Below, in pieces: positions 1 to 64,000 of a stretch of 64,000 nucleotides of DNA (position 1 is the stretch's first letter; every line of letters starts with the position of its first letter). Below the pieces are notes generated by a model that ran no database searches, was not told where the DNA came from, and saw only the letters and a list, made by a program, of their open reading frames with translations. The DNA comes from Crambe crambe (taxonomy: Eukaryota; Porifera; Demospongiae; Poecilosclerida; Crambeidae): positions 6,138,001 through 6,202,000 of the forward strand of contig OZ004591.1 in NCBI GenBank assembly GCA_963924555.1. The letters are read 5' to 3'. Made by a program: the position numbers and the translations under genes.

Positions 1-397
1 ATCCAGACACTACTAAATGCTGACCATCCTCACTCAATGAAAACTTGATAGCAGCTTTGCAGTCTTGTTTTAATGAGCTATACAAAAGAGCCTTCCTTTC
101 AAAGCAAAATGGCTATACCACATCCAAATATTCATACCTCTGAACGGGTCTTTTACCAGTTCTTTTGTCAATGTATTTTTTTCCACCAAACACACAAGAA
201 AAGGTAACAGAATAGTAGACGAGATCTTTTTTAGCTTTCTCTACCCTGAGGGGAACTCTTTTACCGGCAGCTTCGAGAGTCCTGGAGTCACTACGATATA
301 GCTGAACACTACGGTCCTTCTCATATGTAGCAATTTTCTTTTTTAATGCGTCGAATCTCGCAAACTTCTCACTAACAGAAAAACTACAAACTTCCAT
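1..397 (-). CDS. ZSWIM3 N-terminal-like protein, 5' part, runs off the left edge
   Basis: Two exons are visible. Exon 1 is 138-397, starting at the ATG read from 397 back and ending before a GTATGA donor. Exon 2 is 1-77, after a TATAG acceptor. The split Arg/Ser codon keeps the frame and the product continues SLKQDCKAAIKFSLSEDGQ before the edge. The pattern (FARFDALKK, VQLYRSDSRTLE, VTFSCVFGGKKY, then C-K-A-A-I-K-F) is what I know from the N-terminal domain of ZSWIM3-like proteins. These are transposase-derived proteins that often go on to a MULE-type transposase core and a SWIM zinc finger, none of which can be seen here. The domain appears intact in these 112 residues. It could be a host gene or a living transposon. 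No signal peptide is present; a nuclear location is inferred from family only. Confidence 0.6.
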
Positions 398-582
398 AAC
401 GAAGTTTCCCTCTAGCTCTCAAGGTTCAAGGTTCTCACGTGTTTGCGCATGCGCATCTGGATTGCCGGATCTATAGCATAGGATTGCACCGTCCGGTTGC
501 CGAAACAATAGCCACTGCGTACAATAAACTATTATGGGAACTTGTAATGCAAGTAATTACTCGTGCTATTAATCCCAAATAG

Positions 583-651
583 CACTAGCGAGTCAGCCGA
601 GAGATTTCTACTATTAGTATATGTAGAAATCTCTCGGCTGACTCGCTAGTG
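583..651. repeat. Perfect 29 bp inverted repeat with an 11 nt loop
   Basis: 583-611 is the exact reverse complement of 623-651 (CACTAGCGAGTCAGCCGAGA and onward), with loop 612-622. The outer bases CACTAG...CTAGTG suggest a tiny fold-back or MITE core. It lies 190 bp upstream of the minus-strand gene start at 397. Confidence 0.9.
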
Positions 652-1179
652 TGGGGGTTGCTAATGCTCGCCCCAATTAGCTGAATTCTTTTTTACAGCA
701 GTCATGCGGAAATACAGGATAAGGAAAGAAAAGATATTTGTGTACTACAACTTTCAGGAAAAGTACCATGAGTATAAAAACGGTCAAAAATTAGTCAGTT
801 GCCAAGCTACTACTAAAGAGGAAAGACTTAACTGTAAGTGAATTGACTGTGTAGCTATGCTATCATAGTGTCATGCAGTATTCCTTATGCCAAGTGAAGG
901 AAAATGGACTTCTAAGCTATAAATGCATGAAAACCTTTTTTTTTGGCTCAGTCAAACATTGAACTCACCTGTTTACAGGTATACTCAGTCTTTAACATAC
1001 TGAAACTTCCTTCTATGTGTTGTGCACAGGTGCAGAGTGATATTTCATATTATCATCAAAACAGTTTCTTATAAACAAACTCTTCCGTTTCTAAGGTATA
1101 GTGTAAACTAGAAATTAAATATAGCTACAAGTCTTTCAATTGGCCCACATTTTTAAAAATCTATAGCTAATAGTCACTG

Positions 1180-2350
1180 ATGAAAATGAGTGATAATTCC
1201 CCTACTGAGAATAATGCAAATTCCACATCTTCTGCCTCTTCATTAAGAATAAAAGAGAAAAAGGAAGATCAATTGGAAAAGAAATATCGGAGATGGCTTC
1301 AATTTGATATCATTTTGGTAGTCGTTCTGATGATTATTACATGGGGACTTCTTACCTTGCCTATCATTTTCTATTATCATCCTATACCAGTGGTAAGTAC
1401 TAGTACTACAACTGCAGAATAATGCTCCAAGTAGGTAATCATATAAGTTATTGTCAGTTGCAGCCATAGTTAGCTTAATCCTAACTCCATTTTGAAATAA
1501 TTAGGTGACTTTGGTCTATCTGGTGCACATGAACTTTCTCCTTACTATTTTTCCAAGCCAACTTAGTCTAGTGCAACGTAAAGTCTATTGTCAAGAATGA
1601 AGCAGCAAATGGAACCTGGTATAATTATGCATGCTAGTGTCATCCTAAACCAGTACTGCTGAAGAGATCGAAGTTTACTACAGCTAGCATGATGCTAAAT
1701 GACCTATCTCTCTAAACGTTAGCCTGCTGACCAGCTTTGGCAGAGATTTTTAACAGTAAGTAGATTTTTTAACTAGCTCCGAATTTTGCTCCATAATTCA
1801 CGAAAGTAGCTAAGTGCTAGAATGATTATTTTTTGTGGTCGCAAATAGCTGCAGGTTATGGCCATCCAACTTATGCTCTGTGACTCAGTCTGAACTTTTA
1901 GCTGTGCTAGAAGAAAGTCAACAACTCCTTAGTAACAAGATAGCTAGCTACAATAGCACTAGAAAAATTTTAATGTGACTATACCAAAATTAGTTACTAA
2001 AGAACTGAAAGTTAATTACTATATAGCTACTCACCTAAACATCAATTATAAAAATGGCAGCATACATAATAATCTGACGGTAATTCTACATTGAGTTATG
2101 TGGAAACTCCAATAAAGGACTCTCTGAGAAAGGGACAGCCTCCATAAATCGGCTACTCTTTTCTTCAGAGGTTCCGTTGTATAGGCCTCAGGTTCATGGG
2201 CCTCATGGTAGGTAGTACACAAACATTGAATTGTATTTTACGTATACATTGTAGGAGGGAGTGGCAAGGGATGGAAATGGAACAAGCATGTTAATGGATG
2301 GAAACCTTTCCAGTATTATGGATGGAAATAACTCAGGTACGATCCACTAG
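1180..2350 (+). CDS. Possible small single-pass membrane protein (two exons)
   Basis: Exon 1180-1392 encodes 71 residues: a Ser/Asn-rich start, a charged stretch (KEKKEDQLEKKYRRW) and one hydrophobic segment of about 22 residues (FDIILVVVLMIITWGLLTLPII). It ends at a good GTAAGT donor. A TGTAG acceptor at 2254 opens 2255-2350, which adds a Gly/Asn-rich stretch and stops at TAG 2348-2350, giving about 102 residues. A further GTACGA donor at 2337 could splice on instead. The basic segment ahead of the hydrophobic one suggests a cytosolic N terminus. I do not recognise the family. A possible upstream exon (705-832, basic, ending at GTAAGT) could not be joined in frame. Low confidence: coding status rests on splice sites and composition only. 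Confidence 0.3.
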
Positions 2351-2734
2351 GAGTGTAGCTACCTAAAAATTTAATGTGTTGATCCTATAATATACATAGG
2401 CTATAGGTTTAAACTTGACAATTTATTGTTAAAATAGCTACTGGAAGTTAACCTATAGCTAAATTGAAGTAATAGCAGTACATTACTGGTAATTTGAAGT
2501 GCTAGTCTCCTACATAGCTACATGCCACAGATCCTGGCACATGCGAAACTATAGAAGTGCATGTCAAAGATAAAAAACTACACGTACGTACACTATGAGA
2601 AACTAATTACTAGCTATTTCATGGGTGTTTCAACCTAGATTCATGTTAATTCAGTAGTTAATCATTGGTAGCACTAGAAGTGCATCCTGCATACTTCTGA
2701 ATTACACTTGTTGACTTACACATAAATAATCATG

Positions 2735-4445
2735 TGCAGTGCTGGGTCAGGCAGGTTAGGCATTTGCCTGATCAATACAAGCCAACACATCTTTCACATC
2801 CTGTTTTTATGCGGTTTGCTAATATTATTATAGTCAATTTGATTACCGACACCTCCCAGATTCTTTTAGGTTGCAGTTATTATGGGGGAGAGCCTAACTA
2901 ATGAGACTATTTGCCTGATCAATGCACAAAATCACCACTTCTGCCCACATATTGTTGCTAGGGATCCATATAACTCATATAAATTAATGGCATGTAGTCT
3001 GGCGCAGCCAGCCCCAGGCACTTCCGGAATTCCAGCATACACAAAATACTTCGACTTGTTCCCGGTGTCATAAAGTTTTGGGGACCCCGTAGTTTTAGGG
3101 ACCCCCCATCCCCAAATCTACCGTAGATATGGGGACTCCCAAATAGATATAAGGACCCCATCCCAAATGTATGTTTATACAAGATATCTCATCCACAAAT
3201 CTACATAGACATCAGTAATAGTTAAATCCACACCTTTTATATTAAATCTTGGCCTTAGGGTGGCTGTTCAAAGTATGGTAGCTGAGTCTAACTCATTATT
3301 ATTATTATTAGTAGTAGTAGTAGTAGTAGTAATAGTAGTAGTAGTAGTAGTAGTACAGGCCCATAGCCAGAGTTTTGCAAGGGGGGGTTCTAAAATATCT
3401 GCGCAGTAGCGCGGAAAAATTTTTGGCCTGACCACGCCCACTTTCGTATAATCACACCCTCTTTTGATAAAAACAATGACTTAGCTAGCAGCTGCAATGC
3501 AGGATATGAAGGTAGGGAAAGTATGAAGATGAGTAGATGATGAAGATGGTACGACTTCTTCACAATCTGCTAGCTAGCTATACCTGTACAGTTTTTACAG
3601 CAAGATTTATACTTTATAGTCATAGTCTCAGGCACTAAGCCACTAACTGCTCAGTAGGGCTGAGTTATAAGTAAAAATGACCTTTTCTGGACGAAAATAA
3701 TAAGTCTCACTCGTTTCTCTCTCGCTTAGAGCGATTACACGAACGAACCCGAGTACGCGCATAGCGCGCGCGCTTAAAATTTTTGAAAAGGTGGTTCGAC
3801 CGAACCACCCGAACCACCCGAACCACCCCTGGCTACGCCCATGTAGTAGTAGTAGTAGTAGTGCTATTTGGATAAAATAGGGTTCTGAAATAGTCCATGC
3901 ATGGTTGCCAAAATTGTGCGAGCGAAGCAAGTACAATTTGGCAACCAAAGGGCAATTTCAGAACCAAAATAGCACAACTAACCCACCTATCACAGGCTAA
4001 TAGTATTATACAAATAGCCAAAGCCAAAGCTCTTCAAATAGCCAACACTATTTCAAGCAAGTAGCCCACAATAACTGCATCATAACTGAGGTATTATGGA
4101 GGCAAGCCAATAACTGCATCACTAGCTACCAAGGATTTCCAAAAGTACTGAACAATCGCACTCTCTGATATAAAAGCTGCAAGAGCTGGGGGTCCCTAGA
4201 CATAGGTGTAGTGCTGGGGCAGGTCAGGCATTTATACAAGCCAACATATCTTCCACATCCTGATGGCCTCACTTCAGGGAGAGTCTAGCTACAACATTAA
4301 TGCAGTTTGCATAACTTCAGTAATTAGTAATTTTGATAGCTACCGACACCTCCAGATTCTTCATACCACTCAGGTTACAGTTAATGGGGGAGAGCCTAGC
4401 TGACCAGTGGGAGTATTTGCCTGACCAATGCACAAAACACTGCTA
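2735..4445. repeat. Dispersed duplication: 2735-2945 repeated at 4200-4445
   Basis: Both segments share AGTGCTGGG(T/G)CAGG, ACAAGCCAACA, TACCGACACCTCC, GGGGGAGAGCCTA and CCTGA(T/C)CAATGCACAAAA in the same order. Each is associated with short runs like GGGGTCCCCAAATCTACC (3071-3180 and 4480-4535). They look like two diverged copies of an unknown non-coding repeat. Between them, 3295-3358 is a (TAG/TAT)n trinucleotide tract and 3360-4190 shows no gene. Confidence 0.65.
2987..3064 (-). pseudogene. Antisense fragment of the receptor's first exon
   Basis: Read on the minus strand, this segment matches the first exon of the receptor at 8156-10343. It shares GAACAAGTCGAAGTATT and then TTCCGGAAGTGCCTGGGGCT and the bases that follow. 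About 14 bases are missing in the middle, and the copy has no continuation on either side. It is an inverted, truncated partial duplicate lying 5 kb upstream of its source. Confidence 0.7.
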
Positions 4446-4589
4446 GTTACACCTCTGCTAGTCTGCTAGACAAAACAGGCTGGGGTCCCCATATCTACAT
4501 AGGGGTCCCCAAATCTACCGTAGATATGGGGACGGGCCGCCTATAGACTAATACAAAAGTGAAATTCTAGTCCCCCCACTTAGACCTAA

Positions 4590-4720
4590 CAAAAGCTACT
4601 GTGAATGATTATCCAGCCTACTAGAGCCTACTACAATGTGCAGACCAAGTTTCAGGACCAGGGAGCTTACCGTTTCAGAAATACGGCAAGCAGGTAAATC
4701 GCTGGATTCTTCTTCTTCTC

Positions 4721-4755
<35 letters not shown>

Positions 4756-6415
4756 GACAACCATATCTCTCGAACCACTCAAGCTACAGCTATGCAAATT
4801 CTACGAACTACGATCTTTTCTACCTGTTGATCCTCGAAAGAGTCGATGAAAAAGGAGACACTACGGAGCACAGCACTCGACTAATTCAGTTAGTGGAAGC
4901 CATCTTTTCTATAATACGCATGCGCATGTATTTGATATCCAATTATTTGAAATTATAATATTACTCAGCTGTCTAGCTAGCTAACCAGCTCTAGATAATG
5001 ATGATAGAATCAACTCGGAGATTTAGATTCACCAATCCATCTACCGATAGACTCTATTTCAGCATCTTCGACCTCCTCCAAGTATAGTAATGATTGGGCT
5101 GCTGTGCTATTGGAGAACTATTCTTCTTTCATCTGTCCCTGCATACATATAGAAGAATGGACTCTATACATAGCTAAAACCATAAAAGAGAGGAAAAAAA
5201 GACCAGGAACAAGTAAGGGAAAAAGCATTTCGTGAAATGAAAAAAGATGTAGGGATGACCACTGCTCAAAAAAGTAAGGAAGCAAGAAGGATGGAAATGG
5301 GATCAATCTTTGTTCTGTATCCAGCCAACAATCCCTATACATATACGTCAGGTAGCTTCAGATTATAATGCAGTAATGTACGTATATGTAGGGATTATTG
5401 GCTGGATACAGAACAAAGATTGATCCCATTTTCATCCTTCTTGTTTCCTTACTTTTTTGAGCAGTGGTCATCCCTACATCTTTTTTCATTTCACAAAATA
5501 CTTTTCCCTTATTATTATTCTTTTATTCTTAGACAACCATATCTCTCGAACCACTCAAGCTACAGCTATGATTTCTGGATAAATCCACTCCAAATTCTAC
5601 AAACTACGATCTTTTCTACTCGTTGATCCTCGAAAGAGTCGATGAAAAAGTAGACACCTCGGAGCGCAGCACTCGACTAATTCAATTAGTAGCCATCTTT
5701 TCTATAATACGCATGCGCATATATTTGATATCCAATTATTCGAAATTATAATATTACTCAGCTGCTAGCTAGTGGAGTGTGTCAGACCTTAATCCTGGGC
5801 CTGGAGTACTCCATAAAGACATTCCATTGTAGGGAGTCCAACATAAAGCATGGAGGTGCTCTAGATAATGATGATAGACTACAGTATCAACTCGGGGATT
5901 TAGATTCACCAGTCCATCTACCGGTAGACTCTATTTCAGCATCTTCGACCTCCAAGTATAGCTCAACAATAACACAACACCTTGACTCCTTGATAATGAT
6001 TGGGCTAACTATTCTTCTTTCATCTGTCCCTGCATTCATATAGAAGAATGAACTCTATACATAGCTAAAACCATAAAAGAGAGGGAAAAAAGGCCAGGAA
6101 CAAGTAAGGGGAAAAGCATTTCGTGAAATGAAAAAAGATGTAGGGATGACCACTGCTCAAAAAAGTAAGGAAACAAGAAGGATGGAAATGGATCAATCTT
6201 TGTTCTGTACATCCAGCCAACAATCCCTACATAGCTATATGTCAGGTAGCTTCAGATCATAATGCAGTAATGTACGTATATGTAGGGATTGTTGGCTGGA
6301 TATACAGAACAAAGATTGATCCCATTTCCATCCTTCTTGTTTCCTTACTTTTTTGAGCAGTGGTCATCCCTACATCTTTTTTCATTTCACGAAATGCTTT
6401 TTCCCTTATATGATA
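4590..6415. repeat. Tandem pair of fold-back units
   Basis: Two fold-backs occur about 0.9 kb apart. Arms 5215-5346 and 5384-5512 are inverted copies of each other, and so are 6104-6235 and 6279-6412. The arms share GGCTGGATACAGAACAAAG and TTTTTTGAGCAGTGGTCATC. The unit preceding each (CAACCATATCTCTCGAACCA at about 4758 and 5534, ACTCGACTAATTCA at about 4877 and 5669) is also duplicated directly. No protein pattern was recognised in any frame. Confidence 0.75.
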
Positions 6416-6499
6416 TTAATTTTTAGTGTCGTAAAATGACGTTGTCTTGTTTAATTGTCATAGCAACACATCTCGCGCAAATAAAATGGCTTCCCGATC

Positions 6500-8105
6500 C
6501 CGTCAGGAGTGATATGGGGCCCCCCGTGATATGGGGCCCCCCCGGCTGTATATCACTAGTGAAATGGGGCCCCCCAGGGGGGCCTCATAGCGCTAGTATT
6601 TTGGGGCTCCCCCAGTGAAATAGGGCCCACACACGCGTGCTGGCAATCAGCTGGGAATAGCTATCATCAAAGAGTACTTAACAGGTGGAGTGTGTCCTGA
6701 TGGCTATGACAAGCAGTCTAAGAATGGTCTTAGAAAGAGAAGGAGGAAGATCCAGCAGCATATAAAAATTGCTATAGCTAGGTGCTAGACTGATGTGTTG
6801 ATTTGGTGGGCAGAGCTTCTTGGAGTTAGCCCCTGCCCTGTTCATCTAGGCATGCATAGCTAGCTCAGGGGGCTAACCGTGTGAGGTAGGACGCCATTGA
6901 CTTGGGCTAGCTGGTATGCATTGCATACAAGAGGCAAGGATACATAGTTTCTATATAGATTCCTCATAGCTAGCTACAGTATTCTAATGGTGTGTTAGTC
7001 AGTTGGAGTATTATAACCACGATCGAGTGTAAATTTTCTGACTTGCTTCATAGACTCTGTGACATTGACCATGCAGACTGAGACACTTTTCTAGTGTCAT
7101 GTGACATAGCTTACTGAGTAGAAATAGGGAGTTAGATAGCTATTTTGTGGTAGAACTATCCAATTGTGGATCAAGACATTTTCTCATCTAGCATGCGACA
7201 TATAATTTCACCACGCTTCTTCCACGCTTCTTCCAAGGTGATTTTTATAGCTAGACTGGAGAAAACCACCAATCTCTCTCTCGCATCCATGCAGTGACAA
7301 TGAGGATTTCATTATTCACTGAGGGGGGACATTATGTCCTAGGGGGACATTACTCACTGGTGAAAATTGTCCATTTTGGGAGGACAATATTTAGGCACCA
7401 TCACAGTTAGCTATACTGTAAAGTTAAGCTTTTATTTTGTTAGGAAGCTTGGAAAATTGAGGGAGCCCCATATCACTGACTGGTCCCTATAGCAAAAGCT
7501 TTTATTTTGCTATAGGAAGCTTGGAAAATTGAGGGAGCCCCATATCACTGACTGGTCCCTATAGCTTTTATTTTGCTAGGAAGCTTGGAAAATTGAGGGA
7601 GCCCCATATCACTGACTGGTCCCTATAGCTTTTATTTTGCTAAGAAGCTTGGAAAATTGAGGGGGCCCCATATCACTGACTGGTCCCTATAGCAAAAGCT
7701 TTTATTTTGCTAGGAAGCTTGGAAAATTGAGGGAGCCCCATATCACTGACTGGTCCCTATAGCAAAAGCTTTTATTTTGCGGAAAATTGAGGGAGCCCCA
7801 TATCACTGACTGGTCCCTATAGCAAAAGCTTTTATTTTGCGGAAAATTGAGGGAGCCCCATATCACTGACTGGTCCCTATAGCAAAAAAATTGAGGGAGC
7901 CCCATATCACTGACTGGTCCCTATAGCAAAAGCTTTTATTTTGCTAGAAAGCTTGGAAAATTGAGGGGGCCCCATATCACTGACTGGCTATAGCGCTAGG
8001 AATATGGGTCCCCATAACCCTAGTTGCATGGGCCCCCCCAGCCCTAAATCTCTAGTGATTTGGGGATGGGGGGCCCCAAAACCAGGGGGCCTTATTTCAC
8101 TACTA
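6500..8105. repeat. Tandem satellite with GC-clamped borders
   Basis: 7430-7990 is an array of about nine copies of a 57-75 bp unit with the core ATATCACTGACTGGTCCCTA, AGCAAAAGCTTTTATTTTGC and GGAAAATTGAGGGAGCCCC. Both borders (6510-6625 and 7985-8105) carry GGGGCCCCCC blocks and the word AGCGCTAG. The whole may therefore be a single repeat-bearing element. Open frames inside it come from the repeat. 6640-7425 shows no gene. Confidence 0.75.
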
Positions 8106-8155
8106 CACCGTTATAATTATGGTTGTTATAGCTACCATGATCATTAAATGTCATA

Positions 8156-10343
8156 ATGTGTCAGTTAATGATATTCATCGTTTTAGCAGGATTTCTGCTA
8201 AACAGGAACAAGTCGAAGTATTGTGTGTTACCAGACCCTTGCACTGGAGTTCCGGAAGTGCCTGGGGCTGGCTGCGCCAGACTAAATGGCATGCCGGTTG
8301 CATGGTTTAAACATGGAACTGGCTTGTCCTACACTGTGTCCTGTAAATGCTTTCAAGTTCATTGAACTGCTTCTTTGAATAGCTACCTTCATCTAGCAGA
8401 GGTGTAGCTAGCAGTTTGTGTAGCTAGTGTCTTACAAATATTTTAATTCAGGTGCTGATGTACCACTTCTCAACTGCAGAGAGGACTTCTTTCGTGACCC
8501 ACTGTTTAATAATGCATGTGTTCCTATATGCCCGGACTGGCAGCAAGGCTCAGATGCAGATACCATCAGCATTGATGTTGTGGTTTTTCTGTCCTACTCC
8601 ATTGGGTTTATCATGGCCATTATCATAATAGTCATCTCTGTGTTTAGAAGAAAGACAATGTAAGTAACTTTCAAGAAATATACTAGAGCTGTATTCTATA
8701 CTTCAACTGAGGAATATTTCTATGGTCTAATAGTAGCTAATTATGTATTCTTTTCAGGTTTGCCTTCCCAAACTCTCTTGTTGTCTACATGAGCATCATT
8801 TATATTGTTCAAAGTAAGCTACTGATACCACCAACTCTTCAAATATTAACTTTGATTAATTGTATAGATTTCTTTTATATTGTCACATACTTTGATCGTG
8901 GTGGTCTTTATTGCACATCAAGGAATGTTTTCTTTACATTCACCAATGTCGCACCATACTGTGTCATATCAGGTGATTTAGCTGTCTATAATTTCTTAGC
9001 TTCATTGCCAGAGGGAATTTAAGTGGTAGCTATAATAGCAACTCCATGCAGCCTAAAAGGTTTTGAACATAGCTAACCCTTTCATGTGAGCTACTACGTA
9101 TTTCATGTAATGGCTTTTTACTTCATTTTTTAGGGATGGTACAAGTTTACAGTACCCTCTCTCTGGCACTCTGGTGGTTCATGCTCGCTGCTGCTCTTTC
9201 CTGGAAAATCTGGTTCCCTATCAAAGCCAAGATGTTTGAAAAAAATGGTCGAGACAAGTTGATCCACATAAGTTGTGCATTGGCTGGATTTCTCATTCCT
9301 TTTATACCTATAATAGCACACATGGCAACCTTTGCAAAGACAGCTAATTCTGACCCAAATCTATCTTTTTTATCTGGAGGACTTGGTTTTGCTTTCGTGC
9401 GATACCCTCCTCTACCTTGCAATGGGCTTAATGTTGAAGTCGTCTTTTACACCAACATTTTCCCTGCAGATATCATTCTCACTGCAGGAATTACTCTCAT
9501 ATTGTTGATGCTTTTGCGTGTGCATAGAGTGAGTAGTTATAATGTGTTTGTTTACAGTAAAACCTAGCAACCATGTGTGCAAGCAGAAAAGGTCTCTTAA
9601 TGGAGGATGAAGTATGTAGTAGAACTACAGTTGGGATATGGCAAGTGATGGCTTCTAAATACATGCTGGCCATGACTATAGCTATCATAAAATGGGATCA
9701 AAAATCAATTGTATGAAACAAGCTGGAATCAGAGTTTTTCTCACTTAATCATTAATTTTGGGTATTTAATTACCATTATTGAACAAAATCATGCACATGT
9801 CATTGCAGTTTACAAAGTTCTAATATAATACTAAGTCTGTAGACACCATATAATATCACTAAGATGAAACTAAAACTTTAAATTTATAATTTTTCTGTTT
9901 CTCTCATTGTATAGCATCACATCCTCTACAAAGCAGCTAATCAGAAAAATCCTTTCAGTTTTGGTATTGCCGAGCGAAAATTGTTCATTGTTTTCATCCA
10001 CTATGTGATTCAAGCTGCAATTAATCTGACCGCTTTTACAGACTTGATTAATAGACTTGATTTGTTTCGAACCGAGTTTACCAACTATTTAATGTGTGAG
10101 CTGCCTGGTCATGATCCTTTAAATCCTTGCGATCGAAGCAAGTTTGAGCGCTACTCTTTGAGCACTGCACTTATTATCTTTTCTTTTGCTTTTCATGGAA
10201 CACTGCCAGTTGGAAACTTGATTTTCACAATCAGTGTTGTACACATGAAGAAACAGTGCAAAATATTTTGTAGCAAGATCAAGTCCATCTCATCCAGCAG
10301 CACTAAGTCCAGCTCAGTGCCAGTAACACAAGAACATTTATAA
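8156..10343 (+). CDS. Frizzled-like seven-transmembrane receptor with a short ectodomain
   Basis: Six exons: 8156-8342, 8452-8659, 8758-8813, 8868-8972, 9134-9528 and 9915-10343. All have GT-AG borders, and together they give 459 residues in one frame. The start was chosen because MCQLMIFIVLAGFLL is a good signal peptide. An ectodomain of about 85 residues has several cysteines, ending in C85-VPIC-PDW before TM1 (about 104-127). TM2 (about 138-160), TM3 with a Trp pair at 199-200 (LWWFMLAAALSWKIW) and four more segments follow. The WW..L.A..W pattern of TM3 is the Frizzled/Smoothened hallmark. The tail is short, Ser-rich and ends QEHL; no KTxxxW motif was seen. The roughly 120-residue cysteine-rich Wnt-binding domain is absent. 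The ligand is unknown. It could equally be called a sponge-specific family 2-like GPCR. Confidence 0.75.
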
Positions 10344-10688
10344 GTATGAAAGATACTTTTATTTTTGAAACATCACATAATTTTACCTATGTAGCTATTT
10401 AGCTACTGTTTGATGTTAGTTAGTAATGACTGTGACTTTTAAATTCCTCTCGAGATTGAATTGCTATTTATGTTGCAATTATGTTGATATAGCTATATAG
10501 CTAGCTAATATCATGCATTGTCTTTAGAATAGTTATGTGTTAATTATATTGATATAGCCTAGAAGGGAGAGCTAGAGGGCCTGGACACTGTTTGCGCATG
10601 CTCTATTTCCCCAGAAAATCTTTGTAAGCACTTATATGGCCATACCCTAAAATCAAGATTGTATTCAATAATGATAGTGAGGCCTGAA

Positions 10689-10873
10689 AGTAAGGTAAAG
10701 CGGGGCTATTTCGAACGGCGGGGCTATTCCGTAGGATCGAGCTATTTTGAAAGATATATTCTACTATTATAGTAGATTATATCCTCCAACATTGAGCTCA
10801 GAAGTCTCAGAAATATTTGAACCTACGCTACAGAATAGCCCCGCCGTTCGAAATACCCCCGCTTTACCTTACT
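10689..10873. mobile_element. 185 bp MITE with 46 bp terminal inverted repeats
   Basis: Arms 10689-10734 and 10828-10873 are inverted copies (AGTAAGGTAAAGCGGGG, TATTTCGAACGGCGGGGCTA) with two or three differences. The interior is about 93 bp and non-coding. Flanking duplications are not clear. Confidence 0.8.
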
Positions 10874-10889
10874 TACCTTACTCAATTCC

Positions 10890-11213
10890 TTGCCTTGCTA
10901 TCGACAGTGCTATTGTCAGTGCCTTGCTATCGACAAGATCCGGTGTAGTGGTACCGATGGCAAGTGTAGAAACTGTGCGTGTGTGAAGGCAGGGAGGATT
11001 TGCACCACCTGCCTGCCTGCTAGAAGGGGCAAATGCTCGAACATGATGCAGCCATCAGCCCCACGCTCAGCGCCAGTTCTAACTTCGACGACCAGTACAC
11101 AACAGCCAGCTGCCACTAACTCGACTTGTGCACTAACTCGACTTGTGCACTGTGAACATGGACACAAGTATAATGATAGCTACAGGTTGATGAAGAGAGA
11201 AAATTATCCCTGA
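10890..11213 (+). other. Cys-rich open segment, possible exon remnant
   Basis: One frame reads CSGTDGKCRNCACVKAGR followed by ICTTCLPARRGKCSN, a CxxC / CxC / CxxCLP pattern. I associate it with uncharacterised repeat- or transposon-linked proteins of cnidarians and sponges. A Ser/Thr-rich stretch follows and the frame then enters the retrotransposon remnant. There is no clear start or splice context, so it is listed as a remnant. Confidence 0.25.
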
Positions 11214-11510
11214 AGTGGTTCCATAAAAAGTTCACTAAATTGTGCTTAATCGTGGCAATTGACAATTCAAGATTGAAAGGAGGGAGAGAGTTCCAAAGTC
11301 TGGGTATTCTGTTAAAGAAAAAATGTCTGGATCTGTTGATTTGACCATACACATGGGATAGTTTTAGTCCCGTGGACGACCTGGTTCCCCTTGCACTGAA
11401 CTGAATAAAACTGAGCAGGTCAAAATCCTTGTTGACAGATTTGAAATTGGATAGAGCAGCTGCAGGAGGTGGATGTGTCTTCTCCCACAGAGTGAGGAGG
11501 TCAAAAAATA
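11120..11510 (-). pseudogene. Non-LTR retrotransposon (LINE) reverse-transcriptase C-terminal remnant
   Basis: Read on the minus strand, the segment keeps the typical end of a non-LTR retrotransposon ORF: DLLTLWEK, then GTRSSTGLKL, RHFFFNRIPRLWNSLPP, and a TIKHNLVNFLWNHFRDNF-like end. The catalytic YxDD region and everything upstream are missing, so this is a 5'-truncated copy, as is usual for LINEs. The minus orientation places the retroelement 3' end near 11120. Confidence 0.75.
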
Positions 11511-11617
11511 ATGTAGCAATTCATTCATTTAGCTTCAGATCTGTAGAATGTTAATGAATTCATTTGTCATAACAGTAAATGTTTATTTGATAAAATTTTC
11601 AATTTTATTGTTAAAAT

Positions 11618-12260
11618 GTACGTGGGGGGGGGGGGGGGGGGGTTTAGCCCCCAAAGCCACCTTATCAACATCTATGCAATCATAATTCACGGTTCCTCTG
11701 TCTCAGTTCCAGTGGAGTAACTAACTATAGCTAGCTAACTATAGCTAGCTATGTATGATCTTTGATGGGTGTGATATCTTATAATACATAAATGTAGCTA
11801 CAGATATATAGTTATGTATAGCTATATAGCTATTTTTGTCCAGATGATGAAAAAATCTAACTTTATTAAGTCCCTTGGACAAAAAATTTGTAATGTCCAG
11901 AAGAAATATATAGCTAGAGTCTCCTGGACAGAATGTAGCTAGCTATAGCTGTCATATTCTATCTGAGCAAAATAATATAACTGCTTAGATGAAAGCAGTG
12001 TCCCATGGATAAAAAATAAATACGTCTGGACAAAAAATAAGGGGATAATATTGGGGGACAAAATATGGCAAGAGGGGACCAAATATTGCAACCATATTTG
12101 GTCCATGAGGACAAGATATGGCTGCCATATTTTGTCCAGACAAAATATGGCAGCCATATCTTGTCCTCATGGACCAAATCTAGCAGGACCAAATATGGCA
12201 TGACAGTTCTGAGTGTCCAGATTTTTTCTGGACGGATGTACGTAACGCGTCATATTTCGT
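11618..12260. repeat. Palindromic and simple repeats, including a 41 bp perfect palindrome
   Basis: 12096-12136 is the exact reverse complement of 12139-12179, with a 2 nt centre (GACAAAATATGGCAGCCATA). Shorter copies of GGACCAAATATGG and TGTCC surround it from 11830 to 12230. A run of about 19 G lies at 11624-11642. No gene is seen. Confidence 0.85.
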
Positions 12261-12816
12261 AATGGGGTGTGGCTTCAAGATATCCTGTGGGTAAGGTAAC
12301 AAAAGTACACAAAAATAGTCACAGCTTCTATTTGCTTTTCATTTATACTGCTTGTAGCCCAACAATTCAGCACTCTCCAAGATAGCCCTTTTCAAAGCCA
12401 TGATCTTTGCAGATCTGCTCGAGCAACATTGCGCGACATAATTTTTTTTTTTTTTTGATGACGCATGACGTCAGATTAAGGCCAGTACTGCTGACTCTGC
12501 AGAACAACTTGACCATGCGAGTTATTTTTCCACCGCCCTGCGAAAAAAATAAGTGGGCTGGCTTGCGAGACTATGACAGCACCTGCTGCACCTTCTCACA
12601 ACCTCTTGCAAGGAAACTTTTGAAAAGGCACTATCACTCAGAGCAATATTGCACATAATTCTTTAGCAAGTTATTATTGTATCACATCATGAGCCTGGTT
12701 ATTTCACGTTATTTCACATTACTTTCTCTCTGTATGTATCCCTTGCGGGCTTTACAATTAAATTTTGAATTTTGTAGTGTCATGGTGTGAGTGGGCGTGT
12801 TTTTTACGCGCCCGCC

Positions 12817-12823
12817 TATAAAT
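12817..12823 (+). promoter_or_regulatory. TATA box of the EF-hand gene
   Basis: TATAAAT stands 42 bp before the chosen ATG at 12865, predicting transcription start near 12847. The transcript would therefore begin downstream of the ATG at 12787, which rules that one out and supports 12865. Confidence 0.6.
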
Positions 12824-12864
12824 TGGCAGTGTCAGTTTGTACCTACATCACAACCGCCGACGAG

Positions 12865-13494
12865 ATGGCAACTAATGCAGCAACTGAAGGGGGAGTTGAA
12901 GCCCACTTGAAGCAGGATCAGTTTCGCGTTCGCATCGGGGCGTATTTTAAGTCACTGGACGAAGATAAAGACGGTATAGTTTCTAGAGAAGATTACTTAA
13001 GTATTGTCCAAAGGATCAATAAGATTAAGGAGGAAAGTCCGGATGCCATTGCCCGTCCAGATGCTATTCCCAAAGCAAAAGAAGCTATTTTGGCTTATGC
13101 TGATGCGGTGGGGCTTACTGAAGGTGTGAAAGCAAGCCTTGACGACTATCTAAAGATGGCAGCAAACGTATTTGCTCAGGAACTTGTGAAGTGGAACAGT
13201 GGAGAAACAACCCTGCTTGAAAATATGGACCAAGCTTTCTTTGATGTCTTCAACATGGATGATGAATTTGTGACCTTACAAGCATATAGAAATCAAGTGA
13301 GTATTTTAAATATATCTCATGAAGCTGCAGACAAAACTTTTAAACACATCCTGAGCATAAATAAAGGGGGACTCAATAATGGAAAAGTAACGAGAAAGGA
13401 TATTATCAATGCTCATTTTGGTTATTGGCACACTCTGGACAGAAGCAAAGATAAGATTTATCCTGATCATAAGAAGTTCGTACAAAAGAAATAA
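12865..13494 (+). CDS. Sarcoplasmic calcium-binding-like EF-hand protein
   Basis: Intronless, 209 residues, starting MATNAATEGG. The first EF-hand loop is clear: D32-E-D34-K-D36-G37-I38-V-S-R-E-D43, with Asp rather than Glu at position 12. Two later hands are degenerate: around FNMDDEFVTLQAY they lack the central Gly, and around NKGGLNNGKVTRKD they lack several acidic ligands. Size and spacing match the sarcoplasmic calcium-binding protein, calexcitin and luciferin-binding group of soluble cytosolic calcium buffers. There is no signal peptide. The TATA box and lack of introns suggest a compact, strongly expressed gene, or an old retrocopy that gained a promoter. One good site and two weak ones suggest reduced calcium stoichiometry. 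The exact family member cannot be fixed by eye. Confidence 0.8.
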   Translation: MATNAATEGGVEAHLKQDQFRVRIGAYFKSLDEDKDGIVSREDYLSIVQRINKIKEESPDAIARPDAIPKAKEAILAYADAVGLTEGVKASLDDYLKMAANVFAQELVKWNSGETTLLENMDQAFFDVFNMDDEFVTLQAYRNQVSILNISHEAADKTFKHILSINKGGLNNGKVTRKDIINAHFGYWHTLDRSKDKIYPDHKKFVQKK

Positions 13495-15635
13495 CCTTGC
13501 AAAGGAGACATGAAGTTACTTTAGTTGTAGTTAAAACACTATTTTTTGTGTGCATTAGCAGATTGTGATGGCCTCAATTATCTGTGATTTTGTCTCATCA
13601 TATCATGCATGTGTGACAACAATCAGTCACATGGTGTAGCCATATACCAAGATTAGATTAGCGTTGATAAATATGTCTGCATGCCATGTTTGTATAGGCC
13701 TCTTCAGAGGAGCTAGCTGCATGGTTCTCCCCAAGTAACCAGAGCCAAGAAGCGAGTCTTCCCCGCATGTATTGTAAGATCACCAATTGGGATGAAAGAG
13801 GAATATCTGGGTATAGTGGGAGAGCCATTATTCTCCCCAAACAGGGATAATATTATTAGGATCGATTAACCAGCTGATAATTGGGGGGATAAGAGAAAGG
13901 GACCCAGTACCCAAACCTCCAAGGCTAGCTAATGTCAAGTCGCATGTATCAATGGTCCTTAAGGTTCTGGTATACTGTTATCAATTTATTAGCAAACTCA
14001 TGAATTTTCAAGTATAGCAACTGGATTTGGTGATCACAACAATATTGTACTGGGCTTGGCATATACCAAAAATCATTTTTTGAAAACTGTGTTATGGCAT
14101 ATCAAAATTATTAGCCAAGAATCTTACACATTATGACAATCTATGAAATTCCTATTATGGATGTCTCCAAACAGGAAGGTTGCTAGGGAGATAACTCCAG
14201 AGCTGTTTAGCGAAAAAGCCAATTTTTGCCTAATTTTCATGGCAGCTTTGCCAACGCTTGTAACTCTCAGTAGCTATTGAACTTACTTTGATGATTTTTG
14301 CCTTTCCTCTATATTCTACAATGTAATATTGATTAGCTTAATCACACCTGACCTTGTGATTTGAAAAGTCTAGACTAAATACTCAATATTACGTTGATAG
14401 CTGATGAAATCTGCAGTGCAGAGATGTATATACAAGATTATCAAAATTTCATGCTCATTGGCGCACATTCGAGCTTGCTTATGCGCGCACATTATGTAAA
14501 GCGTGAGCAGCTGCTCTCAATTGATTGAGGCATTCTCTGTGTTAGGGGCCAGACATCATATCTACAAAAGTATCTGGACACTGACTCTCTAGGACGATCC
14601 AGCTGTTGCTTCGCTGCGTCGTCTAGCTAGCTAGCTCAGCTCCTAGATCAATCGACCTTGTGCTATTTTCAGATTCGTAATCGGAATTAATTTTGGCAAT
14701 TGAGTCTTCAACCACCAAACCACCAAATCAAATTCTCTGCCAATATTTCCGGCCATATGGTAGTCACTCAATTTATAGACTAATTCAGTGGCTTCAGAAG
14801 GCAGAAGCTGTTTCTGCACTGAACGATTCTGCGATTTCTTTTAATGTGCACTGCAGAAAGGTCACACCCATCATGATGATCAGCTGATCAATTGTTGTTA
14901 CAGTTCTGATATAATCTAGCAATGATCACAAAATGTTCAATGTGTTATTTTTTGAGGCTACTGGGGCTGAGACATGCCAAAAAAATTGGGGGGGGGGGGG
15001 GGGACATTGGCAAATACAGTGAGTAATATAGCTAGCTTTGTGTCTATAAATTCTTTTGTGAATGAACAGTATTATTCTAAACAAGGCTTGCCTTTTAGCT
15101 TGGCTGCATTTAATTAGTACTATGTAGCAGCAGCTGCTCGGCTGGCTGGTGACTATTCAATTATTTATTCGTGCATGAGGAGTGTCATTTAAGAATGCCA
15201 CTTTGACTCAATCTAGTCCTTCTAACCTTGTGCCATGGTTATGGTCTCATGATCACTGTGGTAAGTGGACTAGAGTACTAGACTAGTTCATTTTTTCTGT
15301 GGCTTAGCAGCTGGCTTATAATTATATTTAATTTTATGAAGTACTGCAATTACATGTAAACAATCCCTCTCTGAGTTTCCAGTAAATAACAATAACTGCC
15401 ACTTTATATATCATACACTAAAGCCAAATCATAGTTAGCAACACCTGAGATCAGTTATTATTATGCTTCAAAATTGTGCCAGTGGGCAGTGGATCACTGG
15501 TTTTAGTTCATGATGACCACTGATAATGATTGCATCAGTGTAACCACTGCATTTTTATGGTTTTACTGTTCGTGGTAAATTCATACATTTTTCGGCGGTG
15601 CTAGGCAACCAACCTGTAGCTATGATGGATAGGGG
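13495..15635. other. Gene-free intergenic DNA
   Basis: No coding exon, RNA gene or sizeable repeat was recognised. It holds short AT-rich stretches, TAGCTA runs (about 14624-14640) and a poly-G run at about 14987-15003. A 3' UTR for the EF-hand gene probably occupies the first few hundred bases. Confidence 0.5.
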
Positions 15636-17365
15636 AAAGGCTAATAACTACAGAAATAGAGACTGACTGACAGAACACAGACAGATTGACATACAGAGGT
15701 GCATATACAGCTCACTAGAAGGTTCAATGAAGTCCAGATTTTGACACTTGCAGTGCTGAAGAAGTCTCTCATGAGTCCGAGCTTGACTTGACATGCACTC
15801 CTGACAGGTCTAAACTGCAATGCGACAAAGGAACCATCTATTTCATCTCCATTAAGGATTTCCAATTGCTAGCAGCTGGGGTTAACCACGGCTACCTTTG
15901 AGATCAAAGAGCACTATAGTTGTGGTATGTTTGAGCTGGAATGAACTGAAGGCAATGAAGAAATATATACTTATTTGTATTTATGCATGATGCTCTGCGT
16001 ATGTTATACCTGTGAAGAAAACACTGATAGCAAGAAAGTTTCTGCATGCGCAATCTAGTTAATATTGATTGTGCATGCTATTGTTAGGACATAATGGTAC
16101 AAACATACATAGCTACTATGTAGTACAAAATTCTATAGCCAACAGGTGCATGTTAGAAATTATAACTCGCAAATACATTGAATGGGGTGCATGACCAGGG
16201 TACTCCATCTGCTGGTGCATCCCTACTTTTTATGAAGTAGCTATTCATCTCTTACTCATACGTATAAAGACTTCATATCTGTCAATCACACAGAAATAAC
16301 TGGATTAAAATCTAAAACTCAACCACCCTTTAAAATGCAACACAGCAGTAACCAAATCTAATTACACTCCATAGCAGAGATGAAGTACATTTCCTATAAT
16401 CCCATTGGAAGTCTATATATTATGTTGGAAATTTATGGTATAGTAACACCATTCATCTGTGACCGTGTTACTCCACCCTTAATAGTCATGTAGGGTTGTA
16501 ATAAGCTGCTAAACTTCGTTTCACAACACATGGCTAGCTAGTTAGTGATAGCTACAAGGAAATTTACAAAGGGGTGTAAAGTGATCCATAGTAACACACA
16601 CTACACCGAAACAATCCTGGACTTGTAGCACCACAGAAGGAAACCTCATTATGAGTGCTTCAGTGTACCTATGGTGGTGTGTGTGTGTATGTGCACATGT
16701 AGCACTTCTGTTTTTGGAGTCATTATTAGCTACATACGTTTGATTGTCTGAGATGACATACCGTATAGCACGATATTTTCGTGGGTAAAATTTTTTGTGA
16801 ATTTCGTGGTTTTGAAAAAATTATACACGAGAATAAGGGATCACACATCAATATTTGCAAAATCACGAAAATTTTGACCCACGAAAAATTTGTGCCATAG
16901 CTAGCTATACATGTGAGCTTTCTCAGTAATTGATTAGCATACTTATGGAGGATATCCTCATCCTCCACATTTCTTAATTGATGCCACATTGATTGTATAC
17001 ACCCGTGATAGCTGTGCATGCATGCATGATTTCATCAGATTATGTGAGATGTGGTAAGGAAATATGACCCACCACATAATGTGGCATCAATTAAGAAATG
17101 TGGAGGATGAGGATATCCTCCATAAGTATACTAATCAATTACTGAGAAAGCTCACATGTATAGCTAGCTATGGCACAAATTTTTCGTAGGTCAAAATTTT
17201 CATGGTTTTGGATGTGTGATCCCTTATTCTCATGTATTATTTTTTCAAAACCACGAAATTCACAAAAAATTTTACCCAAGAAAATATCGCGCTATACGGT
17301 ATGTCATCTCAGACAATCAAACGTATGTAGCTAATAATGACTCCAAAAACAGAAGTGCTATATAT

Positions 17366-17404
<39 letters not shown>

Positions 17405-18439
17405 ATAGGTACACTGAAGCACTCATAATGAGGTTTCCTTCTGTGGTGCTAATCATGCTAACAAGTCCAGGATTGTTTTGGTGTAATGTGTGTTACTATG
17501 GATCACTTTACACACCTTTGTAAATTTCCTTGTAGCTATCACTAGCTAGCTAGCCATGTGTTGTGAAACGAAGTTTAGCAGCTTATTACAACACTACATG
17601 CAGTACATGACTATTAAGGGTGGAGTAACACGGTCACAGATGAATGGTGTTACTATGCCATAAATTTCCAACATAATATATAGACTTCCAATGGGATTAT
17701 AGGAAATGTACTTCATCTCTGCTATGGAGTGTAATTAGATTTGGTTACTGCTGTGTTGCATTTTAAAGGGTGGTTGAGTTTTAGATTTTAATCCAGTTAT
17801 TTCTGTGTGATTGACAGATATGAAGTCTTTATACGTATGAGTAAGAGATGAATAGCTACTTCATAAAAAGTAGGGATGCACCAGCAGATGGAGTACCCTG
17901 GTCATGCACCCCATTCAATGTATTTGCGAGTTATAATTTCTAACATGCACCTGTTGGCTATAGAATTTTGTACTACATAGTAGCTATGTATGTTTGTACC
18001 ATTATGTCCTAACAATAGCATGCACAATCAATATTAACTAGATTGCGCATGCAGAAACTTTCTTGCTATCAGTGTTTTCTTCACAGGTATAACATACGCA
18101 GAGCATCATGCATAAATACAAATAAGTATATTTCTTCATTGCCTTCAGTCCATTCCAGCTCAAACATATTGATTTTAAAGGTAGCCGTGGTTAACCTCAG
18201 CTGCTAGCAATTGGAAATCCTTAATTAATGGAGATGAAATAGATGGTTCTTATGTCTCATTGCAGTTTAGACCTGTCAGGAGTGCATGTCAAGCTCGGAC
18301 TCATGAGAGACTTCTTCAGCACTGCAAGTGTCAAAATCTGGACTTCATTGAACCTTCTAGTGAGCTGTATATGCACCTCTGTATGTCAATCTGTCTGTGT
18401 TCTGTCAGTCAGTCTCTATTTCTGTAGCTATTAGCCTTT
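15636..18439. repeat. 2.8 kb near-perfect palindrome (1.36 kb inverted arms)
   Basis: Arm 15636-16990 is repeated in reverse at 17078-18439, around an 87 bp unique spacer (16991-17077). The arms differ by scattered bases, a short indel near 15900/18175 and a longer (CA)n tract in the right arm (17370-17402). All frames inside are short and mirrored in the other arm. No transposase pattern was recognised, so this is either a fold-back element or an inverted duplication. An assembly artefact is unlikely because the arms differ. Confidence 0.85.
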
Positions 18440-18639
18440 ACATTTACTAGGAAAAAAATTTTCCGGTAAGGCCATAGAATCTACTAGATGAAGGTATGTT
18501 TGCTGCTTATAAGAACTAGCATAAATAAACTAGGGCAATGTACAACATTTGAGTCGCAGCGAGCGAGCGAGCAAGTATTCCTATAGGCCTATAGGCTTGC
18601 TGATAGCTACTCATTTGTGCTTTCAATTCCTTAGAAGAT

Positions 18640-20850
18640 TTTGATGTGAGTTTTATATGCAAGTGGCAGGCAGCTGCATACATAGAAAACTGTATGGCTT
18701 ACCTCAAAGCACCTAGTGCTTAGATAAGCCTTGAGCCTATTGCCCAAAAGGCTGTAGAAATGTTGAGCTGATAGTTCATTTGTGCTTTGCTGTTGAGTTA
18801 TGTAAGTGGCAGGCAGCTGCATGCATAGAAAGCTAAGTACTTACCACAAAGTCTACAATCCACTTAGATAAGCCTAGCCCTACTACCCACAAACAAAGCG
18901 ATGTAGAAATCAATCAAGCAATTACAACTGGAACATGCGAGCATGCGCATAAATGCACGCGCAGGGCGCTACTATTGCACGACACGTACGTACGTACGTA
19001 CGTACACCTGGGGCATTTTGGAGTGTAGACCAATAAGTCATGACCTGAGAGTCAGCTCACTCGCTTCGCTCGCTCGTATGGCAAGCCATCAGTATCAAAA
19101 CTAGGGCAATGTTCAACATTCAGTTGACAGCGAGCGAGCAAGCAAGTATTCTTCAACGATTTTCATTTGCTGTTGAGTATCTGTAGCAATGTGCAGCATT
19201 TGATAGTGAGCAATTAAAGTAGCTGATAGGCTTCAGTGCTTGATATTGTTAAGAGTCATGTAAGTGGTGGCAGGCAGCTGCATACATGCTTACCTCAAAG
19301 CACTTAGATAAGCCTAGTGCCTACAAGCCGCTTAGATAAGCCTCTTGTCAGTCTTGTGCCTGCTGCCCAAAAGGCTGTAGAAATGTTGAGCTGATAGTTC
19401 ATTTGTGCTTTGCTGTTGTGTTATGTAGCTAAGTGGCAGGCAGCTGCATGCATAGAAAGCTAAGTACTTACCACAAAGCACTTGGATATGTCTAGTGCCT
19501 ACAATCCACTTAGATAAGCCTAGCCCTACTATCCACCATGCTATATACAAAGCGGATGTAGAAATAAATTGTGACCCAATTTGAGAAAAGGGACCACTTC
19601 ACGCAGAATTTCAAAATGGAGTTATTAGTACCACGCTATAGCTCATTGCCTTAGAAGTTCATTGATACTACGCTTGAAGCTAGATCTTAAACTGCCGCGG
19701 AGCTATAAGCGCTAGAAGTGCATCGCCTCAGAGAAAGATTCAGTAAGCGTTTTGCAATAAACGCGTGTCTAAACATTGAACTTCCGGTCAATACCCAATT
19801 CTCCGTAAATCTCTACGTGAGTCCGTATAATACGATGACATCATTCAATTTTTCTTACCTCGTGTAGCAGCTGGACAGAGAAGAAGTAGACTTAGCTTTA
19901 CTGCGTTCTTGTCTTTGAGCGTTTGGGTGATCTAAGATATGCAAGACATGGGACAAGCTCTAAACAATGATCAGGTAAAGTTTGGGTAGATAGCTGTTTG
20001 TAAATCCATAGTGTACAGTAGTTTTAAATACTGGTAAGTTTTATTATCCTATCTCTATGTTTTAAGCTTTATTTGTTGATTCGTGTGGAAGCAGTGTTTG
20101 TCTGGGTTGGAATCTAGACACTGGTGGGATCAGGGCTGTGTTTTTCATTGTCAACAGGCCTGGAGTTTAAGGAGACAGATGAATTTCATTCAGCACCTCC
20201 AGATCGGGATTTTCTGACCTATGAAGTTGGATGGCTTCTACCACAGCCTCTTCCTATCTGTAGCTAGCTAAATATGTGTAGCTAAGTTGTGTATTCAGTA
20301 GAAACAATCGATATGAAAATTCATTATTATGTGGGGATTTCCCTTTATTTCCGCGCACTATGCTCTTACGTCCTCCGTAATTGAACATTAAAATTTGGGC
20401 ACGTAGGATGTGAAATAAGTTCAGGGTGAGGTAGCTCACTTCAACTCGAGCGCTTGCCTACTTCAAAGCCTTCCCACTTCCTGAAATTTGGCAGGAAGTT
20501 AGACAAAGGACTGGAGATACTGTAGAGGCAATAAAAAGGAAGTGAATAAAAAAATTAATTTTACCTAAGGCTAACTTTAAACGCGCATATCTCAAAATTA
20601 AATCCTGCGTGAAGTGGTCCCTTTTCTAAAATTATATCACAATTAAGCAATTGCAACTGGAGCATGCGCATAAATGCACGCGCAGGGGCGCTACTATTGC
20701 ACGACACGTACGTACGTACGTACGCCTGGGGCATTTTGGAGTGTAGACCTAGATATATATATATATATATTTAAAATTTCAATGAGTCATGACCTGAGAG
20801 TCAGCTCACTCGCTTCGCTCGCTCGTATGGCAAGCCATCAGTATCAAAAA
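18640..20850. repeat. Direct duplications of a host repeat
   Basis: 18650-18860 and 19260-19530 share GTGGCAGGCAGCTGCATGCA and AAGTACTTACCACAAAG. 18899-19100 and 20644-20849 share GCGCTACTATTGCACGACAC, a run of (ACGT)n, CCTGGGGCATTTTGGAGTGT and CAGCTCACTCGCTTCGCTCG. The second pair gives the pre-insertion form of the element at 19568-20643. No gene was recognised. Confidence 0.75.
19568..20643. mobile_element. 1.08 kb element with terminal inverted repeats and TAA target duplication
   Basis: Left end ATTGTGACCCAATTTGAGAA and AAGGGACCACTTCACGCAG (to about 19606) is mirrored at 20605-20643 with a few differences. TAA is present on both sides (19565-19567 and 20644-20646). A 3 bp T(A/T)A duplication fits the PIF/Harbinger group. 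The paralogous empty site is at about 18903-18925. No transposase is encoded. A stretch at 19870-19975 ends at a plausible GTAAAG donor and may be a captured exon. Confidence 0.75.
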
Positions 20851-22625
20851 TAAATTCAGATGTACTTCCCACACCTACGTCTTAAACGTACGTCCGAAAT
20901 AAACACGTACGTCCGAATTGGAAAATACGCATGCGCAGTTAACGACATTCCAGCTAGCAGCTGCATGCTTGCGGCAATCACTCTATAGTGCCTACAATAA
21001 TGAAGAGAGAAAGAAGTGATTGAACAGAAGGAATTAGAAGCGTACATCAAGAGCAAACTTCCTTGTTCGAGTTCCAACTCCCCACTCTTGCTACCATATG
21101 ACGATGGTTGTCCTCAGGTGCGGGGTAATTATATATTATCAGGGCTTGGCCGACGTCCTATAGCACATACTTGTGATTGTACTCTTGAACTCCCCACATG
21201 AACTATGATCCAATCGATTCTTAGCAAAGTTAATAAAGAGTTTTCTTTTTGAATGGATGCACTGTGACTGAACTGCTAACATAGGCTGGTCATCTAGCTA
21301 GCTTATCATGTATCTGAATTTTATAATAATAATAATAAACCAAAAAATTACACTATGTATTGTAATGTTTCTTCATAAATGTCTACGCCATGGTTATCTG
21401 ATGAACCAAGTGGATCGATGGCCAGTTTTAGGGCTCTGATATCTTGATCAGAAAATTTAATTCTGTTTTCAGGAACCACCACTCCATCCTGATCATCAGT
21501 CTCAAGAGTTCCATCCAGATCTACACCGTAGTTAGTATCAACAGAATCATCAAAGTCAAGGGCATCAATATTGGAATTCTGTAGTATCAAACAACCAGCA
21601 GTGCATGTATAATTGTTGAGGGGTTTTATGGATGGCAGTTCTTATGGAATGATTGTTCCAACCTTGAGAAAACTCAATCAAACTTCTGTTAATTCTTGGG
21701 ATGTATACATAATGCAGAGCCCACAAAATCTAGTAACTCTTGCTCCTCCATTAAGAAAATCTCGTACACACTAGAAGCACGATTGTTGGAAGTGCATCTT
21801 AAATAGATATTAGCCGACTATAACCATCGATGGCACCATTCTCCATCTAATCAGTTTATGGTGAGAGTCTGATAAATGATAAACACAGCACAAAGAAAGG
21901 CTTTTAATAAATTAATGGTATAGCTATAATGAGTTAGGTCCAGGTACTGAATAAGGTTGCCATCTAATAGAGCCTGGTAAGCATCACAACACAATGGATT
22001 TCAGTACATTTCGTACTCTTTCTCTGGATGATATTACTTAGCCACTTGATATACATATACATACCTGTAGAGAGTCATTCTACTGATACCAATTATTGCT
22101 GCAATTTCTGTCCATTAATAAAGGAAAGAGATGACAAGTATTTGGAAACATCAAAAGAGGGTCTTCCTCGACCAGTCGACAACATCATAATTATGTGGAC
22201 GTGGTGAATATTGGTGATGATCACCTTCCAGCATTGTTATATACTCCTCCCACTTTTTTTTGCATAGTATGCAAACATTTCAAAAGCTGAGATAAAGAAG
22301 CTATACATTCTTGCAGCTCTGATTGTTCCGAACTTCTACTAATGCTATCAAGCAAGCAAACTGGAACAAGTAGAAATGCACAGCTCAAGTCCCTCAATAA
22401 CATATTCAGAGTGGCTATGCCAAACTGCCGCTCGGCTCCTTTGCGCGAATTCGGTGAGTTGAACTTGTATACTGCTCATGTGATAATCATGTGATAAAAA
22501 AGGGGGGGAAATGTGCTCAAGAAGTATGCGCGCGTGCGCAGAATGAAATTAGACGTACGTGTTTATTTCGGACGTACGTTTTAACGGTGTTTCGAAGGTA
22601 CGTTTCGGACGTACATCTGAATATA
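20850..22625 (-). mobile_element. Dead DDE transposon, copy 1
   Basis: The ends are related inverted repeats built from TTCAGATGTAC and CGTACGTCCGAAATAAACAC (20855-20935 and about 22540-22620). The interior is the mirror image of copy 2. A decayed transposase lies on the minus strand. The 24 bp flank TATGGCAAGCCATCAGTATC plus AAAA occurs just outside the left end (20826), between the two copies (22639), inverted beyond copy 2 (30494-30517) and once without any transposon (19077). Confidence 0.75.
21348..22403 (-). pseudogene. Integrase-core (DDE) transposase pseudogene, copy 1
   Basis: Fragments in order along the minus strand: a start MLLRDLSCAFLLVPVC (22403), a GRPSFDVSKYL helix-turn-helix-like stretch, an IDGYSRLI core motif, an IN.SL..F..GW..H-like stretch, and an acidic C-terminal part (DALDFDDSVDTNYGVDLDG, ending at 21348). 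These motifs belong to the IDGYSRLIVYL family of integrase-core transposases, common in fish, cnidarians and sponges. Frameshifts and stops separate the pieces, so it is dead. An open stretch on the opposite strand (21016-21201) is conserved in both copies, but I could not assign it. Confidence 0.7.
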
Positions 22626-22934
22626 ATTGCAGCGATAGTATGGCAAGCCATCAGTATCAAAATTATATTCAGATGTACGTCCGAAACGTACCTTCGAAAC
22701 ACCGTTAAAACGTACGTCCGAAATAAACACGTACGTCTAATTTCATTCTGCGCACGCGCGCATACTTCTTGAGCACATTTTTTCCCCTTTTTTATCACAT
22801 GATTATCACATGAGCAGTATACAAGTTCAATTCACAATAAAAATTAAAAATAAAAAAAATAAATAAATAAAAACTTCAATTCACCGAATTCGCGCGAAGG
22901 AGCCGAGCGGCAGTTTGGCATAGCCACTCTGAAT

Positions 22935-23990
22935 ATGTTATTGAGAGACTTGAGCTGTGCATTTCTACTTGTTCCAGTTTGCTTGCTTGATAGCATTAGT
23001 AGAAATTCGGAACAATCAGAGCTGCAAGAATGTATAGCTTCTTTATCTCAGCTTTTGAAACGTTTGCATACTATGCACAAAAAAAAGTGGGAGGAGTATA
23101 TAACAATGCTGGAAGGTGATCATCACCAATATTCACCACGTCCACATAATTATGATGTTGTCGACTGGTGAGGAAGACCCTCTTTTGATGTTTCCAAATA
23201 CTTGTCATCTCTTTCCTTTATTAATGGACAGAAATTGCAGCAATAATTGGTATCAGTAGAATGACTCTCTACAGGTACGTATGTATATCAAGTGGCTAGG
23301 TAATATCATCCAGAGAAAGAGTACGAAATGTACTGAAATCCATTGTGTTGTGATGCTTACCAGGCTCTATTAGATGGCAACCTTATTCAGTACCTGGACC
23401 TAACTCATTATAGCTATACCATTAATTTATTAAAAGCCTTTCTTTGTGCTGTGTTTATCATTTATCAGACTCTCACCATAAACTGATTAGATGGAGAATG
23501 GTGCCATCGATGGTTATAGTCGGCTAATAATCTATTCAAGATGCACTTCCAACAATCGTGCTTCTAGTGTGTACGAGATTTTCTTAATGGAGGAGCAAGA
23601 GTTACTAGATTTTGTGGGCTCTGCATTATGTATACATCCCAAGAATTAACAAGAAGTTTGATTGAGTTTTCTCAAGGTTGGAACAATCATTCCATAAGAA
23701 CTGCCAACCATAAAACCCCTCAACAATTATACATGCACTGCTGGTTGTTTGATACTACAGAATTCCAATATTGATGCCCTTGACTTTGATGATTCTGTTG
23801 ATACTAACTACGGTGTAGATCTGGATGGAACTCTTGAGACTGATGATCAGGATGGAGTGGTGGTTCCTGAAAACAGAATTAAATTTTCTGATCAAGATAT
23901 CAGAGCCCCATCAATCCACTTGGTTCATCAGATAACCATGGCATAGACATTTATGAAGAAACATTACAATACATATCGCTCTACATTAAC
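22935..23990 (+). pseudogene. Integrase-core (DDE) transposase pseudogene, copy 2
   Basis: It begins MLLRDLSCAFLLVPVC and is readable to HNYDVVDW (23168), where a TGA interrupts before GRPSFDVSKYL. Later pieces are IDGYSRLIIYSRCTSNNRAS (about 23508) and WNNHSIRTANHKTPQQLY (about 23685), then the acidic end with DALDFDDSVDT (23770). The N-terminal reading frame is longer than in copy 1, where a one-base change shifts it after LHTMQKK. Both copies share the later breaks, so the family was already dead when duplicated. Confidence 0.75.
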
Positions 23991-24464
23991 CCAAGTGTAA
24001 TTTTTTGGTTTATTATTATTATTATAAAATTCAGATACATGATAAGCTAGCTAGATGACCAGCCTATGTTAGCAGTTCAGTCACAGTGCATCCATTCAAA
24101 AAGAAAACTCTTTATTAACTTTGCTAAGAATCGATTGGATCATAGTTCATATATGTTGTGGGGAGTTTAAGAGTACAATCACAAGTATGTGCTATAGGAC
24201 GTCGGCCAAGCCCTGATAATATATAATTACCCCGCACCTGAGGACAACCATCGTCATATGGTAGCAAGAGTGGGGAGTTGGAACTCGAACAAGGAAGTTT
24301 GCTCTTGACTTCTAATTCCTTCTGTTCAATCACTTCTTTCTCTCTTCTCCATTATTGTAGGCACTATAGAGTGATAGTCTCGCGGGCCCGACCCTTTACC
24401 AACCGCGAGGGAAGGAAAGAGTCCAATACATGATTTTGTTTCAACATAGATATAAGAGGTTTTA

Positions 24465-25535
24465 CGGGATTGGAAACGCCCAATGAACTGCACAACCGAG
24501 GCGCGTTGACAGATGCGCACGCGCATGCAGCATTAATTATATTAATGGCCGTGAAAGGAGATCAATATTCACTCCTTTCAAGGCAGTTAAAGTGATGTTC
24601 TGCCCCTACAGCTCACAGAATAGTACAAGTAAGCTAAGGGGAAGGTATTGAAGAAGTGAAGAGTCAGAGAGTTGAAGTTGGAGAGTCTGAGGAAGGAAGT
24701 TATTAATTATTCATAACTTTTTTCCTTGTAATTATAACTATGAGTACCTATCATTGCTCATTATACATTAATTTTATGTGATTGATTTGAAAGAAAGGCC
24801 AGAATGACTTTTGGTATTAAAATTAGACATAAATTCATTATTATTATAACTAGATAATTTTGCCCCAAAGTTATCCGCCAGTTTCTGCTCAGTTCTCCCT
24901 CATCAACATTATTGCAATACTTCCAGCTTTTGGCTGTTGGGTTTTGACACCATCCACCTCAAGAATTCGGCTCAGTCAGCTGTCCTGTGGACCCTATGGA
25001 TATTAGGGGGGAAATATAGTAAGCTTGTCATCTCCATAGGATGACTATTGTATAGAAAACGAATGCACCAATTCCATTTACTGTTCTATCCTTTCCCTGA
25101 AATAACTAATACAGTTTCAATATTGTTAATCTATTTCTTGGGAGAGGGATTACAGTTTTAACACCACTTGCAAATGCTAGAGACAATATATGTCAGCTAA
25201 TACAAAAACCAACATTACTATTCCATGTAGCTAAAGTTTACATGCCTTTTGATCAGAAAATGGGCAACAGTAATTGATTCCATCAAGCGTGAGAGGGATT
25301 ACAGTCCCATTAACCACTACAGTAGTATTTGTAGGAATAAACTTGAAAATCTGAGCTGAAATTTATTTCTTACAGTAAATCTATGCCCTAGTGTATTATA
25401 GTATCATTGGCATAAGTCTTACCTCACGGATCTTGTCAGAACAGCAACTTTGACAAAAGTGCTATGTCATTCAGCTGTCAACGCGCCTCGGTTGTTAGTT
25501 GCTAACGAGAGCACGTGATCCGTTTCCAATCCCGT
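24465..25535. repeat. Subterminal inverted repeat inside the RecQ/DUF6589 element
   Basis: 24465-24517 (GGGATTGGAAAC, then CAACCGAGGCGCGTTGACAG) reappears inverted at 25479-25535 (CTGTCAACGCGCCTCGGTTG, then GTTTCCAATCCC) with a roughly 13 bp difference in spacing. It may mark a further nested element of about 1.07 kb or structural sites of the host transposon. Nothing coding was seen between the arms. Confidence 0.6.
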
Positions 25536-25829
25536 TACTGCAAATTTCACTTCCGTTTGAACATTGAGTTTTGCGTATGACCTTTGACCCTCATTACCAC
25601 TGTATAAAATTGCAATACAAAACATGCGCAGTAGCCCACGCAATTTTCAAACGCAAGTGAAATCTGCAGTATATCTATGGTTTCAATTGCCCAAAGATTT
25701 GGTGGGGGACATGCGCGAAACGTCACGATACGTCACGGCTCTCAAACGGATTTTTTCGCGTAATTTAATGAGTGCGAGTACACGTGCACTTACAGAGTAG
25801 TCTCATTTTTTTCTCGAATTTAGTCCTGT

Positions 25830-28795
25830 CAACCAGCTGCTGCTTGTGCAGAGATCTCGTTGGTAGTGATAGTAGGAAAAAGAAAAGGCTGCATGGTCCA
25901 GGGTGTGCATCAGCCAAAGAACTACTCCAAGTACTTGCAGGAATTGCACTGGAAAAATTTCCAACATTTTCTGACCAGAAAGCTGTTTTGTGCTATGGCT
26001 GTGAAGGTATACTGAAATGTATCAACAAACTTGAGAAAGACATAGTCAATATAGAAGAAGAAGTTGCCAACAAGAAGGGATATATCAAGAGGAAGATATC
26101 TGCTCTGTCTCAAAAGAGACCTTGCAGCACTGATTCTGCTGATTCTCTACCAAAACGTGGAAGAACAGAAGTTTCTTCCCCCATTGTGAGCTCAACTGAA
26201 GATACTGCCACATCTGCAACTTATCAAACTGAAGATTCGATCACCACTGCTAAGGATGCCAATGATGAAGCTGAGCCACAATGTCATGTTAAATCATCGC
26301 CAAATGTTGAGGCAAGCAAGGAATATTATATCGCTAATTGCTAAATGTGCTAAATGTTTATATTATTATAGGTATTAGTGACGTACCAGAGTAGAACCTG
26401 TCAGTACAATATCAAGACTCCATCTAGAAGGAGGAATATTAGAAGGCTCACTAGGAGAAGTTATCCCACATTGGTATCTGCTTTGGCCAATTCCCCAAGT
26501 ACACGCAACTCTGTCATTAAGAAGTTAGCAGCAATGATCAGGAGCGAGATGAAAAGTCTAAGTAGTAGCAGTTATGATTCAATTTTGAGGGATACCATCG
26601 AGGCTGTGAAGCATTTTCACTGGGACACAGTACTGTTTGAACTACTCAAGAAGGTCCCAACTCTTATGGCTTTGTTAAATCAGGTAATTAAACGATCAGC
26701 TGAAAAGAAACCCCTTCTTTGTATGGTGGCTTCTCAGTTGCTGAAGTCCTATCATCCGTGCATGGGACTGGTACAAAGAGCAGTCTCTATAATGTTGTAT
26801 GGCAATGGGACTGCCAAGCAGGTAAGTCATGACATTGAAATTGTGACTTGGCTATTGATCACTTTCATTTGTATATAGGTCTTCTCAAATTTGCAGCCGC
26901 TCAATATCTGCATGTCCTATCAGCGAACACTTGACCTGGTCAGAGAAATCAGTCAGGATCATGATATTGAGGTTGATTTTTGGAAGGATGAGCTCGTAAA
27001 GTTGGTGAAAGACTCTATCTTGGTAGATACAAATTGCTACGTAGCTAAATGAATTTAGTACACTTTTATGTACACATGCAGAAGGGCACCACCAAAACCC
27101 CATCTATCACAGGTGGTCAACCCACATTGGTGGTGATCGATGAAGATGATCTGGATGAAGACAGCATTGAGGCCCCTCCATTCAGTCCTATTTCAGTAGA
27201 TGAAAACTTTGCTACAGCTGATCAATACCCAGCTGATGGTGAAGGCAATTTTTCACTGGGTGATCCTGAAAGTACTAACTTTAATGATGATGATGATATT
27301 GAATCTATTGATGCCCTGGTAATTTATCTTATTCAGTCAGCTTGCATTTTTACCATCTGCTCGACTGTTAGCTTTCTATGATACATATGTGTGACTGTAT
27401 ACTATAAATTAATATTTTAGGTACAGAGTGTGAATGAAGGTGTCCAGATGCCAGAGAAAGAGGAGAGCACATGGTTTGGATATCGATTTGTGGGGGACAA
27501 TATAGACAAAAATATTCAGCCATCATTTCAGCGGCAGGGAGAACACAGTGTGCAGTCACTCCATTATTTCCACGGCTATGCTGTTCGAGATAGGGTTAAT
27601 CTCACCACTTATTCTGATGATATTCCACCTTTCATCACACCTGATCCTAGCATCCTCCTGCCATCAGTTACGGATTTATCCTTGTTGAAAGAAGAGCTGA
27701 CAGTGCTAATATCTCGGTTAGTAACTATTCTATGATAATGTAGAAGTTTATATATAGGTATAATTTTTACAGCATATTAGTTCACTATATGGAGGAGTTT
27801 AAGGATCAAGCTAAACATGTTCCTATGCATCTGCCCAGTAGACACCCAAAAGAGATGGCATCAAAGTCAGAAGTGGTATGCTATAGCTAGTTTTGCTTTG
27901 TTTTGTTTTTCAGCCAAGTATGGTTTCTTTCAGATACCACTTGGGGTATTACTCTTCAATGAGAACAAGCTGGATGAGATGGGACATATTTTGAATCATT
28001 ATATGACAGCAGAAGATTTCTTATTACTGATGCTTCATGCACACACAGTTGCTGGTGCAAAGACAATTCAGGCATTGAATCCTGTTGAAAGTGTCCAAGA
28101 CCTGGCAAAGTTGATTCTAGCCAATTATACACATTTTCCTCGATTCAGTTCTGGTGACCTTGAGCCTAACATAGATAAAGTTCATCTATATGCTACCGAA
28201 TTGCTCACCCTTAGCTTAATGTGGCACTGCTTTCATGATGCGATTCGAGAAGGGGACGGAGAAAGAATAATAAGATGCTGGAGGTTTTTCCTTGTTCTCT
28301 TCAAGAGTACAAACCATCGCAATTATGCAAAAGAGGCAGTGAACTTGCTTGTACAGTATTACACTCTCTCAGACAGGCAAAAGGCACAACTTCTGTGGAG
28401 TCGCTGCATCAACACACGGGGATATGCAGGAACCAATATACCATGTGATCTCCATTATGGAACATTTAAACCGGCGACTCAAGTCGGTGGTCAGAGGAAT
28501 GGGTGCAAATGTAAATGCTGCTGCAATAGAAAGAGCTGGAAAATCCATTGCAGTAGTACATCATGTGTGCCAGCTATTTGAACAACATCCACGATCGGAC
28601 CATCATCCAATTCCATCCTTTGGAGAAGATTTTAACAAGGTGCTAAAAGAATTGGAGGAAGAAAATGTATTCATGACCCTTTCTGAGAGACAACATAAAA
28701 GTTTCAAATTCACTTCTGGAGTAATGGAAAAATTTACAATGAAGGAATTACAAAAGAAGATAAAAGCAAATATCACAAAATTACTTAACACATGA
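25830..28795 (+). pseudogene. DUF6589-type putative transposase gene with a one-base frameshift
   Basis: Exons read: about 25830-26309 (donor GTTGAG or a GC donor), 26372-26821, 26879-27022, 27082-27318, 27421-27716, 27773-27875 and 27934-28795. The N terminus has CCLC...C..C spacing with a Lys-rich stretch, like a zinc finger; the start codon is unclear. After acidic and coiled segments come VGDNIDKN, SLHYFHGYAVRDRV, CWRFFLVLFKSTNHRNYAKEA and a Cys/Asn/Asp/Glu/Arg end (PCDLH / MEHLNRRLK). I recognise this as the DUF6589 family. The DN, D and E residues could form an RNase H-like DDE site (inference). A single extra T at 28455-28456 shifts the frame between CDLH and MEHLNRR, so this copy is broken unless it is a sequencing error. 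It ends with TGA at 28793-28795, overlapping the helicase gene's end by 15 bp. Confidence 0.7.
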
Positions 28796-30125
28796 GTTAC
28801 AAGTACATTTTATAGTACATACATCACAGCATCTACATCCACTAACAGCTATGCTATCTTCTGAATATAATAAAAACTCTTGAAATAGTAATCTGCGCCT
28901 GCAATGTGTGGAATTATTCATATAGTTCTTAATGTTAGATGTTGTATTTCTGCCTCCAACTCCCTTGTACAATATAGCCTTTGAAATATTACCATCTCTG
29001 CCAGAACGTCCTGTCTCTTGCACATATTCTTCCAATGTTGATGGTATGCCCCAATGAATTATTCTTCTTATGTCTGGGCAATCAACACCCATGCCAAAGG
29101 CTGTAGTAGCAAGAATCAGACGGAGTTTACCATCTTTCTGGGAAAAAAGCTTTAAAACATCTTCCTTTTTGTCCCTTGTCTGCACGGCTGTAAACATATC
29201 AATTAGACGATAATCTGCATGATTAGGATATCCAGCAGGATCAGTAAAGTTCTCTCCTAGATAGTGCTTCAAATGAATATATAAATTGGAACAGTTGGTG
29301 AATGTCCTTACATATATAACGGTTTTTGGAAAACTTGCTCACATAGCCTTCATTTCTTCACATAAACATTCTATAAATTGATCCATACTTATTGTTGGAT
29401 GAACTTCATACACTATATTGTGCCTATGTGGTGGCAATGCAACAAGCACAGGTTTAAAAGTGACAATTGTTTTGAAATGACATGAAATGTTTCAGTTGTT
29501 GCAGTTGCTGTCAAGGCTAGAATATGTACTCCACTTGGGATGATACTCCGTAAATCCCCTATCTGACTAAAAGCTGATCTAAATTCAACTCCCCATAGTT
29601 TTACACAATGAGCTTCATCTACAGCAACACAGACAAGTTTTTCTTTGTAGATAGACGAGAGTAGCATATTTCTGTAAGTTGAGTTCATTATTATTGCTTC
29701 AGGTGTAACGAAAACAAGTTGTACTTGTCCCTCCAATATCTTATTCTTTTGCCCAGAGCCAATAAACTCTGCAGATAATCCACAAGATGAATATTTTGAA
29801 GATTGGTCAATCATCAGGGCTATAAGGGGACTTATGCATAAGACAATGCTACCAGATTTTCCTGCACAAGAAAGTTATTTATTAATAATATATCTATTCA
29901 GTTATCTAGCTACAACTTACCAAACATTGCATCAAAAGCATATGGCAAGAGAGCATATATGATGGACTTCCCAAATCCAGTGGGAAGAGATACAAAAACG
30001 TCATTGCCATTCATAAAGCACTTTACTGCTTCCACTTGCTCTTTCTTCAATTTGGCATATCCAAGCCTCCTCCCACTCCCTTGAATAGCCGCCTCCAGTC
30101 TATAATCATATTCCTGCTCAGCCAT
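28781..30125 (-). pseudogene. RecQ-like DEAH helicase gene, with a frameshift and a stop
   Basis: Exon 1 is 29921-30125, exon 2 runs from 29871 down. Visible helicase motifs: Q motif (LGYAKLKKEQVEAV, Q30), motif I PTGFGKS (48-54), Ia (CISPLIALM), II VDEAHCV, III LALTATAT. After the breaks come IV-like TVIYVRTF, V (LRLILATTAFGMGVDCP) and VI (QETGRSGRDG). It ends in a C..CC..C..C.C..C cluster, the RecQ zinc-binding part. There is no winged-helix or HRDC domain. A frame shift near 29455 (after KQLSLL, before KPVLVALPPHRHN) and an in-frame TGA at 29339-29341 disable it. It is a 3'-5' DNA helicase by family, presumably for transposition or replication of the element. It is convergent with the DUF6589 gene. 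Confidence 0.75.
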
Positions 30126-30534
30126 TAGTCTGGTTCACGAGACTACTCAGCCATGTGGCGCTAAGAAATCCGGAGCGCAGATTTTTCCTAAAATTGGTGA
30201 TGTATAATAACGTCATAGCCGCGCCCTTCCTTCCGAAGATTGCTGACTGTGCACAACGAGATCATGTATTGGATTTGACCAGACTCTTTCCTTCCCTCGC
30301 GGTTGGTAAAGGGTCGGGCCCGCGAGACTAATAATAGAGTGATTGCCGGCCGCAAGCATGCAGCTGCTAGCTGGAATGTCGTTAACTGCGCATGCGTATT
30401 TTCCAATTCGGACGTACGTGTTTATTTCGGACGTACGTGTTTATTTCGGACGTACGTTTAAGACGTAGGTGTGGGAAGTACATCTGAATTTATTTTTGAT
30501 ACTGATGGCTTGCCATACGCTCGCTGCAATTATT

Positions 30535-30705
30535 GTTTTGTTTTGTTACACAAAAAAACAAAAACAAAACTGCTTTTATTGCGCATGTGCCTATTCATGA
30601 TGTCATAGAGCTAGCTAGCTAGCTAGCTACTCGTTTAGCTATATCCGGTCATTTCGCTTTCTCTTGCCGATCGGCATCGTTGCTGGCTCTAAGTCCCGTG
30701 CAAGT
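30535..30705 (+). promoter_or_regulatory. Promoter region of caspase-FN3 gene 1
   Basis: The first ATG (30706) is only about 190 bp from the DDE transposon end (30517), so promoter and 5' UTR must lie here or inside transposon sequence. A T/A-rich imperfect palindrome (30532-30570), a TAGC run (30610-30628) and a GC-richer stretch (30644-30690) are present. No TATA box was seen. Confidence 0.4.
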
Positions 30706-31630
30706 ATGTCAGGTGAGTGCTGCTATCTAGTTTTTCACGCTGGCGGCAAGTATTCAACTGTAAATAATTTATAGATGAAAAGCGACCTATTGAGGTCCAA
30801 CAAGACAGGGACAATGAAGAAAGTTCATTCAGATTTACTATCGTGGCACCTCATCTGCCTGCCAGAGAAGCAGAAGGGAGATATCCATACAAACCCCATA
30901 TAAAGAGTGGAGATGGTAAGTGTTTTTAATAGCTGTAGAGATGATTTTTTAAGCTGTTTTTACTTGAATACTTCTGTCCACAATTGTAGCTGTGGAATCT
31001 TTCACTGAAGCAGCAAGTAAAGGACATAGCTCTCGTGATCATTCTTCGTATGTACGCATGGAAGAGGAGATACAAGAGTGCACACCTGAAATGATCGAAA
31101 AAGGTATTTGCTGCAATGATGCCATGAATGCAAACCCTATGATCATTGTGCAATCAACTGTATGATGTGTTTTAGATCCAGCCGTCCATTTATCAGAGTG
31201 GATATTTTGTATAGTGGCTATACCTCTTGGGCATGAGTATCTTAATATTATGTAGTCGGTATCTAAAGAATCTCAGCCCCTGTACTTCAATGAAACACTT
31301 GCTTTGCTTGGCTAGAATTCCACATGAGGCCTTTACCACTATAGGGAAATTGGACAAGCATGCATGCTCAGTTTCATCATGAGAAGATACACAACATTTG
31401 TTTCGCTTGGCTAGAATGCCACATGATCTCTTTAAAATTTCCTAGCTATTGGGGCGAGCCTCATATAATTATATAGCTAATTATTTTAGGAACGTGATAG
31501 TTGTAGGACCCTATAACTTTATCATGATTATCGAATAACCAGTAACTTATTGGTATAGATATCGCATGCTATGGCTAAGAGGATATGAGTGTATGTTGTT
31601 ATTATTGTTGTTATTGTTGTTGTTGTTTTT

Positions 31631-31668
<38 letters not shown>

Positions 31669-34600
31669 GCAGCTGCTAAAAAAGTTCAAGAATCAATCAG
31701 TGGTTTTCTTTGTGCTCTTGGTCTATGCATCGCCATTTCCAGCGAGGAAGGATATGAGAATACCAATCCTGTTCACAATATCCACAATGCTAGTGAACTG
31801 ATAGGCATCACCTTCTCCAACCTTGGCTATGCTACTTTAAAAATCAGAAATCCTTCTAAGATGCAATTGCTAGCAATATTTCAAGCCTTAGCTGTTTGTG
31901 TCAAGTATCCCACGTCGTATTCTCGTCTCTTTATTTATTATACTGGTCATGGTGCGAAGAGTAATCTTATAAGTCTTCGTGATGGATATGTCAGTATCAG
32001 CACACTGAAGACCATGTTATGGAGAGAGAGGGCTCCTAAACTTGGTGAAATGCCCAAGGTGCTCATATTTGATTGTTGTCGAGGCAATATCGATGGTAAA
32101 TCAGATCTTCATGTTAGAGCCTTGTTGCCTATCGAATATGTTGCTGAGAGTTCTGATTCACAATATGAGCCAGCTAGGAATATCTTGACTCTTTTTTCTA
32201 CTCCACCCCTATGCAAAACTTATGCTGCTAAAGATGGGATTGGGTTCACCACAGCAGCACTGGTCAAGCTATTGGAGAAGACAAAGTCACGAAGCCTCAC
32301 CGATATATTCCATTCAGAACTATTAAAGTCTGTGAGAAGTGATGTTGAAGGACTTCAAGAGTGCGACTTAATGTGTCCCTTGGTGGATGGTGTCCTCAAT
32401 GATAATATCAATGTTTATGAAGAAAAAATGAAAGCAAGTAAGTCTATCACCTACTGTGGCCTAGTCATTATTCACTTGCTGCTCAAATTATAAGGGGGAA
32501 ATGACTCTTGCACCCCACAGCTTGTAGGATGCTGGTCTATCAAGTTGTCTATTGTGTTAGTGAATACATTGTGGCCCTGGTTACTATAATCAGTTATCAA
32601 CCTCACCATAAGAATCAGTTATCAACCTCACCATAAGAATCAGTTATCAACCTCACCATAAGTAATTAGATATTGCTGGTCCCCCAACACGTGCATTGAA
32701 AACCTACAACTTGCAGTACAACTTGTGAGAGTTTACTCTTTCTGTTCTCCAGTGAAACCAAAGGATGTCAAATTTGCTGAGAATGGAGAGCAGTGCAGAA
32801 TATCATGGACACCACCTCCACATGCTGCACACCACAAGCTCCAAAAGTACATGTTAGCCAAGAAGCGTCCTCGTGCAGACGACTGGGAGAAATCTGAAAT
32901 CAGAGGTGTGTACATGGTCGATCATGAGTGATAATGATTATAACTTAATGTTCCTCTAGGAGGTTCCTCTGTTACTTATGTTGATGTGAATAAGAGCGAA
33001 ATTGCTGGATACGAGCTAGCAATTGTTGGCTGCTATGCTGAGCCTGTAGGTGTATCCAGTGACGGTGTATCCAGTGACGTGACCTGGCTAGAAAACGGTA
33101 ATGACCACACCATTTTAATGAGCATACATCTTTTCTGACTAAAAGTTACATTTTTTGGTTTTGTTTTGCTTTGTTTTGTTTGTTTGTTTGTTTGTTTGTT
33201 TGTTTATTTGTTTTTTAAGTAGTATTGGTGTTTTAACTTTCTAGAGAAAAAGCATTAGTTCACATGACTCTCTGCTGAATGCATGAAGTTTTGATGGCTG
33301 ACTTGCTAGCTTTAGTGATTGAAGACTTCACTTTAGTCTAAGCTCTAAAACTTTGTCATTTATAGCTACATTTTTTTGATGTTGCACAATTTGACACACT
33401 ATAAAGTCAGCCATTTTCTTTAGCTTAGAAAATATAAACTCTGGAACACATAAACATAAGGTTCTGCTCTTTAAGCCTGTGGAACTGTACATAGAGAAAA
33501 GGAAATGGTGTCGCTGTCCTGCCAACCTCACAGAACTATCTGTGAAGATTTTTAAGCTTGTATGATAGTGTAGTACGCACATGTACTTCCTGGATGACAC
33601 GAGAGGAATGGTTCTTTGCAAAACCAAACACTATGAGGATTCCCACTATCTTTATTATCTGTAGCTATGCATTCCATAATGTTAGTTTACAGCCATGAAT
33701 AGTGCATATGGAGTAGAGTTATAGAACATTTGTTTATTGTGAGTGAACTTGTGTTGTAGTCCTAGCCATGAATAGTGTGGATCATAGATCATGATTAACG
33801 TTATTTTTGTTCCTGTTTATCCATGAACCATGCTATTGTCCTAGCCTGTTTCTTAGAATGTGCACTAAATAACATGATGTGTTTGCAAACTCTGACCCCA
33901 TTAATGTACACAGACAGACCAGTGCGCCCTCAGATTCGGTTATTTATAATCACCAGACTACCATGCAGGCCATATAGCATTACTATAATGCACGCTTTTT
34001 TCAAAGACGGCACAGAATTAAAGGATTTCGCTTTAAAAAAAATAATGTATCATTATTCAGCTGCTGTTTAATCTTACAGTTGATGTCGCCCCCCGCAATG
34101 TGAGAGTGAATAAAGCCGATGATGGTCTCACGTTTTTCTGGGAGAAATCAGTCAATGGTGACCTCTTTTCACCAGTTGGATTCAAGATTTATAGAAGAGG
34201 GAAAAATAGCACTCGTGATTCAGATTGGATGGTTGCTTCCAGTGACATAGCTGCTGAGGAACGTCACTGCACTATCCCTATGGACTCACTGGATACCAAT
34301 GTTTTCAAAGTTGAAGCCATCTATAAGGATGGCAAACAGGCTGGAAGCATAGCTACCCCCAACCCCAACCAGCAAGAAAAAGGTATAGAGTCATTACAAT
34401 ACTCTGTGGTTTCACACATACACACACGCACGCACACACACACGCACACACACACACACACACACTTTCCACAAGCTAACCAATGGGTCGGGAGATTAAT
34501 GGGACCGAAACCCTGGGTTCTCCCCCGATGAGTGGTATGAATTGCTGACTAACTCGGATCAATGGGAGTGTTAGGCTTCACTATATAAATAGGCTGTAAC

Positions 34601-34685
34601 TTGGTCCCAATCAGCAGTGCAGTGGACAAGATCATTTCCAAAAGTTTTTATTTTCATTTTTTTGTTTCTGCTTAAACAACCCCCT

Positions 34686-34754
<69 letters not shown>

Positions 34755-34803
34755 TGAACCTTGAAGCTGCCCATAAAACACACACACACACAACAACACT
34801 ACA

Positions 34804-34873
<70 letters not shown>

Positions 34874-36016
34874 CACTACAATAATAACTATGTAGCTTTG
34901 ATACCACTAATATTATAATAGTCAGTCAATAACAATAATAATATATTCCTTTCATGTTTGAATATTATAATAGGAACATCCAAGAAGTGTGTCATGTGCA
35001 TTGCCATAGCGATTGTTGCGATTGTTATGCTTATCTTAGTGCTCATAGCACTTATAGCAGTCGTGATTGTCCTTCTCCGGTCTGTTGTGCCTATAAAACC
35101 ACATTTCAACCAATATGCTGAAGATCAAGATCTCGTTGACTGTGATGTTCTACCATTTGAAAACAGTAGGCTATACTCTGAAATTGCTATAACTGAAGTG
35201 GTGACTAGTGGGAAGAACGATAGTAAAAAAGTTCCAGTTAGCGTTTTCTCGGTTGATAAGAAAAAGTTGGAGTACAATACCTCACATGTCAGTCTTTCCT
35301 TCACTAAGTCTTTGAACGAGTCCAGCAGGTTTATTATTTCCAGCAATGATCAAAATAGGTCCTTGTATATGAGACCAAAGTCAAATATAACTTCGGAAAC
35401 AGTTATTCAAGGTTCACCTACTAAAGCCACAGTGTATATCATCAAAGGTGAAAAAAATGCATATGACTTTATTGAAGATCCGACATCTGTGCCTCACTAT
35501 GATGATAAAATCGATATCATAGGAGCTTCCGTAAAGAGCAAAACAGTAACTATTGAAAACAGTGATTATTATTACGTAGCTGTCGATATTGCGACCGATG
35601 AAGCCATTGAATTCACGTGCAACATCAGCTTCTTTATCATCTACATCAATGGCAACAATGACTATTTACAAGATTTGCTATTCACCAACTCTCAGCAAAT
35701 AAAAGAAGTTGGAGACCGTATACATGTGCCTCTCGATCAGGAAGGAAGAAATGTGACTCTCTGCTACATCCATGACCCTAGGTCTACTAATGGTACAAAT
35801 ATAACCCCTCAGCATGTACATCTCAATATCGAATACCAGCCAAGAGTTACTCTTTATGTTATCTATGTTGCAGTCATTTTATTACCTATAATAGTTTTTA
35901 TCATCATTATTGTATTATTAGTTTTATGTTTGTGTTACATGTGTAAAAATAGATCTCGTTTGTGTTGTACTACCCATCCTCACCATTATGAACCCATTAA
36001 TACAGATGATACATGA
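30706..36016 (+). CDS. Caspase-like / FN3 / two-pass membrane protein, gene 1
   Basis: Eight exons: 30706-30712, 30775-30915, 30990-31103, 31673-32437, 32753-32905, 32960-33097, 34080-34382 and 34974-36016. They sum to 888 codons (887 residues), and every internal junction is phase 1. Residues 1-87 are polar. 88-342 is a C14 caspase-like domain from one exon, with catalytic His180 (IYYTGHG) and Cys223 (FDCCRG; caspases usually have QACRG). Two FN3 domains follow (about 343-439, with ISWTPP; 440-540). TM1 is at about 547-578. A roughly 255-residue segment with eight N-x-S/T sites and three cysteines shared with its paralogue comes next, then TM2 (about 833-861) and a Cys/His-rich tail. Glycosylation sites imply a luminal or extracellular middle part, which puts protease and FN3 in the cytosol. 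No DED, CARD or signal peptide. Cell-death or immune signalling is inference. Confidence 0.85.
34485..34560. repeat. Dispersed repeat, inverted second copy at about 57125-57205
   Basis: GGTCGGGAGATTAATGGGAC, CGAAACC and TGGGTTCTCCCC(C/T)GATGA occur here, and in reverse in a myosin intron (57125-57205). Two copies of an uncharacterised small repeat, each beside a (CA)n tract. Confidence 0.6.
34690..34872. repeat. Long (CA)n tracts in caspase gene 1 intron 7
   Basis: (CA)n at 34690-34752 and 34807-34872, about 65 bp each, with a shorter one at 34418-34465. Open frames reading Cys-Val repeats here are artefacts. Confidence 0.95.
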
Positions 36017-36120
36017 TAATTCTCATCTTTTTATAAGTTATTATATTTTCATATGAAATAGAAACGATCTCAGCTGTACAAAACATTATGATGATGGGAA
36101 GAGTGATTATATGGGTGAAT

Positions 36121-38411
36121 TCATTGAATACGTGTATAGTTATGACTATGGTTGTGGAAATCACAAAGCCTGACCACATGACACAATGAACCACACAACA
36201 CAAGGATACACAAAACCAAGATAAGAGACTCAAAGGCAAAGATCCTGCCTGGGATGTAGTCAATGACAAGATGGATACTAGGAGAACCAAAGTCTAGGTG
36301 ATGGATGAAACAGAGAATCAAGTTTCTTCCATTTGCATCAAGAGAGTGAGTTATTGAGTACCCAACTCCTGGAATATGCTCCAAGTTAGTCAAGTTGTAG
36401 TCGTCTCTGTCAATGTAGACAACATTGAAGCTGACATTACACATAAAATCGATGCCAACATCAGTTGAGATCTCGACAGCAACGAAATGGTAACCATTAT
36501 CGGTCACTAAAAAAGTTTTGGTACTTCTTAAATCATCAAGGATGTTGAGTTTTTGTTGGTAGTGAGGGGTGGATGATGAATCTTCAATGAAATCATTGAC
36601 ATGCTGTTCACCGTTGAAAAGATATGCCACGGCCTTATTAGGTAGCTTGAGGGCTGAAGTTTGAATATCAAAATTCAATGTTATTTTGGAGTTTTTTCTC
36701 ATGTACCAAGGTCTATTGTAGTAATCGTATGGGACAATGAATCTATTATTGCTAGATTTTCCCAAAGGTCTGACAAACGGTGGACGAATATCTGTGAAAT
36801 TGTGATACTTCAACTCCGACTTTTTGACAGAGAATACATCGATTTGGAAGCCGTCTTTGTTGTCGTTTGCTTCATCAGTAGCCGATTCAGTCACTTCAAT
36901 TGCCGAATAGAACCAGGAACTTTGGGTTGGAAGTATATCGCAATCGATCACGTCACTTGCTAAGGCCAATTCATTGAAATGAGGTCTTACTAGATACACT
37001 AATGGGACGAAGGTGATTCCAACTGCAATAAAAACGCTTAGCAACATCAGTGCTAGGCAAGGACATCTCCACTTCTTCGGAAAGAATCGTTCTGGATATA
37101 AAAAATAATAATAATACTTGATGTGTGCACATGCAAAGCCACACCCTTTCTCTCAGTCACTATTGTGAACTATAAATTACAGTGTGGTCTAATAAACATT
37201 AAGAGCACTAAAATTAATCAAGCTTAATGGATACTGTCTGTAAATATATCAGTCTCTGAATGCTATTAACAGATATGTACTGAAGGCATACACATGGGAA
37301 CTGGGGACAAAGGGGCACAACACACAGCGGGACTCACTATGTATCTGTACTCCTAAGTCGTCTGTCATTACAGCTTCTTGTCCCACACTGGTCCTGTCTT
37401 TGTAAAGAGCCACAACTTTGTATCTGTGTGTCTTGAATGAACCACCAATAACAGTACAGTGCCGATCCTCGGCAAAGAGATCATCCGAAGCAACGACCCA
37501 CCCACCAGGACCAGCTATGGTCTTCTTGAGGATCTTGAATCCAATTGGTTTGAAGATGTCACCATTAATAGACTTACGCCAGTAGAAGGTAAGGCCATCT
37601 CCATCCTCACTAACTTTCACATTCCATGGAGAAATGTCAACTGCAGAGGATAAAGGTATGAATATCCATCATCAGTGAATCATGCAAATAAAAAATTATA
37701 CTAAACTTGCATGCCCAGTCAAGAAAAAGAGTTCATACAAGTACTGTAGTGCCAGGGATAAAAATACTAACAATTATGTGGATGAATAGATAGCAACTGA
37801 ATTACACATAGATAATATCACATTCATTATACCTTAATTGGAGTAATTGTTACAGCTACTGTAGATTTCAGGATGGTTGTCCATAAGGAATGAGATATAG
37901 GTAGTGGCTTACAAGGACCTAAGAAACCTGGTCCTTTCATGTCCTATACAATCCATGCAGTTGTGTAAGCCACAGAACAAAATGTATCCACCTATTCCCC
38001 AAACCTTCCTGACAACCAACCTGCAATGGACAGTAATCACTCTACTATTTTTTCATTTGTTATTCCTAGGACTAAAGCCAACTGTTGTGGTCAAAGCCAC
38101 AATTAATGTCAACAGTGTGAAAGAAAGACACACTACAGTACTACAGTATAATGAACCAACTATTTTCCAGCCAAAAGATGTCACCATACACAGTGGAGGA
38201 GTCAGCATAGCAGGCAACAACTGATAACTCGTAACCAGCTAACTCTCTGTTGGATACATCAAAGCAAGAGGCAGTGGCATCTCCTGCATGATTATAACAA
38301 TAACAATGAAACACACAATCATTCATAAGCCTACATGTTATTTTGCTAACATGCACATAGATACCATCCCACCCAAATTGGCATATATCTTCTAAACTCT
38401 CACATTGGTTT

Positions 38412-38472
<61 letters not shown>

Positions 38473-38688
38473 ACAGTTCAGTTTGTGAGGACAAACCTTC
38501 AATGCCAGACATATTCCAGTCCTTCAAGCCAGGACGTCTCTTGGCCAGCATATATTTGAGGAGGTTGTGGTGTGTGGCATGTAAAGGAGGTGTCCATGAT
38601 ATTCTACTCATCTCCCTGTCTTCAAAACACTTAATCTCTGTTGGCCTCACTGTGTGTGTTATGTGTGCATGCGTACGTGTGTGTGTGT

Positions 38689-38734
<46 letters not shown>

Positions 38735-40444
38735 GCATGTGTTTATAACAGTATAGTGAGAGAGCCTGGGGTTGATGCTGGACTAACTTTGGCCACCAGT
38801 TTTAAGACTCACTTGCTTCCATCTTCTCACTATAGACATTAATGCAGACTTCAAGAGTGCTCTCCATGATTGGGTACATGTGGACACACTCTGGATAACA
38901 TTCCACTGCTTTTTTGATAGCCTTGTATAAGTCTGACTGGAAAATATCAGCCAAGCTCCGAGACTCTGGCTTCTCCAACAACTTGACAAGTTCAGCTGTA
39001 GCTAGTCCAATGCCGTCATCAGCAGCATATGCTTTGGTAAGAAGTGTGGAAAAGAGAATCAGAGTGTTCCCAGATCTTCCATCTGCTGGTGCTCGCTGGA
39101 TTGCTGAGTTCTCAGCTAAGCTGTACATCATCGGGAACATGGCTTTGTTGCTAGGTGCTGAATTCCTGTCATTGCTCCCTCGACAGCAATCAAAAATGAG
39201 GACTTTGGGCATTTCACTAATTTTGGGAGCAACTTTAGGCCACAATAGAGTCTTGAGGTAACTGATGTTGATGTAGCCGTCATGAAGACTGATACAGTTC
39301 TGAATGCCATGACCAGTGTAATAAATGACTAGACGATGATACCACTTTTGGAATTGGACATGTTTGGCAACAGCTTCAAACACTGCAAGTAATTCTATCT
39401 TGGAAGGATTAGTGATCCTGAATGTAGCATAGCCCAGGTCTCTAAATGTTCTGATGATGATATCCCCAGCTTTGTGGATATTGGGAACAGGGTCGGTGCT
39501 TTCACATCCTCGCTCACTAGAAATGGCAATGCATAGACCAAGGGCACAGGGAAAACCATCCACAACTTCTTGTATTTGCGGGGTGACTGAAAAGAATGAT
39601 CAGAACAAGGAGAGTGTTATACAAGGTAACCTTATTGTTCCTACAAACCCTTTATTTTTTACATACAATATTATGTGTGTAATGATAATTGTGTAAGGTA
39701 AATGAGTCCAATCAAAAGTGACATACCTTTGGCTATACATTCTTCTGTATCAACTTTCTGATAGTCGGTTGGAATGATAGAATAAGTCTTGGCAGATATC
39801 AGTCGTGGAACTTCTGCAGGGATTTATGAAGAAATCACAGAATACATCCCAAAACAGCTCATTAGTGGAGATCAAAGGTTCAAAGACCCATGGACTTTTC
39901 GATCAGCCAGATCAATCAAATCATGCTGCTGGCTATTACACTCCTAAGCAAAAAATTCTGACCCAGGTCTGTTATTTTGGAAGCTATAATTATTATATCA
40001 CCATTTCCAATGTGGTGCTTGTATGGGTGATATCTTTCATCACTCTCTCTGAGAAGCTGGCCAGCCACTATATTTCTGTAATCCTCCCCTCCATTAGTTT
40101 CTTCCACTTGAATAGGTGTGATAAATTCTCCCTCTGCATAAAAATTAATGGAGTAAGTTTGTTACTTAGGGTGGTTAACGCCCCTCCCACTTTTTGCTCT
40201 GTTTTATATTCTACAGCAAGTTAAATAACAACTGTGTTATAGTTATATGGGCTAGTCTGACTTGTTTGCTTATTCTGTCCGCTCTAGTTTATGGCTATTA
40301 ACTATTAATCGGAAATTCCATTTAGCTAGCTAGCTAGGGAGTAACTGCTTCGGCTAGAATTTGAAAGACTAGTATTCCATGTAACCACGTTGTTGAAGTG
40401 TTCGACTTACCAAATTGGAAGGAAGTAGGATCAGAAGCTGCCAT
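36121..40444 (-). CDS. Caspase-like / FN3 / two-pass membrane protein, gene 2
   Basis: Seven exons read on the minus strand: 40411-40444 (start MAASDPTSFQF), 39727-39813, 38813-39586, 38497-38649, 38161-38283, 37338-37640 and 36121-37091. They total 815 codons (814 residues), with all junctions phase 1. The third exon encodes the caspase-like domain with His133 (IYYTGHG) and Cys175 (FDCCRG). Exons 4-5 and 6 encode two FN3 domains; the 153 and 303 nt exons equal those of gene 1. The last exon holds TM1 (LALMLLSVFIAVGITFVPLV), an ectodomain with NFT, NVS and NLT sites and conserved Cys, then TM2 and a His/Asn-rich tail. The N-terminal region is shorter than in gene 1 and unrelated by eye. It stands tail to tail with gene 1, with 104 bp between stop codons. 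Same inferred role and topology. Confidence 0.85.
38408..38471. repeat. (TC)n tract beside an exon of caspase gene 2
   Basis: 64 bp of TC lies 25 bp from the donor of the exon 38497-38649. On the other side, 38680-38700 is (GT)n followed by about 31 G (38703-38733), close to that exon's acceptor. Both are intronic in the gene model. Confidence 0.95.
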
Positions 40445-40984
40445 CCTGGCCTCTGCTTAGTCAGCACGGGTTAAAACTTAACCGCAGACCTGTAAACTGC
40501 CCGACCACTCCTTATTGCGCATGCCCGCATTAATTAAACTTGGGTATCAAGTGTGCAGCCATTGATCCTAGGTGATTTTTTTCTTCACCTCTGCACCTTC
40601 TTGTTCTCTATGAGTGAAGATATTGAAGCCTCCCTCTCAGTCAATCATCCCCGAGGAATATATTAAAAATTAATGTCCTCTGATCATTGAGCTTTTTCTT
40701 GGCAAGGGAATGCATACATTTGGAAAGCATAGGTGGAGGGCATGAAGGAATAAATTGGGGTCACTAGAAACAACCAAAAAAGTACGCAAAGATACACCCA
40801 GCTAAATTGTGAACTATTGGCTGAATACATGCAAAGTTCACTACATTTTAGGTATGAGGCCAGAGGGCATGAAGTAGAGTGTACACTAAACTCTGAAACT
40901 GTAAGTTGAATATTTATTCTTTCATGTAAGAGGATACAGATACACAAAGCCAAAGCAGGCTAAAACAGGCTGGTAAAAATTTGC

Positions 40985-42735
40985 TTTTTACTCAACTGAC
41001 CAATATAGATCATGCTGAAGGGTTAGATTCACATTTGAGTGTTATTAGTCTCATGAAAAAAAGGGCCATTTTCACGATGCAGTGACCAGGTTAGCTAATT
41101 TTGTGGAAACAGTCCAAATATTTTGTGTCAAATTTAGGTTTTAACTAACCAATTTAGAATCTAGGCATCATGCCAAAGGGTTAGATACACATTTGAGTGT
41201 CATTGGTGCTCATTAAAAAGGCCATTTTATTTTCCCAAGGCGGGTGACCTGGTAAATTTTGTGGAAAACAGTCTGAATTTTTTTGTGCCAAGTTTAGGTT
41301 TTAACAAATGAATCTATCTAGGCATCATGCCAAAGTGTTAGATTCACATTTGAGTGTCATTGGTCTCATGAAAAAAGGCCATTTTTTGATATTTTCCAAA
41401 GGCAATGACCTGGTAAATTTTGTGGAAAACAGTCTGAATTTTTAGGTTTTAACTGATCAATCAAGGTTTGAAATGAATCTAGGCATCATGCCGAAGGGTT
41501 AGATTCACATTTGAGTGTCATTGGTCTCATGAAAAAAGGCCTTCCCAAGGCGGCGACCTGGTAAATTTTGTGGAAACAGTCTGAATTTTTTTGTGCCAAG
41601 TTTAGGTTTTAACAAATGAATCTATCTAGGCATCATGCCAAAGTGTTAGATTCACATTTGAGTGTCATTGGTCTCATGAAAAAAGGCCATTTTTTGATAT
41701 TTTCCAAAGGCAGTGACCTGGTAAATTTTGTGGAAAACAGTCTGAATTTTTAGGTTTTAACTGATCAATCAAGGTTTGAAATGAATCTAGGCATCATGCC
41801 GAAGGGTTAGATTCACATTTGAGTGTCATTGGTCTCATGAAAAAAGGCCTTCCCAAGGCGGCGACCTGGTAAATTTTGTGGAAAACTGTCTGAATTTTTT
41901 TGTGCCAAGTTTAGGTTTTAACAAATGAATCTATCTAGGCATCATGCCAAAGTGTTAGATTCACATTTGAGTGTCATTGGTCTCATGAAAAAAGGCCATT
42001 TTTTGATATTTTCCAAAGGCAGTGACCTGGTAAATTTTGTGGAAAACAGTCTGAATTTTTAGGTTTTAACTGATCAATCAAGGTTTGAAATGAATCTAGG
42101 CATCATGCCGAAGGGTTAGATTCACATTTGAGTGTCATTGGTCTCATGAAAAAAGGCCTTCCCAAGGCGGCGACCTGGTAAATTTAGTAGAAAACAGTCT
42201 GAATTTTTTTGTGTTAAATTTAGGTTTTAACCGATCAATCAAGGTTTGAAATGAATCTAGGCATCATGCCGAAGGGTTAGATTCACATTTGAGTGTCATT
42301 GGTCTCATGAAAAAAGGCCTTCCCAAGGCGGCGACCTGGTAAATTTTGTGGAAAACAGTCTGAATTTTTTTGTGTCAAATTTAGGTTTTAACTGACCAAT
42401 TTAGGTTTGAAATGAATCTAGGCATCATGCCGAAGGGTTAGATTCACAATTGAATGCCATTGGTCTAATAAAAAAAAGGCCATTTAAAAAATATTTTCCC
42501 AAGGCGGCGACCTGGTAAATTTTGTGGAAAACAGTCTTAATTTCTTATATCAAATTTAGGTTTTAAATCAATCTAGGCATCATTCCTAAGGGTTATTATT
42601 CACATTTGAGTGTCATTGGTCTCATGAAATAAAGACTATATTCCTTGAATTTTCCAAAGGTGGCGACATGGTAAATTTTGTGAATAACAGTCTTAATTTC
42701 AAATTTAAGATCTAGGCATCATGTCAAAGGGCTGT
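40985..42735. repeat. 1.75 kb satellite array, monomer about 155 bp
   Basis: About eleven monomers carry CTAGGCATCATGCC, GGGTTAGATTCACATTTGAG, TGTCATTGGTCTCATGAAAA and GACCTGGTAAATTTTGTGGA. Neighbouring monomers alternate (GATATTTTCCAAAGGCA against CTTCCCAAGGCGG), giving a higher-order unit of about 310 bp that repeats three times between about 41290 and 42200. The outermost monomers are the most diverged. It is non-coding and lies between the 5' end of caspase gene 2 and the relic of a third copy. Confidence 0.9.
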
Positions 42736-43170
42736 CATCGGTCTCCTACCTTTGGCTATTCATTCTATTTTTGATAGTCGGTTGGAATGGTAGAAAAAGT
42801 CTTGGCAGAGATCGGTTCTGGAACTTCTGCAGGGATTTATAGAAGAAATCACAAAATATATACATCCCAAAAACAGCTCTTTAATATTTGGTAGAGATCA
42901 AAGGTTCAAGTATTTTACTGAGGCCTGTTATAGCTAATCATTTCATTTTCACCAATGTGGTGCTTGCATGGGTGATATCTTTCATCACTCTCTCTATCCT
43001 CCCCTCCAATGTAAAAATTAATGATGGAGTATGCTTAGATCCAGAGGGTGGTAAACGCCCCTCCCAGTTTGCTCTGTTTTGTATTTCTACAGCAAATAAC
43101 AACTGAGTTATTATGGGCTAATCATACTTGTTTGCTTATTCTTTCCGCTCTAGTTTATGGCTATTAATTG
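42736..43170 (-). pseudogene. Relic of a third caspase-FN3 gene (exon 2 and upstream)
   Basis: This segment is a diverged direct copy of 39710-40310. The counterpart of exon 2 is 42750-42826: on the minus strand it reads EVPEPISAKTFSTIPTDYQK, then a TAG stop where gene 2 has VDTEECIAK. Splice sites on both sides remain recognisable. The copy also keeps the intron words GGTAAACGCCCCTCCCA and TTTGCTCTGTTTTGTATT. No caspase, FN3 or membrane exon accompanies it. Confidence 0.75.
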
Positions 43171-43337
43171 TTAGCCACAATTGCACAAGGCACCTACTAA
43201 ATCATGTGCATGCATGACAAGATGTATTATGAAATAAAATTAATTATGGGTGACACCCACAAAATGAAATTGATCACTACAAGTGTGAAACTAAGTCCAG
43301 CTAACAGACACAGGAGTCACTGGCAGTACTCATAATG

Positions 43338-45191
43338 TCATGATTTTGATGCTCTGTCATGAGGTAGATTGAAGTCGAGGTCTGGTCCAATGGCCACTAT
43401 GCCATGTGGGTTGATCTGCTTATGACTTTCCTACAACAATAAAAAATATTAAAAAAATTAAAAAAACTACTCATCTGCAAACCCAGAGACTCCTATGTGG
43501 GGGTAATTTTAACATCAAGGTGTTAATTTCAAAATTGCTGAGACTTTGAGTTCAACTTTTAAAAGCAGCATTGAAATAACCATCCCACTAGCTAGTAGCC
43601 AACCTCCCATAATCGTTGCCCTGGGTACTCTGTACATTTTGCTATCAGCACTTGAAATAGCTACCTGATAGTGGTGTTCAATGTGGAATCTATTGGTAGT
43701 GTCTCCAAAGCCTTTGGTTTGGTAGAGATCCCTCAGGTAGCCCCAGAGATTCGGATAATCCACAATCCTCTTCTTATTACACTGCAAGACCATAGCAACA
43801 GTAAAGGTAATGCTAACCATTATTTTCGTTCTCCATCATACATGTTTTAGAATGTAGCTCTGCTGAATAGAGCAATCTGATTGGTCAGTTACACACTATC
43901 TATATCTCATAGTGCCCTCATGGAGGGTACTAAGCATTGCAGCCCTTGCCCGGCACAGGAATTCTGTTGCAAGTTCAACTGCACTATGTTTTCTAGCACG
44001 AGGGTGCTACTAAGGTCTTGAATTCCATTGGTTGAGGTGTCTACAGCGCTGTCAGTCTGTTTATTACAATGGGTACTAAGCTTAATAGTGGCATCATGTT
44101 CTCTCCACCCACCTTAAAATGGCCCACGTAGACGGGGTCAAAGCGCACCAATGTGGTGTACAACCTGACATCAGCCTCAGTGATACTGGAACCAGTCAAA
44201 TACCGCTGACGAGAGAGGATCTCTTCCACGCGATTGAGAGCTGCAAACACCTCACGAACAGCTTTATCATACGCCTCCTGAGCAGTGGCAAAGCCAGCTC
44301 GGTACACACCATTATTGATGTCTCTACGAGGTTAAAAAATTATAAATTAAAAAAATTAATGCTAGATCAGAAAATTTACATTCTGGAAACTACATACCCA
44401 TGTCAGCTACTGGGTACTTTATTAATGTACATGTACTGTAGCTGATGGACACTTTTTCCAAGTTATGCAGCTTTTATTAAGTACCATAATTATGCTATTC
44501 ACTATTGACAATAAAATCGTACTTTCAAACACATAATATTATTGTACCTGTATATCCACTCATTCAGCTCATCAATCTGTTGCCTCAACTCCTCTGGATA
44601 GAGATCCACTGCACTTTGCTCCTTTGTAGCACAAAACTCATTGAACTCAGTGTTCAGCATGCGAATGATCTCTGAAGATTCATTGTTGACAATTGTCTTC
44701 TTCTTCTTGTCCCACAGAACAGGCACAGTGAATCGACCATCATAATCACTCTGGGCAAGAAAATAGATGTCTCTCAGGTGCTCCGCTCCATTAACTGTGT
44801 CAGCAGTAGCACCTGGAACCTCGGGACTGAACTTCCACCCCTTTTCCCCCATTAAATAATCCACTACATTCACCGAGATACAGCCACTCTCTTCTCCAAG
44901 CCCCTTCAATTGTCGCACAATTAAAGTCCGGTGGGCCCAGGGACATGCATACGAGACATACAGGTGGTAACGCCCATTTTCTGCAGGAAATTCATTACTG
45001 CCATCTCTGGTGATCCAGTTCCTGAAACTGCTAGGCTTGCGTACAAACTCTCCCTTTTGATTGGCCCATTTTAGGATGTCAGATCCAGCCTTTGCTTCTT
45101 TGGACATTCTTGCTTGATTGCTCCCGATGACCTTGCTCACTGAATGGTTCAGAAGTCTGCTAACTTGCACTCTGAGGGTGGATGATACCAT
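43338..45191 (-). CDS. S-glutathionyl-(chloro)hydroquinone reductase (Xi-class GST, ECM4/YqjG type)
   Basis: Four exons read on the minus strand: 44548-45191, 44113-44323, 43665-43781 and 43338-43430, giving 354 residues in frame. The catalytic Cys83 sits in SYACPWAHR, the C-P-W signature of the family, followed by a thioredoxin fold with VPVLWDKK and NNESSEIIRML (glutathione site). The helical C-terminal domain has YRDINNGVYRAGFA, SSITEADVRLYTTLVRFDPVY and the typical ending INPHGIVAIGPDLDF. It reduces glutathionyl-hydroquinones to hydroquinones, releasing oxidised glutathione. The first 28 residues are basic and Ser-rich without acids (MVSSTLRVQVSRLLNHSVSK), which looks like a mitochondrial presequence; a second Met (29) could start a cytosolic form. 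The next gene downstream of its promoter is on the same strand, but there is no sign of an operon. Confidence 0.9.
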
Positions 45192-45452
45192 TAAATAAAT
45201 GAAGTTGAGCTTAAGCCTTAGTTAGCACTGCTTATATACCTAGTATGGCTTGCACGCTCTAATGGATGATGAGTGACGTCGAAGAACTCCTTGCTGTATA
45301 CACGTCGTCAAACTGTGCATGTTAATTAACTACATGTATGTACATGTATGTGCGCAGTGCATTCGCGATTCGCTCATGCGCGCGCCAAAGCGGTTGTCTA
45401 CGCGACTCTTTACCAGACAAATACTAAAACTGGAAAGCAGTATTATTAAATA

Positions 45453-46600
45453 TCAACTATTTAAAGGTGAAAGCCCCCATTCTGTCAAATCCAAGTCCTT
45501 CAAGGATTGGAGGACACAGTCTGCCTTGAGACACTTTTCTTTGTCAGTCCTCTTATCTGGAACCATAACTACATTCATGCCAGCTGTCTTGGCCGACTCT
45601 ACTCCATTGGGGGCATCTTCAAACACCAATACCTAGAACAAAAATTCAGAGTGTAATGAACATAATAGGAACCTGTATAATAAGGATACAAAAAATAGTA
45701 CCACCTGCATCTCACTCACTGTACTGAATGAGGGAAGGCCTGCACAGGAAATTTTAACAGCTTGTTGTCTAACAGGAAAGGTGGATGGGACAGGGAAGGA
45801 ATGCTCAGACATACATTTGAATGTCTAAGATGCATGCAGGAGTGATATTATTATTGAATTCTAAAGAGGAGGCTGAAGGAACAGCATTTTGTTACTCACT
45901 AATAGATACTAGCTCAACACTAACATTAGTAGCAAGGGATGGAGGATTCTGGAATCTTGCTGCAGCTATCTTGTAGATATCAGGAGCTGGCTTCCCTTCC
46001 TTGACTTCAGGGTCATCGGAGCAGACAACGTGGGACACGATATCAAAGAGATCTCTACGTTTGGAGACCTTCTGTTTGTATGAAGACATTGCTGAACCTG
46101 TTGCTATGGCAGTGGGGATACCGAGGGACTGGAAATGCTTCATTAGCTCTTCAGCACCTATGGACATAATGACGAGGCAAAAACAATAGAAATAGGATCC
46201 CCCCAGGATAAGAAAATCTGATACTAGGCTCACTACACACCTGGCAACAGCTTGGCATCTGGGAACTTCGCTGTTAAATTGCTATACAACTCCTTGTGGA
46301 ATTCCTCGGGAGTCATGGGTAGGCCTGTCTCCTGCACAAGCACCTTGGCCGCAGTGAGTGGAGGCCTTCCCATCGTTTTGCACTTTACGGACCAGTCATA
46401 AGATAGCCCATACCTACTCAAGATCTGATTAGTCACCTCTGTGTACAGTGTTTCTGTGTCTAGATGCATAACAGAAGGCCATCAATAATATAATTATAAT
46501 GATCATATAAAACTGAGGATGAGGATATATCCTTACCAAGTAAAAGTCCATCCAAATCGAAAATTACATGGGTGATCTCTGCTCTGACGGCTCCAGACAT
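45453..46600 (-). CDS. PUDP: Pseudouridine-5'-phosphatase-like HAD hydrolase
   Basis: Four exons read on the minus strand: 46537-46600, 46241-46459, 45925-46157 (donor GTTAGT) and 45453-45632, giving 231 residues, close to the size of vertebrate PUDP. HAD motif I is FD15LD17GLLLDTE, with the nucleophile and acid/base aspartates. A cap domain follows (YTEVTNQILSRYGL, GRPPLTAAKVLVQETGLP). Motif II is IATGSAMSSYK, motif III the Lys of EGKPAPDIY, and motif IV FEDAPNG, all intact. The expected reaction is removal of phosphate from pseudouridine 5'-monophosphate in the cytosol; substrate assignment comes from family only, and a GPP-like or other HAD role cannot be excluded. It is divergent from the myosin gene, with 152 bp between start codons. 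Confidence 0.85.
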
Positions 46601-46752
46601 CCTAGCCCTGTTACTATCTCATACAGCATGCAAAGCATGTGCATTATAGGCATGCGCCACGCCCCTTTGTAAGCCACGCCTCTCTACTAGCCGCGCCTCT
46701 CTACGCTACAAGACAGACGGGGGGCCTGGGAACGAGGCTAGACGGAGCTAAG
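46601..46752. promoter_or_regulatory. Divergent promoter between PUDP-like and myosin genes
   Basis: 152 bp separate the two start codons. It holds three related GC-box or KLF-like words (CCACGCCCCTT at 46657, CCACGCCTCTC at 46673, CCGCGCCTCTC at 46690) and two GCATGC-type words, and it lacks a TATA box. It is locally GC-rich compared with its surroundings. Shared regulation is an inference from the spacing. Confidence 0.55.
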
Positions 46753-49700
46753 ATGAATATTCATAGCTTGAGCGAGCCGTTGGAGATGGATTTAGAAGAT
46801 CCATTTGTGGAGTGTGCAAGCTACGCACCGAGCGAGAACTTGCAAGAGGAGCGCCGCAGGAGAGCCAGCGAAACCAGAAAGAAACAAGTTCTGGAATACA
46901 AGAAATGGGAGGAAGCCCAAGCCCGAAATCTTCAGGCTCCTCTTTCAGCTGCTCCAGCTGGAAAACCTGGGGAAAAGTCCAAGAAGGTATCCTTCCACGT
47001 CAAGGACAGGCTGAGAGATTCAGTGATGAGATGTGACCGACGAGAAGGTAGGTAGATGGCTTTATTGGAGCATATATGTAGCAAGGGAGCTAGCTACTCT
47101 GTTTGCAGAGCTATTTTCATTAGCTACTAGTGTGGATGGATGGTGAACAGCTCTATGCCAGCTGCTCTGTGCATATATTCATTTATAGTAACTAGCCACA
47201 ACCAGTCGGCCCATTAGCAGTAGCTATCAGCTCATAATCCCATAATGACATTCATTATGTTCCTTCCCCCCTCATAGTAATTATTTCAATAATAAGGAAT
47301 AGACTCAACCAGACGAGAACTTCTGCCTCATTGCATATGAGTTCAGCTGTGAAGCTCTGTTGCAACATAAGCTCTGTGCACATGAATTTTTTACTTTTAA
47401 ATCATGTTTGCATTTCCTCCAAAAGTTTAGTTTAAAAAAATTGCAAAATGAGTTTCTGTATAAACTTTAACATGGGAGAGAGAGAGAGAGAGATTATACA
47501 AATAAGGTGAATGCCTCTTACATGAAGCCTTTTATGTGCAGTTTGCACTTGCTATTGTATCTAATTATGGCCCTTCTCGCACTTATGCACAGTGGATGAG
47601 ATTCTCACTCATGAATTTGACCAGATAGCTGATGTCAATGAGGGAAGTGAATCTACTGGAGTGAGCCTGTTGCACTTGGTGAGTCACTCTTGTGGAATGC
47701 CTGTGGCTGCATTGACAGCAGCTGCTTGTTGGGGGAAGTGGGTAACCAAGCATGTTGTTGTATTGGAAGCAAGATGCTAGGGGAAACCAATACATCAACA
47801 CACCAAAAATACCCCCGTGCTATTGCTAAAGGTGACAGATATGTTGTCAGCTCAATGATAATCCTACTACACTATGATATAAACTGGTATGCAGCACAAC
47901 TGAGAAAGTCTCAGTACCTATCTGCTTAATTTAATTTGGGATTTTATTGAGCAAGAATTCAAAACTGAGTTATCAGTATCATTAATCTTTCAATAGAATT
48001 AGTTCTCATAAAATTAGCTTATGAAACAAACCACCAACGTTTCGACCAGAATACTCCAGCCTTCATCAGGGTGATAATAAGCATCATTATAATTATGGCG
48101 TTGAAATCAAAAATTCTACTCTTCTAAGTCAAGTTCTATCGCAGTATTATAGAGATTTTGAGACAAATTATAGAAAATTAGCCTAACTGGAAAGTGTCCT
48201 ATGAGAGACTATTATTGCAAACCCTATAGTGGAGAGATCTCTACGTACGTATGTACATACGTACGTCATGATCACAGCTCCAATCTTTAATCTTTGGAAG
48301 TAATCTCATGGACATTCCTTCGATGCTTCTGTTGTGATAGAAATATTTTGGGTAATCCAAAGTCAATGTAAGAAGATGTGAACCCCTATAAGGCAGTTCA
48401 AAATAAATTACTTGTTTAACGGATTTCCCTGCCCTATTTTGACAGAATTGAAATAAATTTAAACTTGTATATTGTATACTGCTGTTCATCTTTGTATACT
48501 AGATCCCAGTATACTCCTGTTTCTCTGTATACTAGAACACATGATGCATAGTATACTGAGGTAGTATACTGAGGTAGTTTATGTTTAAGTTTATTTTATC
48601 CTGCCTGCCTATAAGAAAGGAGAAAAAATCCGTTAAACCGAAAATATTAGAAGCAGATCAGGGTGTCCATAATTATTAGTCACCAGATGGGTTTCAGAGC
48701 TATCATTCACCTTGCCCCACTATAACTGTTATAACTCTCTCAATTCTTAACCTAATTTCGAATTTCAAACACCAGTGGAGAGAGTGGATAATCAGCTCTC
48801 TGATAATGCGAAGTTTGGTTAAGAATTGAGAAAGTTATGGGCAGTTATAGTGAACGATCAAGGGGCAAGGTGAATGCAAATAGACTTTTACCAATATCTA
48901 CCAAATTATCGAGATTTATAAGTGAGTCAGTCAGTGTGCTCTGCCTTCTAAAATAACAATAGCTCATTCAGATAGAATTAGCATCTCAAGTGTGTTGTTA
49001 GCACCCTAAGGGCTCTTTTCAGAATTGTTATTTAATTGATTGTGCTTACCACTCATTTTGTTGTAGTCGTGTGTGAATGAGGATTTGAAAGGTGTAAAGA
49101 AGCTCCTGGAACTTGGAGCAAACGTCAACGTCCAGGACAACGACCTTTGGACTCCACTGCACGTAGCCACAGCGTGTGGTTCAAAGGAGATAGTGGAGGT
49201 CTTGTTAAGTGTGAGTGAGTAAGCAATTAATCCTTCGGGGTAGAGGAGGCTCTATAAGTTAACCACAGCAAAAGATAACAGTGTGGTACTTTATTCCCTT
49301 ACAAGATGCGATATTTGCAATAAGATTAGATGTGATATTTGCAATAAGCTCTTGCACAACCCAAGACTTGATAAATGTATTAAGAAATGATTTGTCTCCT
49401 CTGTTCTTCAGCCATAGTCTCATTCCTCTAGCCTCCTCTATCTGGATATCCCATGTAATCATTGCTGGCCAGTGGTCATTATCTCTGGTTAGTGACCAAA
49501 CCCTCAACCATGAGTTCACAACATAGTGGCCCAGTTGCAGCGGCTGTGGTGGCTAAGAACAGTAGCTATGAAAACTGTTCCCAAGCCATAAATACTTTAA
49601 GACCACCACCACCTATCCCTACCTGATGCATGACAATTGTTTTACAAACTACTGTACTCGAAACAAAACCTAACTCCCTTACAAGCGGCGAAAATGAACA

Positions 49701-52094
49701 AGACAAAAGACTTCCCATCCAATTGCACACAACTAGACCCTGTTAGTCCAACACCTACTGCAATGCTACCAAAACAAATAGCACTCTAAACCAGCTAAAT
49801 CAACTGTCGAGTATTAATTTGCACCATATAAGGAAATCACTCCCCCAGAGAACTCATAGTATTTTCTCAACCTTTGGTTATTGCTTTGATTGAGTTTATT
49901 TTTACAAATTAACGTATCAAAGAGGCCCCTCCCTTCCCTCCATTGCAAAGTCTATGGATTCTAAGTGATTTCCTATAATAGGTTGCAATGTAATAGTAGA
50001 AGTATAGAAATGTGTGATTTTCCCACGACGACGGAAATTGAGCACCTCAAATAAGCATAGCTACAATAATAGACCAGTGGCAGCTGTATTGCCTATAAAT
50101 GGGACCCACTATATCATGTGCTGCAGCACTATGAAGTAACCATATATAGATAATGTCACTATGGTAATGACAGAGGTTTCCCCCCCCCCCTCCTCTTTCT
50201 TGCAGTATGGAGCCGACTGCACTGCACTAGATGCAGACGGGAACTTCCCCAGTGACAATGCCGAGAGCGAAGAAGTAGCAGCTCTCCTTTTTAAAACCAT
50301 GAAATTGAAAGGTGAGCTGTATACATACGTACGTATAGCTACTGCATGGAATTTGATTTATCAGTACTCGCTATGGCAACTAATCAGTGAGCATGTCCGT
50401 AGCTATAGCAACCACTCCATAGCTATAGCAACCACTTTGAAGTGATCGAACCGAAAAATTAATAACCTGTGGTTAAGATTATTGTAACTTGAAGACTATC
50501 GAATTACTAGAAGTCTTTTTTCTGTCATGCAATCAGCAGTTCAAGCATGAAATTAATGGTGGTACACCTTTAGCGCAGCATGTATACTTTTCATGCTGAC
50601 TCAGCACTCATTTTCTTATCTGAACTGTTCAGGGATATACCAGGAAGACATGGTGAACATACGTTCCCATCCTGCCAAGGCACTGCTGGCTGCAGTCAGT
50701 GAGTGCATCTCGCAAGGAGAGGATCTAGATCAGCTGAATACAAATGGAGCCTCTTTTGTAAGTGTTGTTGTTGTTATTGTTGTTGTTGTTGTTGTTGTTG
50801 TTTGTGATAAGCCTCTCTCTCCCTTTCCCTCGATCTGACACAGCTTCATATAGCTGCAGCTAATGGCTACCAGCGAGTGGCCAAGTTTCTGATAGATGCA
50901 GGGGCTGATATCAACATCCCTGACGATCTTGGGTACACTCCCCTCCACTTGGCAGCAAAATTCAATCAGGTGAGAGAAAAAAACTATCAGATCTTCCGAT
51001 ACTGAACATTCCTGTAGGTAGGATACTGTAGGAATGACCCATGCATGGAGATTGTTAAGTTCCTAGCAGACATAGATGGATCCATGGCGATAGTACCACC
51101 ACACCCACTATTTAGTTACCAGTGGAGAAGAGTTTTAGAACCGGAATTGCTAAGAATGATGCTGCATTTAACTCGTACAGTAGCTTCATGTCGTTATTCG
51201 TCGTGTTTATTACTTTAGTATCCCAAACTAACTTACTTACCATTTTGGATGTTATTACTACATACAACAACTTCTGGTATAAGCAGACTTTTTCTTCTAA
51301 GCTCTGTGATAAGGATCCATTAATGAATGTCATTATTTTTTGTACTTTTAGGTTGCAATGGTGAAAATCCTACTGAAGAGGAAGGCAAATCCTTCCCTAC
51401 ACAGCCATCAGCTAGAACTCCCTATAGGTAGAAATAATCTACTGTCCATGGTGGAAATTATCCAGTTTTAATCAGCTTAAAATTTAATTGCGAGTGAAGT
51501 GAGCCCCTAGGGGGTTAAATGAAGTGAACCACTAGGGGGTTAAATGAGGGGGCACTGCTATATATCTCGTACGTTCTTCCGGTTCTGTCCTTTGCAATCG
51601 TACAGTGACATCATGCATGCTTTGGTTGCCACAATGCTTTGCATTTCCCCCGAGTCGTCTGCCATTTCCTGTGATTACTACTTTTTTTCATCTCTCCCAG
51701 ATCTTGCTGAGAATGATGAAATCTTGAAGTTCCTCCAGTTTGTCGGTGGTGGTAAAAAGCTGAAGAAGATCCAGAGTGGGTACATTACGCACCCGTATTT
51801 GGCCCCCATTCGCTCTTCCCTCCCCATATCCGACCCCTTTGGACCTCCCTCACCCGACATTTTCAGAAAGCCATTCACCATCAGTCGAGCAAGGCTCTAC
51901 ACCATCGACATAGGAGAGTTTGAGCGTGCCAGAGCAAGATCACGACCCAAGAAACTACTGTGAGTTACATTATCCAAAACCAGAATTATTCCAAGGGAGG
52001 GAGGGACCCCCCAACTGAAACCATGAAGTTTGGGAGCTCACTTTCAAATAAACACAAAATCATAATTAATGTAGTGGGCGAATTATATAGTTAC

Positions 52095-52128
<34 letters not shown>

Positions 52129-52970
52129 ACAAGAAACCCACTGTTATTGGAGTATACTAATCTTCTTTCTGTTGTTGTTTTTATGACAGTAAGAAAGAGG
52201 AGCAGCCAATATCCAAGCTGGAGCAGATTTACGAGAGCAACACGCTAATTGAGAAGGACACGTTTGATGAAGGAGTTGATCCATCCACTCAGACACCAGT
52301 TCTTCACAAACTCCGGGGCTCTCAGCTCAAACGAAGATTGTCCATAATTGTTAGTGTCTGAATTATTAAGCATTAGTAAAAGTGTTTGAGTAAAACATTA
52401 GTGTTTGAGTTAGTGTTTGACTTAATGTTTGAGTAGTGTTTATATGTAGTGTTTGAGCAGAACATTAGTGTTTGAGTTAGTGTTTGACTTAATGTTTGAG
52501 TAGTGTTTATATGTAGTGTTTGAGTAGAACATTAGTGTTTGAGTAGAACTTAGTGTTTGAGTAGCTTTAATGGTGAGACCTGATAATATCAAACACTAAT
52601 GTTCTACTCAAATACTACATATCAAACACTTGTTTTTTGTAATGTGTATGCAGTTGGAACTCCCTGACCCATCAGTGACTGATAACCTCGCAACCCTGTC
52701 CGACCTCACTGAAGAGATAGTCCTCAACTTCCTACGAGACAGATACACCAAAGACCAGATCTATGTAAGTGTGCACCTACAACACGCATTATTTTGAATC
52801 ATCTCTTCTTCTTTTTTTTTCCAGACTTATATTGGAGAGATATTGGTTGCTCTTAACCCTTTCAAGCCACTTACCTTCTACACAACATTAGTATGTTCTA
52901 GAAGGGTTAAACCATTTAGCTATACCATGGACAATAACTCTGTCAACTAGACTACCCAATGTGTTTAAAC

Positions 52971-53015
<45 letters not shown>

Positions 53016-56000
53016 GGGGGGGGGGGGGAGGAAAGGAACCTACGACAGTTACTGAGATCCTGAGTTTTTTCATTTTATTTTTATTTTGTTTTTTTTCTCT
53101 CTCTCATTATCACCAGGTGAGCAATGAATATTCCAGTAACCCCCCAAATACATCCCTGCCTCCACACGTCTATGCGATGGCCAATCAGGTTTACCGGGAC
53201 ATGATGGCCGATGGGACTCCGCAGTGCTGCGTCATCTCTGGAGAGTCCGGAGCTGGGAAAACAGAGACATGCAAACTCCTCGTCCAGCAGCTGCTTTACT
53301 TGGCTGAGTCCGAGGAAGTGGAGCTGAACATCAAGATTGAACAAGTAATTTAAGACTTCACAACAGTTACATCTGTAGAAAGAGATACTGTTGATGAGAC
53401 ACATGGTGATACACATGGTGTCTGATTAAAGAAGTACATGTCCTGATAAAAGAAGTACATGTCCTGATTAGAGAAGTTCATGTCCTGATTAGAGAAGTTC
53501 ATGTCCTGATTAGAGAAGTTCATGTCCTGATTAAAGAAGTGCATTCATTATTGCAATGGAGCACACACAAAGAAGAGAGTTTGAGCCATGCTGAGAGGTC
53601 ACTTTCCCACTGGATAATTTATGCATTCAGATATATAATATATTATCTTATTCTGAAGGTCAGCCCAATTCTCGAAACTTTTGGAAACGCTCAGACCGTC
53701 ATGAACAACAACAGCTCGCGATTTGGCAAGTACTTGGAGTTGATTTTCTCTTCTAAAGGGACAATCCTTGGAGCCAGCTACAAGGACTACCTGTTGGAAA
53801 AACCAAGGGTGGTGGTCCAAGCAAGCAATGAGAGAAACTTTCACATCTTTTACATGATGTATGCCGGACTGTCGGATGAAGAAAAGAAAGAGCTGAATCT
53901 CTTGAATCCAGAATCACACAGGTCAGTATGACAACGTAACTATGGATACTTCAAGAAAAGTGTTCCTTTGGAGGCGGAATGAAAATTTTTATCTGCAGGT
54001 GTTTGACTGGATCGGGTGCGTCACTGGAAGGGATAATGACGGACCTCATGAGGGGGCAGTTCTTGGAAGTGAGGGATTCCCTGAGGGCAATCGGTTTCTC
54101 AGAACGAGTGAGTCAGAGTGAGAAAGTGAGATTAGTTGTGTGATGAAGCTTGTTATTTTTACGTATAAAATGTTTGCTTTAAAGACTCATCATGTCATCT
54201 TGTGTCTGTGTAAATTGCTTTTTAATATCAGCATAATAATCTGTGCACTATCATTATCAATTTGTAGGATGAAAGTAACCTCATACAGACACTGGCTGCG
54301 GTTCTGCACATTTGTGACATCAATTTAGAGGGGCAAGATGAGGGCAGCGTGGTGTCCAATCCTTCCCACGTGGAGGTTGTGGCAAAGCTCCTGCAAGTGG
54401 AAGTAGAGGAGTTGTTGTCCTGCCTCACAACAGAAGTCATGTACACTAGAGGTCAGTTGATTTTATGGCTTCTGACCTTAACGACCTTTACCACACCCCA
54501 TGTTTTAGATAACTATACCCTTGCCATTAACCCTCTTGAGTTTCAGGCGTTAACAACCCTTTACCATGCTACTAGTCGTAACTTGACAATCCTTTACCGC
54601 ACACACAGCATTAATCATTTCTGTGAACCATCAAGCCATTCACTGTTATTATGCACTGTTATTAAGCCATTCTATTTAAGCCATCCAGTTATTAAGCCAT
54701 TCACTGTTATTAAGCCATCCACTGTTATTAAGCCATTCACTGTTATTAAGCCATCCACTGTTATTAAGCCATCCACTGTTATTAAGCCATCCACTGTTAT
54801 TAAGCCATCCACTGTTATTAAGCCATCCACTGTTATTAAGCCATCCACTGTTATTAAGCCATCCACTGTTATTAAGCCATCCACTGTTATTAAGCCATCC
54901 ACTGTTATTAAGCCATCCACTGTTATTAAGCCATCCACTGTTATTAAGCCATCCACTGTTATTAAGACACAACTGTATACTCAATTAGGTGAAGAGATTG
55001 TCCGGAAGCGTAGTGTGATGCAGGCTTCTGATAACAGAGATGCTCTGGCCAAGGCTGTGTATGGGCGGATGTTCAGCTGGATTGTGAATGGAATTAATCA
55101 CCACCTGCAACCCGAAGACATCGAGTAAGAAATTACTCACCTCCTAAACCACTTGAACTTCAAACTACATCATTTTATGTAACAGACCTACTCATCCACT
55201 GAAGATAGGATTACTCGACATCTTTGGATTTGAAAAGTTTGAAAAGAACAGTTTTGAGCAGGTATACCTGTAATAGTATGCATCATAGTTAACTTCATGA
55301 TTCAATCCCTGGCGTCACATGATCTCCAGCATCATATATTATGATCCCCTGTATGCAGCATTGCATGGTCTCTATATGTAGAATGATCCCCTGTATGTAT
55401 CACATGATCTCCATAGAATGATCCCCTGTATGCATCACATGATCTCCATTCTGCATCATATGATGATTCCCTGTATGCATCACGTGATCTCCATATGTAG
55501 AATGATTCCCTGTATACATCACATGATCTCCATAGAATAACCCCCTGTATGCATCACATGATCTCCATAGAATGATCCCCTGTATGCATCACATGATCTC
55601 CATAGAATGATCCCCTGTATGCATCACATGATCTCCATAGAATGATCCCCTGTATGCATCACATGATCTCCATTCTGCATCATATGATGATTCCCTGTAT
55701 GCATCACGTGATCTCCATATGTAGAATGATTCCCTGTATACATCACATGATCTCCATAGAATAACCCCCTGTATGCATCACATGATCTCCATAGAATGAT
55801 CCCCTGTATGCATCACATGATCTCCATAGAATGATCCCCTGTATGCATCACATGATCTCCATTCTGTATCACATGATCCCCTATATCACATGATATCCTC
55901 CACTTTGTGCAGATATGCATTAACATAGCCAACGAGCAGCTGCAGCACTACTTCAACAAGCACATCTTTCAATGGGAACAAGAGGAGTGTGCCAAAGAAG

Positions 56001-56867
56001 GTGTGGCACTAGAGTCCATCTACTTCACCTGCAATCAGCCCATCCTGGACGTCTTCCTAGAGAAGAATGTTGGACTGCTGGCACTCCTGGATGAGGAGAG
56101 TCGCTTCCCTCGGGCCACTGATCGCTCCTTGTCTCTCAAGCTCCACAAGACGCTGGGTTCCAAGAAAGGGGGAATATATGTTCCCCCGGCTGACAAGGGG
56201 ACCAGATTTGGAGTGGCTCATTATGCTGGATATGTGAGTCCATAAATAAGTAAAAACTCTCTTAGTGGAACCCCTCTCTTGCGGAACCCCTCTCTTAGTG
56301 GAACCCCTCTCTTAGTGGAACCCCTCTCTTAGTGGAACCCCTCTCTTAATGGAACTCCTCTTAGTGGAACTCCTCTCTTAGTGGAACCCCTCTCTTAGTG
56401 GAACCCCTCTCTTAGTGGAACCCCTCTCTTAGTGGAACTCCTCTCTTAGTGGAACTCCTCTCTTAGTGGAACCCCTCTCTTAGTGGAACCCCTCTCTTAG
56501 TGGAACCCCTCGATCTCTACGTATGTTCATCCCTATTTAGGGGAACCAAACCATACTGTTAATAAACCTAATTCTAGAGGTTCTACTCACTATTATCTTT
56601 ACAGGTGGAATATGATATCATTGGATTTTTGGATAAAAATAGAGACACACTCTCTCCCACAATCATATCACTAATGAAAGGTATGTGTGCTGGAATATAC
56701 CATCTTAATGACCTATTATGCCATCTGTCATCTTAATGAATGGGATATGAATGAACTATGAAGCCATATGAAAACAATGTAACAACTGTGCCTGACTGCA
56801 TTTCCTCTTGAAAAATAAACTTTAATGACATGTTGACAGACTGACACACTAGCAAGGAAATCAGTAA

Positions 56868-56915
<48 letters not shown>

Positions 56916-57751
56916 GAATCATAAAAAAATTAAAAAGAGAAAAACATAAAACTATAAGGTTGGTAAGACCTTTGTCCATTGCTCTATCACAGGTAGAGGT
57001 CACCTATTTAAATCAAGTTAAATTAATAATTAACCTTTAGGACCATTACCATACTTATGTTGAGATGGTGTGATTGTGAGATGATTCTATTAGTTGTTTG
57101 AGTTTTTCTTCGAGAACTTCTTTTGAGAGCTTCTTATCCGGTCATCAGGGGAGAACCCAGTTCAATCATCACCAACCATAGGTTTCGGTCCCATTAGTCT
57201 CCCGACCTATGGCCAGCTACGAAAAGGGCGGGACCACTCCCACAGGAGTCCGGACTGTGCCATTGTAGTCTCTTGAACTTGACTGTTATTTTTCTATTTT
57301 GAGTGACACATGCTTATAGTCTGTTGGCTTTTGGTGTGCAAACTACCACATTGGTTGAGTCTTAGGTTTGATTGGGTTTTCCTATCTAAATGTGAGTCTG
57401 AGTAGTTGTTATTGTGTGTTATACTACATAGACTTAAATTATGTACCTGATGGCTGAGGATTCTCATATCTGATTCAGCTTTTCTTTTTTTCTGTCACCA
57501 TGTGCACATGTCATTTAATTTTCATGCATAATGTATAAGTTTGTGGTATGTAGTGTGTGAATTAACTTTGTAGCTTGACTTAAGCTTTACTAAACATAAC
57601 TTAAGGTGTGTGTGTGTGTGTGTCTGTTGAATAGTCTTGATGACTGCTCGTGCCAGTGATGGCAGAATATCATTCTATGGTCATGTGATTTGGTATACTC
57701 TCTATCTCTCCCCACATGTGTTGTTATGCACTCCTCAACCATTCTCTCTCG

Positions 57752-57783
<32 letters not shown>

Positions 57784-58503
57784 GTAGCAAGTGATAGTCG
57801 TTTAATTCGCGAGATATTTTGTGTGGGTCTGAGGAGGACAGGATCCGTGGCCGCTAGCCTGAGGCAAATCAGGCCACGTAAGGAGGAGTCTCCCTTCTCC
57901 AACTTCAACTTGAAGACCTCAAGGAGAATGTCAAATGTTAGTGCCATGTTTAGGAGGGGGGGGGGGGGGGGGGGGGGGAATTTGCATGTAATAGTGAATG
58001 TTTATTATGCCACTTGAACTGCAAATGTTTGGTGTTGAATATTATATCATGTGTCCCAGTCATAGTTACACTGATCAAATTTATAACAGGTGTTATTAGT
58101 TAGCTATGGGATGTTATTAGATTAGGGAGTTATTAGATAAAGGATGTTATTGGGTTATTAGATTAAAGGGATGTTATTAGATAAGGTCATCAGATAAGGA
58201 GACACGTCTCATTGTTTGCTCCTACTTGTACTCAAAATAAACCTTATCTTGGAGCAAGTGTGGTGACGGTTTGGTTGGCATGCCATTGAGGATTCATGGT
58301 TCGATTGTTTTCAGATGATGAAGAAGACTCCAAGACCTGTTGTTCAGAAGAGGACGGACACTTCAAAGAGGGCAGCTCCCACTGTGGCCAATCATTTCAG
58401 AGTAAGGGAAAGGGCACAAGGAAATATGGTGGGGATGGAAGGGGAGAGGGGGAGGGGGAGGTGGAAGGGGGTGGGGACATTAATTTTAAATAAGTTTGCC
58501 TAT

Positions 58504-58580
<77 letters not shown>

Positions 58581-61500
58581 GAATTCACTGAATGAATTAA
58601 TGGACAAGATGAATTCTTCCAAGCCTCACTTCATTCGTTGCATCAAGCCCAACCGATCCAGGGAGCCACTGAACTACGACCCCCAGTATGTCCAGGCGCA
58701 GCTCAAATACACTGGCGTCATGGAAACCATACAGATCAGAAAATGCGGGTATCCTACCAGACTCGTTTTTCAGGATTTCCTGAAGCGGTGAGTGTATAGT
58801 TAGTTACCTCCGGACGAGGAGATGAGGCCATTGTAGGCACTGGCTCCTATGCATTGTCTGAAAATGCTGCAATTAAAACTTTGGAGTCTTATTTCTGTTG
58901 TGTATGGAGCTCAGTGTAGATTTTCTGAGATTTGAAGACCCCTTCACTAACTGCCCTTCACTATGAATTAGCTAACCATTGCAAGGTATAAACATGATAA
59001 TATTTCTTCATAAATATAGGAATCTGATCCTGACTTTACCAACACATGATCGATTACTTGTTAACCTTACTTTATACAGAAATTTGAAATTCATCTCTAC
59101 AGGTATAAGGTTTTACAAGAGTTTTACGCACCTAATATCAGAGGGACCAAGAGGAAGTCTGACCGGGAGATGTGTCATGTGATTCTGACTGCTGCTGGTG
59201 TGGAAGGATGGGCTTGTGGAGCCACCAAGGTCATGCTGAAGTTCAACCACGTCCCTCAGTTGGATGCTCACAGCGCCAGCATCTATGACAAAGTGCTCAA
59301 CATTCAGAGATGTAAGCCAGGAAGATGAGAGAAAGAGATCCTCATCAGTATAGAATCCAAATGTTACTGGCAATATGAAACATACAAGGTGGTTGATAAT
59401 TCAGAGCTCCAAATTTTCATGATAAAATGTTTATGGTGTTTATGGTAGAGCCTCCAACCATAAGCATTTTTACTAAAATTTTGACCAAAAATGGAATTAG
59501 TTAATTTGCTATACATTAATGCTTAAAATACTGAAATCAAAGTTCACAGGTTGGAGTGCCTGCTGTTATAAAATTGATAGTGAATATATGCATGGATATT
59601 GCACACAAATCATGAATGAAAGTTCTTAAAATCACAAAAATTTGGAGCCACAATTATGGATGTCTCTCTTTCGGCAATGTGCACAATTCCTGGGTTGATC
59701 ATGCGTGCAGAGTCACTCATTTCAAATTGATCATGCGTTTAATGGCATTCAGACACGGAAAACAGTGCTGCACGTTACCCACTCCCTTGTAATAAGAATA
59801 GAACACTTCTCTCCAGTATACGGAAGTCTAGCTCACACATATAGTTCCACATAACTCACACATAGTTCCACCATAACTCACGCATGATTGCCACCATTCC
59901 GCCTGGACTCAAATTTTTTCTCTATATTTGCTCTCGTCACTTTAGCTATTTTACTATGACATCCTATTATGGGTCTGCCTGCATGAACTCTTAAATCATA
60001 CCACCTAACATAGAGAAGCTTAGAATCCCCCTTGGAGTCCTGTGTGTGTATGTACTCATTGTTATTTCCTCTTGAATATCAAATGCTAAATCATACCACC
60101 TAACATAGAGTGGCCACCTACACATTAGTTCCTCTTGAAAATCAAATGCTGAATCATAGAGCAAATAGCAGTGATCTTAAAACCAAAATTTACATAGCCT
60201 CCTTTTGAGTAGCCCAACTTCAAAGCCACAGTTAATTCCTTTGAAAGGAGGCTATGTAAATATTTGGATCATTGCAATGTATGCTGTACCACCACCAACA
60301 TAACATAGAGAAGCTTAAAGTGACTACCTAGCGTCCCTTTCTGGGCTCCTGTATACCCATTGTTATTTTCATGTCACCTGAGCTAGCATCCCTTTTTGTG
60401 GTCCTCTGTACATGCCATTATTAATTTTCCTCTTTGAATATTGAATGTATCATATTATAATACTTAAAGCTCCTAGCTAGCTAAGCATCCCTTTCTTCTT
60501 GGATACAGAAGTATATCCACGATACCTGGCGGCTATCTTAGCTAACTAGCATCCCTTTCTCAGGTCTTGTGTACACACTTGTTATTTCCTTGTGCATATT
60601 GAATGTTATTCATCGATAAAGACACTGAAATCCTTTGGGAAATGAATAATCATGCATGCTTTCCACCGATCACAGAATATTACTCCAAAGTTATTTAAGT
60701 AGACTGCAATAAATGTAACATCTTGCAGTCTGTACTGCAGTATGTTATGCATGATTATGCATGCATACCATCTTATCACTCCTGTGTGTTATATATCTCA
60801 TTACGGAATGCCTCAGATCAAATGATCCATCAATTAGTGCATATAGTCTCAAGTATATTATAGTAGTGGCTAACACACCCAATAGTAGATACCAGAGTCA
60901 TCATTGTCGGTGCATGTAGTTTCACAGTATTTGCTGCCAACTGCTCACCACAGCTATGAAGAGGTCACTATCCATTGTCTCTCTGTAGGTTTTCGCAACT
61001 GGTTGGCAAGGAAGTACATGCGAGAATTGCTTCTGAGTAGAAAGAAGCAAGCTGAAGCCATTAAGAATTTCCTGTCGAAACCTGCCATATTCACTACTTT
61101 CTGTTATAAGAGACTTGTGAAATTGAATGAGATTGATTCTGAACGATTTGCTGCGGGAAAGGAAGAGCAGGTTAGAGCTCTCAAGTCTTTCCTGTCCACT
61201 GCCACTGAGCAAGTTCTTGTTTGTCACAATCGAGTTCTTCAACTAAATAAGATCGATTCTGAGAGATTCATAGAGGAAAAGAAACAGAAAGATTCAGTTA
61301 GACATTTTCTATCAACAGCCTCTCAAAGAGCTGAGGTTTGTTACAGTAGGTTGTTGCAACTAAGCAAAATTGACTCTGAAAGATTCATCCAAGAACAAGT
61401 TGAATCTCTGCAAAAATTTCTTTCAACTGCTGCAGAAGAAGTTAGTGAGAGAGCATCAGGCAAGACACATTCTGCAAATATTGTTGCAGAGCAAGGATTG

Positions 61501-64000
61501 CAGAAAGGAGAAGGTGCACTAATAGAATCAGAAACAGAAGGAGCTGCAGAAGTTATTGAAGACGAGGAATCAGAGACAGAAGAGATTGATATGTCCAAGC
61601 TGAAATCCAGAGGAAAGAAAAAGAAGGATGCTGCTGTTGGAGAAACTGCAAGATCTAACTTTGGAGGACAGCCAGGATGGAATGAAGACCAGTATATGAA
61701 TCATAGAGACATTTTTCAGAATTCTAAAAGTGCTTCATTCGACAATCCACCCCCTACAATCAACAGTTTTAAGCCTGAAGGATATGTCCTGACAACTTCA
61801 CCTCCGATGGTAAATCCAGTGTATTCAGTCGAAAGTGAAGAGATTTATGATGATGTGGATATCAAACCTAGATACTCGGTCTCCAGCAATGTTCCTAAAG
61901 ATCGACATTTGAAGATTTGCTCTCAGGTATCAAGTAACGCTTCCATTCTGCCAGGAAATCAAAAGAATCCCGACAGAGAGGAAGATGTGGACACCATCGA
62001 AGAGATATATGATGACATAGGTGTTGCAGGAGAATCTATTCCAGCCAAGGGGAACAAAAATGCAGGTGATAGGATCAAAGAGGCAGCAGAAGATATTGAA
62101 GAAGTGTATGATGATACAATTGATTTCCAGCAAAGCATATCCAAACTAAAGGCAACGATTTCAATTTTTCCGCCTACTCAAAAACAGACTCGACCCCCAA
62201 TTCCTGTGCCGACCATGTCTAATTTCGATGAGAATTCAGAGGAGTATGTGGATGTCACCACAACAGTATCAAATCCCCCCGTACCAGTACACAAGCTTCC
62301 AAGTTTTGGCATCCAACTCGACAGCAGGCATGTGTTGAACTCAAGACCTCCAGTGCCTGTGATGAATAGTAATGAAGAAATGTACACCGACATGAATCCA
62401 GCACAAAAATCGTCTGCAAATGGTGACGATGAGGGTCCAATATACGAAGACACGGAATCTGCTTTTCCCTGTGACAATATTCTGTTACATTCTATTGCCA
62501 GCACTTCTAGCGTAAAGTCATCCAACCAGCAATACTTACACAACAGAATGTCAACAGGAAACAGTCCTCTAGATTGTGATGACTACACGGATGTAGACTC
62601 GATTCCAGCTGCCAATGGCACTGCTCAGAAGGTTCTTCCTTGGATACCCACTTCTTCCCCTCCCATGTTCAGCCGAGCGGCTGTTTCAAATTCTGCCGCT
62701 ACTAACGGTCGTCCACAAGGAAGAAGTATGTTCTCCAGTTCTGATGTGTCAGTACAGAGTGGTATCAATGACCACCAGGAAAAAGACATTCTTTCTCCTC
62801 TTCCCTCACATAAATCACGTCTCTCGTCCTCGGGAAGTGACGTCTTTTTGCCAGGATCACCTCCTCTTCCACCAAGGAACTCTTCACAATACAGTCCTCA
62901 CCAGATCAAGCGTCGTCCAGCAACAAAGTCTAAATCCACAGGCTCCGTGTCTCAAGTTCTGCCTAACCACTCAAGAAGAACTAGCTCACCTGCAATGAGC
63001 GGTCATGCTGTGCAGGAGGTCAGTAATCAGAACAGAATGATAATGAAAAAGTACTCGGATCCTACCCGACCTTCAACTCAAATACCTTCACACTCATCCA
63101 TCCACCATCTGCCCCTCCCTCCTGTCCCTGTCGTCAACAATCTCCACTCGTCCAGCCAGGACGACATTTACGATTACATTCCCGATTCCAAGATGTTGGA
63201 ACCACCGAACTCGGCAAATGCAAAAGGAGGTTTTCCATATATCCCCCCTCTTCAGAGAAAGTCGCATCCCTCGCTGTCGCATACCAAATCGGCCCCCAAT
63301 GCAACTATCAATGATGGTCTGAGTACGATTGATCGCCGGCCTCCTGCTCTTCCACCCATGACACTATCCAGGAATAGGCCTCCCGCCCCTCTTCCTGATG
63401 GATCTGGGAATATTACGGTCACACCTGCATTCTCTGAGGTCCCCAAGGTCCCCCATTCTCATACAAATGGTACTTCTCCAACACATGCAGCTGAAATTCC
63501 CCCACCTCCTGTCCTGAAGAAAAACTCCATCTCATCTTTACAGCAATCTCTTCCCATTCCGAAGAAAAACTTCACCCCATCTCTAATTCCTGTTCAAACT
63601 CCTTCCATCCCCTTGCCAATTAAGAGCCACTCATCTTCTCATCTCGTACATGCTCCCCCTCCTGTTCCACCCCACTCCCCTCCCCGTCACGTGACTCCTC
63701 CTCGTATGGAAAACCCCCATGCTCATCCTCCTCCTCATGTAGGTAACCCCTCTCCTTTAGGGTCTCCTCTACCCCCTAATAGGGGAAGTGTCTCACCTGC
63801 TCCACCTCCCATGGGCAATCCTATGATGAGTGCCACTCCCCCAGGGTCCAGAGGATCTCCTCTTCCTCTTCGTATGGGAAATGTCCCACCTTCTCCTCTG
63901 ATGTCTGCAGGAAGCGTACCTCCACCTCCTCCAATTCCAACCACAGGAAGTAATCCTTCCCCGTTTCTGAGAACTATGAGTGGTCCTCTACCTCCTCCGA
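46753..64000 (+). CDS. MYO16: Class XVI-like myosin: ankyrin repeats, motor, IQ, long tyrosine- and proline-rich tail (3' end beyond window)
   Basis: Twenty-four exons: 46753-47047, 47593-47678, 49067-49210, 50206-50311, 50633-50757, 50844-50969, 51352-51427, 51701-51959, 52190-52349, 52654-52764, 52825-52890, 53117-53344, 53659-53921, 53999-54107, 54268-54451, 54989-55124, 55186-55261, 55913-56233, 56605-56680, 57788-57936, 58315-58401, 58582-58787, 59103-59311 and 60989-64000. At least 2203 residues, all in frame. KVSF (78-81) is a PP1-docking motif, followed by about four ankyrin repeats (to about 330) split by a linker, as in MYPT and myosin XVI. Motor: P-loop GESGAGKT (560-567), switch I NNNSSRFG (610-617), switch II DIFGFE (836-841). 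One IQ motif starts at I1197. The tail has a three-fold 37-40-residue repeat (1227-1358, KIDSERFI), acidic Tyr motifs (1486-1929) and a proline-rich end. The start is the first in-frame ATG. Confidence 0.9.
48704..48876. repeat. MITE-like inverted repeat in myosin intron 2
   Basis: CATTCACCTTGCCCC, then TATAACT and CTCAATTCTTAACC (48704-48763), is mirrored at 48820-48876 with a few mismatches, around a roughly 55 bp centre. Intron 2 (47679-49066) also has AACGTTTCGACC with CTTCATCAGGGTG (48038-48072), words I associate with repeat ends. Confidence 0.6.
52360..52635. repeat. Minisatellite in myosin intron 9
   Basis: Irregular repeats of TAGTGTTTGAGTAGAACAT, about 19-30 bp, with an inverted piece at 52590-52630. 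Confidence 0.85.
52975..53028. repeat. (GA)n followed by poly-G in myosin intron 11
   Basis: (GA)n at 52975-53005 runs into about 22 G. Similar poly-G runs are intronic at 57957-57978. Reading frames through them are artefacts. Confidence 0.95.
53405..53540. repeat. 19 bp minisatellite in myosin intron 12
   Basis: Six or so copies of AGAAGTTCATGTCCTGATT, with AGAAGTACATG variants at the left. Confidence 0.9.
54640..54966. repeat. 18 bp minisatellite in myosin intron 15, open through both exons
   Basis: About 16 copies of CACTGTTATTAAGCCATC. The intron (54452-54988) is 537 bp, a multiple of three, and has no stop in the myosin frame. The array reads TVIKPS repeatedly between exons 15 and 16. 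GT-AG borders are present, so it is annotated as an intron. Confidence 0.9.
55300..55890. repeat. 35 bp minisatellite in myosin intron 17
   Basis: About 16 copies of AGAATGATCCCCTGTATGCA with TCACATGATCTCCAT. A block of about 230 bp (55390-55640) is repeated as a unit at 55620-55870. Confidence 0.9.
56245..56515. repeat. 19 bp minisatellite in myosin intron 18
   Basis: About 14 copies of CTCTCTTAGTGGAACCCCT, starting 12 bp after the exon 18 donor. Confidence 0.9.
56873..58579. repeat. Microsatellites in myosin introns 19-21
   Basis: (GT)n at 56873-56912 and 57607-57622, (TC)n at 57746-57783 and a 73 bp (TC)n at 58507-58579. The last is effectively the polypyrimidine tract of the exon 22 acceptor, only two bases before the AG. 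Confidence 0.9.
59312..60988. other. Myosin intron 23 (1.68 kb), no gene seen
   Basis: The longest intron in this gene; a short unit around ACATAGAGAAGCTTA with CATCCCTTTCT recurs several times between 60000 and 60560. No exon-like frame was recognised. Confidence 0.6.

Follow-up and report, generated by a model that had tools for sequence, protein, structure and literature searches.

The window analysed here is a 64,000-nucleotide stretch of the genome of the sponge Crambe crambe (contig OZ004591.1, forward-strand positions 6,138,001 to 6,202,000). It contains two genes, A and B, on opposite strands, which are composed of the following features (window positions; gene B exons are listed 5′ to 3′).

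30706..36016, + strand: gene A, 8 exons, 887 aa; open frame, aligns to gene B
30706-30712, 30775-30915, 30990-31103, 31673-32437, 32753-32905, 32960-33097, 34080-34382, 34974-36016, + strand: exons of gene A
31673..32437, + strand: gene A exon 4, predicted C14 caspase-fold protease domain (TGHG ... FDCCRG)
32753..33097 (32753-32905, 32960-33097), + strand: gene A exons 5 and 6, first FN3 domain, by profile match to titin/myomesin FN3
34080..34382, + strand: gene A exon 7, second FN3 domain, by profile match to titin FN3 (E 1.4e-7)
34974..36016, + strand: gene A exon 8, predicted TM1, ectodomain, TM2 and cytosolic tail (hydropathy, sequons, structural model)
~34985-35085, ~35090-35855, ~35858-35932, 35987-35998, + strand: TM1, ectodomain, TM2 and the YEPI motif of the tail within gene A exon 8
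36121..40444, − strand: gene B, 8 exons, 858 aa
40444-40411, 40133-40002, 39813-39727, 39586-38813, 38649-38497, 38283-38161, 37640-37338, 37091-36121, − strand: exons of gene B
40002..40133, − strand: gene B exon 2, 132 nt, kept in paralogue L025 and weakly in L024
38813..39586, − strand: gene B exon 4, predicted C14 caspase-fold protease domain (Pfam 52.1 bits; family alignment)
38161..38649 (38649-38497, 38283-38161), − strand: gene B exons 5 and 6, first FN3 domain (alignment and profile search)
37338..37640, − strand: gene B exon 7, second FN3 domain (alignment and profile search)
36121..37091, − strand: gene B exon 8, predicted TM1, ectodomain, TM2 and tail with YTRI (hydropathy, family alignment)
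~37065-37000, ~36255-36184, − strand: TM1 and TM2 within gene B exon 8

The seven introns of each gene all carry GT/AG borders, and every junction is in phase 1. An earlier note on this DNA had spliced both genes without frame error, to 887 and 814 residues; the gene A model stands, while gene B now comprises 858 residues. The difference of 44 codons equals the length of exon 2, suggesting that this exon was missed in the 814-residue model. Its counterpart in L025 is 55% identical (E 2e-12), and that in L024 is weaker (37%, E 5e-4). The equal or near-equal exon sizes noted earlier are confirmed for exon 5 (153/153 nt), exon 7 (303/303 nt) and exon 4 (765/774 nt), and the likeness of the two proteins extends over a single BLAST alignment, 841 columns long, which pairs A 7-830 with B 18-816 at 45% identity (E 0). 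The stop codons of the two genes lie 104 bp apart.

The same linked exon set is present at seven loci of the genome (A, B and L022–L026). The architecture claimed for each gene, with a caspase fold, two FN3 domains and two TM segments with a domain between them, thus recurs at five loci beyond the pair. Because seven loci carry the same linked exons, chance is an implausible explanation; the architecture is very likely real. B is nearer to L025, which lies on another contig, than to A, and a simple, recent local duplication is therefore rejected as the origin of the pair; the A/B pair may instead be an old unit copied to contig C1. Trees disagree on the position of A, with a value of 62 at the key split of the exon 4-8 tree and a grouping with L026 (87/84) in the C14-only tree. 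L024 (+) and L025 (−) also face each other.

When full-length A was compared with 5.8 billion proteins, none of the 7989 candidates scored reached E 0.001. Single-exon profiles retrieved seven C14 proteins and eight ectodomain proteins. Among the C14 matches, P0003 is B, P0006 is A, and P0002, P0005, P0001, P0004 and P0007 are 99.6%, 100%, 92%, 87% and 88% identical to L023, L026, L025, L024 and A, respectively. Among the ectodomain matches, P0012 is A, P0013 is 86% identical to A, P0014 (32%) and P0015 (28%) are distant, and P0008–P0011 resemble, by eye, L025, B, L026 and L027. The 86–92% matches may represent other species or divergent copies. The C14 and ectodomain exons of such matches probably lie on one contig, since the contigs listed for P0007 and P0013 have equal lengths (377,210), as have those for P0001 and P0008 (723,917).

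The domain encoded by exon 4 matches PF00656 (Pfam C14) with 61.4 bits in A and 52.1 bits in B, above the cut-off of 21.4. Whether compared by sequence or by fold, the solved structures closest to it are caspases (caspase-7, CED-3 and caspase-3), consistent with the predicted caspase fold. The active site reads TGHG...DCCRG with an intact His-Cys dyad, and TGHG and CCRG, which comprise the His, the Cys and their glycine neighbours, are invariant in all seven paralogues. The residue at −2 from the catalytic Cys is Asp in six of them and Glu in L024. According to an excerpt of PMC4357240, the S1 residues of caspase-7 for P1 Asp are Arg87, Gln184 and Arg233, and the acidic S1 residues of MALT1 are D365, D462 and E500. 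When the family is aligned with the classical caspases of the same genome, none of the three caspase-7 residues has a counterpart in it, Gln being replaced by Asp or Glu and neither Arg being kept; in the same alignment, outside of which MALT1 itself lies, only D462 of the three MALT1 residues has a counterpart, so that support for a preference for a basic P1 residue is weak. Furthermore, profile comparison places the family's C14 domain nearer to the genome's DACRG-type C14 genes, which are metacaspase/paracaspase-like; the tree of the genome's own C14 domains, which holds no named C14B reference, has a split of 84/80 and long branches. The earlier designation as a caspase therefore stands for the fold and the dyad, but not in the strict sense, because the residues that hold aspartate in S1 are absent by sequence alignment and the domain appears nearer to the DACRG class.

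The Pfam fn3 model gives no match on the whole A and B proteins. Searched alone, the first domain matches weakly in three of five members (best E 0.013; 15.1 bits in A versus a cut-off of 25), and the second in none of six. Family profiles nevertheless match FN3 domains of the PDB, with titin at 4e-16 and myomesin-1 at 3e-6 for the first domain (five members) and titin at 1.4e-7 for the second (six members), so that both FN3 domains of the earlier note hold, though below the Pfam cut-off. Neither DED nor CARD was found by Pfam in A or B.

In hydropathy plots, the ectodomain of both proteins lies between two strongly hydrophobic segments, consistent with the two TM segments previously assigned. 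Counted over exons 4-8 of the seven paralogues, N-glycosylation sequons number 33 in the ectodomains versus 19.7 expected on shuffling, and 15 versus 16.6 in the cytosolic part. The excess is found in A (8 versus 2.9), L024 and the near-copies L022 and L023, is slight in B and L025, and is absent in L026, which over the family bears out a glycosylatable ectodomain. A two-pass topology with both ends cytosolic is predicted from the hydropathy, the sequons and the absence of any hydrophobic stretch at the N-terminus. A Yxx(hydrophobic) motif is present in the tail of each of the seven proteins.

The structural model of the ectodomain, of moderate confidence (pLDDT 73, pTM 0.61), places strands between two long helices. 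No member among the nine aligned matches APD1-4 (PF16040/PF16041) above the Pfam cut-off, the best reaching E 0.059 and 13.5 of 27 bits. A related C17 protein of the genome exceeds the cut-off for both APD1-4_N and APD1-4_M (42.4 and 41.3 bits), and hhalign aligns the ectodomain family with the set bearing APD matches collinearly over 167 columns (probability 90.8%, E 1.2e-6), which makes a very divergent domain of the APD1-4 type the probable identity of the ectodomain. Whole-exon dN/dS gives no indication that the ectodomain is under diversifying selection, a signal that a role in allorecognition might be expected to leave.

We consider the chances about even that A and B are two-pass, receptor-like proteases of a seven-gene family, with both ends cytosolic, that are activated by clustering; they may plausibly act as receptors, in cell death or in immunity. 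In this model, the long N-terminal cytosolic part would carry a cysteine protease of caspase fold, whose DxCRG active site resembles that of metacaspases and paracaspases. After the protease, the two FN3 domains would form an intracellular stalk, and TM1, a beta-rich domain outside the cell (or in the lumen) that is probably related to APD1-4, TM2 and a short tail would follow. Ligand or cell contact would cluster the ectodomains and bring the protease domains together, and dimerisation would switch the protease on, as it does for initiator caspases and MALT1. The active protease would cut cytosolic substrates, perhaps including its own linker, after a non-aspartate residue, possibly Arg or Lys. 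Against this, a basic residue of the low-confidence linker is kept in six of seven paralogues but is replaced by Thr in P0007, the protein 88% identical to A. The sorting-type tail motif would set the amount at the surface through endocytosis or sorting.

It is highly improbable that a soluble C14-FN3 gene was wrongly joined to an adjoining two-TM gene: exon 8 can be read by itself as an open frame that starts with ATG (P0012), and at one locus an ectodomain exon occurs alone (L027), but all seven full-length C14 exons are followed by the same exons, with order and strand unchanged, and the border into exon 8 is in phase 1 in every case. Still less credible is a true Asp-specific caspase on a receptor-like body with classical apoptosis as output; the nearest solved structures speak for it, and it is opposed by the missing counterparts, by sequence alignment, of Arg87, Gln184 and Arg233 and by the separate QACRG/QACQG caspase genes of the same genome. 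A scaffold or pseudoprotease, in which the caspase fold binds or regulates without cleaving, would fit an S1 pocket that lacks the caspase residues and keeps one of three acidic MALT1 residues, with Glu instead of Asp at the kept acidic place in L024; we regard it as improbable, since an inactive protease would have no need to retain the dyad, which is invariant in all seven paralogues, and since the C14 exon shows low dN/dS values (0.14 to 0.31 across the five computable pairs).

A further alternative, which we rate as unlikely, is a membrane-tethered protease of the secretory/endosomal system, with a luminal APD-like ectodomain for targeting or cargo binding and a tail motif for sorting, whose protease would serve constitutive processing or quality control and not the response to an outside signal. 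The APD1-4_N and _M matches of the ectodomain's relative, the profile link between the families (probability 91%), the conserved tail motif and the grouping of plant APD RING proteins with transmembrane-domain proteins (excerpt of PMC6118397) favour it. However, the APD1-4 link is remote, with all scanned family members below the cut-off, and plasma membrane and endomembrane fit equally well.

The family shares with metazoan caspases (C14A) the predicted fold, the dyad and the structural neighbours, but differs, by alignment, in the aspartate-binding S1 residues, and in its TM and FN3 domains and the absence of a detected DED or CARD. With MALT1 and metacaspases (C14B) it shares the Asp two before the catalytic Cys and the proximity to DACRG-type genes; the other two acidic S1 residues of MALT1, a soluble protein with DD and Ig domains, have no counterpart. 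Bacterial two-gene systems, in the excerpted account, likewise contain a caspase-superfamily domain, at least a third of them on proteins with TM helices, and are proposed to act at membranes, but consist of two genes with other partner domains. The plant APD1-4 membrane RING E3 ligases (PF16040, PF16041) have a probably homologous ectodomain, with a RING ligase as effector (Pfam name; excerpt of PMC6118397) in place of the N-terminal caspase-fold protease. The architecture had been called undescribed, and we found no earlier description of a caspase-FN3-two-pass membrane protein in titles and abstract openings of the open-licence literature; the union of caspase and FN3 is, however, in print for the mussel Mytilus coruscus, where FN3 forms the prodomain and the excerpt mentions neither membrane segment nor ectodomain (PMC10967218).

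It is possible, though we put it at clearly less than an even chance, that the receptor-like protease joins an outside domain through the membrane pass and FN3 domains to a non-aspartate caspase-fold protease in one polypeptide, and that the genome encodes seven such receptors. In animals, membrane receptors normally reach caspases only through adaptors. If true, one gene would do the work of death receptor, adaptor and initiator caspase in other animals. Such a single-chain receptor protease, possibly in an early-branching animal, would be a different way of coupling proteolysis to signals from outside, with a bearing on the origin of caspase signalling, and the seven genes and their domain borders make it testable with few expression constructs.

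In the window, there are two convergent genes, A and B, each predicted to encode a two-pass membrane protein with a C14 caspase-fold domain (exon 4), a first FN3 domain (exons 5 and 6), a second FN3 domain (exon 7), and a segment comprising TM1, ectodomain, TM2 and tail (exon 8). The two genes and four further reading frames or groups of frames, which were named by eye, are positioned as follows.

Genes and reading frames in the window
12778-13494, plus strand: EF-hand calcium-binding protein-like reading frame
28781-30134, minus strand: reading frames resembling a RecQ helicase, a short distance upstream of gene A
30706 to 36016, plus strand: gene A, 8 exons, 887 residues
40444 to 36121, minus strand: gene B, 8 exons, 858 residues
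44502-45221, minus strand: omega-type glutathione transferase-like reading frame
52892-55128, plus strand: myosin head-like reading frame

Splicing of the eight exons of gene A gives 887 residues, the length in the earlier note, and every junction in both genes is in phase 1, confirming that the exons join without frame error. The length of 814 residues proposed for gene B is 44 residues short, which equals the size of exon 2 (40133-40002), an exon that is kept in the paralogue L025. The A and B proteins can be aligned over 841 columns (A 7-830, B 18-816) with 45% identity. Long CA/TG and poly-G microsatellites are located in introns of A and B (34683-34872 and 38663-38743).

A search with the C14 exon of B across the entire genome (143 Mb in 119 contigs) reveals seven strong full-length matches, namely B itself, A (58% identity) and five more loci, L022-L026 (44-75% identity to B), while the best match beyond these seven exons has an E-value of 7.5e-14 and 28% identity. 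In all seven C14 loci, exon 5, exon 6, exon 7 and then the TM-ectodomain exon follow downstream on the same strand, and the phase 1 borders are found again among the paralogues. In L026, the acceptor of exon 8 lies farther upstream than in the other family members. The same search identifies two short C14 pieces containing stop codons (C1:6800198 and C1:6817689), and two distant ectodomain matches are found near these decayed pieces; furthermore, an eighth ectodomain exon (L027) occurs in isolation. L022 and L023, separated by about 167 kb on contig C1, are almost identical and stem from a recent duplication.

The tree of exons 4-8 groups B with L025 with a support of 100, leaving A outside that group, and contains a split placing A with L022-L024 with a support of 62. 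In the tree of the C14 domain only, A is joined to L026 instead (87/84). On contig C1, L024 (plus strand) and L025 (minus strand) are likewise arranged tail to tail, and it is possible that an old convergent pair was duplicated as one unit.

Comparison of A with B gives dN/dS values of 0.19, 0.17, 0.46 and 0.25 for exons 4, 5, 6 and 8, respectively, figures that are rough because dS exceeds 1.6 in three of these exons (4, 5 and 8); exon 7 shows saturation. In the short exon 6, dN exceeds dS between L022 and L024 (0.149 and 0.056 over 40 codons), and the two are almost the same between A and L025 (0.54 and 0.60). These exon 6 values count against purifying selection everywhere. The differences between L022 and L023 are too few for selection to be judged.

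The family profile of the first FN3 domain matches titin and myomesin at E-values of at most 1e-4 and contactins at about 2e-3, while that of the second matches titin (1.4e-7 and 1.7e-4) and, more weakly, neuroglian (0.03). Both profiles match FN3 proteins, in support of the proposal of two FN3 domains; the Pfam fn3 model gives no match above its cut-off in this family.

A stretch of about 260 residues lies between two hydrophobic segments, in agreement with the two TM segments described earlier around a glycosylatable ectodomain. Across the seven genes, the predicted outside part carries 33 sequons versus 19.7 expected, and the predicted cytosolic part carries 15 versus 16.6; taken singly, B, L025 and L026 have little or no excess. 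The predicted structure of the ectodomain is a beta-rich domain of moderate confidence. A related protein on contig C17 (26% identity to exon 8 of A, E-value 6.6e-7) matches APD1-4_N and APD1-4_M above the Pfam cut-offs, and a profile comparison aligns the family ectodomains with the APD1-4-matching set over 167 columns at 91% probability. The family itself has no APD1-4 match above the Pfam cut-off, and the ectodomain is therefore only probably a remote homologue of APD1-4. Nine APD1-4_M matches above the cut-off are present in the genome. A separate two-TM family with APD1-4-type ectodomains (L028 at C17:1.11 Mb, and C17:5.92, C20:2.13, C14:1.17 and C15:4.49 Mb) has PPxY-like tails in some members, and no caspase was noticed in the part read.

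By plain count, the tails of the seven genes contain the motifs YEPI, YTRI, YARL, YVRL, YTRL, YVPI and YEWI, and those of the database proteins P0013, P0014 and P0015 contain YEPI, YISI and YESL, respectively, in each case 4 to 14 residues before the protein end. Tyrosine motifs of this type are ligands of cytosolic clathrin adaptors.

C14 genes of the GHG/DACRG type also number about a dozen in the genome (L046-L058), a metacaspase/paracaspase-like expansion; among the genes read, a further ten have Gln before the active site, the classical caspase type. Among the open-licence papers listed by the searches, judged by titles and the starts of abstracts, none describes an animal protein with the present architecture, consistent with the earlier note, to which no caspase-FN3-two-pass protein was known. 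The combination of FN3 and caspase is reported for a mussel gene, in which FN3 serves as the prodomain according to an excerpt of that report (PMC10967218), and bacterial caspase proteins with TM helices occur in conflict systems, as an excerpt of a second report describes (PMC7159879).

A basic residue in the linker, present in six of the seven paralogues, would suit self-cleavage; its absence from L026, and the Thr at this position in the database protein P0007 (88% to A), speak against such a role. In the mechanism that we propose, clustering of the ectodomains would cause the protease domains to dimerise, and the dimerised protease would then cleave in the cytosol, at sites not following Asp.
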